From the NCBI GenBank assembly GCA_040752595.1, contig JBFMGX010000047.1, positions 1 through 49,834 on the forward strand: DNA of 49,834 bases, given 5' to 3'. Below are positions 1-49,834 of the stretch, one piece after another. The notes under the pieces are model-generated. The model had not been told where the DNA came from. It searched no databases and was given only the letters and a program-made list of their open reading frames with translations. The position numbers were made by a program, and so were the translations under genes. This DNA is from Candidatus Zixiibacteriota bacterium. Its GTDB lineage: Bacteria > Zixibacteria > MSB-5A5 > WJJR01. How positions within the stretch are numbered: the first letter of the stretch is position 1; each line of letters begins with the position of its first letter.

Positions 1-46
1 CGGGCGGGCTCAATCGCAACGGTTCCAGTCGCGGTCCTCTGCGCAT
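1..46 (-). CDS. Possible 5' end of a gene running off the left edge
   Basis: An ATG on the minus strand at 46 is preceded by AGGAGG (positions 53-58) at a six-base spacing, and the frame stays open for 15 codons to the window edge. The piece is too short to show a function. Against it, bases 29-41 match a stretch of the repeat-rich right end of the window (around 49555), so this edge may be intergenic repeat rather than a gene. Confidence 0.25.
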   Translation of the reverse strand, partial: MRRGPRLEPLRLSPP

Positions 47-115
47 GCGATGCCTCCTTCAAAGAGTCTACCAGACATACGCAGACGAGAGAATAATGTT
101 TAAGAAATTAATGAC

Positions 116-1273
116 TCAGGACACTAGCTCATCATCGATAGCCGCGTAGGGCTCGGCGCAGTTGACGAGCACGGAAACGTTGTCGCCCTCCTGATTGGCG
201 ACAGCGACATCCGCATCACTATCCCCATCCATATCAGCGGCACAGACGGAAACAGGGGCATCCCCAACCGCGTAGGTCACCGCGGGCGCAAAACTCCAAC
301 CCCCATTGTTCTCCAGCACCTTGACGCTGTCGCTGTGGAAGGCGGCCACGACCAGATCAGCATCGCTGTCCCCATCCAGATCGGCGGCGACAACCGAGCG
401 GGGGCTATCTCCGGCGGCGTGGTTCCCGGCGGACGCAAAGGTCCCGTTCCCATTATTGTCGAGCATCAGAACGCTGTCGCTTCCGGCGCCGGCCACCGCC
501 AGGTCGGGATCACCATCCCCATCGAGATCAACGGCGCAGGCCGAGCGGGGCGCATCCCCCACCGCTTGATCGGTAGCGACCGCGAATGTTCCGTCCCCGT
601 TGTTCTTGGAAATCGAGATATTGTCGCTGTTGTAGTTGGTCACAGCCAGATCGGCGTCGTTGTCCGCATCGAGATCGGCGGCTACAATCGAGACGGGGCC
701 GTCCCCGCACGCGTAGCTCACCTGCGCCGCGAAGGTCCCATCCCCGTTGTTCCTGAGCGCCGAGACATTGTCCGTGCTGAAGTTTGCGGTGACCAAGTCG
801 GCATCCTTGTCACCATCCAAATCGACCGCGAGGACCTGGTAGGGACTGCCCGCAAGCGCATAAGTCTGCGGCGCCGTGAAGGTCCCATTTCCGTTGTTCT
901 TCAGCACGGAGACGTTGCTCACGCTCCAGTTGGCCACCGCCAGATCGCGATCGTTGTCACCATCCAGATCGGCGGCAACAGCCCACACCGGCCACTCCCC
1001 GCCCACAAGGCTCACCGCCGCCGCATAGGTACCGTTGCCATTGTTGCTCAAGATCGAGAGGTTGTTCTCCGACCCGGTAGTCACCACCAAGTCGACATCG
1101 TTGTCTCCATCCAGATCAGCCGCAAAGACAGAATTGGCGTGATCACCCACGGGATGGCCGATTGCAGTCGCAAAGCAGAGATCCTGTGCCTCAGCGACGG
1201 TCGATAAAACGGCACAGCATACGGCACACACGATCAGTGCCACCAGCAGACTCGGGGCCTTGCACCTTTCCAT
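116..1273 (-). CDS. Secreted VCBS/FG-GAP repeat protein, seven repeats
   Basis: The 385-residue product begins with a clear signal peptide (hydrophobic core LLVALIVCAVCCAVL, cleavage near AEA-QD). The rest is seven repeats of about 45 residues, each with an acidic loop of the form DLDGDNDxDL followed by a segment such as SVLxNNGNGTFA. This is the VCBS/FG-GAP pattern, which forms calcium-binding blades of a beta-propeller, so seven repeats suggest one complete propeller. The start at 1273 is chosen because GGAGGT lies six bases upstream and the signal peptide follows at once; the frame extends further upstream but without signal. There is no dockerin or other C-terminal tag; the protein ends with a short acidic tail. 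Its role is probably extracellular binding or adhesion; the ligand cannot be read from the sequence. Confidence 0.85.
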   Translation of the reverse strand: MERCKAPSLLVALIVCAVCCAVLSTVAEAQDLCFATAIGHPVGDHANSVFAADLDGDNDVDLVVTTGSENNLSILSNNGNGTYAAAVSLVGGEWPVWAVAADLDGDNDRDLAVANWSVSNVSVLKNNGNGTFTAPQTYALAGSPYQVLAVDLDGDKDADLVTANFSTDNVSALRNNGDGTFAAQVSYACGDGPVSIVAADLDADNDADLAVTNYNSDNISISKNNGDGTFAVATDQAVGDAPRSACAVDLDGDGDPDLAVAGAGSDSVLMLDNNGNGTFASAGNHAAGDSPRSVVAADLDGDSDADLVVAAFHSDSVKVLENNGGWSFAPAVTYAVGDAPVSVCAADMDGDSDADVAVANQEGDNVSVLVNCAEPYAAIDDELVS

Positions 1274-1322
1274 GGTCACCTCCACGGATTCGAGGTTTGT
1301 GAAAAGACGAACAGTTGGCGTC

Positions 1323-1350
1323 AAGATAGCACCCAAGCAGCCGCCGTCAA
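1323..1350 (-). promoter_or_regulatory. Candidate sigma70-type promoter of the VCBS gene
   Basis: On the minus strand TTGACG (1345-1350) and TATCTT (1323-1328) are separated by 16 bases. This would give a leader of about 43 bases before the ATG at 1273. The call rests on consensus similarity only. Confidence 0.35.
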
Positions 1351-1516
1351 CCCCATATCGCAAGCCGGAGTGACGCAGAAAAAGACCGGTCACAGACGGC
1401 CGGTTGGTCGTTTGACTCATCCCGCAGCCAAATCGGCAAATCCGACCCCATTTCGGGGGTGATTGTCGCGCCTGCCGGTAGGATAGAGGGGTGCTCTGCC
1501 CCTCCGTGGCAGTGAG

Positions 1517-2845
1517 GTGAGTGTGGCAGCAGAACCAAAGTGGTGGCAACGCTGGTTGATCCGAGGCGGAGAGACACCAGCGCGAGATCCGGGCGCCGTG
1601 AAATCTCTCGGTCCCTTCTCCCGTGCGGCCGGATGGGGAACCAAGCCCCGATCGCACGGCCCCCAAGCGGGGAATGGCGATTGGACGTTCGTGGCCGACG
1701 CTCTGGCCGAGCGCACGTTCGCGATCCGTCTGCACCGATTCCTCCGGGACCGGATTCCTGTCTTGAAGGCCGCCGTTTGGACCTGGACGCGACTGGCGGC
1801 ATCACCACACCGTTTTGAGGTCACTGACAGCTCTGGTGAAGAAGAGAGCCGTCGGGCACTGGAGGTCTTGGCGGCACTGGATCGGCGTATCCATCCTGAT
1901 CGGCTCATCCGCTTTGGCGGATTCGACGCTCTGCTCGTTCAGTATTTCGACGCCCTCTTTACCGATGGTGCTGTGGCCGGGGAATTGACGCTGTTGCCCT
2001 CTCGACGCGGCCTCGATGTCTTCCATTTCGTCGACGTGGCGACGCTCGAATTCGAAACCGACGCCCATGGGCAATGGCAGATGTGGCAGCAGACTGGCCG
2101 GAACCGGATTCCGCTCGACTCTGACGCGATCTTCTATCAACCGCTCGATGCCGAGGCCGGACGACCACACGGGAAATCGCTGTTGGCCGCCGTCGGCTTC
2201 GTCGCCCGCGTCGAGCAGGAGTTGATCCGTGACATGCAGAAAGCCATGCACAACGCCGGGTACCACCGGCTGCACGTCCGGATCACGCCGCCGACACAAG
2301 GGACGGCAGAAGCCGACGTCGACTACGCCGCCCGGGCCAACGCCTATTTCGACAGCACCGTGCGGGCGCTGCGCGATTTCGACGTCGACGACAACCCCAT
2401 CACCTGGAATGACGTGGAGATCACGCATGTCGGTCCCGGCGCGCAGGTGACCGCCTCGCGCAACTGGTATCTCAATCATCGCTCGATGATTGAAGACGTC
2501 GTCGCCGGTTGCCACCTGGCCCCGTTCATGCTCGGCTACTCCTACGGCACGACGCAGACCTGGGCGCGATTCAAGTACGAGATGGTCGGGCGACAGATCG
2601 TCACCCTGCAGCGGGCCGCGTCTCGCTTCTGTGAGTGGATCGCCGCAATCGAACTGGCGCTGGCCGGAGTTGAAGCCAAGGTCCGCCATGTCTTCGACAA
2701 CCGTCTGGAATTCGACCGCCGGGAACGGTATGAGACCGAGCGCGCCCACACCGATCTCGTCCTCCGTCAACTCGAAGCCGGTGTCCTGACGATGGAACAG
2801 GCGCGGCAGCGGCTGCAGACCGAGACGGCCGGTGGTTCGCGCTGA
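1517..2845 (+). CDS. Phage-type portal protein
   Basis: This 442-residue protein resembles portal proteins (DUF935/SPP1-like). The similarity lies in the mixed alpha/beta N-terminal half, the central segment about a helical stem (YLNHRSMIEDVVAGCHLAPFM) and the position directly before a large terminase gene. Portals form a dodecameric ring at the capsid vertex through which DNA is pumped. The start is a GTG at 1517 without a strong ribosome-binding site; a second GTG at 1523 is possible. The 3' end overlaps the terminase gene by 14 bases, which indicates co-transcription and probably coupled translation. Length is normal for the family and the frame is intact. No capsid, scaffold, protease or tail gene follows. 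The order portal-then-terminase is the reverse of most phages. Identification depends on general fold features plus the neighbour, so it is less sure than the terminase call. Confidence 0.65.
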   Translation: MSVAAEPKWWQRWLIRGGETPARDPGAVKSLGPFSRAAGWGTKPRSHGPQAGNGDWTFVADALAERTFAIRLHRFLRDRIPVLKAAVWTWTRLAASPHRFEVTDSSGEEESRRALEVLAALDRRIHPDRLIRFGGFDALLVQYFDALFTDGAVAGELTLLPSRRGLDVFHFVDVATLEFETDAHGQWQMWQQTGRNRIPLDSDAIFYQPLDAEAGRPHGKSLLAAVGFVARVEQELIRDMQKAMHNAGYHRLHVRITPPTQGTAEADVDYAARANAYFDSTVRALRDFDVDDNPITWNDVEITHVGPGAQVTASRNWYLNHRSMIEDVVAGCHLAPFMLGYSYGTTQTWARFKYEMVGRQIVTLQRAASRFCEWIAAIELALAGVEAKVRHVFDNRLEFDRRERYETERAHTDLVLRQLEAGVLTMEQARQRLQTETAGGSR

Positions 2846-4196
2846 TCGGCGGACACCGGGCCTCGTGATCCGTGGCTCTTGGCGCCGTGCGCTCATCGAT
2901 CCCGTCTACTTCGCCGGGCAATTCCTCGCGATTGACCCGCATCCGGGGCAGGTCCGGTGGCTCCGTCACTCGACCTGCCCGGAGAATCTCCTGCACTGCG
3001 GCAATCGCTGGGGCAAGTCCCTCGTGCAGGCCGTCAAGATCGCCCACCGTCTCCTCTTCCAGATCCGCAATCCCCGCCATGATCGCGCCGGGCGCTATGT
3101 CTGCGCCAATGTCTCGATCACGCTCGATCAGGCCCGCATCATCTTCAATGAGACTCTCCGGCTCGTGCGTCGACTCCCCTGTGCCGACCACCTGATCGCC
3201 GATGTCCTGGCGACACCCTTCCCGATGTTGCGGCTCACGAATGGGTCGATATTGTGGGCCCGTTCCACGCAACGGCGCGGCGAGTACCTGTTGGGCCACG
3301 ACTTCGATTTCATCAGCTTCGATGAGGCCGCCTTTGAACCCAGCGCCGACTACGTCGTGGAGGAGGTGCTGGCGATGCGTGTCGTCGACCGCGCCGGACA
3401 GATCGACTATGTCTCGACGCCGCGCGGCAAGAACTGGTTCTATCGCAAGGCTAAACAGATTCGTGCGCGCGGCCGTCGGGGATATGTCCAGCGTGGCGAT
3501 TCCCGCGAGAACCCGCATCTGCCTGTTGACTATCTGGAAAGCACGATCGCCCGGCTGTCACCCCAGCGTCGAGCGCAGAACATCGAGGGACGCTTTGTCG
3601 ATCTCGGCAATGAGGTCCTGCGTGAAGAGGACATCCAGAAGGCACTGTCACTCGCCACGGGGTTGAACCCACCCGAGCCGGGGCGCAGATATGTTCACGG
3701 CTGGGATCTGGCGCGCAAGCGCTCCTGGACTGTCGGCGTGACCCTCGATGTCACGGCGCGCCCGGCGCAGATGGTCGCCTTCACCCGCTTCCAGCATCGG
3801 AATTGGCCCGATGTCTTCACCGCCATCCGGCAACGGCAACGCGCGTATGGCGGTCGTGTCCTGATCGACGCCACCGGCCTGGGCGATGTCGTCCTTTCCG
3901 AATTGGCGGACATCAAAGCCGAGGGATACAACTTCGGCGAACGGGGCGGACGCGCCAAAAGCGAGCTAATCGCCGCCCTCGAACAGGCCTTCGCTTCAGG
4001 TGCCGTGGCAATCCCCAACGTCGAGATGACGACCGCCGACGGCGAGTACTGGTCGTTGGCGAACGAGCTGCGCGAGTTCAGTTGGGAGGACAATACGCAC
4101 TGCGATGCGGTGTTTGCATTGGCATTGGCCCTTTGGCTGGCACGGACACCATCTGTGGCCGATACCCGTCCCGCATTCCGTCTACAGGGGTGGTGA
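2832..4196 (+). CDS. Phage terminase large subunit (ATPase and nuclease)
   Basis: The 454-residue protein has both terminase domains. The ATPase has Walker A GNRWGKS (residues 57-63) and Walker B FISFDE (160-165, with D164 and E165). The RNase H-like nuclease carries a plausible metal-binding aspartate triad: D292 in HGWDLA, D346 in LIDATGLGD and D425 in HCDAVFAL. Large terminases cut concatemeric DNA and drive it through the portal into the capsid. All catalytic residues are present, so the gene is not visibly decayed. The GTG start overlaps the portal gene by 14 bases. It ends in an intergenic region with two palindromes, convergent with the subtilase gene. The absence of further head genes suggests a remnant, a split phage-like locus or a retained packaging module. 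Confidence 0.9.
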   Translation: MVRADRRTPGLVIRGSWRRALIDPVYFAGQFLAIDPHPGQVRWLRHSTCPENLLHCGNRWGKSLVQAVKIAHRLLFQIRNPRHDRAGRYVCANVSITLDQARIIFNETLRLVRRLPCADHLIADVLATPFPMLRLTNGSILWARSTQRRGEYLLGHDFDFISFDEAAFEPSADYVVEEVLAMRVVDRAGQIDYVSTPRGKNWFYRKAKQIRARGRRGYVQRGDSRENPHLPVDYLESTIARLSPQRRAQNIEGRFVDLGNEVLREEDIQKALSLATGLNPPEPGRRYVHGWDLARKRSWTVGVTLDVTARPAQMVAFTRFQHRNWPDVFTAIRQRQRAYGGRVLIDATGLGDVVLSELADIKAEGYNFGERGGRAKSELIAALEQAFASGAVAIPNVEMTTADGEYWSLANELREFSWEDNTHCDAVFALALALWLARTPSVADTRPAFRLQGW

Positions 4197-4282
4197 GTCT
4201 GTAGTGCGGCCTTCGGTCGCCGATATTACGGCATGTGTAGGGTCGGATATCAGACCCGCCCATTGATCGCATGAACGAAGAA

Positions 4283-4343
4283 GGGCAGGTCTAAGACCTG
4301 CCCCTACAAGACATTCTTGGTGCCACGGGTCTTCAGACCCGTG
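4283..4343. repeat. Two intergenic palindromes between convergent genes
   Basis: Palindrome one (4283-4303) pairs GGGCAGGTCT with AGACCTGCCC around a single base. Palindrome two (4324-4343) pairs CACGGGTCT with AGACCCGTG around two bases. They lie between the 3' ends of the terminase and subtilase genes and could serve as bidirectional terminators, although neither has a T-tract. They belong to the same style of short intergenic palindromes seen across the window. Confidence 0.6.
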
Positions 4344-4352
4344 CCGGCCCGC

Positions 4353-6395
4353 TCATGGGCAGCGGTGCGCGCACGGTAGGCAGAACGTCGTCGCCGGATC
4401 GCCGCCGCGAAATGCCACGTCAACCATCTTCACGACGTCGGTGAGACCGACGACACAATCACAATCGACGTCGCAGCGGCTGACATGCGGGCAACCGCTG
4501 TCAGACAGGGGGGATGCACCCCGGAACGCCTCATTGACAACCAGCGCCACATCCTGAATCGACGCCACACCGTCGCACTCGGGGTCGGCATGGCAGGGGC
4601 AGTCGACGACTTGTGTGGTTGCCCCGCTCGGACCGGCCGCGCTGGTGCCGCACGCGTCCTTGGCCTTGACAAAGTAGTCAAACGTCCCGGTGGGGTGACT
4701 GATGGTCAGTTGTGTATCGACGACAGCGGCGACCAGGGTATCGTTCTCAAAGAGCTCGTATTGCGTCGCCCCAGTCACAGGGCTCCAACTGATTGTGTAA
4801 ATGGAATCGGGGCAGGGCTGGTTCATGGACGTAACCGGCGCTCCCGGAGCCGCCGGCGGCTGACAGAAGGTGTAGTTGATCGCCGCCATGACATTGATGA
4901 TCCCCCAGCCATAGGCGTTGTTCGGGGTGGCGGCTTGCGAGGCCGTCATCATCAGCGCCTCGCGCACCTGCATCGGTGTCCAATCCGGATGTGCCGACAG
5001 CACGACGGCCGCGCCGCCGCCGACCAACGGGCACGAGAGTGACGTTCCACCCACCGAGCCGTAGCTGGTCGTCGTCGTGGGAGTGGCACAGTAAGTGGCG
5101 ACCCCGCGCGCGCACACTTCGGGTTTGATTCGACCATCGTACGTCGGCCCCCACTGTGAGAAGCTGGCGATCGTCCCGACCGAGTTGACCGCACCCACGG
5201 TGAGAATCGAATCGGCGTCGGCCGGGGCGCCCATCGTCTCCGGATTGCTGCCGCTGTTTCCCGCCGAGTTGCAAACGACAATTCCCAATGCCGCCGCCGA
5301 ATCGGCCGCGACCGTGGTCACGCAGAAATCGCCGTTCATGTCGGAGTAGACGTACCCGGTCAGGTCATCCCAGGTCTTGTAACTCAGTGACGAGGAGATG
5401 ACACCGGCACCGATCGAATCGGCCCATTCCATCCCCGCCACCCAATTGTCCTCCTCGATCGGCGTCTCGGAGCGGATGTCCTCGGTCTTGGCCAGAATGA
5501 ACTGAGACATGAATGCCGGGCCATACAAGTTGCCGTCCGATGCACCGCCGAGCGTCGACCACGTGTACGTCCCATGAGAATGCTGCCCCGGTTGATCCGC
5601 GGGTTCATCTTGCGTGTTGCCGTCGTGGAAGATGAAGTCGTACTCTGCCAGCACCCGCGCCTCGGCATAGGCCTGCGCGAACGCGACATGGTCCTTGCGA
5701 TACCCCGTGTCCATCATGCAGACCAGCACGCCCTGACCGCGATATCCCGCCACGTGTGCAGCGGGAACGTTGATCTGGTCGAGTTGCGCCTGCGAGGGGC
5801 CGTAGTTCAGCCCCGGACCACCAGGACCCTGCACACCGGCAGGACCGGCTGTCCCCGGTGATTCCTTCTCCAGGCCCTCGGGATCACGGCGAAATCCCAT
5901 CACAGGCCGAATCTCGCGGACGAACGGCAGTGCCTGCAGATCTTGCAGCCGGTCCACCGCGATCTCAAACGATGCACCATTCAGCCACCGCGACCGCTGG
6001 CGCAACGTGGCGCCGAGGTCCAGCACACGGTCGATGTAGACCTGGCGCACGGGGATGTCAACAAACTCGACGCGGTCACGCCCGACTTTGGCCCGCCGGG
6101 ACGTCGCGCGCGATGTCAAGGCGCCGCGCGATGCCGTCGCAGCGGCGGCGAATCCGCGCTGATCGTAGAATCCCCTGTCGGTGAACAGGACCCAGACCTT
6201 GACACTGCCTTCACGGGTGGTTTGAGCGATCACCGAAGCGGCCCAGGGCGAGATTACGGGGTTGTTCCTCGGTCGGACAAAGGCGCGGTCGACCGAGGCG
6301 GCGTGCCCCAGAACACCGAACGCCAAAATCCCACACGTCAGGAATACCCAGCCCCATGGGACAACGGACCTATGTGCGTCGTTTCGCGACATCAT
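4353..6395 (-). CDS. Secreted subtilisin-like (S8) protease with C-terminal dockerin-like module
   Basis: The 680-residue product has a signal peptide (WVFLTCGILAFGVLG), a propeptide-like region and an S8 catalytic domain. The triad is D229 in MMDTGY, H274 in HSHGT and S452 in GGTSLSCP, with the oxyanion asparagine N380 in NSAGNS. A fibronectin-III-like segment follows (about 510-600). The last 75 residues are a double dockerin-like repeat with the pattern CHADPxCDGV...AFRG...DVDCD...AFRG and a final CLPC. The same tail ends three other proteins in this window. The start at 6395 is chosen because GGAAAGG lies just upstream and the signal peptide follows; the frame runs eight codons further upstream. 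All catalytic residues are present, so this is probably an active extracellular protease anchored or sorted through the tail. Confidence 0.9.
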   Translation of the reverse strand: MMSRNDAHRSVVPWGWVFLTCGILAFGVLGHAASVDRAFVRPRNNPVISPWAASVIAQTTREGSVKVWVLFTDRGFYDQRGFAAAATASRGALTSRATSRRAKVGRDRVEFVDIPVRQVYIDRVLDLGATLRQRSRWLNGASFEIAVDRLQDLQALPFVREIRPVMGFRRDPEGLEKESPGTAGPAGVQGPGGPGLNYGPSQAQLDQINVPAAHVAGYRGQGVLVCMMDTGYRKDHVAFAQAYAEARVLAEYDFIFHDGNTQDEPADQPGQHSHGTYTWSTLGGASDGNLYGPAFMSQFILAKTEDIRSETPIEEDNWVAGMEWADSIGAGVISSSLSYKTWDDLTGYVYSDMNGDFCVTTVAADSAAALGIVVCNSAGNSGSNPETMGAPADADSILTVGAVNSVGTIASFSQWGPTYDGRIKPEVCARGVATYCATPTTTTSYGSVGGTSLSCPLVGGGAAVVLSAHPDWTPMQVREALMMTASQAATPNNAYGWGIINVMAAINYTFCQPPAAPGAPVTSMNQPCPDSIYTISWSPVTGATQYELFENDTLVAAVVDTQLTISHPTGTFDYFVKAKDACGTSAAGPSGATTQVVDCPCHADPECDGVASIQDVALVVNEAFRGASPLSDSGCPHVSRCDVDCDCVVGLTDVVKMVDVAFRGGDPATTFCLPCAHRCP

Positions 6396-6662
6396 GACTC
6401 GCCTTTCCGGATCCGTCACACGGACACTGCATCTTCGACCCGCCGAACGATGCGAGGCCGATCAATGCGACAGTGCCGTGCCTTGTTATGTTTCGGCAGG
6501 ACCGTAGACACGCCTAACCAGACAAGACACACTCTCAGCAGGAGATCACAGGAGGCCACGCCCTCGGCGGCACTCGTGGGGGCTCCCACGGCAAGATACC
6601 GCAAACCGTCCGGATGTCAATCCCCGCTTACAGAGTGACACGCGGGCCATGCCGCGCCTGTC

Positions 6663-6899
6663 TCACCGGTTGTTCTCCTCTTGGTCGCGTCCCTGGACCC
6701 GTTGGACCCACCAGTCGGTTCCGCGTTGCTGTGCCTGATCCAGGCCCTCCAGGATCGGCAGGGCGATCCACATGAGGGTCCGACAGACGTCGGCCAGCGG
6801 ACGGTCGAGCGACTCCGACAACGCGCTCAGACGCGCCCGCAGCTCGGTCGAGACGAATATCTTCACCGCATGCTGCCCGCGTTTCGGTACTCCGTTCAC
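6663..6899 (-). CDS. Small ribbon-helix-helix-like DNA-binding protein
   Basis: The 78-residue product contains VKIFVSTELRARLSALSES followed by DRPLADVCRTLMWIAL. This beta-strand/helix/helix pattern resembles CopG/Arc-type ribbon-helix-helix repressors. The start is a GTG at 6899 with AGGAGG seven bases upstream. It overlaps the stop codon of the upstream sigma-like gene in the sequence GTGA, so the two are translationally coupled. It may regulate its own two-gene operon or act in a phage-like module together with the terminase and portal genes 2.5 kb away. The family call is from a short motif only. Confidence 0.6.
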   Translation of the reverse strand: MNGVPKRGQHAVKIFVSTELRARLSALSESLDRPLADVCRTLMWIALPILEGLDQAQQRGTDWWVQRVQGRDQEENNR

Positions 6900-7495
6900 C
6901 ACGGGACCTCCTCTGAGTTTATGGCACGAATCGAGTCCAAGCCGGTGCCACTCACTCCCTCTACCGCGTAGGCGCGATGACGCTTCTGATGACCGATCAC
7001 CACTTGGATCGTTGTCGGCGTCCAACCGACCGCCCGTTCGAGACGACGTGCCAGCTCACCCCACGTGATCTCGGGTGTCTTCTCATCAAGCAGATCTTCA
7101 GCGGTTCCTCGCCAAGCCGCGTGGCAGATGGGGCAATCGGGGAGAATCACCGCTCGGATTCCAAACGTCGCCACGACGAAGTCGGCGAGCGCCGTGCGCA
7201 GGCGACCGAGTCCACGACGGTACAACACCTGGATCCTCGTTTTGGGCAAACCGATCTCATCCGCCAGTTGCGACAGGGAATGACCATCGAAGTAATGTCC
7301 CTCGATAATACGCCGCTCCAGGATCGGCAACTTGGCCACGGCGTTGCGCACGTGCTCCTGAATGAGCCTCACCCGATGACGCCGTTGGCCATCATCACGC
7401 CCGGGTGCCCGAAACCAAGCCCTCCATTCCCCGGTCCAGCCGTCGGCCGGTCGCCATCCCAGTGGAGTCTTGTCCCACACGTCAAATGTCTGCAT
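6896..7495 (-). CDS. Sigma70 region-4-like HTH protein, RinA/ArpU-style
   Basis: The 199-residue product has one recognisable part at about residues 52-105: LPILERRIIEGHYFDGHSL, then QLADEIGLPKTRIQVLYRR and GLGRLRTAL. This matches sigma70 region 4 (helix-turn-helix contacting the -35 box). No region 2 is present, so it is not a complete sigma factor. The C-terminal half has a CPIC pair (possible metal site) and an unassigned helical part. Phage late-gene activators of the RinA/ArpU type have this region-4-only design and often lie near terminase genes; some terminase small subunits also use an HTH. AGGAGG lies 11 bases before the ATG. The stop overlaps the start of the ribbon-helix-helix gene. 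Confidence 0.6.
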   Translation of the reverse strand: MQTFDVWDKTPLGWRPADGWTGEWRAWFRAPGRDDGQRRHRVRLIQEHVRNAVAKLPILERRIIEGHYFDGHSLSQLADEIGLPKTRIQVLYRRGLGRLRTALADFVVATFGIRAVILPDCPICHAAWRGTAEDLLDEKTPEITWGELARRLERAVGWTPTTIQVVIGHQKRHRAYAVEGVSGTGLDSIRAINSEEVPW

Positions 7496-7624
7496 CGCGC
7501 CCGTTGCCTCCTCGCGATCATGATTCGGCGCCGAACGGCGATGATGTGATCAAATGACAATCGACATCCGCCGGCGGAGGCCGACAGCGATCAGATGATG
7601 GTCATTCGCGGCTCACGCAGACGA

Positions 7625-7653
7625 TTGTCCGGCGGGAATCGGCATGCTATACT
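7625..7653 (+). promoter_or_regulatory. Promoter of the dehydrogenase gene, implying a leaderless mRNA
   Basis: TTGTCC (7625-7630) and TATACT (7648-7653) are separated by exactly 17 bases. The ATG at 7661 starts eight bases after the -10 box, where transcription itself would begin, and no ribosome-binding site precedes it. The transcript is therefore predicted to be leaderless. Confidence 0.5.
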
Positions 7654-7660
7654 CTCCGCC

Positions 7661-8428
7661 ATGAGAGCGGGTACCGCACGCAAACGGAGTGAGGGTCAGA
7701 GCGCCGGGCGACGCAGCGCCCTGGTCACGGGCGGGGCGCGGGGAATCGGCCGCGCCATCGCCATCGCCCTGGCGGAGGACGGCTACAACGTCGGCATCGT
7801 CACACGCAAGAGCGAGACGGCGGCGCGACAAGTCGTCGCCGCCTGTGAGAACCTGGGCGTCTCGGCTCAGTACTGGCTCGCCGATTTGACCGACGCGGAC
7901 GTCACCGAGAAGGTCGCGGTTCGATTTGTCCGTCAGTTCCGGCGTTGGGACGTTCTCATCAACAATGTCGGAGACTACTGGTGGGGTCCGTTGCTTCAGA
8001 TGAAGACCGACACGCTGCGGACGCTTTTGCAGTCGAACTTCTCCGTGGCGGCGCGACTGTCGCTCATCGCCGTCAAGACGATGCGCAAGCAGAGTGGGGG
8101 GCGCATCGTCAATCTCGGATATGTGTTTGCTGATCGTTTGCAGGGACATCCCAATGTGGCGGCCTACCAGGCGGCGAAGACCGCGCTTCTGTCTTTCTCC
8201 TCATCACTGGCCAAGGTCGCGATGGCCGATGGCGTCACGATCAATACCGTGTCGCCCGGCATTCACCACAACACCGTCCAGCGTCCCGCTGAGCCAGACA
8301 AGGTCATCCCCGCCGGCCGGCTCGGGGCCGACGAGGACATCATCGGTGCCGTCCGGTATTTCCTGTCACTGCAGGCGGCGTACGTGACCGGCTCGCACCT
8401 CAAGGTCTCCGGCGGGTATGGGGTGTGA
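7661..8428 (+). CDS. Short-chain dehydrogenase/reductase with atypical active site
   Basis: This 255-residue protein has the classical SDR nucleotide-binding motif TGGARGIG (residues 23-30), the NNVG motif (101-104) and the catalytic pair Y169/K173 in YQAAK. The usual catalytic serine 13 residues before the tyrosine is replaced by phenylalanine (F156, in NLGYVFADR). Some SDRs such as pteridine reductases also lack this serine, so the protein may still be a reductase with an altered mechanism. The C-terminal VTGSHLKVSGGYG fits a FabG-like cofactor and substrate region. The ATG at 7661 is the last start before the dinucleotide fold and sits at the predicted transcription start. The substrate is unknown. 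It is followed by three palindromic repeats, then a crotonase gene. Confidence 0.85.
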   Translation: MRAGTARKRSEGQSAGRRSALVTGGARGIGRAIAIALAEDGYNVGIVTRKSETAARQVVAACENLGVSAQYWLADLTDADVTEKVAVRFVRQFRRWDVLINNVGDYWWGPLLQMKTDTLRTLLQSNFSVAARLSLIAVKTMRKQSGGRIVNLGYVFADRLQGHPNVAAYQAAKTALLSFSSSLAKVAMADGVTINTVSPGIHHNTVQRPAEPDKVIPAGRLGADEDIIGAVRYFLSLQAAYVTGSHLKVSGGYGV

Positions 8429-8452
8429 CGTTCATGTGCGCTTGCAGCGACC

Positions 8453-8597
8453 ACAAGGGGCTAAAGCCCCTTGTCCTCCCGGTCATCCGAATTCGCGGAC
8501 AGGGGACTTTCAGCCCCCTGCGGAGGGCACGGCGCGCCATGCTCCGACCAAACCTGCCAGATAGTCTCCATCGAGGACAAGGGGCTTCAGCCCCTTA
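8453..8597. repeat. Three copies of the AAGGGGCTTNAGCCCCTT palindrome family
   Basis: The intergenic gap holds three related palindromes: 8453-8474 (ACAAGGGGCTAAAGCCCCTT plus GT), 8500-8520 (CAGGGGACTTTCAGCCCCCT plus G) and 8577-8597. Further copies occur at 11024-11044, 32691-32713 and 43099-43121. The family is confined to intergenic DNA here and resembles REP-type elements. It may stabilise or end transcripts. Confidence 0.75.
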
Positions 8598-8633
8598 CAT
8601 CACAGACACAGGGTATGAATCATCACACGTCAC

Positions 8634-9437
8634 ATGACTGACGGACACATCCACCTCGACATCCGCGATCACATTTCGACTGTGACCATCGATCGCCCCG
8701 GAAAGCGCAACGCGCTCTCGACGGAGATGCGCGTGGATCTCCTCAAGATGCTGCGCGAAGCCGATTGCAGCGACCGTGTGCGTGTGATCATCGTGACCGG
8801 CGCCGGCGGCGACTTTTGCGCCGGCGGCGACATCCATGTCCTGCGCGAGCTGAAGAACGCCGACGATGAAGCGGGTTTCGCCCGCCTGTTGGACGATGGC
8901 AAGGAGATCGTGGCCCTGCTGCGGGAGTCGACCAAACCGACAATCGCCATGGTCGACGGCGTCGCCGCCGGGGCAGGGTTTCTCATCGCGATGGCCTGCG
9001 ATCTGCGGATGGCCGGCGAGCACGCGAAATTCGGCCTCCCGTTCGTTCGTCTGGGATTGGGGCCCGATTGGGGCGGAACGTACCTGCTGCCGCGACTGCT
9101 GGGCACTGCCAAGGCGCTGGAACTGCTGTACACCGGCGAACCGATCGACGCGAACGAGGCGCAGCGGATTGGTCTCGTCAATCGCATCTGGCCGGCGGCT
9201 GAATTGACGGAGCAGACGCGCCGCCTGGCCGCGCGCCTCGCATCCGGGCCGACGGCTGTGATGGCGCGCTACAAGAGGGCGATTCACGCCACATGGGATG
9301 CCTCCTTTGAGACCACGGCCGGCATCGAACGTCAACTGCAACTGGAGAATTTCCGCGGCCCCGACTGCGCCGAGGGCATCGCCGCCTTTCTTGAGAAACG
9401 CGCGCCTCGGTTCGGGCCGTTGCCTCATCGACCATGA
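8634..9437 (+). CDS. Enoyl-CoA hydratase/isomerase (crotonase) family protein, PaaG-like
   Basis: The 267-residue protein has crotonase hallmarks: the oxyanion segments FCAGGDIHVLRE (about 61-72) and VAAGAGFLIAMACDLRMA (about 110-127). Both glutamates used by classical enoyl-CoA hydratases are missing; the GGGCE-type position is F116 and the PEI-type position is F137. An aspartate is present at D145 in GLGPDWGGTYLLPRL, as in PaaG-type isomerases. An isomerase or a related acyl-CoA reaction is therefore more likely than hydration. No strong ribosome-binding site precedes the ATG at 8634. No other beta-oxidation gene is adjacent, so the pathway is uncertain. A hairpin follows the stop codon. 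Confidence 0.85.
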   Translation: MTDGHIHLDIRDHISTVTIDRPGKRNALSTEMRVDLLKMLREADCSDRVRVIIVTGAGGDFCAGGDIHVLRELKNADDEAGFARLLDDGKEIVALLRESTKPTIAMVDGVAAGAGFLIAMACDLRMAGEHAKFGLPFVRLGLGPDWGGTYLLPRLLGTAKALELLYTGEPIDANEAQRIGLVNRIWPAAELTEQTRRLAARLASGPTAVMARYKRAIHATWDASFETTAGIERQLQLENFRGPDCAEGIAAFLEKRAPRFGPLPHRP

Positions 9438-9449
9438 CATGAGCCGACA

Positions 9450-9476
9450 TCCCCCGGTCGTGGCGTTGCCGGGGGA
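9450..9476 (+). terminator. Hairpin after the crotonase gene
   Basis: TCCCCCGG (9450-9457) pairs with CCGGGGGA (9469-9476) across an 11-base loop, 13 bases after the crotonase stop. There is no T-tract, so rho-independent termination is only possible. Confidence 0.45.
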
Positions 9477-9482
9477 AACTCA

Positions 9483-9511
9483 TTGCTCATACACGCAGTC
9501 CACTCTATTAT
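9483..9511 (+). promoter_or_regulatory. Candidate promoter of the cmk-plsC-rpsA cluster
   Basis: TTGCTC (9483-9488) and TATTAT (9506-9511) are separated by 17 bases. Transcription would start near 9518, giving a leader of about 40 bases to the GTG at 9558. A GTG at 9519 lies almost at the predicted transcription start, so a leaderless longer form cannot be excluded. Confidence 0.5.
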
Positions 9512-9557
9512 CAGCGTCGTGGATTCCGCGCGCATTCCCGACGTCTTCCGAGGTGCC

Positions 9558-10232
9558 GTGATCACGATCGACGGCCCGGCCGGATCGGGGAAGTCGACCA
9601 CCGCCCGTCGGCTGGCGGAACGTATCGGTTTCGACTATCTCGACACAGGCGCCATGTATCGGACGGTGACACTGCTGGTCGGCCGTCGACATTGCGATCT
9701 GGCCGACAGAGATCGGTTGTCGGCCGTGTTGGACGAGTTTGATTCCCGTTTCGTCATCCGGCAGGATCATGATCGGGGCGTTCGCGCCTACCTCGATGAG
9801 GAGGACGTCACCGATCTCGTCCGCACTCCGGTGGTCGACGCGCAAGTCTCGGCCGTTGCCGCGCTCCCCGAGGTGCGGGAACGACTGGTCCGGTGGCAGA
9901 GACGACGAGCCGCCCAGGGCAACGTCGTGCTGGAAGGCCGGGACACCGGCACGGTCGTATGGCCCGACGCCGACGTGAAGATCTACCTGGAGGCGTCATT
10001 GGCAGAACGCGCCTCACGTCGCAGCAGGGAACGCGGCGGTGGGGAGGATTCCGAACAGTTGCAACGTGACATGGCCCGTCGCGACCGTGCCGATTCGACC
10101 CGCGCCCACGGTCCGCTGCGCAAACCGGATGACGCGATCACGGTCGACACCTCCTCGCTGACCATCGATGAGCAGATCCACGAGGTCTATCGCATCTGCC
10201 ACGAGCAATTGCGTTTGAACCGCGCTCGGTAG
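9558..10232 (+). CDS. cmk: Cytidylate kinase
   Basis: This cytoplasmic enzyme phosphorylates CMP and dCMP with ATP in nucleotide salvage. The P-loop GPAGSGKS lies at residues 6-13. It is followed by the typical FDYLDTGAMYRTVT, the NMP-binding segment VVLEGRDTGTVVWPDADVK, and the lid arginines in RRDRADSTRAHGPLRKP. The GTG at 9558 gives 224 residues and the canonical N-terminus ITIDGPAGSGKST, with GAGG four bases upstream. Earlier in-frame starts (GTG 9519, TTG 9483) would add 13 to 25 residues with no family counterpart. The plsC gene follows 19 bases after the stop and rpsA comes next, an order found in many bacteria. Confidence 0.93.
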   Translation: MITIDGPAGSGKSTTARRLAERIGFDYLDTGAMYRTVTLLVGRRHCDLADRDRLSAVLDEFDSRFVIRQDHDRGVRAYLDEEDVTDLVRTPVVDAQVSAVAALPEVRERLVRWQRRRAAQGNVVLEGRDTGTVVWPDADVKIYLEASLAERASRRSRERGGGEDSEQLQRDMARRDRADSTRAHGPLRKPDDAITVDTSSLTIDEQIHEVYRICHEQLRLNRAR

Positions 10233-10251
10233 CACGGATGGACCCACGGTG

Positions 10252-10914
10252 ATGCGTTTCGGTTATCGCTTCTGGCTGTACCTCGCCCGCACGATCTACA
10301 CAGTGCTCTGGTGGCCGCGCTTGCAAGGGCGCGAGAAGCTGCCCGAGGGCGCCTTCCTGATCTGCCCCAATCATCGATCCTGGTTCGATCCGCCCATGGT
10401 GGCGTTCCTGGTGCCCAGAGAGATAGGGTTTCTCGCCAAGGCGGAGTTGTTTCACAATCCGCTCTTCGGAGGTCTCATCCGATACCTCAACGCCCGGCCA
10501 ATCCGCCGTGGCGTGATCGATCGCACCGCCGAGCAGGAGATCCTTCGTTTGTTGGCATCGGGGCGGCCGGTTCTCGTTTTTCCCGAGGGAACGCGGTCGC
10601 GCACCGGCCGAATGCAATCGCCGCGCCCTGGTGTCGGACGACTGGCACGGATTGCCGGCCTGCCGATTGTTCCGGCGTACATCGAGGGGAACCGGCGACT
10701 GTCCCTCGCGGTCTTTCGTTGGCGCCGGCTCACGATACGCACCGGCGAGCCCATTCCCGCCGAAGAAGTCCTTGCCTTCCCCGATGACAAGGATGGGTAT
10801 CGTGCCCTCTCCCGCCTGATCATGCAGAGAATCTGCGCCCTCAGCGATGACTCCGCGCGCGACCTCGCCGATGCCTTTCCAAGCGACGCACTCGTCGAGA
10901 CCCACGGCTCGTAG
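10252..10914 (+). CDS. plsC: 1-acyl-sn-glycerol-3-phosphate acyltransferase
   Basis: PlsC transfers an acyl chain to lysophosphatidic acid to make phosphatidic acid at the inner face of the cytoplasmic membrane. The 220-residue protein shows the acyltransferase blocks: the HX4D motif NHRSWFDP (H41, D46), an arginine-containing block around ARPIRRG, FPEGTRSRTG, and IVPAYIEGN. A hydrophobic N-terminal stretch (FWLYLARTIYTVLWW) would anchor it. The start is ATG 10252 directly after a GTG at 10249; either may be used. It lies between cmk and rpsA and is probably in the same transcript. Confidence 0.9.
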   Translation: MRFGYRFWLYLARTIYTVLWWPRLQGREKLPEGAFLICPNHRSWFDPPMVAFLVPREIGFLAKAELFHNPLFGGLIRYLNARPIRRGVIDRTAEQEILRLLASGRPVLVFPEGTRSRTGRMQSPRPGVGRLARIAGLPIVPAYIEGNRRLSLAVFRWRRLTIRTGEPIPAEEVLAFPDDKDGYRALSRLIMQRICALSDDSARDLADAFPSDALVETHGS

Positions 10915-10960
10915 CGGTCTTGCGCCTGCGTGCTTGATTGCCGCATGATTCGGTGGACAT

Positions 10961-11044
10961 AGCCCACCCGGGGCAAAGTTGTCGCAGTGTAGGGTGGGCT
11001 CCGCCCACGACTTCGTCACGCGGCCAGGGGGCTTCAGCCCCTTG
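10961..11044. repeat. Inverted repeats in the rpsA leader region
   Basis: AGCCCACCC (10961-10969) can pair with GGGTGGGCT (10992-11000). The latter also starts a small palindrome GTGGGC-TCC-GCCCAC. A copy of the AGGGGGCTTCAGCCCCTT family follows at about 11025-11043. These lie in the 259-base gap between plsC and rpsA and could form structure in the rpsA leader. Whether they are regulatory or dispersed repeats is unclear. Confidence 0.5.
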
Positions 11045-11173
11045 CGGCGCGCGAATGGCGTGAAAAAGACCTTGTGGTATATGCCCTGTGCCTGCATTTT
11101 AGAGGGCTTTTCCGTTTCCGATGGAGAGGCCGCCCGGATGGGCGAATGCTGCTGTTCAGGAGGAAGTCCACAG

Positions 11174-13222
11174 GTGTCCACAACCACAAAACCCGATGAC
11201 GAGTCGGGAAAAACCACCGGCGGCACGCGCACGAAGAAGGCCGCCACCACCACATCCCGCAAGAAGAAGGTCACCGAGGTCAAGACGGAAGGTCTGACCC
11301 GCACGGCGACGGTACGCAAGACCAAATCGGCCAAGCGCGCCCAGATGGCCGCGGTCGCTCCACTTCCACCCCCGGTCGTCGAGAAGGAGGAGATCTATGC
11401 TCCCGATCTCGATGACAAGGAATTCACCCCCGAGGACGACCAGCGCATGGCGGCGCTCTATGAGCAGACGATCGCCGAGATTCGCGAAGGGGAAATCGTC
11501 AAGGGACGCGTCCAGGCCGTCAGCCGCGATGCCGTCATTGTCGACGTCGGCTTCAAGTCCGAAGGCGCCATTCCGATCTCTGAGTTCTCCGAGCCGATCA
11601 ATGTCAAGGTCGGCGACGAGGTGGATGTCTTCCTTGATGCCGTCGAGGATCAGGACGGGCAACTCGTCCTCTCCAAGAGCAAGGCCGACTTCCTGCGCGT
11701 CTGGGATCGGATACGGGCGGCGCATGAACAGGGCGTGATGGTCGATGGGCGCATCGTGCGCCGCATCAAGGGCGGCCTGGTCGTCGACCTGTTCGGCGTC
11801 GAGGCGTTTCTCCCCGGATCGCAGGTGGCCCTGCGCCAGGTCCCCGACTTCGATTCGCTGATTGGCCAAGCGTTGCCGATGAAGATCATCAAGCTGAACA
11901 AGACGCGCCGCAACATCGTCGTGTCGCGCCGCGTCGTCCTCGAGCAGGAGCGCGACGACTTGCGCAGCCGGGTCTTGGGGGAGATTTCGACCGGACAGAT
12001 CCGCCGCGGCAAGGTCAAAAACATCACCGACTTCGGCGTGTTCATCGACTTGGGTGGCGTCGACGGTCTCCTGCACATCACCGACATGTCATGGGGACGG
12101 ATTCGCCATCCCTCCGAGGTGGTCTCGGTGGGGGACGACATCGACATCAAGATCCTCGATTTCGATCCCAAGACGCACCGCATTTCCCTCGGACTCAAGC
12201 AACTGACGGCGCATCCCTGGGAGAACGTCGAGGAGAAGTACCCCATTGGCGGCCGCGTGCAGGGTCGGGTCGTCTCGATCACCGACTACGGCGCATTTGT
12301 GGAGCTGGAGCGCGGCGTCGAGGGCTTGGTGCACATTTCCGAGATGTCCTGGACGCACCATGTGCGGCATCCTTCCAAGCTGGTGCAGGTCGGCGACACG
12401 GTCGACGCGATGGTTCTCAATGTCGACCGCGAGCACCAGAAGATCTCTCTGGGAATCAAACAACTGGAGCCCGATCCCTGGTCGACCGTGGAGTTGCGAT
12501 ATCCGGTCGGCACGCGGCACGAAGGGCGTGTCCGCAATCTGACCGCCTTCGGTGCCTTCGTCGAGCTGGAGGAAGGGATCGACGGGCTGGTGCACATCTC
12601 CGATCTATCGTGGACCCGTCGCGTTCAGCATCCATCCGAGGTCATGAAAAAAGGCGATCTGGTTCCCGTAATCGTACTGAACATCGATGCGGAAAACCGC
12701 AAGATCTCCCTCGGACACAAACAGGTGCTGGAAGACCCGTGGCCTCACTACCACGAGCGTTTTCGTGTCAGCAACGAGATGACAGGCAAGATCGTCCGGC
12801 TGCTCGAACGCGGCGTGGTGGTCGACATCGACAACGAGGTGGAGGGGTTCGTCCCGCTCAACCAGCTCGGCAAGAAGGAGTTGGAGAAGCCCGAGGACGC
12901 CTTCGCCATCGGCGATGAGTTGAAGATGCGGGTGATCGAATTCGACCCAACCAACCGCCGGATTGTCTTGTCGGTCGAGGCCTACTACCGCGACAAAGAT
13001 CGCGGCGAGTTGGAAGGGTTCTTAGCGGCCCATCCGACCCGCACGACCTCGATGGGCGAGGCCGCAGTCGTGAGCGCGCCGGAGACGGCACGCGAGCCCG
13101 AGGCGGGGGAGCCAACGGGCACTGGCGCAACGCCGGATGCCGAGGAAGCACAAGAACAGCGCCCGGAGAACGACAACAACCGGCCGGAAGGCGGGCTCTC
13201 GGGCGGATTGACGGGCGTGTGA
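11174..13222 (+). CDS. rpsA: Ribosomal protein S1, six S1 domains
   Basis: S1 binds mRNA on the 30S subunit and helps start translation. Six S1 RNA-binding domains begin at about residues 104, 186, 273, 358, 445 and 533. Domains 3 to 5 are the most typical, with cores such as ITDFGVFIDLGGVDGLLHI. The start at GTG 11174 is chosen because AGGAGG lies ten bases upstream. This gives 682 residues, larger than the 557 of Escherichia coli. The excess is a lysine- and threonine-rich N-terminal extension (about 100 residues, KKAATTTSRKKKVTEVK) and a glutamate/glycine-rich C-terminal tail after residue 610. Both extensions are probably disordered. The gene follows cmk and plsC and ends before a strong hairpin. 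Confidence 0.93.
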   Translation: MSTTTKPDDESGKTTGGTRTKKAATTTSRKKKVTEVKTEGLTRTATVRKTKSAKRAQMAAVAPLPPPVVEKEEIYAPDLDDKEFTPEDDQRMAALYEQTIAEIREGEIVKGRVQAVSRDAVIVDVGFKSEGAIPISEFSEPINVKVGDEVDVFLDAVEDQDGQLVLSKSKADFLRVWDRIRAAHEQGVMVDGRIVRRIKGGLVVDLFGVEAFLPGSQVALRQVPDFDSLIGQALPMKIIKLNKTRRNIVVSRRVVLEQERDDLRSRVLGEISTGQIRRGKVKNITDFGVFIDLGGVDGLLHITDMSWGRIRHPSEVVSVGDDIDIKILDFDPKTHRISLGLKQLTAHPWENVEEKYPIGGRVQGRVVSITDYGAFVELERGVEGLVHISEMSWTHHVRHPSKLVQVGDTVDAMVLNVDREHQKISLGIKQLEPDPWSTVELRYPVGTRHEGRVRNLTAFGAFVELEEGIDGLVHISDLSWTRRVQHPSEVMKKGDLVPVIVLNIDAENRKISLGHKQVLEDPWPHYHERFRVSNEMTGKIVRLLERGVVVDIDNEVEGFVPLNQLGKKELEKPEDAFAIGDELKMRVIEFDPTNRRIVLSVEAYYRDKDRGELEGFLAAHPTRTTSMGEAAVVSAPETAREPEAGEPTGTGATPDAEEAQEQRPENDNNRPEGGLSGGLTGV

Positions 13223-13383
13223 CCAGAACGGCCGTAATTTGGGCGGCCAAGCCGTTGCCGGTGAATGCCTTACGCGACGCCTTCGCGGCCGGTTGAAAAA
13301 CTGGAACAAACTGCCGGCTGATCGGTAGTAGCTATTGCGAGCACAATGCAGGGCAAAACCACCTCCTTGTCCTGCTTCTGCAC

Positions 13384-13417
13384 AATCCCCGGGGACGCAA
13401 GTTCCCGGGGATTTCTC
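13384..13417 (+). terminator. Probable rpsA terminator
   Basis: AATCCCCGGG (13384-13393) pairs with CCCGGGGATT (13404-13413) across a ten-base loop, followed by TCTCC. The T-tract is weak. The rest of the 336-base gap between rpsA and the cytochrome gene shows no gene, only possible promoter-like words (TTGACT/TTGACG around 13475-13485) that I cannot place confidently. Confidence 0.55.
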
Positions 13418-13558
13418 CATCTGGGAACTCTGAGACAACCGAGATTGTGACAATCTTGGCGACATTTGTCCCCGTTGACTCTTGACGCCATCGGACAGTC
13501 ACCCAATGTTCGGCTGAGAGCACGCGATCGTTGGTCCCGATCTCAGGAGGAGGGTGGA

Positions 13559-14827
13559 ATGAGGAAGTGTTGGAGGGCGAAAACGGTGGCGCTGCGGTCG
13601 ATGATGCTGCTGGCGGCAGTCGCCATGATCATCCGGCCCGGCGCGGCTCATGCACAGGAGTGCGTGACATGCCACCAGAAGACCTCCCCCGGAGTCGTCG
13701 CCGACTGGACGCTGAGCAAGCACAGCGCCAACGATGTCGGTTGTGACGTTTGCCACGGCGACCAGCACAAGGGTGCCGATGACGCTGCCTTGGCGCTCAT
13801 CCCGACACCCCAGACCTGCGCCACCTGTCATCAAACCCAGGTCGAGCAATACACGCGCGGCAAGCATGCCGCCGGCTGGGCCGCGATGAAGGCGATGCCG
13901 ACCACACACTGGTTGCCGATGGCATTGACCGAGGGTATGAAAGGGTGCGGCGGCTGCCACAAGATCGGGTTGAAATCCGACGCCGAAATCCAGACGCTGA
14001 AGGACGAGGGGGTTCGCTTCGGTGTGGCCTCATGCGATGCCTGCCACACGCGTCATGCGTTCTCTGTGACCGAGGCGCGTCAACCGCAGGCCTGCCAGAC
14101 CTGCCACATGGGATTCGACCATCCACAGTGGGAGATGTACTCGGCCTCGAAGCACGGCGTCCGCTACGGGCTCAAGCAGACCGGCGTCCTCTCCGATTCC
14201 ATCGCCGGTCCCACCTGCCAGAACTGCCACATGCAGGAGGGGAATCATGAGGTCCGCACCCCATGGGGCTTCCTGGCGGTGCGTTTGCCGTTACCCGAAG
14301 ACCCGCAATGGAAGGCCGATCAGACGACGATCCTGCAGGCCCTCGGTGTCCTCGACCCACTGGGGAAGCCGACCGCACGGCTGGATGTCGTCAAAGCCGC
14401 CGATGTCGCCCGACTAACGCAGGAGAGCTTCGACGCCGAGCGCGCCAAGCTGATGAACGCGTGCAGCCAGTGCCATTCCGAGAACTTCGCCAAAGGCGAG
14501 CTCGCCAAGGGCGACAAGATGATCCGCGCCGCCGATTCGATGCTCGCGGCAGCCATCCGTATTGTGGCGGGGTTATACCAGGATGGGACTCTCGCGAAAC
14601 CGGCGCACTACGCCTATCCCTTCCCCGATCTTCTGGCGTTCCACGATGCGCCGACGCCGATCGAGCAGCGGTTGTTCGTGATGCACCTCGAACACCGCAT
14701 GCGCGCCTTCCAAGGCACGTTCCATGCCAACCCCGACTATGCCCTTTGGTATGGCTGGAGTGAGCTGGTCCGCGACTTGAGCGACATCAAAGAGATGGCC
14801 GCGCAGATGCGCACCGCGAAGAAGTGA
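13559..14827 (+). CDS. Exported octaheme cytochrome c, hydroxylamine-oxidoreductase-like
   Basis: The 422-residue protein has a signal peptide (MMLLAAVAMIIRPGAAHA) and exactly eight CxxCH haem-attachment motifs, with first cysteines at residues 35, 62, 87, 130, 159, 179, 220 and 302. The heme spacing, the segment MYSASKHGVRYG and the helical C-terminal region are typical of the HAO/octaheme nitrite reductase superfamily, which handles hydroxylamine, nitrite or related nitrogen compounds in the periplasm. It is shorter than classical HAO (about 550 residues). A tyrosine in NPDYALWYGW near residue 395 could correspond to the HAO cross-link tyrosine, but this needs an alignment. The start at 13559 follows AGGAGG. 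No haem-lyase or redox partner gene is adjacent. Confidence 0.85.
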   Translation: MRKCWRAKTVALRSMMLLAAVAMIIRPGAAHAQECVTCHQKTSPGVVADWTLSKHSANDVGCDVCHGDQHKGADDAALALIPTPQTCATCHQTQVEQYTRGKHAAGWAAMKAMPTTHWLPMALTEGMKGCGGCHKIGLKSDAEIQTLKDEGVRFGVASCDACHTRHAFSVTEARQPQACQTCHMGFDHPQWEMYSASKHGVRYGLKQTGVLSDSIAGPTCQNCHMQEGNHEVRTPWGFLAVRLPLPEDPQWKADQTTILQALGVLDPLGKPTARLDVVKAADVARLTQESFDAERAKLMNACSQCHSENFAKGELAKGDKMIRAADSMLAAAIRIVAGLYQDGTLAKPAHYAYPFPDLLAFHDAPTPIEQRLFVMHLEHRMRAFQGTFHANPDYALWYGWSELVRDLSDIKEMAAQMRTAKK

Positions 14828-14838
14828 TATAGTGTGCC

Positions 14839-15279
14839 ACCGACCTTGGTCGGTATGTCGAAGAATCCCGCTTTACCAGTGGCGCCGGGTGCCCACACCC
14901 GGCGCAAGCTGTTGGTACACTGCGGTCGGGTGTGGGCACCCGACCGCACACAGCGGCCTCTTCAACAGTCCCCTTGGATTGACAAACGGCCCGGTGCCAC
15001 TGACCCTGGTCAGTGAGCCTTGAATCGCCCCACAAGAGGGACGACGACTGGCGTGGCCCTGACGTTCGTCAGGGCTCGTTGAAGCCGTGACACTAATCAG
15101 CATCGGCAACGTGATCCAGGTCGTTTCCCAATCGTCTGGTTCTTCGTGAACCGTGACCAAGGTCACGGCCTCACATCACTCACGCACTGGCCGGCGTGGC
15201 CCTGACGTTCGTCAGGGCTCGTTCAAGCCGTGACCAAGGTCACGACCACACATCCCTCACGCACTGACCAAGGTCAGTG
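14839..15279. repeat. Cluster of seven TGAC-N4-GTCA palindromes
   Basis: The 429-base gap and the end of ogt hold seven palindromes of 16-18 bases. They are at 14839-14854, 14998-15015, 15057-15074, 15151-15168, 15200-15217, 15228-15244 and 15262-15279. Most share the core TGAC-N4-GTCA; the first has CGAC-N4-GTCG. A 42-base direct repeat with one mismatch lies at 15050-15091 and 15193-15234. Another pair, GCCGGGTG-CCCA-CACCCGGC near 14886 and GTCGGGTG-TGGG-CACCCGAC near 14924, lies between them. No gene is visible in the gap. The last palindrome is inside the ogt coding region. A related fragment (TGCCACCGACCTTGG) recurs near 49346. Confidence 0.8.
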
Positions 15280-15826
15280 GCACGCAACCTCCCAGTTGGC
15301 GCTCGTTGCCATGCGAGACGCCGCTCTCCAGCTCCAGCAGCCACTTCTTGCGTGACAGCCCGCCGCCGTAGCCGCGCAGGGCGCCGTTTACTTCGATGAC
15401 CCGGTGGCAGGGGATCACGATCGACAGGTAGTTCGCCCCATTGGCGCGGCCGACCGCACGTTGCGCATCCGGTTTGCCGAGGGCGGCGGCGATCTGGCCA
15501 TAGCTCCGCGTCTCACCATAGGGAATGGCGAGAAGTTGCTCCCAAACACTCCGCTCAAATGGCGTACCGCGCACGCCGATCGGCACCGTAAACTCCCGCA
15601 GAGTGCCGGCGAAGTAGGCGGCGAGTTGCCTTTCGAGGTCGTCAAGGAGATTGGTATTGCCCGCCGACAGCGGCAGCCGGTAGCGCTTCTCGACTCGTTC
15701 CTTGATTCGTTCCACACCGCTGCGATCGTGCCATTCGAGGAAACAGACTCCGTTGGCGGTCGCCCCGGCGATCATCGGTCCCAATGGGCTGTCAAGATCA
15801 CGAACGCCGATGGTTGGTTCGTGCAT
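15257..15826 (-). CDS. ogt: Methylated-DNA--protein-cysteine methyltransferase
   Basis: Ogt removes methyl groups from O6-methylguanine by transferring them to its own cysteine, here C140 in IVIPCHRVI. The 189-residue protein has the usual small N-terminal domain and the DNA-binding HTH segment (YGQIAAALGKPDAQRAVGRA). The start at 15826 has GGAGG four bases upstream and lies inside the preceding ada-like gene, overlapping it by 29 bases. The two therefore form a translationally coupled pair carrying the functions fused in Escherichia coli Ada. The last eight or so residues (VPLTLVSA) are encoded by one of the dispersed palindromes, so the C-terminus has been altered or extended by a repeat. 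Confidence 0.92.
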   Translation of the reverse strand: MHEPTIGVRDLDSPLGPMIAGATANGVCFLEWHDRSGVERIKERVEKRYRLPLSAGNTNLLDDLERQLAAYFAGTLREFTVPIGVRGTPFERSVWEQLLAIPYGETRSYGQIAAALGKPDAQRAVGRANGANYLSIVIPCHRVIEVNGALRGYGGGLSRKKWLLELESGVSHGNERQLGGCVPLTLVSA

Positions 15827-16388
15827 AATACCTCCCCGGCGGCTGGCCGAACTGGCGTGCGAAGGCATCGCGGAATCCGCTCGCCGATTCATATCCACTG
15901 GCATACGCGGCGTTCAGATAATCGGTTCCCGACTCGATCAATTCGCGCGCGAACGCCAATCGCAGTCGCCGATGAAAGGCCGAAGGCGTTGTGTGCAAGT
16001 GGGTCTTGAAATACCGGCGCACCGTGGCGATGTGGACTGCGGTCAGGCGCATCAACTGCGATTCGGTCAGCCGCTGATCGCGCGTGGCGCGCATATGCGC
16101 CAGAACCAATGGGAGCCAATCCGGAAGCACATCGGGATAGCGGGCGGCGCGGCAGCGTTTACACCCGCGCAAACCGGCGGCAATCGCCTCCTCCCGCGTG
16201 GCGAAGAACCGCACGTTTTTCAGCCGTGGCAGCCGCGCCCGGCACGACGGCAGGCAGTAGATCCCGGTCGACAACACGCCGACATAGAACTTCCCATCGT
16301 ACGCCGCATCGTTCCGGCTCATCGCCGCCGCCATCGTCTGGTAGTCGAGCGGATCCACGCGAGTAAACAACGATAGTGCCCGCGGCAC
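15798..16388 (-). CDS. Ada-type methylphosphotriester sensor and AraC-family activator
   Basis: This 196-residue protein matches the N-terminal half of Ada (AdaA). A zinc site is formed by C45, C49, C76 and C79, whose spacing (4, 27, 3) is identical to C38, C42, C69 and C72 of Escherichia coli Ada. C45 is therefore the likely methyl acceptor from DNA phosphotriesters. An AraC-type double HTH follows (about 95-190, ending GYESASGFRDAFARQFGQPPGRYY). The protein probably activates its own operon with ogt after alkylation damage. The GTG start at 16388 lacks a clear ribosome-binding site; an ATG 22 codons downstream is also possible. The 3' end overlaps ogt. Confidence 0.9.
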   Translation of the reverse strand: MPRALSLFTRVDPLDYQTMAAAMSRNDAAYDGKFYVGVLSTGIYCLPSCRARLPRLKNVRFFATREEAIAAGLRGCKRCRAARYPDVLPDWLPLVLAHMRATRDQRLTESQLMRLTAVHIATVRRYFKTHLHTTPSAFHRRLRLAFARELIESGTDYLNAAYASGYESASGFRDAFARQFGQPPGRYYARTNHRRS

Positions 16389-16473
16389 CGTCTACCGATT
16401 TCCGTGCAGGGATGTTGGAAAGTGATCGGTCAGGAAGCCGAAGCGGGGAAGCCGCCCAGTCTTCCGGCAACGA

Positions 16474-18015
16474 TTACGACCCCGTCGCCCACGGAGGCGC
16501 TCCGACTGAGCCGATCCCGAACGCCGGCAGGCCGATCAGGTACATGAAGATCGTGACCAACAGAACGGAGAGAAGATCAAGGACGATCCCCACGCGAAGC
16601 ATGTCACGCATCTTGATCTCGCCGGTCCCGAAGACGATCGCGTTGGGTGGGGTACCGACCGGCAGCATGAAGCCGCACGAGGCCGCCACCGTGGCCGGGA
16701 CCATCAACAGCAGGGGATTGACGCCGATAGCGACCGCCATCGGCGCGAGGATCGGCAACACGATTTGAACGCAGGCGGTGTTGGACACCAGTTCCGTCAG
16801 AAACGTGACGGAGACGCAGATCGCCGCCACGAGAAGAAGTGGAGGGATTCCCTGCCACGATTGCAGATGTTGTGCCACCCATGCCGAAAGTCCCGACTCC
16901 TCCATCGCCGCCGCGAGGGCGAATCCCCCGCCGAACAGGATCACGATCCCCCAGTTGAGCCGGGTCGCGGTCTCCCAGTCCATCAGACGTTCACCGGGCG
17001 CATTCCGCGCGGGAATGATGAACAGCAGAAGGGAGAGGACGATGGCCACCACGCCATCATCCAGGAATGACGGCGATCCAAAGAGCCCCGCCCAGCCGGG
17101 GATCGTCCAGGACCCCAGCGTAATGTCCTGACGGAAGACCCACAGGAACGCCAGCAGGAGAAACAACCACAAGACGACGCGTTCTTCGAACCGCATCCGG
17201 CCCAGTTGCCGGTATTCCTGTCGCAGCAGTGACGCATCGACTGCGCCGGCCCCGGACCGCGTTCGGAACACGAGCACGAGCAGTATCCAAGTCAGAGCCA
17301 AAAGGACGATTGCGAACGGCACCCCGAACAGCATCCAGCGGGCAAAGGTGATCTCCGGCGCACGCGGAAACGCGATGGCAAAGAGGCGGCTGAACGCAAG
17401 ATTGGGCGGCGTGCCGATCAATGTGGCGATCCCCCCGATCGTCGCCCCATAAGCGATTCCCAGCAGCAGCGAGGTCGACAGACGCCCTGTCCTTTCCGGC
17501 GGCGTACTGTCTTTCAACTGCGTGATCACTGCCAGCGCGATCGGCACCATCATCATCGCGGCGGCGGTGTTCGACACCCACATGGAGACGAACGCAGTGG
17601 CCGCCATGAACCCCAAGACCAGACGCGACGGGCTCGCTCCCGCCACGAGCATGATCGCCAGCGCGAAACGACGGAACAGCCCCCACTTCTCCATCGCCAG
17701 CGCCATGATGAAGCCGCCGATGAACAGAAAGACAACGTCGTTGAAGTACTGGCCGGCGACCGCACGTCCGGACGACACGCCCAAAAGCGGAAACAGCGCC
17801 ATCGGCACCAGCGCGGTGGCGGGAATCGGCAGCGCTTCGGTCATCCACCAGACCGCCATGAGCGCCGCCACGGCTGCGGTCCGCGCCATCGCCGGGTGGG
17901 CCGGATCGAATTCGACAAGGAGTACGATGGCGAGCGCCGCCACCGGGCCACCGATCAATCCGACACGCCGCCAATAGCCGACGGTGGTGTCCTCCTGTGG
18001 GGAGCGACCGCTCAC
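16474..18015 (-). CDS. DASS/SLC13-family sodium:anion (dicarboxylate) symporter
   Basis: This 513-residue polytopic inner-membrane protein has the two family repeats, each with an SNT signature (WVSNTAAAMM near residue 145 and LVSNTACVQIV near 420) and a following TPPN motif (IGTPPNLAF and VGTPPNAIVFGTG). These form the sodium and substrate sites in transporters such as VcINDY. Substrates of the family are mainly C4-dicarboxylates, tricarboxylates or sulfate. The specificity cannot be read here. The ATG overlaps the stop of the upstream membrane-protein gene as ATGA, so the two are co-translated. Confidence 0.92.
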   Translation of the reverse strand: MSGRSPQEDTTVGYWRRVGLIGGPVAALAIVLLVEFDPAHPAMARTAAVAALMAVWWMTEALPIPATALVPMALFPLLGVSSGRAVAGQYFNDVVFLFIGGFIMALAMEKWGLFRRFALAIMLVAGASPSRLVLGFMAATAFVSMWVSNTAAAMMMVPIALAVITQLKDSTPPERTGRLSTSLLLGIAYGATIGGIATLIGTPPNLAFSRLFAIAFPRAPEITFARWMLFGVPFAIVLLALTWILLVLVFRTRSGAGAVDASLLRQEYRQLGRMRFEERVVLWLFLLLAFLWVFRQDITLGSWTIPGWAGLFGSPSFLDDGVVAIVLSLLLFIIPARNAPGERLMDWETATRLNWGIVILFGGGFALAAAMEESGLSAWVAQHLQSWQGIPPLLLVAAICVSVTFLTELVSNTACVQIVLPILAPMAVAIGVNPLLLMVPATVAASCGFMLPVGTPPNAIVFGTGEIKMRDMLRVGIVLDLLSVLLVTIFMYLIGLPAFGIGSVGAPPWATGS

Positions 18016-18533
18016 CGGCCTGGACCTGCTCGATCGGGGTTGCCGGAAGAGACCGAAACGACATCCGCGGATGTCTCGGGCACCTCAGAAGTGGCGGCCT
18101 TCGGACGGGAACGGGGAACAAGTGACCCGATCAGACAAACGAGCAGGCTGACCAAGATCCCCCAGGCACCGGTGTGCACATGCAAGCCGACGTCCTCGGC
18201 CGTGATCGTGCCGTACTCAGCCCGGACATATCGCGCCACGCTCATGTACTTCAGAACCAGGACCGCCAGCGCCCCCAATGAAGCCGCCGCGACCAGAAAC
18301 TGCGTCCACGGCAACCCCTGCGGTCGCCACACACGCAGCAGAGACACCATCACAACCGCGATGCACAAGACCGGCACGACCCAGAGAACCCCGCCCAGAT
18401 CCGCGCCGGACATCGTCCGCCGGATGCCGAGACACGAGAAGCGGACCCACGGAAGGAAGAAGCAGATCACCGCCGTGACCGCACCGAGCGGCGACAGCCA
18501 AAGCCCAAGGAGACGACTGAGATCACGGCGCAT
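18012..18533 (-). CDS. Four-helix membrane protein of unknown function
   Basis: The 173-residue protein has four predicted membrane helices (about 10-28, 46-65, 77-95 and 122-142) and a charged serine-rich C-terminal tail. I do not recognise a family. The start at 18533 has GGAGGT seven bases upstream. The stop overlaps the start of the DASS transporter by four bases, and the Yip1-like gene lies 45 bases upstream. It is therefore part of a small membrane-protein operon and may assist the transporter. Confidence 0.75.
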   Translation of the reverse strand: MRRDLSRLLGLWLSPLGAVTAVICFFLPWVRFSCLGIRRTMSGADLGGVLWVVPVLCIAVVMVSLLRVWRPQGLPWTQFLVAAASLGALAVLVLKYMSVARYVRAEYGTITAEDVGLHVHTGAWGILVSLLVCLIGSLVPRSRPKAATSEVPETSADVVSVSSGNPDRAGPGR

Positions 18534-18578
18534 AGCGCCACCTCCGACCGCGCGGCCGTTGCCGCGTCACCGCCGGCG

Positions 18579-19178
18579 CTACGATATGCTGCTGACCATC
18601 AGACTGGCGCCGATGATCGCCCCCGAGACGGCGGCGACAAGGAACCAGAGTATGACGGTCACGACGATCACGACGACAAGGTAGGGGATCACCTTATCCG
18701 CCGGCGTCTTCATCATGACCGGCAGGCCGAGATAGGCCAGGTAGAGCCCATACAGGGCAACGAAGATCGTCAGAACACCCAAGAAGGGTATCAAATACAG
18801 CACGCCGGACACCCAGAAGGGCGCCTCGGAATAGGCGACCAGTTGCAGCGACTGCGTAAAGGTGCCCTGTGACTGGAATGTCGGCGCCAGCTTCTGCACG
18901 ATGAAGGCGGTGAGGGCGATCGCGATCAGTCCGAGGACGAAAGAGACGACCAACATCGCGATAAGCGTGCCGGCCGCGGGACGGACGGCGACGCCGGTGA
19001 AGGGAATGCGCTGACCGAACACCAATGCACTCAGGAAGGAACAGAGCGGTCCGATCAGCAAGAGCGGAACAATGAACCCGGTGTAGAGTCCCGCCGTGGT
19101 CGTGGTTTCGGCGGCGATGACCGGCCACTCCTCCTTGGGCCGCAACGCGATATTCGTAACCCGGCTAACGATGCTCAT
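18579..19178 (-). CDS. Yip1-domain membrane protein
   Basis: The 199-residue protein begins with the soluble segment SIVSRVTNIALRPKEEWPVI, typical of bacterial Yip1-family proteins (the RPKEEW-type motif precedes the first helix). Five hydrophobic helices follow. Function in bacteria is not well defined. The start at 19178 has GGGAGGTTCC directly upstream; an in-frame ATG eight codons earlier is less well supported. It is the first gene of the run leading into the four-helix protein and the DASS transporter. Confidence 0.8.
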   Translation of the reverse strand: MSIVSRVTNIALRPKEEWPVIAAETTTTAGLYTGFIVPLLLIGPLCSFLSALVFGQRIPFTGVAVRPAAGTLIAMLVVSFVLGLIAIALTAFIVQKLAPTFQSQGTFTQSLQLVAYSEAPFWVSGVLYLIPFLGVLTIFVALYGLYLAYLGLPVMMKTPADKVIPYLVVVIVVTVILWFLVAAVSGAIIGASLMVSSIS

Positions 19179-19272
19179 GGAACCTCCCTTCGCCACGAAC
19201 AATGGGAATCCGATCCATCATCGCCGCAACATCCCGAGTCGGCTCCACGCTGTCAAGATCGATGTGCAACGA

Positions 19273-19340
19273 GACGGCGGGCCAAGCCCGCCCTACGCTA
19301 CACGATCATCGTTCTCGTAGGGCGGGCTCCGCCCGCCGTC
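19273..19340. repeat. Long hairpin with 25-base arms
   Basis: Arms at 19273-19297 and 19316-19340 are inverted copies with two mismatches, joined by an 18-base loop. Each arm also contains a smaller palindrome (GGCGGGC...GCCCGCC). It follows the CxC-protein pair and precedes the Yip1 gene, so it may separate the two operons. A related word (TAGGGTGGGCTCCGCCCAC) occurs near 10990. Confidence 0.7.
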
Positions 19341-19366
19341 TTCTCTGCCTTTCTTGTGGGAGCGGA

Positions 19367-19726
19367 TCACTGCCCCCGGAACTTCAGCCGGTCGCCGTAC
19401 TGTGCGATCAACTCCTCACGAATCGCCTGCCCCGGCTTGCCCGCCGCCAATTCCGCCTTCACGAAGTCCTCGATCCCATGCGCCGTGTTGCAGTGGCAGC
19501 CCAAGAGCGCCACCTGCGCAGTATCGGTGCCGGGGCAACGGAATCCCACCAGGATCCACTGATCTTTGGGATCCAATTGGTGCGGGCAAGTCCCCGTGGC
19601 GACCGTCGCGGAAGATGCCACCGGAGCGGCATTCCGCCCGATGACATACCCGCCGATGAAGCCGATGAGCAATCCGACCAAGGCGATGAGAACGACGTTG
19701 ACGGCTCCTGCTCTCTGTCCGTTCAT
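19367..19726 (-). CDS. Membrane-anchored CxC protein, tandem paralogue 2
   Basis: The 119-residue protein has one N-terminal membrane helix (VVLIALVGLLIGFIGGYVIG) and a C-terminal domain with the cysteine pattern CPHQL...GFRCP...LGCHCNTAH. The domain ends KAELAAGKPGQAIREELIAQYG, which resembles the helical end of CcmH/NrfF haem-lyase subunits (a GK..xxI...L...YGD pattern), but the CcmH CxxC is replaced by CxC. The start at 19726 has GGAGGAG upstream. It is 37 bases downstream of a paralogue of exactly the same length, and the two are clearly a tandem duplication. The topology places the cysteines outside the cytoplasm. A role in metal or thiol handling is possible but not shown. Confidence 0.75.
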   Translation of the reverse strand: MNGQRAGAVNVVLIALVGLLIGFIGGYVIGRNAAPVASSATVATGTCPHQLDPKDQWILVGFRCPGTDTAQVALLGCHCNTAHGIEDFVKAELAAGKPGQAIREELIAQYGDRLKFRGQ

Positions 19727-19763
19727 GATCTGGTCTCCTCCATTGACACGTTCACCGACGCGC

Positions 19764-20123
19764 TCATCCGCCCTTGTGCAGTAGCGCGCCATACTGCCGT
19801 TCGAGTTCGGCTCGAATCTCCGTGCCGTCTTTGCCCTGACCCAACTCCTGCTTGATCCGATCCTTGATCTGATGAGCCTCATCGCAATGACAGGTCAGCA
19901 GGGGGTCCTGGCAGGCCGGCGCCGGACAGGAAAAGCCGGCGATGATGTATTCATCCTCAGGCCCCAACTCATGGGGACAGGGTCCCTGTGCCGTCATTGT
20001 CCCGGACGAGATCGGACCGCGTTGGCCGAACAAGTACCCGCCGATGAAGCCGACCAGCAGACAGAGGGCCAGGACAAGCACGAGGTTCGGCGTTGACGAT
20101 CTGCTTTGCGTTCGGGAATTCAT
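19764..20123 (-). CDS. Membrane-anchored CxC protein, tandem paralogue 1
   Basis: This 119-residue protein shares the layout of its downstream neighbour: one membrane helix (LVLVLALCLLVGFIGGYLFG) then CPHELGPEDEYIIAGFSCP, two further cysteines, LTCHCDEAH and a helix ending QGKDGTEIRAELERQYG. Five motif blocks are conserved between the two, so the cysteines, the CHC..AH motif and the helical tail are under constraint. The start at 20123 is preceded by AAGG. The gene lies 64 bases after the large membrane-protein pair and may be transcribed with it. The tail is CcmH-like, but no other cytochrome c maturation gene is present. No firm function. Confidence 0.75.
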   Translation of the reverse strand: MNSRTQSRSSTPNLVLVLALCLLVGFIGGYLFGQRGPISSGTMTAQGPCPHELGPEDEYIIAGFSCPAPACQDPLLTCHCDEAHQIKDRIKQELGQGKDGTEIRAELERQYGALLHKGG

Positions 20124-20187
20124 GGAACCTTGATCCTCTCTGGGGGAGTCGCGAGAATGAGTCCGCAACTGACATGCCCTGCTTCGT

Positions 20188-22725
20188 TCAATCCCCCAAC
20201 GGTACCGCTCCGGCGCGGCGCCGCGTGACCGGAAGCGGCTGAGCGCCCACAGGCGGCGCATCCAGATATGTCATCAAACGATACTCGAACTGGCTGATGG
20301 CGTTTTGAATGGGGTTTGGAATCATGGCAGTGTAGCCCATTGTCTTGCGCTCGAATGCATGGGAGTTGGCGTAGGCAATCACCTTGCCTTGGCCGACATG
20401 GGCGATGGCACAACTGACCGAACCATCCGGGAGGGTGACCAGCGGTTCGCCCCCGGTAATCCGGCCGCCGCCCTGCCACAATGAGGCCTCCGCCGGCATG
20501 TAGACCCTCCCTTGCGATGGCACCGGGCGAAGGTCGACGGTCAGACCGAACTGCGACAGCAGAGGGGCGGAGGTCGACGCGTGATTCGTTGGATCATCGA
20601 ACACGTAGAGGGTGCCCCCGCCCGTCACGAATTCCCTCAATCGCTCCAGTGCGGCGCTGCTGAATGGTATCACAGGATCGATGATGATCTGGCCGCCCGG
20701 CTGCGCCAGCGCGTCCTTCAAGGTCGGCCACTTGCGCGGGACCACACCGACCCGCGACGCCCACAGGTAGAAGGTGCTGAAATCCTTGTCGGGCTCGCGC
20801 GCCAGCCGCAGTTCCGGCAGGAAGAAGCGGGAATGCTCCGCCTCGAAATTGAGCTGAGCGAATGGCGAGTGCGGCTTCGGCAGCGTGTAGTTGCCTTGAT
20901 TGATCGACTCGACCCATCGCGCGGTCAGGCCGAACACGATACACCCCACCGCGGCCAACCACGCCCAACCTTCCTTCCCAAGACCGGCGGCGGCGACGAT
21001 CGCAACGAGGAAGGCCACAACCGCAAAGAGGAATGTCACAATCCGCCAATAAGGGAACGGGTCATAGCGGTTGACATATTCGGCGAGCATCAATGCCAGC
21101 TCCGGCTTGCCGGGAATGAAAACGAAGAAGTTCGACCACAACGTCGAATCGGGGAAGGTCACGATCCGTCCCTTCCCACAGCGCGTGGAGAGCGATAAGA
21201 GGAACTGGCCGAAGCGATACCCAGTGTGGCCCGAGCGCTCGGGGAAGAAATTGCGCTGCGTGTAGTCGGCGGGCAATGTCTTCAGTTGCATCCCGGTTAT
21301 GATGGAACGCGCCGACAGATCGGCCCAGATTGAACAGGGACCCCCAAAGAGAAAATCCGGCGGCATGTTGGCTCGCACGGGATGGGGGAGCAGCGACGGC
21401 ATGTGTTCCAGGTTCAGATCGCCGGTCTTGAGCTCATAAACGATGTCGGGGATGAAACGGATGCCGAAGCGACCGGCGACGGGATTGAGGAATGTCCCGT
21501 AGCCGAAAACGTTGGTGTGCTCGCCGATCAGAATCAGCCCGCCGCCTTTCTTCACCCAATCGTAGACGGCGTCGATTTCCTTCTCCGCGTACGGTTGTGT
21601 CGGCACTTTCAGCACGAGGATGTCGACATCCGCCAGCCGCTCCGGCGTCAGCGAGTCGAAGCTGCGCTCCATCTGGAAGTGCTTGCCCCAGTATTCGGCA
21701 AGGAGGTAAAAGTTGTATGTCGATTGCTGGCCGTACCAAACAGTGTCGAAGGGCATCTCCGTCCACTCCCAGTCGGAGTGGAGTTCATCGATCAACATCC
21801 GGCCCTGTTTGCGCACACCGGCGGGATGATAGGACTCATAGAATGTCCAGGCCAGCACCGCCAGCGCGGTCGCCACGACGACAACGGCGAGACGACGACC
21901 GGATCTTTCCGGCTGCGAGCGAACCGGCTTCGGTGTTTCTGTCTGGCGCCGTGTCGCCAGTCCCTGCATGAGAAACGCCACCGGCCACGCGGTCCAGGCA
22001 AAAACCCGTGGGCTCCAGAAAATGTCCGCTGTGCCGCCCTGATTGTAATCCCAGATGGCCACGGCGGCATACCGGAGCAGGGCAAACAGGCCGATCCCCA
22101 GCCCGCCGATCAGCACGGCGCGGGGTCGCACCTTTCCGGTGATGGCCAGCGCAATCAGCCCCATCCAGACCATGAGGAACACAAACAGCCCCATGTTGAC
22201 CGGAGAGGGCACGACTTCATAGAGGCGGTCAATCGCCAGCAGGTGAAGTCCATCGGACATCGCCACCGCATGGACACCGAACAGGCGCAACGCCGCGGCG
22301 ATGATCGTCGCCGGGATGGCGCACCCGTGTCCTCGTGGTCCCAGGTACACGATGTACAGGTAGTATCCGACAAGCTGCAGCAGAGCCACAGTTCCGGCCA
22401 CGAGTAGACCGTCGCCCAGCTTTGCGCCCCAACGCGTGCCACCGACCGTGGTGGCCAGGACGACCGCTCCGGCCAGGAGAAGTGCTCCGATGGCGGGAAG
22501 CTCGAACCACCAGATGGCGAAGATGGCCAGTGCCGCTCCCGCCGCCAGCGAACGGAACGGCCAGCGACGCGGCTCCGATGAATCAAACCCCGATGCGATC
22601 AGGATGAACAGCGTTCCGATGGCGGCCAGCCACCAGAATGTCGAGGGGGAAGGATCGGCGTTGGGCGGCAGAAACAACCACCCGGTCGCCCAGGCGACCG
22701 CACCCCAGATGTAGAGTCGCTTCAT
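20188..22725 (-). CDS. Large polytopic membrane protein with GATase-like (DUF4350-like) domains
   Basis: The 845-residue protein has seven or more membrane helices in its first 260 residues, then an extracytoplasmic GATase-like domain (VDILVLKVPTQPYAEKEID and VKKGGGLILIGEHTN, about 353-395). A further pair of helices follows near 560-610, then a second similar domain (PGGQIIIDPVIPFSSAALE, FVTGGGTLYVFDDPTNH, about 690-735). Such domains resemble glutamine amidotransferase folds without the catalytic cysteine, as in DUF4350 proteins. Helices around residues 141-260 have an exosortase-like layout (see findings). The start overlaps the upstream paralogue's stop by four bases (ATGA), so the two are co-translated. 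No function is assigned. Confidence 0.75.
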   Translation of the reverse strand: MKRLYIWGAVAWATGWLFLPPNADPSPSTFWWLAAIGTLFILIASGFDSSEPRRWPFRSLAAGAALAIFAIWWFELPAIGALLLAGAVVLATTVGGTRWGAKLGDGLLVAGTVALLQLVGYYLYIVYLGPRGHGCAIPATIIAAALRLFGVHAVAMSDGLHLLAIDRLYEVVPSPVNMGLFVFLMVWMGLIALAITGKVRPRAVLIGGLGIGLFALLRYAAVAIWDYNQGGTADIFWSPRVFAWTAWPVAFLMQGLATRRQTETPKPVRSQPERSGRRLAVVVVATALAVLAWTFYESYHPAGVRKQGRMLIDELHSDWEWTEMPFDTVWYGQQSTYNFYLLAEYWGKHFQMERSFDSLTPERLADVDILVLKVPTQPYAEKEIDAVYDWVKKGGGLILIGEHTNVFGYGTFLNPVAGRFGIRFIPDIVYELKTGDLNLEHMPSLLPHPVRANMPPDFLFGGPCSIWADLSARSIITGMQLKTLPADYTQRNFFPERSGHTGYRFGQFLLSLSTRCGKGRIVTFPDSTLWSNFFVFIPGKPELALMLAEYVNRYDPFPYWRIVTFLFAVVAFLVAIVAAAGLGKEGWAWLAAVGCIVFGLTARWVESINQGNYTLPKPHSPFAQLNFEAEHSRFFLPELRLAREPDKDFSTFYLWASRVGVVPRKWPTLKDALAQPGGQIIIDPVIPFSSAALERLREFVTGGGTLYVFDDPTNHASTSAPLLSQFGLTVDLRPVPSQGRVYMPAEASLWQGGGRITGGEPLVTLPDGSVSCAIAHVGQGKVIAYANSHAFERKTMGYTAMIPNPIQNAISQFEYRLMTYLDAPPVGAQPLPVTRRRAGAVPLGD

Positions 22726-25073
22726 GGGGTCGTCGCTCCGGCCGTGCGCTTCATCAGCTCGTTGAAGAAGTTGATATTGTCCATAACCACGAATTCATTC
22801 TGCCCTTCGAGATTCTCGTTGAACAGAAAGCGGGAGTCGCCGATGGCGATCAGGCCTCCCCGGCCGTGATGCACCAATTTGGCCACCGGAGTACCAAAGG
22901 CCACAATAAGCGATTCGATGCCGGCGCCCTCCCCGGAAATCGGGTAGGCATCCTTCAACTTCACCGGTGAACCGAAGGCGACACCGTCGGCGGCGCCGAA
23001 GGGGATGTTCTTATGCGTCAATCCGAAGCGCCGGAACAACTCCGCCACTTCTTCATGTGTATCCCACCCGGACGTTACTATCACCCAGCCGCCCCTGTCC
23101 ATGAATCGTTCCATCTTGTCGATTTCCTCGGAGGATACGGGTGTAGTCGGTGAGCACAAGAGGTACAGCGCGGCCTTCTCATGGGATAGGGCGTGGGCTG
23201 AGCGGACGTAACGCGGCGAAAAGCCATTGCGCATCAGGTTGTATTGCAGCCCGCCGATGGACTTCGGTTCCCACGACATGCCGTCAAACAACGAGTGATG
23301 CCCTTCATCGATCAACGCCTGCCGATAGGATCCGTCGATCCACGTGCGGTCGGCGGCACCGGGAATGGCGCTCCACAGCGAAACCGAGGCCACCGGCAAG
23401 AGCAGGGCCGCGGCCAGGAGCGCCGGCTCGCGACGGCCACTGATCGCCAGGACGGTTCCCCATATCCCGATAATGAGAAAGAGCAACCATCCGCGCCAAC
23501 GATCGAGGAACGCCGCCCAGCCACCCTTCGCCAGCCAGCGCACCGAACGGTCGATCAGCGCATGCGAACGGACAATAGTACCGTTTTGATAGGGAGAAGT
23601 ATCGCCGTGAAGGATGGCTTTACCTTTGCCCCAGTGCGCCGCCGCCACGAGAACAACGTCGCCGAGCGGCTCCCCGGGATCATAGGCGAGATTACCAAGG
23701 TATGACCGACCCTTGTTGTTCAGATCACCGGGATCGGAAAAGGCGCCGCGGCCGATGACCACCGGGTCCCCCTTCGGACCCGGTGTCACCGATGCTCCCA
23801 ACCACAACTCGGCGTCCATCACCCCCCCGGAACGCGCCAGCGGATGAAACAGGAACGACCTCGCCGAGGCCCAACTGCGCCGCAACGGCACTGCCGTGTC
23901 GAAGTTGATTTCCAGTCCGCACGGCTGCAGCAGATCATTCGTCGGATCGCGAATCGCGTCGGTCCCGGTGTGGTCGCCGAGAATCAACAGCCCGCCGCCT
24001 CCGGCCACGAAATCCCAGACCCGCTGCCGTTCCTCGGGCGAAAGCTTGTTCAGAAGATTGGCGATGATGATGACATCGACCGAATCGAGAATCTGCCCGG
24101 TCAGATCACGGTGGTAGACCTTGTGGCCGGCGGCTTCGAGGAATCGCGGGAGGAAGCCAAACATACCCCCGGAACGATCGCCATACCGGCCATGGGTGGG
24201 GACCATCTCATCGAGCGTGTTCTTGTTGAGAAACAGGACGCGAACCGGAGCGTCGGAGTAGGAGGCGGCACCCGCGACGATCACGGCGGCGACCAACCCA
24301 CCGCCCGCGGCCCAGAGCCACCGGGAGCGCCGTCCACGCCCGGGGGACAGTACCGGCGATGGTTCCGACACGGCCGTACGCTGCAATAGCGCCAGCACCA
24401 GGGCCACGAACAGGAAGTACGCGGCCGGCATGTCGAGATGCGGCGTCAGCGAAACCGGTGCCACCCGGCCGACCAGTGACTGAAGCTCCGGTGCCATCCA
24501 GATGTAGAGGATTCGTCCCGCTTCGAGCAGAACAACCGCCGCCACCGCATAGAGCCATTGCCGCGGTTTTGAGACGATCGTGATCGCGACCACACCGACG
24601 ACTCCCAGCAGCAACAGGTCGACCGCCGAGGCCGAGGGCCCCAGCGACAGGCGCACACTCATGGTCTGCGTGAGGAAATGTGTGTAGGGAAACGACCACT
24701 CCGTCAGCCAGCGGTATCCGAGCGGCAACTGGAAGAAGACGGTCCACCACAACGCGTAGAGTACTCCGGTCAGGACCAGTGCCTTCCGTTGCCCACGCAC
24801 CTCAGGCGCGGCGAAACGATCGAACACCCACACGGCGATCGTGATGAGGACAATACGGAAGACCGGATCGACCGCGGCGATGATCCCGGCCGCCAGCGCC
24901 CATGTAGACCAGCGCAACAACCAGTTGATGGCCCGATTCCATCCCGGGACTGGCGGGCAGTACCGCCACAACAGCGCCAGCAACACGCCCGTCACCAGCG
25001 AATAGATCGGTTCCCGGAAGTCGCCGAACGCGCGCGTCACGGAACCCAAGAGTGCGAGAAAGTAGAAAGTCAC
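22722..25073 (-). CDS. Large polytopic membrane protein, paralogue of its downstream neighbour
   Basis: The 783-residue protein has the same architecture: about seven N-terminal helices (to residue 280), a GATase-like domain (VDVIIIANLLNKLSPEERQRV, then FVAGGGGLLILGDHTG, about 335-375), two helices near 535-575, and a second GATase-like domain (IDKMERFMDRGGWVIVTSG, about 665-700). It is the first gene of the minus-strand run and is transcribed divergently from the cysteine-repeat proteins. The start is GTG 25073 with GAGGG six bases upstream. The glycine-rich turns (GGGGLLILGDHTG) match those of the next protein (GGGLILIGEHTN), which shows common descent. Large extracytoplasmic domains suggest work on cell-surface material. 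Confidence 0.75.
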   Translation of the reverse strand: MTFYFLALLGSVTRAFGDFREPIYSLVTGVLLALLWRYCPPVPGWNRAINWLLRWSTWALAAGIIAAVDPVFRIVLITIAVWVFDRFAAPEVRGQRKALVLTGVLYALWWTVFFQLPLGYRWLTEWSFPYTHFLTQTMSVRLSLGPSASAVDLLLLGVVGVVAITIVSKPRQWLYAVAAVVLLEAGRILYIWMAPELQSLVGRVAPVSLTPHLDMPAAYFLFVALVLALLQRTAVSEPSPVLSPGRGRRSRWLWAAGGGLVAAVIVAGAASYSDAPVRVLFLNKNTLDEMVPTHGRYGDRSGGMFGFLPRFLEAAGHKVYHRDLTGQILDSVDVIIIANLLNKLSPEERQRVWDFVAGGGGLLILGDHTGTDAIRDPTNDLLQPCGLEINFDTAVPLRRSWASARSFLFHPLARSGGVMDAELWLGASVTPGPKGDPVVIGRGAFSDPGDLNNKGRSYLGNLAYDPGEPLGDVVLVAAAHWGKGKAILHGDTSPYQNGTIVRSHALIDRSVRWLAKGGWAAFLDRWRGWLLFLIIGIWGTVLAISGRREPALLAAALLLPVASVSLWSAIPGAADRTWIDGSYRQALIDEGHHSLFDGMSWEPKSIGGLQYNLMRNGFSPRYVRSAHALSHEKAALYLLCSPTTPVSSEEIDKMERFMDRGGWVIVTSGWDTHEEVAELFRRFGLTHKNIPFGAADGVAFGSPVKLKDAYPISGEGAGIESLIVAFGTPVAKLVHHGRGGLIAIGDSRFLFNENLEGQNEFVVMDNINFFNELMKRTAGATTP

Positions 25074-25134
25074 AGGGAACCCTCGCCGGGGGCCGGGGGA
25101 ACATCGGACAGCCCGCCGGGGCCGGTCAACATCT

Positions 25135-25170
25135 TATACATTGTATACAGTTTTTGTCCTTTGGACGCAA
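25135..25170 (-). promoter_or_regulatory. Promoter of the large membrane-protein pair with overlapping operator-like palindrome
   Basis: On the minus strand TTGCGT (25165-25170) and TATACA (25142-25147) are 17 bases apart. The -10 box is one arm of a perfect palindrome, TATACA-T-TGTATA (25135-25147), a likely binding site for a repressor. The remaining 587-base divergent gap has no gene. It holds a palindrome cluster (25266-25341) and the promoter of the cysteine-repeat protein. Confidence 0.5.
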
Positions 25171-25265
25171 GCTAACACGCCCCCATCCGCGAACCGGGTG
25201 TTAGGATAGGCTCTCGGTCCGGGCAAGGAAAGTGAAATCCGTTGTCGGTTTTTCATACGGTGTGG

Positions 25266-25341
25266 CCGCGATCTCCGATCGCGGAGCAGGCAAGACCCCC
25301 GTCTGTGCCATCGAGCACGAGTGTGATCACAGATCGCGGCG
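25266..25341. repeat. Palindromes of the CCGCGATC-N3-GATCGCGG family
   Basis: CCGCGATC-TCC-GATCGCGG lies at 25266-25284, and a degenerate partner (GTGATCAC followed by AGATCGCGG) lies at about 25323-25339. The same word family dominates the right edge of the window (49540-49834). Function unknown. Confidence 0.6.
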
Positions 25342-25526
25342 TAGGGATGGTCTGGATGCGCGATTCGATAGACCGCTGCCGGATGAAACCGACATCCAAA
25401 TTCATCTTGGAAATTGCGGACAATTAGAGGCGTGTAGGGAGCGACTGCAGCCGGGACCAATGAGTAATCCTGCGGGGCCATAACAGGTTGACTCGACGAA
25501 ACCCCTGTGATTTCCTCCCGATTATG

Positions 25527-25543
25527 ATATTTTGAACATATCT
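25527..25543 (+). promoter_or_regulatory. Shared upstream element, copy 1
   Basis: ATATTTTGAACATATCT lies just upstream of the -35 box of the first cysteine-repeat gene. A near-identical sequence (GATTTTGAACAATATCT, one inserted base) lies upstream of the second gene at 27987. It is AT-rich against a GC-rich background and so stands out. It may be an activator site or UP-like element. Confidence 0.45.
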
Positions 25544-25545
25544 CC

Positions 25546-25573
25546 TTGACAAGCCGACAGAGCGGGTTAACTT
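25546..25573 (+). promoter_or_regulatory. Promoter of the first cysteine-repeat gene
   Basis: A consensus TTGACA (25546-25551) is followed after 16 bases by TAACTT (25568-25573). Transcription would start near 25580 and give a leader of about 80 bases to the ATG at 25661. Confidence 0.5.
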
Positions 25574-25660
25574 TTTGACGTTATGCGGGTTCGCCGGTTC
25601 CCGTCGGCGCGCCTCTTCTTACAGGTTTACATACCAAACGTCTCTCCGCGGAGGTTGGAA

Positions 25661-27787
25661 ATGTCCATCACTCGTTCGGTTCCAAATTCGTCGCGTACAT
25701 CGCGATGTAGAAGTCGGTGTCTCTTCGGGGTGATCGCTGTCACCTCGCTCATCCTCGTCGCCGCCCATCCGGCGATGGCATCATCCGATCCGTCCCCATC
25801 GCCGCTGTTTACGCAGAGCCTCAACCAGTCGATCGCCAAGCTCGATGAAGCACCCGGCGCCGCGGTGAAATCCGCGGGTGCGGGTGCGGGTGCCGGTGTC
25901 GCCGTTCGTCCCGCCGGCGCCGACTCATTGCCGACGTTACAGGGCTTCCCGACCTGTGACGGAACGCTCACATGCACGGGATCACCCACGTGCACCGGCA
26001 CAGCGACCTGCGTCGGGACGACGACCTGCGACATCACCTGCGTTCAGCAAACCTGTCCGGGACAACAGACATGCCCCGGCACGACGACCTGTCCCGGCAG
26101 CTTCACCTGCGAAGACATGTCCACATGCCATGGTTATCCGACCTGCGAAGGCACGACGACCTGCGGGGGCGCGACGCCGACGTGTGCGGGGATGTCGACA
26201 TGCCCGGGTTACTCAACATGCCTGGGCACGGCCACGTGTGATGATCCCTGTGTGGCGACGATGCCCGGTCAAGCGACTTGCGTCGGAACATTCACCTGTG
26301 TCGGTGAGACCACCTGCCCAGGGACTACCACGTGTCCGGGAGTAGAGACTTGCCCCGGCGAAGCGACCTGCTTGGGAACCGCGACCTGCCAGAACGGTCC
26401 CACGTGCCCGTGGCAGCCGACGTCACCGGGCTATCCCACTTGTCCGGGGACGACAACCTGCGCACAGGGGCCGACATGCACCGAGATGCCCACGTGTCTC
26501 TTCGCGTATACCTGTGGCGTGGCGACGACGTGTCCGGGCTGGATCACTTGCGCCGGGCCGGGGAGCCCCACCTGCGATGGCACGGCCACCTGTAACTGGG
26601 GCACGACTTGCTCTGGGACGCCGACATGCATGGGGTCGGAAACATGTGATGTGGCCACCTGCCCCGGTGCTTTTACCTGTCCTGAAGGAACCACCTGTGC
26701 GGGCTACTATACGTGCGCCGGTGGGCCAACCTGCCATTACACCGAAACGTGCGAGGGATATTACACCTGCAAAGGATCGCCGACCTGCCCCGATGTCCAG
26801 ACCTGCCCTGGTGCCGAGACCTGCAGCGGCACAGCCACGTGCGCTGGCGCCATGACTTGCTCCGGATCATCCACATGCGCAGGAAACCAGACCTGCCCCG
26901 GCGCACCGACCTGCCGACCAGAGCTCACGTGTCCCGGATCAAGCACCTGCTCCGACATGTCTACTTGCCCCGGCTATAAGACATGCTTGGGCACGGCGAC
27001 GTGTGCCGAGGGACCAACCTGCCCGCACAATCCGACATCCCCCGGATACCCGAGCTGCGAGGGGACGACGACCTGCATTGGATCGTTCTCGTGCGAAGGT
27101 TGGGTGACCTGTCCGGGCGAATCGACCTGTCCCGGAACCCAGAGTTGCCCCGGCGCCGCGACCTGCGATGGAGCGAACACCTGCCCCGGTCACCAAACAT
27201 GTCCAGGGTTCCCGAGTTGTGGCGCGGTGACCTGCGCTCCGAATCCGACCTGTGGTGCCCCGGCGACGTGCTGGGGAGTCGCAACCTGCCCTGGCGCGGC
27301 GACCTGTCCCGGTAATGCGACTTGCGCGGCGGTCGCGACATGTCAGGGTACGCCCACCTGCAACGGACTGCCGACATGCTATCCGAATGCGACGTGCCCC
27401 GGAACGACCACGTGCCCTGGGACGGAGACGTGCGCCCCGCAGATGACCTGCGCCGGGATCGTAACCTGTGCCGGCTACAACACCTGTCCACCGCTGTGTG
27501 CTCAGATCTGTCTGTGCCCATGCCATGGCGATCCGGTGTGCGATGGAGTCCCGAACGTGCAGGATGTGGTCGCGACGGTCAATGTCGCATTCCGTGGCGC
27601 TGCACCTACATATGATCCGACTTGTGTACAGGGGAACCCGGCACAGCGCACCGATCTGAATTGTGACGGCGTTTGCACGGTGCAGGACGTGGTGCGGATG
27701 GTCAATGTGGCCTTCCGCGGCGGCGACCCGTCGATCGAGATCTGCGACCCGTGCGCCTGCAATCCCTACCCGAGCAACTGCCCGTAA
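25661..27787 (+). CDS. Secreted cysteine-hexapeptide repeat protein with dockerin-like tail (first of two)
   Basis: The 708-residue product has a signal peptide (LFGVIAVTSLILVAAHPAMA, cleaved before SSD), a short linker (SSDPSPSPLFTQSLNQSIAK) and about 85 consecutive units of the form T-C-x-G-x-x by hand count. Unit length is nearly always six, with rare five-, seven- or eight-residue units. Proline is the commonest residue after cysteine, glycine next. Two units read TSPGYP, with serine for cysteine. The protein ends in a double dockerin-like repeat (CPCHGDPVCDGVPNVQDVV and DLNCDGVCTVQDVV) and CDPC. The start at 25661 has GGAGG six bases upstream. A cysteine every six residues with adjacent threonine recalls the 12-residue, two-cysteine coil of beetle antifreeze protein, so a disulfide-laddered beta-solenoid is plausible. 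I know of no described family. Confidence 0.85.
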   Translation: MSITRSVPNSSRTSRCRSRCLFGVIAVTSLILVAAHPAMASSDPSPSPLFTQSLNQSIAKLDEAPGAAVKSAGAGAGAGVAVRPAGADSLPTLQGFPTCDGTLTCTGSPTCTGTATCVGTTTCDITCVQQTCPGQQTCPGTTTCPGSFTCEDMSTCHGYPTCEGTTTCGGATPTCAGMSTCPGYSTCLGTATCDDPCVATMPGQATCVGTFTCVGETTCPGTTTCPGVETCPGEATCLGTATCQNGPTCPWQPTSPGYPTCPGTTTCAQGPTCTEMPTCLFAYTCGVATTCPGWITCAGPGSPTCDGTATCNWGTTCSGTPTCMGSETCDVATCPGAFTCPEGTTCAGYYTCAGGPTCHYTETCEGYYTCKGSPTCPDVQTCPGAETCSGTATCAGAMTCSGSSTCAGNQTCPGAPTCRPELTCPGSSTCSDMSTCPGYKTCLGTATCAEGPTCPHNPTSPGYPSCEGTTTCIGSFSCEGWVTCPGESTCPGTQSCPGAATCDGANTCPGHQTCPGFPSCGAVTCAPNPTCGAPATCWGVATCPGAATCPGNATCAAVATCQGTPTCNGLPTCYPNATCPGTTTCPGTETCAPQMTCAGIVTCAGYNTCPPLCAQICLCPCHGDPVCDGVPNVQDVVATVNVAFRGAAPTYDPTCVQGNPAQRTDLNCDGVCTVQDVVRMVNVAFRGGDPSIEICDPCACNPYPSNCP

Positions 27788-27818
27788 ACAACTGATTGGC
27801 TCCCGCTAATCACACCTC

Positions 27819-27847
27819 AGGGGCGTCCCGAACTCCGGGACGCCCCT
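27819..27847 (+). terminator. Terminator-like hairpin after the first cysteine-repeat gene
   Basis: AGGGGCGTCCCG (27819-27830) pairs perfectly with CGGGACGCCCCT (27836-27847) across a five-base loop. It is followed by TGATCATCT, a poor T-tract. It lies 32 bases after the stop. The rest of the 393-base gap holds the second copy of the shared element and a promoter but no gene. Confidence 0.65.
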
Positions 27848-27986
27848 TGATCATCTAGCGACGGCGGCTGATGGCCACAAGCGCAACGGCGACAACACCA
27901 TATGCGACACTTCTGATCATGATTCGCCCCGGGACATCCTCCCAGTGGGGAAGGAGGCGCGTCACGTCCCGATATACCGCAGGAGG

Positions 27987-28003
27987 ATTTTGAACAATAT
28001 CTT
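27987..28003 (+). promoter_or_regulatory. Shared upstream element, copy 2
   Basis: GATTTTGAACAATATCT lies 31 bases upstream of the -35 box of the second cysteine-repeat gene. It matches the element at 25527 apart from the first base and one inserted A. Its distance to the -35 differs (31 against 2 bases), so it may be a regulator site rather than part of the core promoter. Confidence 0.45.
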
Positions 28004-28034
28004 CAACATCTATCACGTTTTTCGCATTATTCCC

Positions 28035-28063
28035 TTGACAGGATTAATCTTGTCGGCTTTTAT
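28035..28063 (+). promoter_or_regulatory. Promoter of the second cysteine-repeat gene
   Basis: A consensus TTGACA (28035-28040) and TTTTAT (28058-28063) are 17 bases apart. The leader to the ATG at 28181 would be about 110 bases. Together with the hairpin at 27819 this shows that the two repeat genes are probably separate transcripts. Confidence 0.55.
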
Positions 28064-28180
28064 GGGGTCAGGCGCGGCAGTCTTCGGCCGGTTGTGTGCC
28101 TTGTCTGAGAAACGAAGATTTTACAATTCCAGCGTCGTTTTAACGTTCCAGGACGGTCTCAAGGAACCAGGAGGCGCGCC

Positions 28181-30940
28181 ATGCCAGACCAGTGTCAGGG
28201 TGTACGAACTACCGGGCTGGCCCGATGTCGGAGTCGATGTCGCGGCCTGCTCACCGTCCTCGTTCTGTTCTCCGCACTTCTACCGCTTGTCGCCGTCCAC
28301 GCCAGTAGTGATCCGCAGCCCTCGCCGCTGTTCCAGCAGAGCCTGCAAACATCGGTGGCCCGGTTGGACGGCGAAGACCGTCCGGTTGCAACACCGGTGA
28401 AGCAGGGACCGGCGACGCCGGCTCAGCCGCCACAAATGGCCATGGCGACCCTGCCGCCGAGTTCGACCTGCGACGGCTCTGCGACCTGCAATGGTACGCC
28501 GACGTGCGACCTGAAGCCGACGTGCGACGGCACGACGACCTGCGACGGTGGTCCTGATTGCGGTCATCCGACCATGCCGGGCTTCCCGACCTGCACCGGC
28601 ACCAACACCTGCGATGGTGTCACCACTTGCCCAGGGACATCAACGTGTCCCGGGACGGTATCATGCGATGGAACCAACACGTGCGCAGCCGTCGGAACCT
28701 GTCCAGGTACGGCCTCGTGCGACGGGACCACGACCTGCCCCGGCATGTCGACCTGCGATGCTGCCGCCACATGCCACGGGGCACCTACCTGTGATGCTGC
28801 CGTGACCTGCCCCGGCACCTCGACTTGCGGTGCTGCTACCTGTCCGGGCATCAACACATGCGCTACGGCGCCGACCTGCGAGAACGTTCCGACCTGTGTG
28901 AATTCGGCCTCGTGCGACGGGACCGCCACCTGTGCCGGGACGCACACCTGCAAAGATGAAGCCACCTGTCCCGGCTACAATACCTGCGAAGGGACGCCGA
29001 CCTGCGCGGGCGCGACGACCTGCGGTGCCGCGGGGACGACCTGTCCCGGAGCGCCAACCTGCGAGGGCACGACAACGTGTAGCGCCACCTCACCGACCTG
29101 CGGCACCCAAACGACCTGCACGCAATTCCCGACCTGCACTGGGAACCAGACCTGTCAGGGCACGATAAGTTGCGCCGGGACCAGCACCTGCGCCGGGACC
29201 TTGACCTGTGCCTGGTCGAATACGTGCGATCATTCCCCAACCTGCATCGATAACAGCACCTGCGCCACGGCGACCTGTCCCGGGGCTGCGACGTGCGTTG
29301 ATGCGACGACCTGCCCCGGAACGATCACATGTCAGCAGACGACGTGCACGGGATTCGCGACCTGTCCGGGTGCGATCACCTGCTTGCAGTCGGCGACCTG
29401 TCTGCATCTGGCAACGTGTCCCGGAACGCCAACCTGCAAGGGGTCGCACACATGCGCGCCGTTCGCCACCTGCGCCGGTTCGCCGACCTGTGACGGAACC
29501 GCATCGTGCGCGGCCACCGTTGTTACCTGCGCCACACAGATCACCTGTGCGGGTTCGCTGACGTGCACAAACATCGCGACCTGCCCGGGTACGGCGACCT
29601 GCAAAGGGACATTCACCTGCAAGGCCAGCACAACGTGCTCCGGCCAGCCGACCTGTCCCAACACGCCGTCGTGCAACGGAACGACGACGTGCTGGGGGAC
29701 GGCGACCTGCCACGGCTTCCAGACCTGCACGGATGCCGCGACCTGCGTCGGCTTCGCCAGTTGCCAGGGCGCAGTGACATGCGCTCCCAGCCCGACATGC
29801 GGCACAGCAGCGTCGTGTTGGGGACTGGCCACCTGCCCCGGCCAGAGCACATGCAACGGCAACCAGACCTGCGCCGCAGCGATCTCCTGCGCCGCCGCCG
29901 ATATTGCGACCTGCGGAGCGATGGTCTCCTGTCATGGCACAGTCACCTGCCCGAGCACAGCGACCTGCCATCAGGCAACCTGCCCAGGAGCACCGACCTG
30001 TAAGGACGTGCAGACCTGTCCCGGATTCGAGACCTGTGAAGGGACAGCGACCTGCGCCGGTGCGGCCACCTGTCCGAACAATCCCACCTCGCCCGGCTAT
30101 GCGACCTGCGAGGGGACGACGACATGTCAGTTTGGGTTGCCGACCTGCGGATCGATGCAAACCTGCAGCCAGTTCCCGACCTGTCCGGGTCTCTCAACAT
30201 GCCAGCACTCGCCGAGCTGCGACGCGACCGGTGTCACGTGCGGTGGCATGGCGACCTGTAACTGGTCGAGCACCTGCCACGGTTCGCCGACATGCGTGAA
30301 CCTGCCCACGTGCACCTTCGTGACCTGCGAGGGAGCGCCCACATGCTTCGCGGCCACGACGTGCCAGGGGAACATCACCTGTGAAGGGTCCGCGACCTGT
30401 CATTACACTGAGACCTGCGACGGGCATGTGACGTGCCCCGGGACCGCGACATGCGCCGATGGTCAGACCTGTGTCGGCTTTGTCACATGTCCGGGCACCA
30501 GCAGTTGCCCCGGCTTCCAAACCTGCGCCGCCGGCGCGGTGACCTGCTTCGGCCAGGCCACCTGTCCGGGCAACCTGACCTGCGATCATGCCGCGACCTG
30601 CTGGAACATCGCCACCTGTCCGGGAGCGACGACCTGCTTCGGCACGGCTGCCTCCTGCGTCTACGTCGCGTGTAGCTGCCCGTGTCATGGCGATCCGAAC
30701 TGCGACGGGGTGCACAACGTCCAGGATGTGGTCGCCGCGGTCGGAGTCGCATTCCGCGGCCTTCCGGGAACCTGCGATGACGGTTGCCCGGCTTCGCGCA
30801 CGGATGTGAACTGCGATGGTCGGACAACGATCCAGGACGTCGTGAAGATGGTCAACGTTTCGTTCCGTGGTGCCGATCCGGCTGCTGAGTTCTGCCGACC
30901 CTGCGCCACGCCACCGCCAACGCCGCGCGAATGCCCATAG
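28181..30940 (+). CDS. Secreted cysteine-hexapeptide repeat protein with dockerin-like tail (second of two)
   Basis: The 919-residue product shares every part with its upstream paralogue: an arginine-rich leader and signal peptide (LLTVLVLFSALLPLVAVHA), the linker SSDPQPSPLFQQSLQTSVAR, the T-C-x-G-x-x array (about 121 units by hand count) and a double dockerin-like tail (CPCHGDPNCDGVHNVQDVV, DVNCDGRTTIQDVV, CRPC). Serine replaces the unit's threonine in about one in ten units. One cysteine-less rung reads TSPGYA. Blocks such as CHYTETC and CAPSPTCGTAASCWGLATC align with the first protein, so the arrays descend from a common long array rather than recent simple-repeat slippage. AGGAGG lies six bases before the ATG. 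A strong terminator follows. The function is unknown; a long, rigid surface fibre or metal/thiol-rich coat component are possibilities. Confidence 0.85.
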   Translation: MPDQCQGVRTTGLARCRSRCRGLLTVLVLFSALLPLVAVHASSDPQPSPLFQQSLQTSVARLDGEDRPVATPVKQGPATPAQPPQMAMATLPPSSTCDGSATCNGTPTCDLKPTCDGTTTCDGGPDCGHPTMPGFPTCTGTNTCDGVTTCPGTSTCPGTVSCDGTNTCAAVGTCPGTASCDGTTTCPGMSTCDAAATCHGAPTCDAAVTCPGTSTCGAATCPGINTCATAPTCENVPTCVNSASCDGTATCAGTHTCKDEATCPGYNTCEGTPTCAGATTCGAAGTTCPGAPTCEGTTTCSATSPTCGTQTTCTQFPTCTGNQTCQGTISCAGTSTCAGTLTCAWSNTCDHSPTCIDNSTCATATCPGAATCVDATTCPGTITCQQTTCTGFATCPGAITCLQSATCLHLATCPGTPTCKGSHTCAPFATCAGSPTCDGTASCAATVVTCATQITCAGSLTCTNIATCPGTATCKGTFTCKASTTCSGQPTCPNTPSCNGTTTCWGTATCHGFQTCTDAATCVGFASCQGAVTCAPSPTCGTAASCWGLATCPGQSTCNGNQTCAAAISCAAADIATCGAMVSCHGTVTCPSTATCHQATCPGAPTCKDVQTCPGFETCEGTATCAGAATCPNNPTSPGYATCEGTTTCQFGLPTCGSMQTCSQFPTCPGLSTCQHSPSCDATGVTCGGMATCNWSSTCHGSPTCVNLPTCTFVTCEGAPTCFAATTCQGNITCEGSATCHYTETCDGHVTCPGTATCADGQTCVGFVTCPGTSSCPGFQTCAAGAVTCFGQATCPGNLTCDHAATCWNIATCPGATTCFGTAASCVYVACSCPCHGDPNCDGVHNVQDVVAAVGVAFRGLPGTCDDGCPASRTDVNCDGRTTIQDVVKMVNVSFRGADPAAEFCRPCATPPPTPRECP

Positions 30941-30967
30941 CCAGTCGACGGCAAACGCGGTAATACA

Positions 30968-31002
30968 AGCGGGGGATCCCTTCGAGGATCCCCCGCTCTT
31001 TT
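30968..31002 (+). terminator. Rho-independent terminator after the second cysteine-repeat gene
   Basis: AGCGGGGGATCC (30968-30979) pairs with GGATCCCCCGCT (30986-30997) across a six-base loop, followed by CTTTTGG. This is one of the clearest terminators in the window. Confidence 0.8.
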
Positions 31003-31080
31003 GGGGTGGCATCAAATCCCGTCTCCGACACAGGGCGAAGGCGCCGCCGAGAACTCTGACACAATTGGTCCGCAATCTCC

Positions 31081-31109
31081 TTGACTGCCCGGCAAGCGCC
31101 GCGTAGTGT
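31081..31109 (+). promoter_or_regulatory. Promoter of the monooxygenase-like gene
   Basis: TTGACT (31081-31086) and TAGTGT (31104-31109) are separated by 17 bases, with the ATG at 31128 and GGGAGG in between. Confidence 0.4.
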
Positions 31110-31127
31110 CCCGCCGGGAGGTATCTC

Positions 31128-31433
31128 ATGTTTGTGATGATGAATCGAATGACCGTTCCACCCGAATTCCGCGAGAAGTTCGAGCATGCGTTTGCAACAC
31201 GCGCGAAGGCCGTCGATCGCCGGCCGGGCTTCATCCGGGCCGAAATCCTGCGCCCCACGTCGGGTGATGAGTACATCGTGATGACCCATTGGGAGTCCGA
31301 GGCAGCCTTTGAGGGATGGACCAAGAGCCCGGAGTACGCGGAGGGTCACCGTCGGGTCGACGAGTTCCGCGACGGCGACGGCCGGATGGCGCTGACATCC
31401 AAGGTCGAGAAGTATGAAGTCTTCGCCGGTTGA
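31128..31433 (+). CDS. Antibiotic-biosynthesis-monooxygenase-fold protein, IsdG/HmoA-like
   Basis: The 101-residue protein is a single ferredoxin-like ABM domain. N6, W64 and H74 match in order and spacing the N-W-H residues that IsdG-type haem-degrading enzymes use (N7, W67, H77 in IsdG). Haem degradation with release of iron is therefore a reasonable role. Many ABM proteins have other substrates, so this remains a family-level inference. GGGAGG lies seven bases before the ATG. The next small gene overlaps its 3' end by 20 bases. Confidence 0.8.
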   Translation: MFVMMNRMTVPPEFREKFEHAFATRAKAVDRRPGFIRAEILRPTSGDEYIVMTHWESEAAFEGWTKSPEYAEGHRRVDEFRDGDGRMALTSKVEKYEVFAG

Positions 31434-31701
31434 GCCGGGCGGCGCGCCCACCGGCGGACCACGGGGAGCGCTCCATCGGGCGCGGAAGGTGTGGGGACAG
31501 ATCACCACCGACTTCCGGTCGCCGCTCCCCGACTCGGCCGAGTGGTCACGCGCTCGGCGTCTCCGCGTCCGTCTACGTCTTCTCTACCGACGGTACGGCT
31601 GGAAGCTGGTGCTTGCCGTGATCTGCTACTACGCCGTCCGTGATCTGACCCTGTACGTGATCATTCCCTACCTCGTGGCCCGACGGTTGATTGCCCCCTG
31701 A
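31414..31701 (+). CDS. Small membrane protein
   Basis: The 95-residue product has a basic N-terminal half (RRLRVRLRLLYRRYGWK) and one or two hydrophobic segments (LVLAVICYYAVRDLTLYVIIPYLVA), as in a single-span or re-entrant inner-membrane protein. It overlaps the end of the monooxygenase gene by 20 bases and is probably translated from the same message. No family is recognised. The frame shows the same codon bias as the neighbours, but the gene is short and could be spurious. Confidence 0.55.
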   Translation: MKSSPVEPGGAPTGGPRGALHRARKVWGQITTDFRSPLPDSAEWSRARRLRVRLRLLYRRYGWKLVLAVICYYAVRDLTLYVIIPYLVARRLIAP

Positions 31702-31814
31702 CGTGCGATCACCCCTGCGGGCGCCGTCATATTTCCGCTTGCCCTCACCGGCCGGGAAGGGGTCTTTGCGCATGCGCGGGCGTCTGGCCTGTCGCGGATG
31801 AAGGGACAGCACGT

Positions 31815-32654
31815 ATGGATGATCTGCACCCCGACTATCATTGGTGGGAGCACTCGGCGGCCTATCGCAAGGCTAATGAGGACCTGGAATTCCTCAACCG
31901 CGACGAACTGCGCCCGGTCCGCCTGCAATTGGAGTTGCTCAAGCCGGAACTGGCCTTCATCAACCATCGGATTCGCTCGACCATCGTCGTCTTCGGGAGC
32001 ACGCGTCTGGTCGAACGGACCGAAGCGGAGCGTCGGGTCGCCGCCATGGAGAAGGACGTGGCTCTTCAGGCGGACGACCCAACCTTGCGCATTCGCCTGG
32101 AAGCGGCGCGTCGACTGCTGTCCAACGCGCGATTCTACGACGAGGCGCGCACGTTCGGACGCTTGGTGTCGGAGGCCGACCGTCGCAACGAGCACTATGA
32201 CTACGTCATCATCACCGGGGGAGGGCCGGGGATCATGGAGGCCGCCAACCGCGGCGCCTACGAGGTCGGCGCGGAGAGCATCGGGCTGAACATCACACTG
32301 CCGCACGAACAGGAACCGAATTCTTACATCACACCCGAGCTCTGTTTCCAGTTTCGCTACTTCGCCATCCGCAAGATGCATTTCCTGCTGCGCGCCAAGG
32401 GGCTGGTCGCCTTCCCCGGCGGCTTCGGCACCATGGACGAGCTCTTCGAGGCGCTGACGCTGGTGCAAACACAGAAGATCCCCGCCTTGCCGATCGTGCT
32501 GATGGGACGCCAGTTCTGGAGCAGCATCATCCACTTCGATCAGCTGGTCGCCGAAGGTGTGATCGACCAGCACGACGCCGAACTGTTCCGCTACGCCGAA
32601 ACCGCCCGCGAGGCGTGGGAGTACATCCGCGCCTTCCACGCCCAGCAGAAGTAA
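31815..32654 (+). CDS. LOG-family Rossmann nucleotide-binding protein
   Basis: The 279-residue protein carries both LOG signatures: GGGPGIMEA (residues 135-143) and PGGFGTMDE (201-209). LOG proteins release the base from nucleoside 5'-monophosphates by phosphoribohydrolase action (cytokinin activation in plants; bacterial roles include purine nucleotide turnover, as in PpnN). The N-terminal 60 residues before the Rossmann fold and the insert with many basic residues make it longer than the plain 180-residue LOG type. The ATG at 31815 has AAGG nine bases upstream. It is often misannotated as lysine decarboxylase. Confidence 0.85.
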   Translation: MDDLHPDYHWWEHSAAYRKANEDLEFLNRDELRPVRLQLELLKPELAFINHRIRSTIVVFGSTRLVERTEAERRVAAMEKDVALQADDPTLRIRLEAARRLLSNARFYDEARTFGRLVSEADRRNEHYDYVIITGGGPGIMEAANRGAYEVGAESIGLNITLPHEQEPNSYITPELCFQFRYFAIRKMHFLLRAKGLVAFPGGFGTMDELFEALTLVQTQKIPALPIVLMGRQFWSSIIHFDQLVAEGVIDQHDAELFRYAETAREAWEYIRAFHAQQK

Positions 32655-32681
32655 AGCCGTCCCCTCCCAGACCGGATCAAC

Positions 32682-32724
32682 GACCGGCAAACAAGGGGCT
32701 TAAGCCCCTTGTTCACCCATGCAA
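32682..32724. repeat. 43-bp dispersed element, copy 1
   Basis: A central palindrome ACAAGGGGCTTAAGCCCCTT is flanked by unique arms (GACCGGCAA and TCACCCATGCAA). The same 43 bases occur in inverted orientation at 43088-43130 with one mismatch. The two copies bracket the block of four hydrolase genes. The element belongs to the palindrome family also seen at 8453-8597 and 11024-11044. Confidence 0.8.
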
Positions 32725-32790
32725 GGACGAGCAGCGTGATCCTCACGAGGCGACAGTCCGATTTCAAGAAGCAGGATTGCCCGGAATCTC

Positions 32791-32819
32791 TTGACGTCGA
32801 CCCATTTCGTATTCATTTT
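32791..32819 (+). promoter_or_regulatory. Candidate promoter of the dockerin-tagged hydrolase gene
   Basis: TTGACG (32791-32796) and CATTTT (32814-32819) are separated by 17 bases. The leader would be about 58 bases to the ATG at 32884. Confidence 0.4.
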
Positions 32820-32883
32820 GTCATCGGTGGCGGTGGCATGCGCTCGCACCGCTCCAGTTGTCCATCCATCCATGGAGTCATCC

Positions 32884-34989
32884 ATGCTTACAGACGTTCG
32901 ACATTTGGTGCCGGCGCTGGGGTGCGCCGGAGTATTGCTTCTGGGCGCCACGGCCGCAGGGGCATTGCAGAGTGCATCGCCACCGGCTCTGCCCCCGGTC
33001 TTTCTCACGATCGTCAGCCATAATGAGGAGCCGCTTGGCGGCCGCCCTGATTACACTGCGGACATCAATTACTACCTTCAGAATCGGAATCTGGTGAAGC
33101 TGCTGGCGGAGACGATTCGCAGCCGCAACGCCGCCTTCAACTTCCAATCCGATTGGAACTACCTGAAGGCGGTGGCGCAGTTCGACACCGGTGTCGTGAC
33201 GGCCAATACCAATGGCAAGAACATTGTCCGTTGGATGAAGGAGGACCTGGGGGTCGAGATCGACTCACACGCCCACGAAACGCAGTACAACTATGCCGAT
33301 GTCGCCTACCTGATCGAGCAGCTTGGCATTACTCCATCCAAGAACGTGGGCGGTTTTCTCTACAATCCTCCCGACAATCCACAGGGTTGGGAACAGCACG
33401 AGAACGGCATCAACGGCTGGATCCATCCGTCATATTTCTGGCGGGCCGACCATCTCTGGGGTGCGGCGACATTTCAGCATCAGGGAGAGGACGACCGTTC
33501 CTCGGGAATCTGGCGGCCGCAGGACCGCTACAGTTTCTACACCGATGACCCCAATCGACGGCTTCTGTACATCGGCGGCGGCTGTGGCGGCCAGCCGGGG
33601 CTGGTGCAACTGCTCGATGACATCGAGGCGGAACGTGTCCCGGCTGACGGGTTCTACACCGCGAATCTGATGATGATTCAGGATTGGATGACGCCCCAGA
33701 GCATCGTTGCGCTGGGCAGCTTCATCGACTCGCTGGCACCGGTGGTGGCATCGGGCCGGATCATCTGGTCAACGTTGACACAGACCGCGCAGACGTGGCG
33801 AACGCAGTATATGGCGCAACCGTTTCGCTACGACTGTGTGCCCGACACCGTTGGCACCTACACGATTGAAACGTTGGAGACATGGGTTGCCGCCCCCAAT
33901 GGCAACCTTCTCTACACGCGGATCGTGCAGCCGATTTCCGCGCTCTATCCGGGGCAGCGTTTCCCATCCCTGATCGCCGTCCCCGGCGGAACCGGACCGG
34001 GGGCGCCATTGGCCGACAATGCCGGCTATCGAGATCTCGCCGCCGGCGGCTTCGTGGTGGTCGTTTTCAATCCCGAGGGCCGCGGCACCGGCCAGCCCGG
34101 CAACCTACTGAGTGAGGGAGTCGAGGACTGCAACGGCTGGACGCATCAGGATGATCTGAAGGCGATCGTGGAACATACCGCCGGCCTCGCGAATGTCGAT
34201 CGCGGCAACATCGGTGTCGAGACATCATCATTCGGCATCGCCATTGGCGCCGGGGCGTTGGGACGCTACCCCGAGCTCCCGGTCGCCTATCTGGTCGACC
34301 AGGAGGGGCCGCACGACAACCGCGTGATCACGTTCTACGATGCCGGGCATGAGGTCGCCGTCTGCGGCCACCTCAGCACGGTCACAGACCCATCGCCTGA
34401 GAATGTCGCCTACTGGTCCGAGCGCGAGGCGGTGCGTTACATCGGCGATTATCCCGGCTACTACCTGCGCATGCAGGCCGAGGATGATCACGCGCAGGAT
34501 TCCGGCTACTTCCGTCATGCAATTGAGATGATCGACTCCGCCACGTCATCGTCCGCCGGCGGAGGGGGAGTGGCCTGCTGGACACGGATGAACGGCGACG
34601 ACATGGGAAACCCGGTCAATACGGTCTACCAATTCAGCGATACATCACAGTACCCCAACTGGGTTTCCGGACGACTCAATCCCGATCATCCCGATTTGCA
34701 CTTCACGTACATCCGGGAGATGGCGGAGCTGACAGCAACTTTCAGTTGCCGTTGCCACGGCGACCCGCAGTGCGACAGCGTGACCAACATCACTGATGTC
34801 GTCAAGACCGTCGACGTCGCCTTTCGCGGTACCGATCCCACCTTGGACCCGAATCCCGCCTGCGGCCTGCCGGTGACAGACGTCGACTGCAATGGGTCGA
34901 CCGACGTCATCGACGTTGTGCGCATCGTCGCTGTGGCCTTCCGGGGGTCCAGCCCATGGACCATGGTCTGCCGGCCTTGCACGCAGTAG
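32884..34989 (+). CDS. Secreted deacetylase-like/alpha-beta hydrolase fusion with dockerin-like tail
   Basis: The 701-residue product starts with a signal peptide (LVPALGCAGVLLLGATAAGA). Its first half resembles polysaccharide-deacetylase-type (NodB-fold) proteins: FLTIVSHNEEP, then EIDSHAHETQYNYADV and a long wedge of aromatic residues. The second half (from about 345) is alpha/beta hydrolase-like: FVVVVFNPEGRGTGQPG, a probable nucleophile serine in ETSSFGIAIG, and VAYLVDQEGPHDN. The last 80 residues are the double dockerin-like repeat (CRCHGDPQCDSVTNITDVV, DVDCNGSTDVIDVV, CRPC). The start at 32884 has GGAG six bases upstream. The assignments are from motif impressions, the tail is certain. 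A role in extracellular carbohydrate or ester processing is suggested. Confidence 0.7.
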   Translation: MLTDVRHLVPALGCAGVLLLGATAAGALQSASPPALPPVFLTIVSHNEEPLGGRPDYTADINYYLQNRNLVKLLAETIRSRNAAFNFQSDWNYLKAVAQFDTGVVTANTNGKNIVRWMKEDLGVEIDSHAHETQYNYADVAYLIEQLGITPSKNVGGFLYNPPDNPQGWEQHENGINGWIHPSYFWRADHLWGAATFQHQGEDDRSSGIWRPQDRYSFYTDDPNRRLLYIGGGCGGQPGLVQLLDDIEAERVPADGFYTANLMMIQDWMTPQSIVALGSFIDSLAPVVASGRIIWSTLTQTAQTWRTQYMAQPFRYDCVPDTVGTYTIETLETWVAAPNGNLLYTRIVQPISALYPGQRFPSLIAVPGGTGPGAPLADNAGYRDLAAGGFVVVVFNPEGRGTGQPGNLLSEGVEDCNGWTHQDDLKAIVEHTAGLANVDRGNIGVETSSFGIAIGAGALGRYPELPVAYLVDQEGPHDNRVITFYDAGHEVAVCGHLSTVTDPSPENVAYWSEREAVRYIGDYPGYYLRMQAEDDHAQDSGYFRHAIEMIDSATSSSAGGGGVACWTRMNGDDMGNPVNTVYQFSDTSQYPNWVSGRLNPDHPDLHFTYIREMAELTATFSCRCHGDPQCDSVTNITDVVKTVDVAFRGTDPTLDPNPACGLPVTDVDCNGSTDVIDVVRIVAVAFRGSSPWTMVCRPCTQ

Positions 34990-35159
34990 CGACGTGTGGG
35001 CCGATCATGCGGACGTGATCCAGGGCCACCAACTGTAACTTTCCGCCTCCATGTTCGTTAAACGAGGGAAGGGCATCGCGTCCGGAGAGGGCGGCACACT
35101 ACCGGACCCGGCGTGACCCGGCCTTGGGGTTCCAAGTGAGGCAAGACGGAGGGAAGACC

Positions 35160-36764
35160 ATGGGCATCCTACATGTCATCCGCGGCCCGGTCTGGCGGCG
35201 ATCTGCAACCATGCTCATGCCGTTGCTCTTGCCTCTGTGCGCGCCGCTCGTCACATCGACTGCCGCCGCGCAGGAGTCGACCTTTGTAGTGTCTCGGACC
35301 GACTCGACGTACCTCGCCTACATGCGGGAGATCTTTCACCTCAGTCGGGCCTTGGGAGACAGCATCTGGCCGGGGCTCGATTACAACCGCGTGCCGATTC
35401 TCCTCTACCGTCCTGACAGCATTGCCTTCCTGTTCAATCACCCGAATCCGCCGCCGGAGTTCGAGCCCGCCATCGGGTTACCCTGGGCGTTTCAAAACCC
35501 TGTGTATGTTCACCGGGGACGGGTGGGCGATCTTACCGGCCAGTTCTGGACCGAGATGGACTTCAACGGGCAGGCGACGTTCGTCTGTCCCTATGACGAT
35601 GACAGCACGCGGGAGGGACGCTTCTTCCGTTTCGTGGCGCACGAGGCGTTTCACACGTTTCAGGCGATGATGTTCCGTGACCGGGCCGACACCGATGAGA
35701 AGCTCTATCCCATCACGATCGTGCAGAACAATACTCTGGCCACACTGGAGAACCTGATCCTGGCCAAAGCCGTGGACGCTCTGATCGTCGATGACCGTGA
35801 TGAGGTCCTGCGGCGGGCACGCCAGTTCGTCATCGTGCGCGACCGGCGGCTAAAGGTCGCTCCGCCATTTGTTCGAGAACACGAGCAGAGCGAGGAACGC
35901 AAGGAGAACACCGCCTTCTACGTGGAGAAACGCTGTGAGGAGGCCGGACGGACCCGGGGGTACGCACCGACCGAATTCCGCCGATGCACACGATTCGATC
36001 CCTACCACTCACACAAGGAAGTCCTCCAGACAGTCCACGACGGCATACTGGAGCATTTGCGGGGCGGAGCGATCGCGCCCGTCACCATGCCCCGGCTTCG
36101 CATCTATGACAACGGTGCCGCCGTGGGGTACCTGTTGGACTATCTCGGCGCGGACTGGAAGGGACAGGCGACCGCCGATTCCAGTTTCCTGTTCCACGGT
36201 ACCCTGGAGCAATCCATCGGTCCCATCGGCGATGCCGACAGCCGCCGCCGCGAGCTGGCGGCCGTCGAACAGGAGTTCGCCTTCGCGCAGATCCTGACGG
36301 CGGCGGCGGCAAACATCGACGACCACAATCGGCAGATCGAAACACTGGCGCGCCAGATCCGCTCTTCCGGACGGATCGCGTATCGCATCGCGGCCGCCGT
36401 GAAGAGAGGCGTCTCCAAAAGCTCGGCATCGTCGCACAAGGTTCTCTACAGCGATGCCGGACAGACCGCGTTGTACGAGCAGGCCGATCGCTTCCTCGTC
36501 AAGACCGGACCGGCGGCCGTCACCGTGCGGGGTCGTGGACTCATCTACTCCCGTGCCGCGGACGGCAAGACCATCACCGTTGAAGTGTTCATGGACGTGC
36601 TGCCGTCAGAAATCGTCGTCGATGGACACGCGCTCCCACACGACGCGGAAACACACGCCATCCAGGACTCTCTCCGGTTGACCGTCGGTGATGAACTGAA
36701 TGTCACCGGTGCCGCCGGCACACTCACGATCAGCCGGGATACGGTCTTTGTTGCGTTCCAGTGA
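35160..36764 (+). CDS. Secreted HExxH protein, putative metallopeptidase
   Basis: The 534-residue product has a signal peptide (TMLMPLLLPLCAPLVTSTAAA, cleavage before QES) and a zincin-type motif FVAHEAFHTFQ with H161, E162 and H165. It has no clear third ligand by eye, but E-rich segments follow. The C-terminal 120 residues look like a beta-rich domain (TVRGRGLIYSRAADGKTITV). No named family is recognised. The start at 35160 follows GGAGGGAAGACC. It is the second of four consecutive exported hydrolase genes and has no dockerin-like tail. Confidence 0.75.
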   Translation: MGILHVIRGPVWRRSATMLMPLLLPLCAPLVTSTAAAQESTFVVSRTDSTYLAYMREIFHLSRALGDSIWPGLDYNRVPILLYRPDSIAFLFNHPNPPPEFEPAIGLPWAFQNPVYVHRGRVGDLTGQFWTEMDFNGQATFVCPYDDDSTREGRFFRFVAHEAFHTFQAMMFRDRADTDEKLYPITIVQNNTLATLENLILAKAVDALIVDDRDEVLRRARQFVIVRDRRLKVAPPFVREHEQSEERKENTAFYVEKRCEEAGRTRGYAPTEFRRCTRFDPYHSHKEVLQTVHDGILEHLRGGAIAPVTMPRLRIYDNGAAVGYLLDYLGADWKGQATADSSFLFHGTLEQSIGPIGDADSRRRELAAVEQEFAFAQILTAAAANIDDHNRQIETLARQIRSSGRIAYRIAAAVKRGVSKSSASSHKVLYSDAGQTALYEQADRFLVKTGPAAVTVRGRGLIYSRAADGKTITVEVFMDVLPSEIVVDGHALPHDAETHAIQDSLRLTVGDELNVTGAAGTLTISRDTVFVAFQ

Positions 36765-37042
36765 TGCTCAATAGAGACCATCAGGCGTAGAGGGCCATGA
36801 TCATGTAGTCTGTCCGGGACACGGCAGTTGTTGTCCCCTTCGGCACCCGAACCACCACACGAACCGAATGCCGTATCCGCGTGAGCCGCAAGCGCATACG
36901 GCGCATTTCTCGACACAAGCCCGGCGGATTCCGCTGGCTTTCAGTCGTCCATGTTAACAGCTTACTGCGTTGTGGGCCTTTGAAGCATAGCGGATGATCG
37001 AGTGTCTACATAACCCCAAGCGTACAGAAAAGGAGCAGAGGA

Positions 37043-39778
37043 ATGAAGGCACGTTCCACGACCATGATTGTCCTGATCGTCGGCGCATTGCTGGCGGCGG
37101 GCCTTGTGTCTGCGGCCACGTTGCCGCCCCTCCAGGTGGAGAAATACGAACTCCCCAACGGGCTCGATGTGATCCTGCATGAGGACCACACGCTGCCAAC
37201 GGTTGCGGTGAACATCTGGTATCACGTCGGCTCCAAGAACGAGCAGCCGCGTCGGACCGGATTCGCCCACCTTTTTGAGCACATGATGTTCCAGGGCTCG
37301 GAGCACCACGAGGGAGAGTATTTCGAACCGCTGGAGAAGATCGGCGGCGGCGTCAATGGCAGCACGACCGAGGATCGGACCAACTACTTCGAGGACGTCC
37401 CCAGCAACTACCTGGAACTGGCGCTCTGGCTGGAATCCGACCGTATGGGCTTTCTGCTTCCCTCGATGACGCAGGAGAAGCTCGACAACCAGCGCGACGT
37501 TGTGAAGAACGAGCGTCGGCAGGGGCTGGAGAACGAGCCGTACGGCAAGGTCGAGGAGCTCGTGGTCCCGCTGCAATATCCCGAGGGACATCCCTACGCG
37601 CACACGGTGATCGGGAGCATGGAGGATCTGTCGGCGGCGTCGCTGGATGACGTGAAGAACTTCTTCAAGTCGTACTACACGCCGAACAATGCCTCGTTGT
37701 GCATTGCCGGTGATTTTGACCCGGCCGCGGCCAAGAAGCTCGTCGAGAAGTACTTCGCGAACATTCCGCCGGGACCGCCGGTCGACCGCGTGCAGACGTG
37801 GATTCCGACGTTCGATGGCGTTCGCCGCGGCACCGCCGAGGATAACGTCAATCTGCCCCGTGTCTACATGATGTGGCATACACCCGCCGGTTACATGCCG
37901 GGCGACGCCGAACTGGACCTGCTGGCGAACGTGCTCACGTCGGGTAAGACATCGCGGCTCTACAAGTCGCTCGTGTATGAGAAGCAGATCGCACAGGACG
38001 TCCGTGCCTATCAGTCATCCGGCGAAGTGAGCGGATCGTTCAACATCATTGCCACGGCGCGCCAGGGGCACACGTTGGCGGAGCTGGAATCGGCCATCGA
38101 CGAGGAACTGCGCAAGGTACTGGCGACCGGGATCACGGCAACCGAACTGGCTCAGGCGCAGACAGCCTACGAGGCCGGATTCGTCCGGCGCATGGAGCGC
38201 GTGGGCAGCTTCGGCGGCCGCGCCGACATGCTGAATGCATACAACACGTTCTTGGGCGAGCCCAACAAGTTCCAGTGGGACCTCGACCGCTACTCACGGG
38301 CGACCGCGGCCGATGTGCAACGAGTCGCCAAGCAGTACGTTCTGCTCGATCGACGGCTGATCTTCGAAGTATTTCCGCAGGGGACATTGGCGGCGGGCGA
38401 GACGGAGATCGACCGTGCCCAGGAACCCGCGCCGATGCCGGATCCGACCTTCACGCCGCCGACCATAGAGAAGACCAAGCTGACGAACGGCATGGACCTC
38501 TGGTTGGTCGAGGACCACAAGCTGCCGCTGGTTCAGTTGAATCTTGTGCTCAAGAGCGGCTGGGCCGCCGATCCCGCCGATCGCCCCGGCGCTGCCTCGC
38601 TCACCGCCGAGTTGCTGGACGAGGGAACCAAGACACGCACGGCCCTGCAGATCTCCGAGGAAGCCAAGTCGCTGGGCGCTTCGTTGGGAACCGGCAGTTC
38701 CTTTGACGGCTCGTCGGTCTCATTGAACGTTCTGAAGCGCAATATCGATCCCGCCCTGGCACTCATGGCCGATGTCGTGCTCAACCCGACCTTCCCAAAC
38801 GAGGAACTGGAGCGCCGTCGGCAGCTCTATTTGGGCCGCATCATGCAGGAATCGAAAGAGCCCTTCACGGTGGCCTACAAGACCTTCTCGCGTGCCCTGT
38901 TTGGTCCCAATCATCCCTATGGCCAACCGTACACCGGCTCGGGGACTGAGGCCTCGATCAAGGCGATCACACGCGATGACCTGGTGCGCTACTACGATGC
39001 CAACTACCATCCCAACAACGCCGCCTTCGTTGTCAGTGGCGACATGACGATGGCCGAGGCGCAGGCCGCGCTCGAAAAGGCCTTCAAGGGATGGCAGCCC
39101 GGCACGGTCGCCTCGCCAGAGGTCCCGGATCCGCAACCGGTCTCGCAGACGAAGATTCTGATTGTCGATAAGCCCGGAGCGGCCCAGAGCGTCGTCATGG
39201 CCGGCAGTCTGGGGCTCCGCCGCAATGACCCGGATTTCATGGCAACCTCTGTCATGAACAATGCCCTCGGCGGGATGTTCACCAGTCGCATCAACATGAA
39301 TCTGCGCGAGGACAAGGGGTACACCTATGGCGCCGGGTCGTTCTTCTCGTCGCGACGCGGCATCGGACCATTTGTGGTCTATGCGCCGGTGGAAACCCGA
39401 TTCACCGATTCCGCGCTCGTGCAGATGATGAAAGAGCTGCGCGATGTCCTCGGGCCGCGCCCCCTGTCCGATGCCGAGCTGGCCGACAGCAAGAACAACA
39501 TGATCAAGGGGTTCCCCCAGGACTATTTCTCCTCGATCGGCGCCGTCGCCGGGAGCATGGGCAGCATCATCACGCTCGGCCTGCCGGATGACGAATGGCA
39601 GACCTATCAGAACCGGGTACGCGCCATTGATGGCGCGACCGCGACCCAGGCCGCCAAAGACCACGTTCATCCCGATGCGGTGTTGATCGTCGTTGTCGGC
39701 GATCGCGCCAAGATCGAAGCCGGGATCAAGGCACTCAACCTCGGCCAGATCACCTATGCAGACGCCGAGCTGCAATAG
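37043..39778 (+). CDS. M16 zinc peptidase, two tandem domains
   Basis: The 911-residue exported protein (signal peptide ending near residue 24) has the inverted zinc motif HLFEH (H76, E79, H80) and the third ligand E157 in NERRQG. The second M16 repeat starts near residue 475 (KLTNGMDLWLVEDHKLPLV). It lacks the HxxEH motif (there AASLTAELLDEG), as in the inactive half of pitrilysin-type and PqqL-type enzymes. The two halves close into a chamber that degrades peptides. AGGAG lies just upstream of the ATG. A terminator follows. It is next to an M14 carboxypeptidase gene, so peptide breakdown outside the cytoplasm is likely. Confidence 0.92.
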   Translation: MKARSTTMIVLIVGALLAAGLVSAATLPPLQVEKYELPNGLDVILHEDHTLPTVAVNIWYHVGSKNEQPRRTGFAHLFEHMMFQGSEHHEGEYFEPLEKIGGGVNGSTTEDRTNYFEDVPSNYLELALWLESDRMGFLLPSMTQEKLDNQRDVVKNERRQGLENEPYGKVEELVVPLQYPEGHPYAHTVIGSMEDLSAASLDDVKNFFKSYYTPNNASLCIAGDFDPAAAKKLVEKYFANIPPGPPVDRVQTWIPTFDGVRRGTAEDNVNLPRVYMMWHTPAGYMPGDAELDLLANVLTSGKTSRLYKSLVYEKQIAQDVRAYQSSGEVSGSFNIIATARQGHTLAELESAIDEELRKVLATGITATELAQAQTAYEAGFVRRMERVGSFGGRADMLNAYNTFLGEPNKFQWDLDRYSRATAADVQRVAKQYVLLDRRLIFEVFPQGTLAAGETEIDRAQEPAPMPDPTFTPPTIEKTKLTNGMDLWLVEDHKLPLVQLNLVLKSGWAADPADRPGAASLTAELLDEGTKTRTALQISEEAKSLGASLGTGSSFDGSSVSLNVLKRNIDPALALMADVVLNPTFPNEELERRRQLYLGRIMQESKEPFTVAYKTFSRALFGPNHPYGQPYTGSGTEASIKAITRDDLVRYYDANYHPNNAAFVVSGDMTMAEAQAALEKAFKGWQPGTVASPEVPDPQPVSQTKILIVDKPGAAQSVVMAGSLGLRRNDPDFMATSVMNNALGGMFTSRINMNLREDKGYTYGAGSFFSSRRGIGPFVVYAPVETRFTDSALVQMMKELRDVLGPRPLSDAELADSKNNMIKGFPQDYFSSIGAVAGSMGSIITLGLPDDEWQTYQNRVRAIDGATATQAAKDHVHPDAVLIVVVGDRAKIEAGIKALNLGQITYADAELQ

Positions 39779-39805
39779 AGCGCGACCATAGATTCGACCG
39801 CGAGG

Positions 39806-39837
39806 GGGGCAGCCCACAACGGGCTGCCCCTTTTCTC
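39806..39837 (+). terminator. Rho-independent terminator after the M16 gene
   Basis: GGGGCAGCCC (39806-39815) pairs perfectly with GGGCTGCCCC (39821-39830) across ACAAC, followed by TTTTCTC. This is a textbook terminator. Confidence 0.85.
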
Positions 39838-39851
39838 ATAAACCACCGCCG

Positions 39852-40036
39852 GCGGGCTGAAAGCCCGCTGTCCTCAATCCATGGCATGCAGGGTGCGCGC
39901 TTCGCACGCACCGCCGGTCCACGAGTCAGGAGCACAGGGCTCCTGACCTACAGCTACGAGCTGCCCCTTTCGCCGTGACCGCGAATCTGATAACCTCTCC
40001 CTACGGGAGAGGTCGATCCCTGCCTGCCGGCAGGCA
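39852..40036. repeat. Series of palindromes between the M16 and M14 genes
   Basis: The 388-base gap holds four further hairpins: GCGGGCT-GAA-AGCCCGC (39852-39868), TCAGGAGC/GCTCCTGA (39926-39946), CCTCTCCC/GGGAGAGG (39994-40012) and the perfect palindrome TGCCTGCCGGCAGGCA (40021-40036). A CCTCTCCC/GGGAGAGG unit also occurs at 43732-43774. They are dispersed repeats typical of this window. No gene is seen here. Confidence 0.7.
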
Positions 40037-40166
40037 CGGCGCCGTAGGCGGATCGGGGATCTCCTCCGCCCGTTCGGTTTGTACGATCATGAATCCGCAT
40101 GACCTGCGACGCCGCGCAGCGCATATTCCCTCACGTGACTTTGGCATTCAACGAAAGGACGCTGAC

Positions 40167-43019
<2,853 letters not shown>

Positions 43020-43087
43020 CACGGCCGCGCGATCGCCACGATAGCGCAGAGTCGGTTGCACAACCTCGTTAAGACTGCGGCTCGGCA

Positions 43088-43130
43088 TTGCGTGGGTGAA
43101 CAAGGGGCTTAAGCCCCTTGTTTGCCGGTC
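43088..43130. repeat. 43-bp dispersed element, copy 2 (inverted)
   Basis: This is the reverse complement of 32682-32724 with a single T/C difference. The identity extends nine to twelve bases beyond the palindrome on each side, so the unit of duplication is larger than the palindrome. Confidence 0.8.
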
Positions 43131-43255
43131 ATTACGATAGTCCGTGAGGATTGTGCAGCCGGTTGCAGCGAGCCCCGCTGTCAAGACTGGCGCCTCGCGT
43201 CCGATAACGTATCAAAGATGCCGAGGCGGAGGTACCTGGCCCGCTTGGGGGGGCT

Positions 43256-43675
43256 GTGAAATCGCGTGCCCGAATCCTCATCGTCGACGACGAGCCGTTG
43301 GTCCGCCGGATGATCCGCGAGATCCTGTTGCGCGAAGGGTATCCTGTCATCCACGAAGCGCCCGACGGTCAGTCCGCCCTGACGAAGATTGAGAAGCATC
43401 GCACCGACATTGTCATCACCGACATCCGCATGCCGCACATGAGCGGCATCGAGCTTCTGATTCAGATCAAAGCCCGGTTCCCGCATACCGCTGTGATTGT
43501 CATGACCGGATTCGGCGATGTGCATACGTCCGACGAGGCCAAGTCGCTCGGCGCCGATGAATACGTGACCAAGCCGATCAAGCCGCGCGAGATCGAGGTC
43601 ATCGTCGAGCGCGTCCGGATGCGGCAGATGGTCTCCCGGCCGGGTGTTGCTCCCGCCACCGTGCCGGCCAATTGA
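43256..43675 (+). CDS. Single-domain response regulator (CheY-like receiver)
   Basis: The 139-residue protein has all receiver-domain landmarks: acidic pair D11/D12 in VDDEP, phospho-acceptor D56 in ITDIRMP, T84 in VMTGFG and K106 in TKPIK. It has no output domain, only a short proline/alanine tail, so it must act through protein contacts or as a phosphate shuttle. GTG at 43256 is the start, with only a weak G-rich sequence upstream. No histidine kinase is encoded nearby. Confidence 0.9.
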   Translation: MKSRARILIVDDEPLVRRMIREILLREGYPVIHEAPDGQSALTKIEKHRTDIVITDIRMPHMSGIELLIQIKARFPHTAVIVMTGFGDVHTSDEAKSLGADEYVTKPIKPREIEVIVERVRMRQMVSRPGVAPATVPAN

Positions 43676-43731
43676 TTTCACCATGGTCTTTCTTCCGGTA
43701 CAGTCTTCACCTGGTACGATGAACGTGATAA

Positions 43732-43774
43732 CCTCTCCCTCCGGCTTGCCCCGAGCCGGGTCGAGGGGGAGAGG
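43732..43774. repeat. Intergenic hairpin of the CCTCTCCC/GGGAGAGG family
   Basis: CCTCTCCCTC (43732-43741) pairs with GAGGGGGAGAGG (43763-43774) with a CCGGCTT/GAGCCGG stem inside. A second hairpin-like stretch (CGCCCGCCG...GGGCGGG) follows. It lies between the response regulator and the acetyltransferase gene and resembles the unit near 39994. Confidence 0.55.
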
Positions 43775-43867
43775 TCGCCCGCCGCAGGTGGGCGGGTGGG
43801 GGAGTTCTTCATTGGTTCATCGTGATGCGACCTCGTAGATTGCCCCCATCATGACCGGAGGAAAGCG

Positions 43868-45070
43868 ATGATCGCGATCCGCTCGCTGCAACGCGCCGAC
43901 CTTGAAGCGTACGGCGAACTCTGCCGGTACTGCTTTGATATGCCGCCGGAGTACGTCCCATTCTACACCTCGTGGGTCAGCCATCATCTCGCGCATACCT
44001 GGGGTGCCTTCGAGCAGAACCGTCTGTGCACCGGCCTGTGGTACTATCCCTATGAGATGCGCGTGGGGGAGGGATTTGTGCCCATGGGCGGTGTCGCGGC
44101 GGTGGCGACCGCACCGGAATGCCGCAACAGCGGCATGGCCCGCATGTTGATGACCCACGTCCACCGCCAGATGCGCGCCGAAGGACGGCCGCTGGCCGCG
44201 CTGATGCCCTTCAAACACGGCTTCTATGGCAGCATGGGGTACGCCGACGTCTTCTTCATGAATGACTGCATCATTCCCCCCGAACAGATCGCGCGGCGCG
44301 ATGTCGGCACTTTGCGTGTGCGTCTGGTCGACGGCGAACGGGAATGGCGCACGCTGGAGGATCTGCATCAGGCATACGGAAGCCGCTATTTCGGCACGGT
44401 CCGGCGCAACGCCCTCTATTGGCGCATACGCTATCTGACCATCCACCGGGAGATCAAACGCGTCTACCTGATCGAGCGCGGCCGGACACCGGCGGGATTC
44501 GTCATCACCAATCTGGGACGCGATGAGACGACCGGCAAGATGCGTCTGACCGTCGCCCAAGCCGTCTGGAACGGGAGCGATGTCCTCGATGCGATCCTAC
44601 AGTTGTTGCGATCACACCGCGACCAGGTGCACACGGTCGTCTGGCGGTTGCCCACGGACGTGCGGTTGTTCGACCGCATGACGGATCCCCGCATCACCGT
44701 GGCGCTGAAACCGAAGAAGATGCTGAAACTCGTCGATTTCAAGGGGGCGCTGGAGCAGCGGATGTACCGTCGCGATCTTGACGCTCTCCTGTCGGTGGAG
44801 CTGACGAGTGATGTCACCAGCCCATGGAATGGGGGACGCTGGCGTGTGGAGTGGCGCGACGGATATGCCCGGGTGCGCAAGGCCCGCCCCACCGATCGAC
44901 TCCCGGATACCCTGCGCGCCGACATCCGTACGATGGCGATCCTGTATTCCGGCTTGCAGACAGCCGGGGAACTCATCGCCGACGGTGCCATCACGGTGAA
45001 GGGAGATGCCCAGACATATCTCGACTCCGCGTTTCCCCGTGCTATACCGTACATCGACGATTGGTTCTGA
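43868..45070 (+). CDS. Eis-like GNAT acetyltransferase
   Basis: The 400-residue protein has two GNAT domains and a C-terminal SCP2-like domain, the Eis layout. The acetyl-CoA site lies in VAAVATAPECRNSGMARML (about 75-95). The segment FKHGFYGSMGYADVF (about 115-130) and the C-terminal tail ending YIDDWF fit the family, whose C-terminal carboxylate takes part in catalysis. Eis proteins acetylate amines of aminoglycosides or other polyamines; the substrate here is unknown. GGAGGAAAGCG lies just before the ATG. Confidence 0.85.
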   Translation: MIAIRSLQRADLEAYGELCRYCFDMPPEYVPFYTSWVSHHLAHTWGAFEQNRLCTGLWYYPYEMRVGEGFVPMGGVAAVATAPECRNSGMARMLMTHVHRQMRAEGRPLAALMPFKHGFYGSMGYADVFFMNDCIIPPEQIARRDVGTLRVRLVDGEREWRTLEDLHQAYGSRYFGTVRRNALYWRIRYLTIHREIKRVYLIERGRTPAGFVITNLGRDETTGKMRLTVAQAVWNGSDVLDAILQLLRSHRDQVHTVVWRLPTDVRLFDRMTDPRITVALKPKKMLKLVDFKGALEQRMYRRDLDALLSVELTSDVTSPWNGGRWRVEWRDGYARVRKARPTDRLPDTLRADIRTMAILYSGLQTAGELIADGAITVKGDAQTYLDSAFPRAIPYIDDWF

Positions 45071-45196
45071 CGCGTCCAGCAGGGATGACAATCCCGGACA
45101 GAATGCCCTTGCGCCGGCGGTACGCGGGGTCGATCTTGGTGTATCGGGCCCTGGCATCCGGCCCGAGGGTCTCGGGCTGACGCAAGGAGGGGAGCC

Positions 45197-46396
45197 ATGG
45201 ATGACATGCGGAACGGAACACGGGTGCTGTCTGCGATTCTCGTATGCGCGCTGGCGACGGCTCTGATCCCGTCTGGGGGAGCGGCTCAAACGGCGGAACC
45301 GATCGTCATCGGCGCCGTGTATTCACTGACGGGACGCGATGCGGCCTTCGGCCAAGAGGGACTCGCCGGGGTCAATGTCGCCCTGGAAGAGATCAACGCC
45401 AACGGTGGGATCGGCGGACGGCCGATGGCACTCCGAGTCGTCGACGACCAATCCAATCCGATTTTGGCGGCCGAGGCGGTGCGCTCGCTGGTGAAGGCGC
45501 ACCATCCCGTCGCGATCATCGGTTCCAACACGTCCATGGTGACATCCGCCGCCGCGGTGGCGGCGCAGTCGGTCGGCGTGCCGCTCGTGGTTCCGGAAGC
45601 CACCAATCCGGCCATCACCTCGATCGGCGACTGGGTCTACCGCGTCTGCTTCTGCGATCCCGATATGTCGGGAGCTCTGGCGTCCTATGCCTACAACGAC
45701 CTGGGTCTGCGGCGCGTGGCGATCCTGACCGAGGAACGGCACGACTACACTGCCTCCTTGTCCCGCTATTTCCGTGACCGGTTCACGGCACTCGGCGGGG
45801 AGATTGTCTACCAGGGCGGGTACCCGGCAGGAAGATCCGACTTCTCGGACGACTTGCGTCAAGTCGCCGCTCCCCACCCCGATGCGATCCTGGTGTCCGG
45901 CTTCTATCCTGAGGCGGGAGCCATCGTGACGGCGGCCCGGCGCCAGAATCTCAACGTGGCCTTCCTCGGCGGCGACGGCTGGGAATCCGACGGGCTGTTC
46001 GACGTCGCCGGCGACGCCATCAACGACAAGTCGCGGATCTACATCGCATCGCACTTTTCCGCAGACGCCCATCGCGCGAAAGTCCGCGGGTTCGTGGATG
46101 AATTCCGTGAGCAGTTCGGACGTCGCCCGAACACGTCCTCGGCGCTCGGGTACGATGCCCTCGGAGTGATTGCCGGTGCGCTGGAGGACGCCGCCGAGCC
46201 GACGCCGGCCGCCCTCAAGGCCGCATTAGCTCACGCGCACCATGAAGGCGTGACCGGTCACATCGAAATGAACGTGTCACGCAACCCGACCAAGAAGGTG
46301 ATCATCCTCAAGGCCGAACCTGCTCGCCGGTTCGCCTATGTCGAGGCGGTCATGGGCGCTCAATCACCTCCGGCGGAGGATGCCATCAAAGAGTGA
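45197..46396 (+). CDS. Periplasmic branched-chain amino-acid-type binding protein
   Basis: The 399-residue exported protein (signal peptide VLSAILVCALATALIPSGGAAQ) is a type-1 periplasmic binding protein: IVIGAVYSLTGRDAAFGQEG, then GVNVALEEINANGGIGG, VVDDQSNP and, in the second lobe, YQGGYPAGRSDFSDDL. This matches LivJ/LivK-type ligand binders of ABC transporters. No permease or ATPase gene is adjacent, so it either works with a transporter elsewhere or as a sensor. GGAGGGGAGCC precedes the ATG. A hairpin follows the stop. Confidence 0.92.
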   Translation: MDDMRNGTRVLSAILVCALATALIPSGGAAQTAEPIVIGAVYSLTGRDAAFGQEGLAGVNVALEEINANGGIGGRPMALRVVDDQSNPILAAEAVRSLVKAHHPVAIIGSNTSMVTSAAAVAAQSVGVPLVVPEATNPAITSIGDWVYRVCFCDPDMSGALASYAYNDLGLRRVAILTEERHDYTASLSRYFRDRFTALGGEIVYQGGYPAGRSDFSDDLRQVAAPHPDAILVSGFYPEAGAIVTAARRQNLNVAFLGGDGWESDGLFDVAGDAINDKSRIYIASHFSADAHRAKVRGFVDEFREQFGRRPNTSSALGYDALGVIAGALEDAAEPTPAALKAALAHAHHEGVTGHIEMNVSRNPTKKVIILKAEPARRFAYVEAVMGAQSPPAEDAIKE

Positions 46397-46417
46397 GCGT
46401 CCCGCCCATCGAAGCCA

Positions 46418-46448
46418 AACGGCCCACGGGGTTCACCCATGGGCCGTT
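46418..46448. terminator. Bidirectional terminator between convergent genes
   Basis: AACGGCCCA (46418-46426) pairs with TGGGCCGTT (46440-46448), with an inner GGG/CCC. It lies in the 73-base gap between the binding-protein gene and the convergent TPR/PEGA gene. Confidence 0.65.
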
Positions 46449-46469
46449 CGTATGTCTGTTCCCGCCGGG

Positions 46470-48398
46470 CTATCCCTGTGATCGGACGGTGGGATCGACG
46501 ATTTGAAGCACCCGCAGCCATTCCGGATCGTTGCGCAGCTTCTGCAAGCGCTCGGGAGCCGCGTTGCCGGAGAATTCCTTGTACTTCTTGCGTACTTGGT
46601 CATCTTCCCCGGCACGCGACAGCGACACGAGCAGGCGGACATAAACATCGAAGGGATCATCGGCCAGTTTGCGCGCCTTGTCAAACTCCTTGGCGGCGCG
46701 ACGATAGTCGCCGGCGAGAAAACAGGCCTCTCCCAAACCCAATTGACTGGCGAATGACTTCTTGTCGAGCTTGACGGCCTGCTCGTAGTCGTCGATCGCC
46801 TTGCCATATTCCGTGAGAGCAATGTAGAACCCGGCGCGGCGCCGGTAGGAATCGGGATTCGTCGGATCCATGTCGATCAGATGCCCGGCACAGGCCACGG
46901 CGTCGAGGTAGCGACTGGCGTTCCGATGGAGCTGCGCCGCCGCCAGGAAGTCCACCCTGGCTTTCTCCATATTCCCCGCCTTGAAGTAGGCCCAGCCACG
47001 GTACTGGATCGCCCCCGCATTCTCCGGATCGAATTCCAGACCCCGATCGTATGCCTCGATGGCCGCCTGCCAGAGTCCACGGTCCAGCAGACTCTTGCCT
47101 TCGGCAAAGTGGCCTTTGGCCCGCTTCAGAGGATTCACCTTGGGTACAAGGTCGCTCTTGCTGACCGTCAACGTGGAGGTCGAGCGCGCCTTCACTGCCA
47201 CCGAGGTCGAGTAGTCCTCGTAACCGTCCAACTGGAGCACGATCTTGTGATCGCCTGCCGACATCCGTTTGAGCTTCTTGGCGTTCTTGCCGTAGAGCAC
47301 GTCGTCAACGAAGATCAGGTAGTCCTCAAAGTCGGTGTTCAAGTTCACGTTGCCGTAGGCGACGGGGGCCGATTCCTCGGTCTCTGTTGGGGAGGACTCC
47401 GCCGGCGGACGGGTCGCAAAGGCGATGGCGGAACCGGTGTCGTAGACCAGCGGCACCAGAGCGAAGGCCAACTGCGCGTTATCGCGGGCGGGACGGATGA
47501 CGGTCCCGGTTTGACTCTCGTACCCCTCGGCGGACGCCGTGAGCTGGTACTGGCCGGGCGTGAGGCCATCGAACGAATACAGACCGGCGATGTTGGTCGT
47601 GACTTGTCTTCCGTCTGCCGTCCGCAGCGTGGCACTGGGGAGAATGCGGCTGGTCAGTCGATCGACGACCACGCCGGTGATCGAACCGCCCTGTGGGCCG
47701 GCCGCCATGTGGGTGATCCCCACCGCAGCGAGGATAACGAGAACCACGAGTGCCGCTCCTTTCAGCCAGAAGGCCGCTGTGAATGTGTGCCCGTGGCGGA
47801 TTTCGTACGTGCGGCCGCCGAGGACCACTTGCTCCCCGGGTGTCAGCTTCGCGCCCAACGGGAACTGCAAGGACCGCCCCGACAGACGCGCCGTTCCGCT
47901 CGGTGGCTTGACCCCCTCGACCGGAGGCAGTGGTGCCAAGCGCGGTCGCGCCGGTTGCGTGGTCTCCGGGATGCGTGAGGGCGCGGATGTCGCGGCATCA
48001 GCCAGCCCGGGCCTTGAATCTGCGGCAGGCGACGGGGCTGCCTCTGGCCTTGCTTCGACCTTCGACGACGGAGGCAGTGTTGTGCTCCGCGAAGGGGGCG
48101 GTGCCGCGTTGAGCGCTATCAACTCGGCCTCGCGCGCCTTGGCATCATAGCGGATGCCGTTTTCCGATGGAGTTCCTGTCGATTGTGAGTGATCCAGGTC
48201 GACCGGCTGGAGACCCGCCGGGGGGTCGGCCACCGCGGTGGCCGGTCCGCGTCGTGAGTTGTCCGGCGTCGGACTGCGACGATCGCGCCTGGGGCGAGGA
48301 AGGTCCTGCAAGTGCATCTCTGGCTCACCACTCGGGGTTGGTGGTCGTGATCCGCTCGGGCCCGGATCAGGCCGGGACGGGGAGGCAGACGTGTCCAC
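46470..48398 (-). CDS. Membrane protein with carboxypeptidase-regulatory, PEGA and TPR domains
   Basis: The 642-residue protein has a long proline- and serine-rich cytoplasmic part (1-175), a short beta-rich element (LSGRSLQFPLGAKLTPGEQV), one membrane helix (ALVVLVILAAVGITHM, about 216-231), a carboxypeptidase-regulatory-like domain (GSITGVVVDRLTSRILPSA, about 238-300), a PEGA domain (DYLIFVDDVLYGKNAKKLK, about 355-420) and several TPR repeats (about 430-600). PEGA and TPR suggest surface or envelope assembly and protein contacts. GTG 48398 is the start, with AGGAGA upstream. The neighbour is a divergent TPR gene. Confidence 0.85.
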   Translation of the reverse strand: MDTSASPSRPDPGPSGSRPPTPSGEPEMHLQDLPRPRRDRRSPTPDNSRRGPATAVADPPAGLQPVDLDHSQSTGTPSENGIRYDAKAREAELIALNAAPPPSRSTTLPPSSKVEARPEAAPSPAADSRPGLADAATSAPSRIPETTQPARPRLAPLPPVEGVKPPSGTARLSGRSLQFPLGAKLTPGEQVVLGGRTYEIRHGHTFTAAFWLKGAALVVLVILAAVGITHMAAGPQGGSITGVVVDRLTSRILPSATLRTADGRQVTTNIAGLYSFDGLTPGQYQLTASAEGYESQTGTVIRPARDNAQLAFALVPLVYDTGSAIAFATRPPAESSPTETEESAPVAYGNVNLNTDFEDYLIFVDDVLYGKNAKKLKRMSAGDHKIVLQLDGYEDYSTSVAVKARSTSTLTVSKSDLVPKVNPLKRAKGHFAEGKSLLDRGLWQAAIEAYDRGLEFDPENAGAIQYRGWAYFKAGNMEKARVDFLAAAQLHRNASRYLDAVACAGHLIDMDPTNPDSYRRRAGFYIALTEYGKAIDDYEQAVKLDKKSFASQLGLGEACFLAGDYRRAAKEFDKARKLADDPFDVYVRLLVSLSRAGEDDQVRKKYKEFSGNAAPERLQKLRNDPEWLRVLQIVDPTVRSQG

Positions 48399-48563
48399 GG
48401 TTCTCTCCTGGCAAAGAGGTCTCTAATATTCGCTTTCGCGCGTTTCTCCTCGATTTATCGGCAGGGGAGAAGCGTGGCTTGAGAGGGGTCCATGTACCGG
48501 AGCTTGGGTTCCTGCCGGCACCGGGATACCAGGAACAGGGTGAGCCCGCCGGGCTATTCCATG

Positions 48564-48592
48564 TTGACCAAGGGCGCGGCACTGCGTAGAAT
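48564..48592 (+). promoter_or_regulatory. Promoter of the short TPR gene
   Basis: TTGACC (48564-48569) and TAGAAT (48587-48592) are 17 bases apart. The leader would be about 60 bases to the ATG at 48660. It lies in the divergent gap shared with the TPR/PEGA gene. Confidence 0.55.
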
Positions 48593-48659
48593 TGGGCGAC
48601 GATCGGCAAGAGAGGGCGCCGCGGCGGCGCAATCCACCGCAACAGAGTGAGCGATCTCA

Positions 48660-49310
48660 ATGGCATCTGAATCGAGACACGATCAGTCCGATACACCCGA
48701 CCCCGCGACGGGCACGACCTCCAACCGCTATATCCTCCTGGCCGTGATCGCCGTGGCCGTTGTGGCGGCGGTCTACCTCCTCAAGTCCAACATGGAGCCG
48801 CCCCAGTCGGGTTCAACGGAGCAGTCGGGCGAGGTTGGGATGACCGATCCGGACGGGATACTGATGGACACGACGATGATGCAGGAGCTCTCGCACCAGA
48901 TCGAGCACATCCGCTCGGTTCTCGCCAGGGACAGCTCGAACTTCGATGCTTGGGTGGCGTTGGGGAATCTCTACTTCGACAGCCGTATGGCCGAAGAGGC
49001 CATCATCCACTACGAGCGGGCGCTACAGTTGCGTCCCGGCGATGTGAATGTCATGACCGACCTGGCAACGATGCAGCGCGAAGCCGGACGACCGTCCGAG
49101 GCCGTCGCGACCCTCGCCCGCGTGGTCGCCATCGATTCGGTGCATCCGCAATCGTGGTTCAATATGGGCGTGATTTATGCCTTCGATTTGAAACAACCCG
49201 AGGAAGCCATCGCCGCCTGGCGCAAGTTTCTTGCCTTAAGCGACAGTTCCGAGCACACCGAGGCCGTCCGCAGAGAAATCGAGAGTCTGGAAAAGAATTC
49301 GGGCAAGTAG
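48660..49310 (+). CDS. Membrane-anchored TPR protein
   Basis: The 216-residue protein has a single N-terminal helix (YILLAVIAVAVVAAVYLL, about 24-41) and three TPR units (about 90-205), such as FDAWVALGNLYFDSRMAEEAIIH. The architecture resembles CcmI/NrfG-type cytochrome c biogenesis helpers, but TPR proteins have many roles. The two CxC proteins with a CcmH-like tail are far away, so a connection is only possible. GTGAG lies upstream of the ATG. It is divergent from the larger TPR/PEGA gene. Confidence 0.8.
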   Translation: MASESRHDQSDTPDPATGTTSNRYILLAVIAVAVVAAVYLLKSNMEPPQSGSTEQSGEVGMTDPDGILMDTTMMQELSHQIEHIRSVLARDSSNFDAWVALGNLYFDSRMAEEAIIHYERALQLRPGDVNVMTDLATMQREAGRPSEAVATLARVVAIDSVHPQSWFNMGVIYAFDLKQPEEAIAAWRKFLALSDSSEHTEAVRREIESLEKNSGK

Positions 49311-49311
49311 A

Positions 49312-49330
49312 GGCGACCCGGTGGGTCGCC
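49312..49330 (+). terminator. Hairpin after the short TPR gene
   Basis: GGCGACCC (49312-49319) pairs with GGGTCGCC (49323-49330) across three bases, one base after the stop codon. No T-tract follows. The next 270 bases hold further palindromes (GGGCCC and ACGCCAGCC types) and no gene. Confidence 0.5.
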
Positions 49331-49600
49331 CACGGGCGAGGTCGTGCCACCGACCTTGGGGCCCGTTGAAAAACCCCGGCACGTACACAACACGACGCGA
49401 ATCCACGTGGTCACAGAATCGTGAGTTTGTGGACGCCACGCGTCTCGCGTGACGCCCTGGCGCCAGCCGAGGGCGGCTGGCGTCCACACCAATGCTCTTT
49501 CAAGAGGCCCCTTGGTCGGGGACGGATCGGCAACGGTTGTCTGCCCGCGACCTGTGATCGCGGTCCTCTGACGATGCCGTCCATCCGCGATCAGAGATCG

Positions 49601-49834
49601 CGGTTTCTCAATGGGTCCCTTTCATCCGCGATCAGAGATCGCGGCCACACGACTGCCACAGTTGTGGCAACCCGCCACCTCGCCCTTGTTGCGTGCCCGC
49701 GACCTGTGATCGCGGTTTCTCAATGGGTCCCTTTCATCCGCGATCAGAGATCGCGGCCACACGACTGCCACAGTTGTGGCAACCCGCCACCTCGCCCTTG
49801 TTGCGTGCCCGCGATCTGTGATCGCGGTTTCTCA
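49601..49834. repeat. Tandem array of a 112-bp repeat reaching the window edge
   Basis: The sequence starting CGGTTTCTCA at 49601 recurs at 49713 and 49825, which gives two full periods of 112 bases and the start of a third. Each unit contains CCGCGATC-AGA-GATCGCGG, a GCCACAGTTGTGGC palindrome and CCGCGACC-TGT-GATCGCGG. A degenerate further copy lies at 49540-49600. The array continues beyond the window. No gene is in this part. Confidence 0.85.

Follow-up and report, generated by a model that had tools for sequence, protein, structure and literature searches.

The window analysed here (a stretch of 49,834 nucleotides from a Candidatus Zixiibacteriota bacterium) encodes two adjacent proteins with long arrays of the six-residue unit T-C-x-G-x-x. 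These proteins and their relatives form a family that has no name and is found in one order of Zixibacteriota; its members are probably structural proteins that are exported and attached to the surface. The novelty lies in the variant: Cys-rich structural surface proteins are a kind already known. Members of the family share a selected repeat register and an N-terminal motif and carry exchangeable C-terminal anchors, and a dockerin-like tail is predicted for the pair in the window. As to what these proteins form, we see about an even chance that they are a surface-attached structural polymer or matrix cross-linked through cysteine, with the fold of the array left unspecified.

Two array genes and their hexad register

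Both open reading frames are real and lie on the forward strand (Table 1), and both products have predicted signal peptides as judged by reading of the sequence, in agreement with the claim of an earlier note on this DNA that two neighbouring exported array proteins are encoded here. The two proteins have the same domain order: a signal peptide, a 24-residue segment of the form DPxPSPLFxxSLxxSIxxF, a Pro/Ala-rich linker, the array and a C-terminal domain of approximately 90 residues. This last domain (dockerin-like) and the SPLF helix are family features that are absent from the earlier note.

Table 1. Coordinates of the two array genes and their parts in the window
Feature	Position	Strand	Remarks
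Array protein 1 (P0001)	25661..27787	+	708 aa from the ATG at 25661; ORF 25583-27787, 734 aa
Array protein 1, predicted signal peptide (...VIAVTSLILVAAHPAMA)	25661..25780	+	Sequence reading: basic n-region, hydrophobic stretch, AxA
Array protein 1, N-terminal motif SPLFxxSLxxSIxxF with flanks; predicted helix, mature residues 7-22	25784..25855	+	
T-C-x-G-x-x array 1	25952..27520	+	Residues 124-646; 84 [TS]C units, 87 Cys
Array protein 1, dockerin-like C-terminal domain (predicted)	27515..27784	+	Two DxNxDG-type loops
Array protein 2 (P0002)	28181..30940	+	919 aa
Array protein 2, predicted signal peptide (...LLTVLVLFSALLPLVAVHAS)	28181..28306	+	Sequence reading
Array protein 2, conserved N-terminal motif (DPQPSPLFQQSLQTSVARLDGEDR)	28310..28381	+	Motif profile match, E 3.5e-13
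T-C-x-G-x-x array 2	28466..30682	+	Residues 96-834; 121 [TS]C units, 122 Cys
Array protein 2, dockerin-like C-terminal domain (predicted)	30677..30937	+	Modelled on the homologous protein 1 tail

There are 84 Thr/Ser-Cys dipeptides in P0001 and 121 in P0002, and the next unit follows exactly six residues on for 73 and 103 of these, respectively. The units had earlier been counted as about 85 and 121 and called consecutive; the counts stand, but the hexads do not follow one another strictly, since approximately 10–15% of the units have a length of 4, 5, 7 or 8 residues. The reported spacing of one cysteine every six residues is nonetheless far from random: C-x5-C pairs number 74 in P0001 and 104 in P0002, compared to means of 14.2 and 19.9 and maxima of 27 and 34 in 5000 shuffles. 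The hexads are never identical at the DNA level (0/2628 pairs in P0001 and 0/5253 in P0002), and Thr, Cys and Gly are encoded with varying third bases in both genes. These results indicate that the register is kept by selection on the protein and not by recent duplication, and they rule out chance or a DNA-repeat artefact as the origin of the arrays.

The same register is seen across the family. Cysteine occupies 1815 of the 1846 register positions that have Cys on both sides, and Thr or Ser precedes 1818 of 1822 array cysteines, making this pair near-invariant. Over 2017 hexads, the residue following Cys (+1) is P in 25%, A in 18%, D in 9% and T in 4.7%; G is found at +2 in 71%; +3 is mostly small (T, S or A), with bulky residues (F, Y, M, Q or E) also occurring; and +4 is P in 22%. 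Proline is thus common on either side of the Thr-Cys pair and alike on both faces. The arrays are acidic, contain approximately 16.5% Cys and almost lack Lys and Arg. Neither of the two arrays in the window contains a CxxC or heme motif, and each has a single CxC.

Terminal modules and distribution of the family

The SPLF segment is common to nearly every complete array protein, including a member from Bacillota. In 20 sequences S5, P6, L7, S11 and L12 are invariant, and a profile of the motif has strong matches in 9/9 genomes of the window's order. AlphaFold2 predicts a helix here (mature residues 7-22 in the model of whole mature protein 1) with moderate confidence. The link between motif and array is not a strict one, as at least one protein (L267) carries the former and lacks the latter. 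Other variants were also observed. Frameshifts or errors of assembly are indicated at L128, L177 and L178, where a change of frame separates the motif from the array or one part of the array from another. Orthologous 1307-aa proteins at L179 (3832-7755) and L184 (3182-7105) combine the motif with a short hexad array, the L184 copy having thrombospondin type 3 repeats and a weak dockerin match in addition. At L126, L127, L128, L268 and L269 an extra Cys-rich domain (C-[IVF]-Y-[QE]-L-x-C ... CLxWxxVxC) lies between motif and array.

At the other end of the protein, both tails in the window contain paired DxNxDG-type loops, a duplication of calcium-loop segments read from sequence, and a dockerin fold is predicted: AlphaFold2 models the protein 1 tail at pLDDT 91-95, and all PDB matches listed for this model by Foldseek are dockerin entries, with E above 0.001 and TM-scores to the target of 0.64-0.74 (ranks 1-16 of the matches listed). 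The tails resemble type I dockerins (PF00404) in loops and predicted fold, and cohesin domains are encoded in the window's genome. They differ from type I dockerins in having extra conserved cysteines and a longer linker and in falling below the Pfam cut-off: Dockerin_1 does not match the window's own tails and is borderline in relatives (23.0 in L178 and 22.8 in L184, against a cut-off of 22.9).

A Cys-containing dockerin-like tail of this kind is found on approximately 80 exported proteins in the window's genome. The same genome has three cohesin matches over the cut-off and 30 Por_Secre_tail matches (22 over the cut-off), and cohesin reading frames on two of its contigs (C13 and C4) end, in frame, in a T9SS-type tail. 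The anchor itself differs across the family: most members have a dockerin-like one (a Dockerin_1 tail in L178), the L174 array protein has Por_Secre_tail (28.6 bits; cut-off 27) and the Bacillota protein, L048, has SLH domains (72.8 bits; cut-off 20.8). An array that is constant while its ends are exchanged between dockerin-like, T9SS sorting and SLH domains points to surface attachment.

The arrays match no model in Pfam, NCBIfam or PADLOC, in keeping with the earlier statement that no named family is known. Elsewhere in the window's genome, substantial arrays occur at three loci (C4, C15 and C38) and a short one at C36. Of the 132 genomes searched in the phylum Zixibacteriota, 8 have relatives, and these 8 belong to the window's order, whose one remaining genome (the ninth, 88% complete) has none. 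Array genes number several per genome, and a single frame contains as many as 208 exact hexads. A pattern scan of GTDB contigs gave at least 116 matches, which in most cases are not relatives but simple repeats in the DNA (18-bp or TC-rich). The real relatives among the approximately 116 matches listed are L023 (Candidatus Zixiibacteriota DeMMO3_3) and L092 (bacterium WY4.bin59), which are two of the 8 genomes above (the match places are identical), and L048, a Bacillota MAG whose protein has the SPLF motif and a short array as well as its SLH domains. In the order to which L048 belongs (113 genomes), no second array protein was found among the matches listed, nearly all of which cover just the SLH half at the C terminus. 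Matches to plasmids and phages by tblastn are of low identity and cover part of the array, none being near full length. Literature searches on Zixibacteria with dockerin and on repeats with Cys at every sixth residue returned nothing relevant.

Array fold, cysteine state and gene neighbourhood

The earlier note had suggested that the arrays form a disulfide-laddered beta-solenoid, possibly 20-30 nm long if two units make one coil, on the strength of a spacing that matches the coil of the Tenebrio antifreeze protein TmAFP. In its regular form this would be a rod with two hexads per 12-residue coil and a Cys-Cys bridge inside each coil. Insect antifreeze proteins of this family are right-handed beta-helices with internal disulfides. 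The TmAFP consensus is TCTxSxNCxxAx, with a disulfide between positions 2 and 8 (PMC8038014). The likeness in Cys spacing and preceding Thr holds, and the TmAFP structure 1EZG is matched weakly (phmmer E 0.05; profile E 0.003). G at +2 and the mostly small residue at +3 would fit a turn and an inward-facing side chain, the cysteine totals are even (see below), and the near-invariant T/S-C pair is more easily explained by a regular structure. The conservation of this pair favours some regular structure in the array.

The predicted models and the statistics of the hexads argue against the rod itself. For 24 hexads, run with 12 natural array segments, AlphaFold2 gave a mean pLDDT of 33 and no strands, and in whole mature protein 1, run with 12 homologues, the array has a pLDDT of approximately 30 and no secondary structure; with an input of 12 sequences, shallow repetitive alignments may mislead either way. 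A predicted structure lacking a regular solenoid had been named beforehand as an outcome that would speak against the proposal. The well-predicted tail serves as an internal positive control in the whole-protein model, and AlphaFold2 is reported to assign solenoids with confidence to perfect repeats even when these carry no meaning (PMC11795689), which makes the absence of structure in the array informative. The hexads are also statistically equivalent: over all 2017, no side-chain property shows the correlation between hexad n and n+2 or n+3 that 12-residue or 18-residue coils would produce. Runs of Cys between breaks show no excess of even lengths (129 even, 128 odd), proline occurs on both faces, bulky residues are found at +3, and units that are not six residues long are common. 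A regular beta-solenoid is possible but not supported, and we regard the disulfide-laddered rod as doubtful. Two other repeat folds were rejected: a PDB profile match to the collagen-like fibril 8zxl is a low-complexity PG match in which no stretch passes alone, and the left-handed beta-helix hexapeptide of LpxA type has no Pfam match and calls for an aliphatic residue at i with G at i+1, whereas G in the arrays stands at +2 from Cys.

Mature cysteine totals are even in 16/19 complete Zixibacteriota members (p 0.002, an optimistic value as homologues are not independent). The Bacillota member has 25 Cys, and among other dockerin-tailed exported proteins of the window's genome 23/37 have even totals, which is not significant (p 0.09). 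We found no match to DSBA, Thioredoxin_4 or VKOR in the window's genome, nor to Thioredoxin_4 or VKOR in 9 genomes of the order, where controls were detected; the oxidase search consisted of these three models. There is therefore no known enzyme, among those searched, to form disulfides in the arrays, and an unusual oxidase is possible. The even totals favour paired cysteines, and the absence of DsbA-type and VKOR genes makes the disulfide state puzzling. Among bacteria studied to date, those with an excess of even Cys counts in their exported proteins also carry DsbA together with DsbB or VKOR, and obligate anaerobes tend to keep cysteines out of exported proteins (PMC12453122). The window's order appears to break this published rule.

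Should the cysteines instead be reduced, wholly or in part, the array could act as a surface thiol sponge for metals or reactive sulfur species. The missing oxidases and a Cys-rich, acidic composition almost devoid of Lys and Arg are consistent with such a role. Metallothioneins have dense clusters of CxC and CxxC, to which the near absence of these motifs here bears no likeness, and metal binding requires no invariance of Thr/Ser-Cys. Given also the even Cys totals and the lack of any metal-handling gene among the neighbours examined, we consider a sponge improbable.

The array genes adjoin, and are divergent from, a pair of genes for large membrane proteins (DUF4350 and ABC_transp_aux, GIFT-like; 20188-25073, reverse strand). 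The divergent arrangement with a DUF4350-family gene recurs at L181, again with both members of the pair, and at L184, with one member; no conserved enzyme partner was found at the other array loci. Also next to the arrays, at 32791-34989 (+), an exported protein with a dockerin-like tail weakly resembles the dipeptidyl-peptidase Dpp5. A scan for promoters and terminators yielded sites no commoner than in shuffles. The window ends (49545-49834) in a tandem palindromic repeat with periods of 41 and 112 bases (CCGCGATC...GATCGCGG).

This neighbourhood bears on the idea of a thioether-modified peptide (lanthipeptide- or radical-SAM-like) with the arrays as its precursors, for which a Thr/Ser stands beside Cys throughout and the N-terminal motif could serve as a recognition leader. 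That motif sits behind a signal peptide in an exported chain, the flanking proteins scanned in the window (DUF4350, ABM, LOG-type, M16 and M14) include no modification enzyme, and the DUF4350-family gene is the only recurring conserved neighbour, all of which makes such a precursor very improbable.

A candidate surface polymer and its likenesses

We favour a surface-attached structural polymer, which would most likely arise in four steps. The signal peptide would take the chain across the inner membrane. The dockerin-like tail, a predicted fold, would then keep it at the surface, probably through a protein with a cohesin domain; candidate partners are the cohesin proteins encoded in the genome, among them the two with a T9SS-type sorting tail in frame. 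Approximately 90-120 array cysteines would be oxidised to disulfides within and between chains, a step that we infer from the even Cys totals and the near-invariance of the cysteines, and the product would be a long, tough polymer or coat rich in proline and glycine turns. Finally, and speculatively, the amphipathic N-terminal helix may pair chains or touch another component of the envelope.

With respect to sequence, the closest likeness is to TmAFP, which shares Cys at every sixth residue, Thr before Cys, a small residue three past Cys, tandem units and a signal peptide. The differences are substantial: there are 84-121 units here, compared to 7-11 coils in TmAFP-type proteins; the hexads are all equivalent, whereas TmAFP has two alternating half-coils (TCTxSx and NCxxAx); the arrays are bacterial and proline-rich, with no TCT ice face and no predicted solenoid; and an N-terminal helix and a C-terminal anchor are added. 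That the array is an ice-binding or antifreeze protein is scarcely credible, resting as it would on Cys spacing, with the TCT ice-binding triplet not conserved, Thr rare after Cys (which bears out the earlier caution that ice binding is not implied), no solenoid predicted and no Pfam match to the insect antifreeze family (PF02420-type) at E <= 0.1 for either protein.

Other likenesses are functional. CdeC and CdeM of Clostridioides difficile (PMC7677010) and CsxA (PMC7333573) are Cys-rich spore-surface proteins linked to self-assembly and disulfides. They resemble the array proteins by function only, both kinds being Cys-rich proteins of bacterial outer layers. Spore proteins of the CdeC/CsxA type are made in the mother cell, whereas the array proteins have signal peptides, surface anchors and a strict hexad. 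Long arrays with fixed Cys spacing also occur in extracellular coats, in CREMP of avian eggshell membranes and SP75 of slime-mould spore coats (PMC3068167). These eukaryotic modules are C-X4-C-X5-C-X8-C, in contrast to C-X5-C throughout the arrays, and eggshell membranes also use lysine-derived cross-links, whereas Lys and Arg are nearly absent here.

The family is missing from the libraries searched and can be recognized by a fingerprint of SPLF helix, T-C-x-G hexads and exchangeable anchor. Its members would rank among the most Cys-dense bacterial proteins and, if cross-linked, the arrays would be a natural protein material. With at most approximately 100-180 Cys per protein and no DsbA-type or VKOR gene found, such a cell coat may point to an undescribed route of oxidative folding or to a new surface material of unpaired thiols, a suggestion that we put forward tentatively. 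As this order appears to break the published rule on exported cysteines and the DsbA pathway, it would allow one to test directly how bacteria deal with disulfides, or with stable thiols, by means other than the known pathways.
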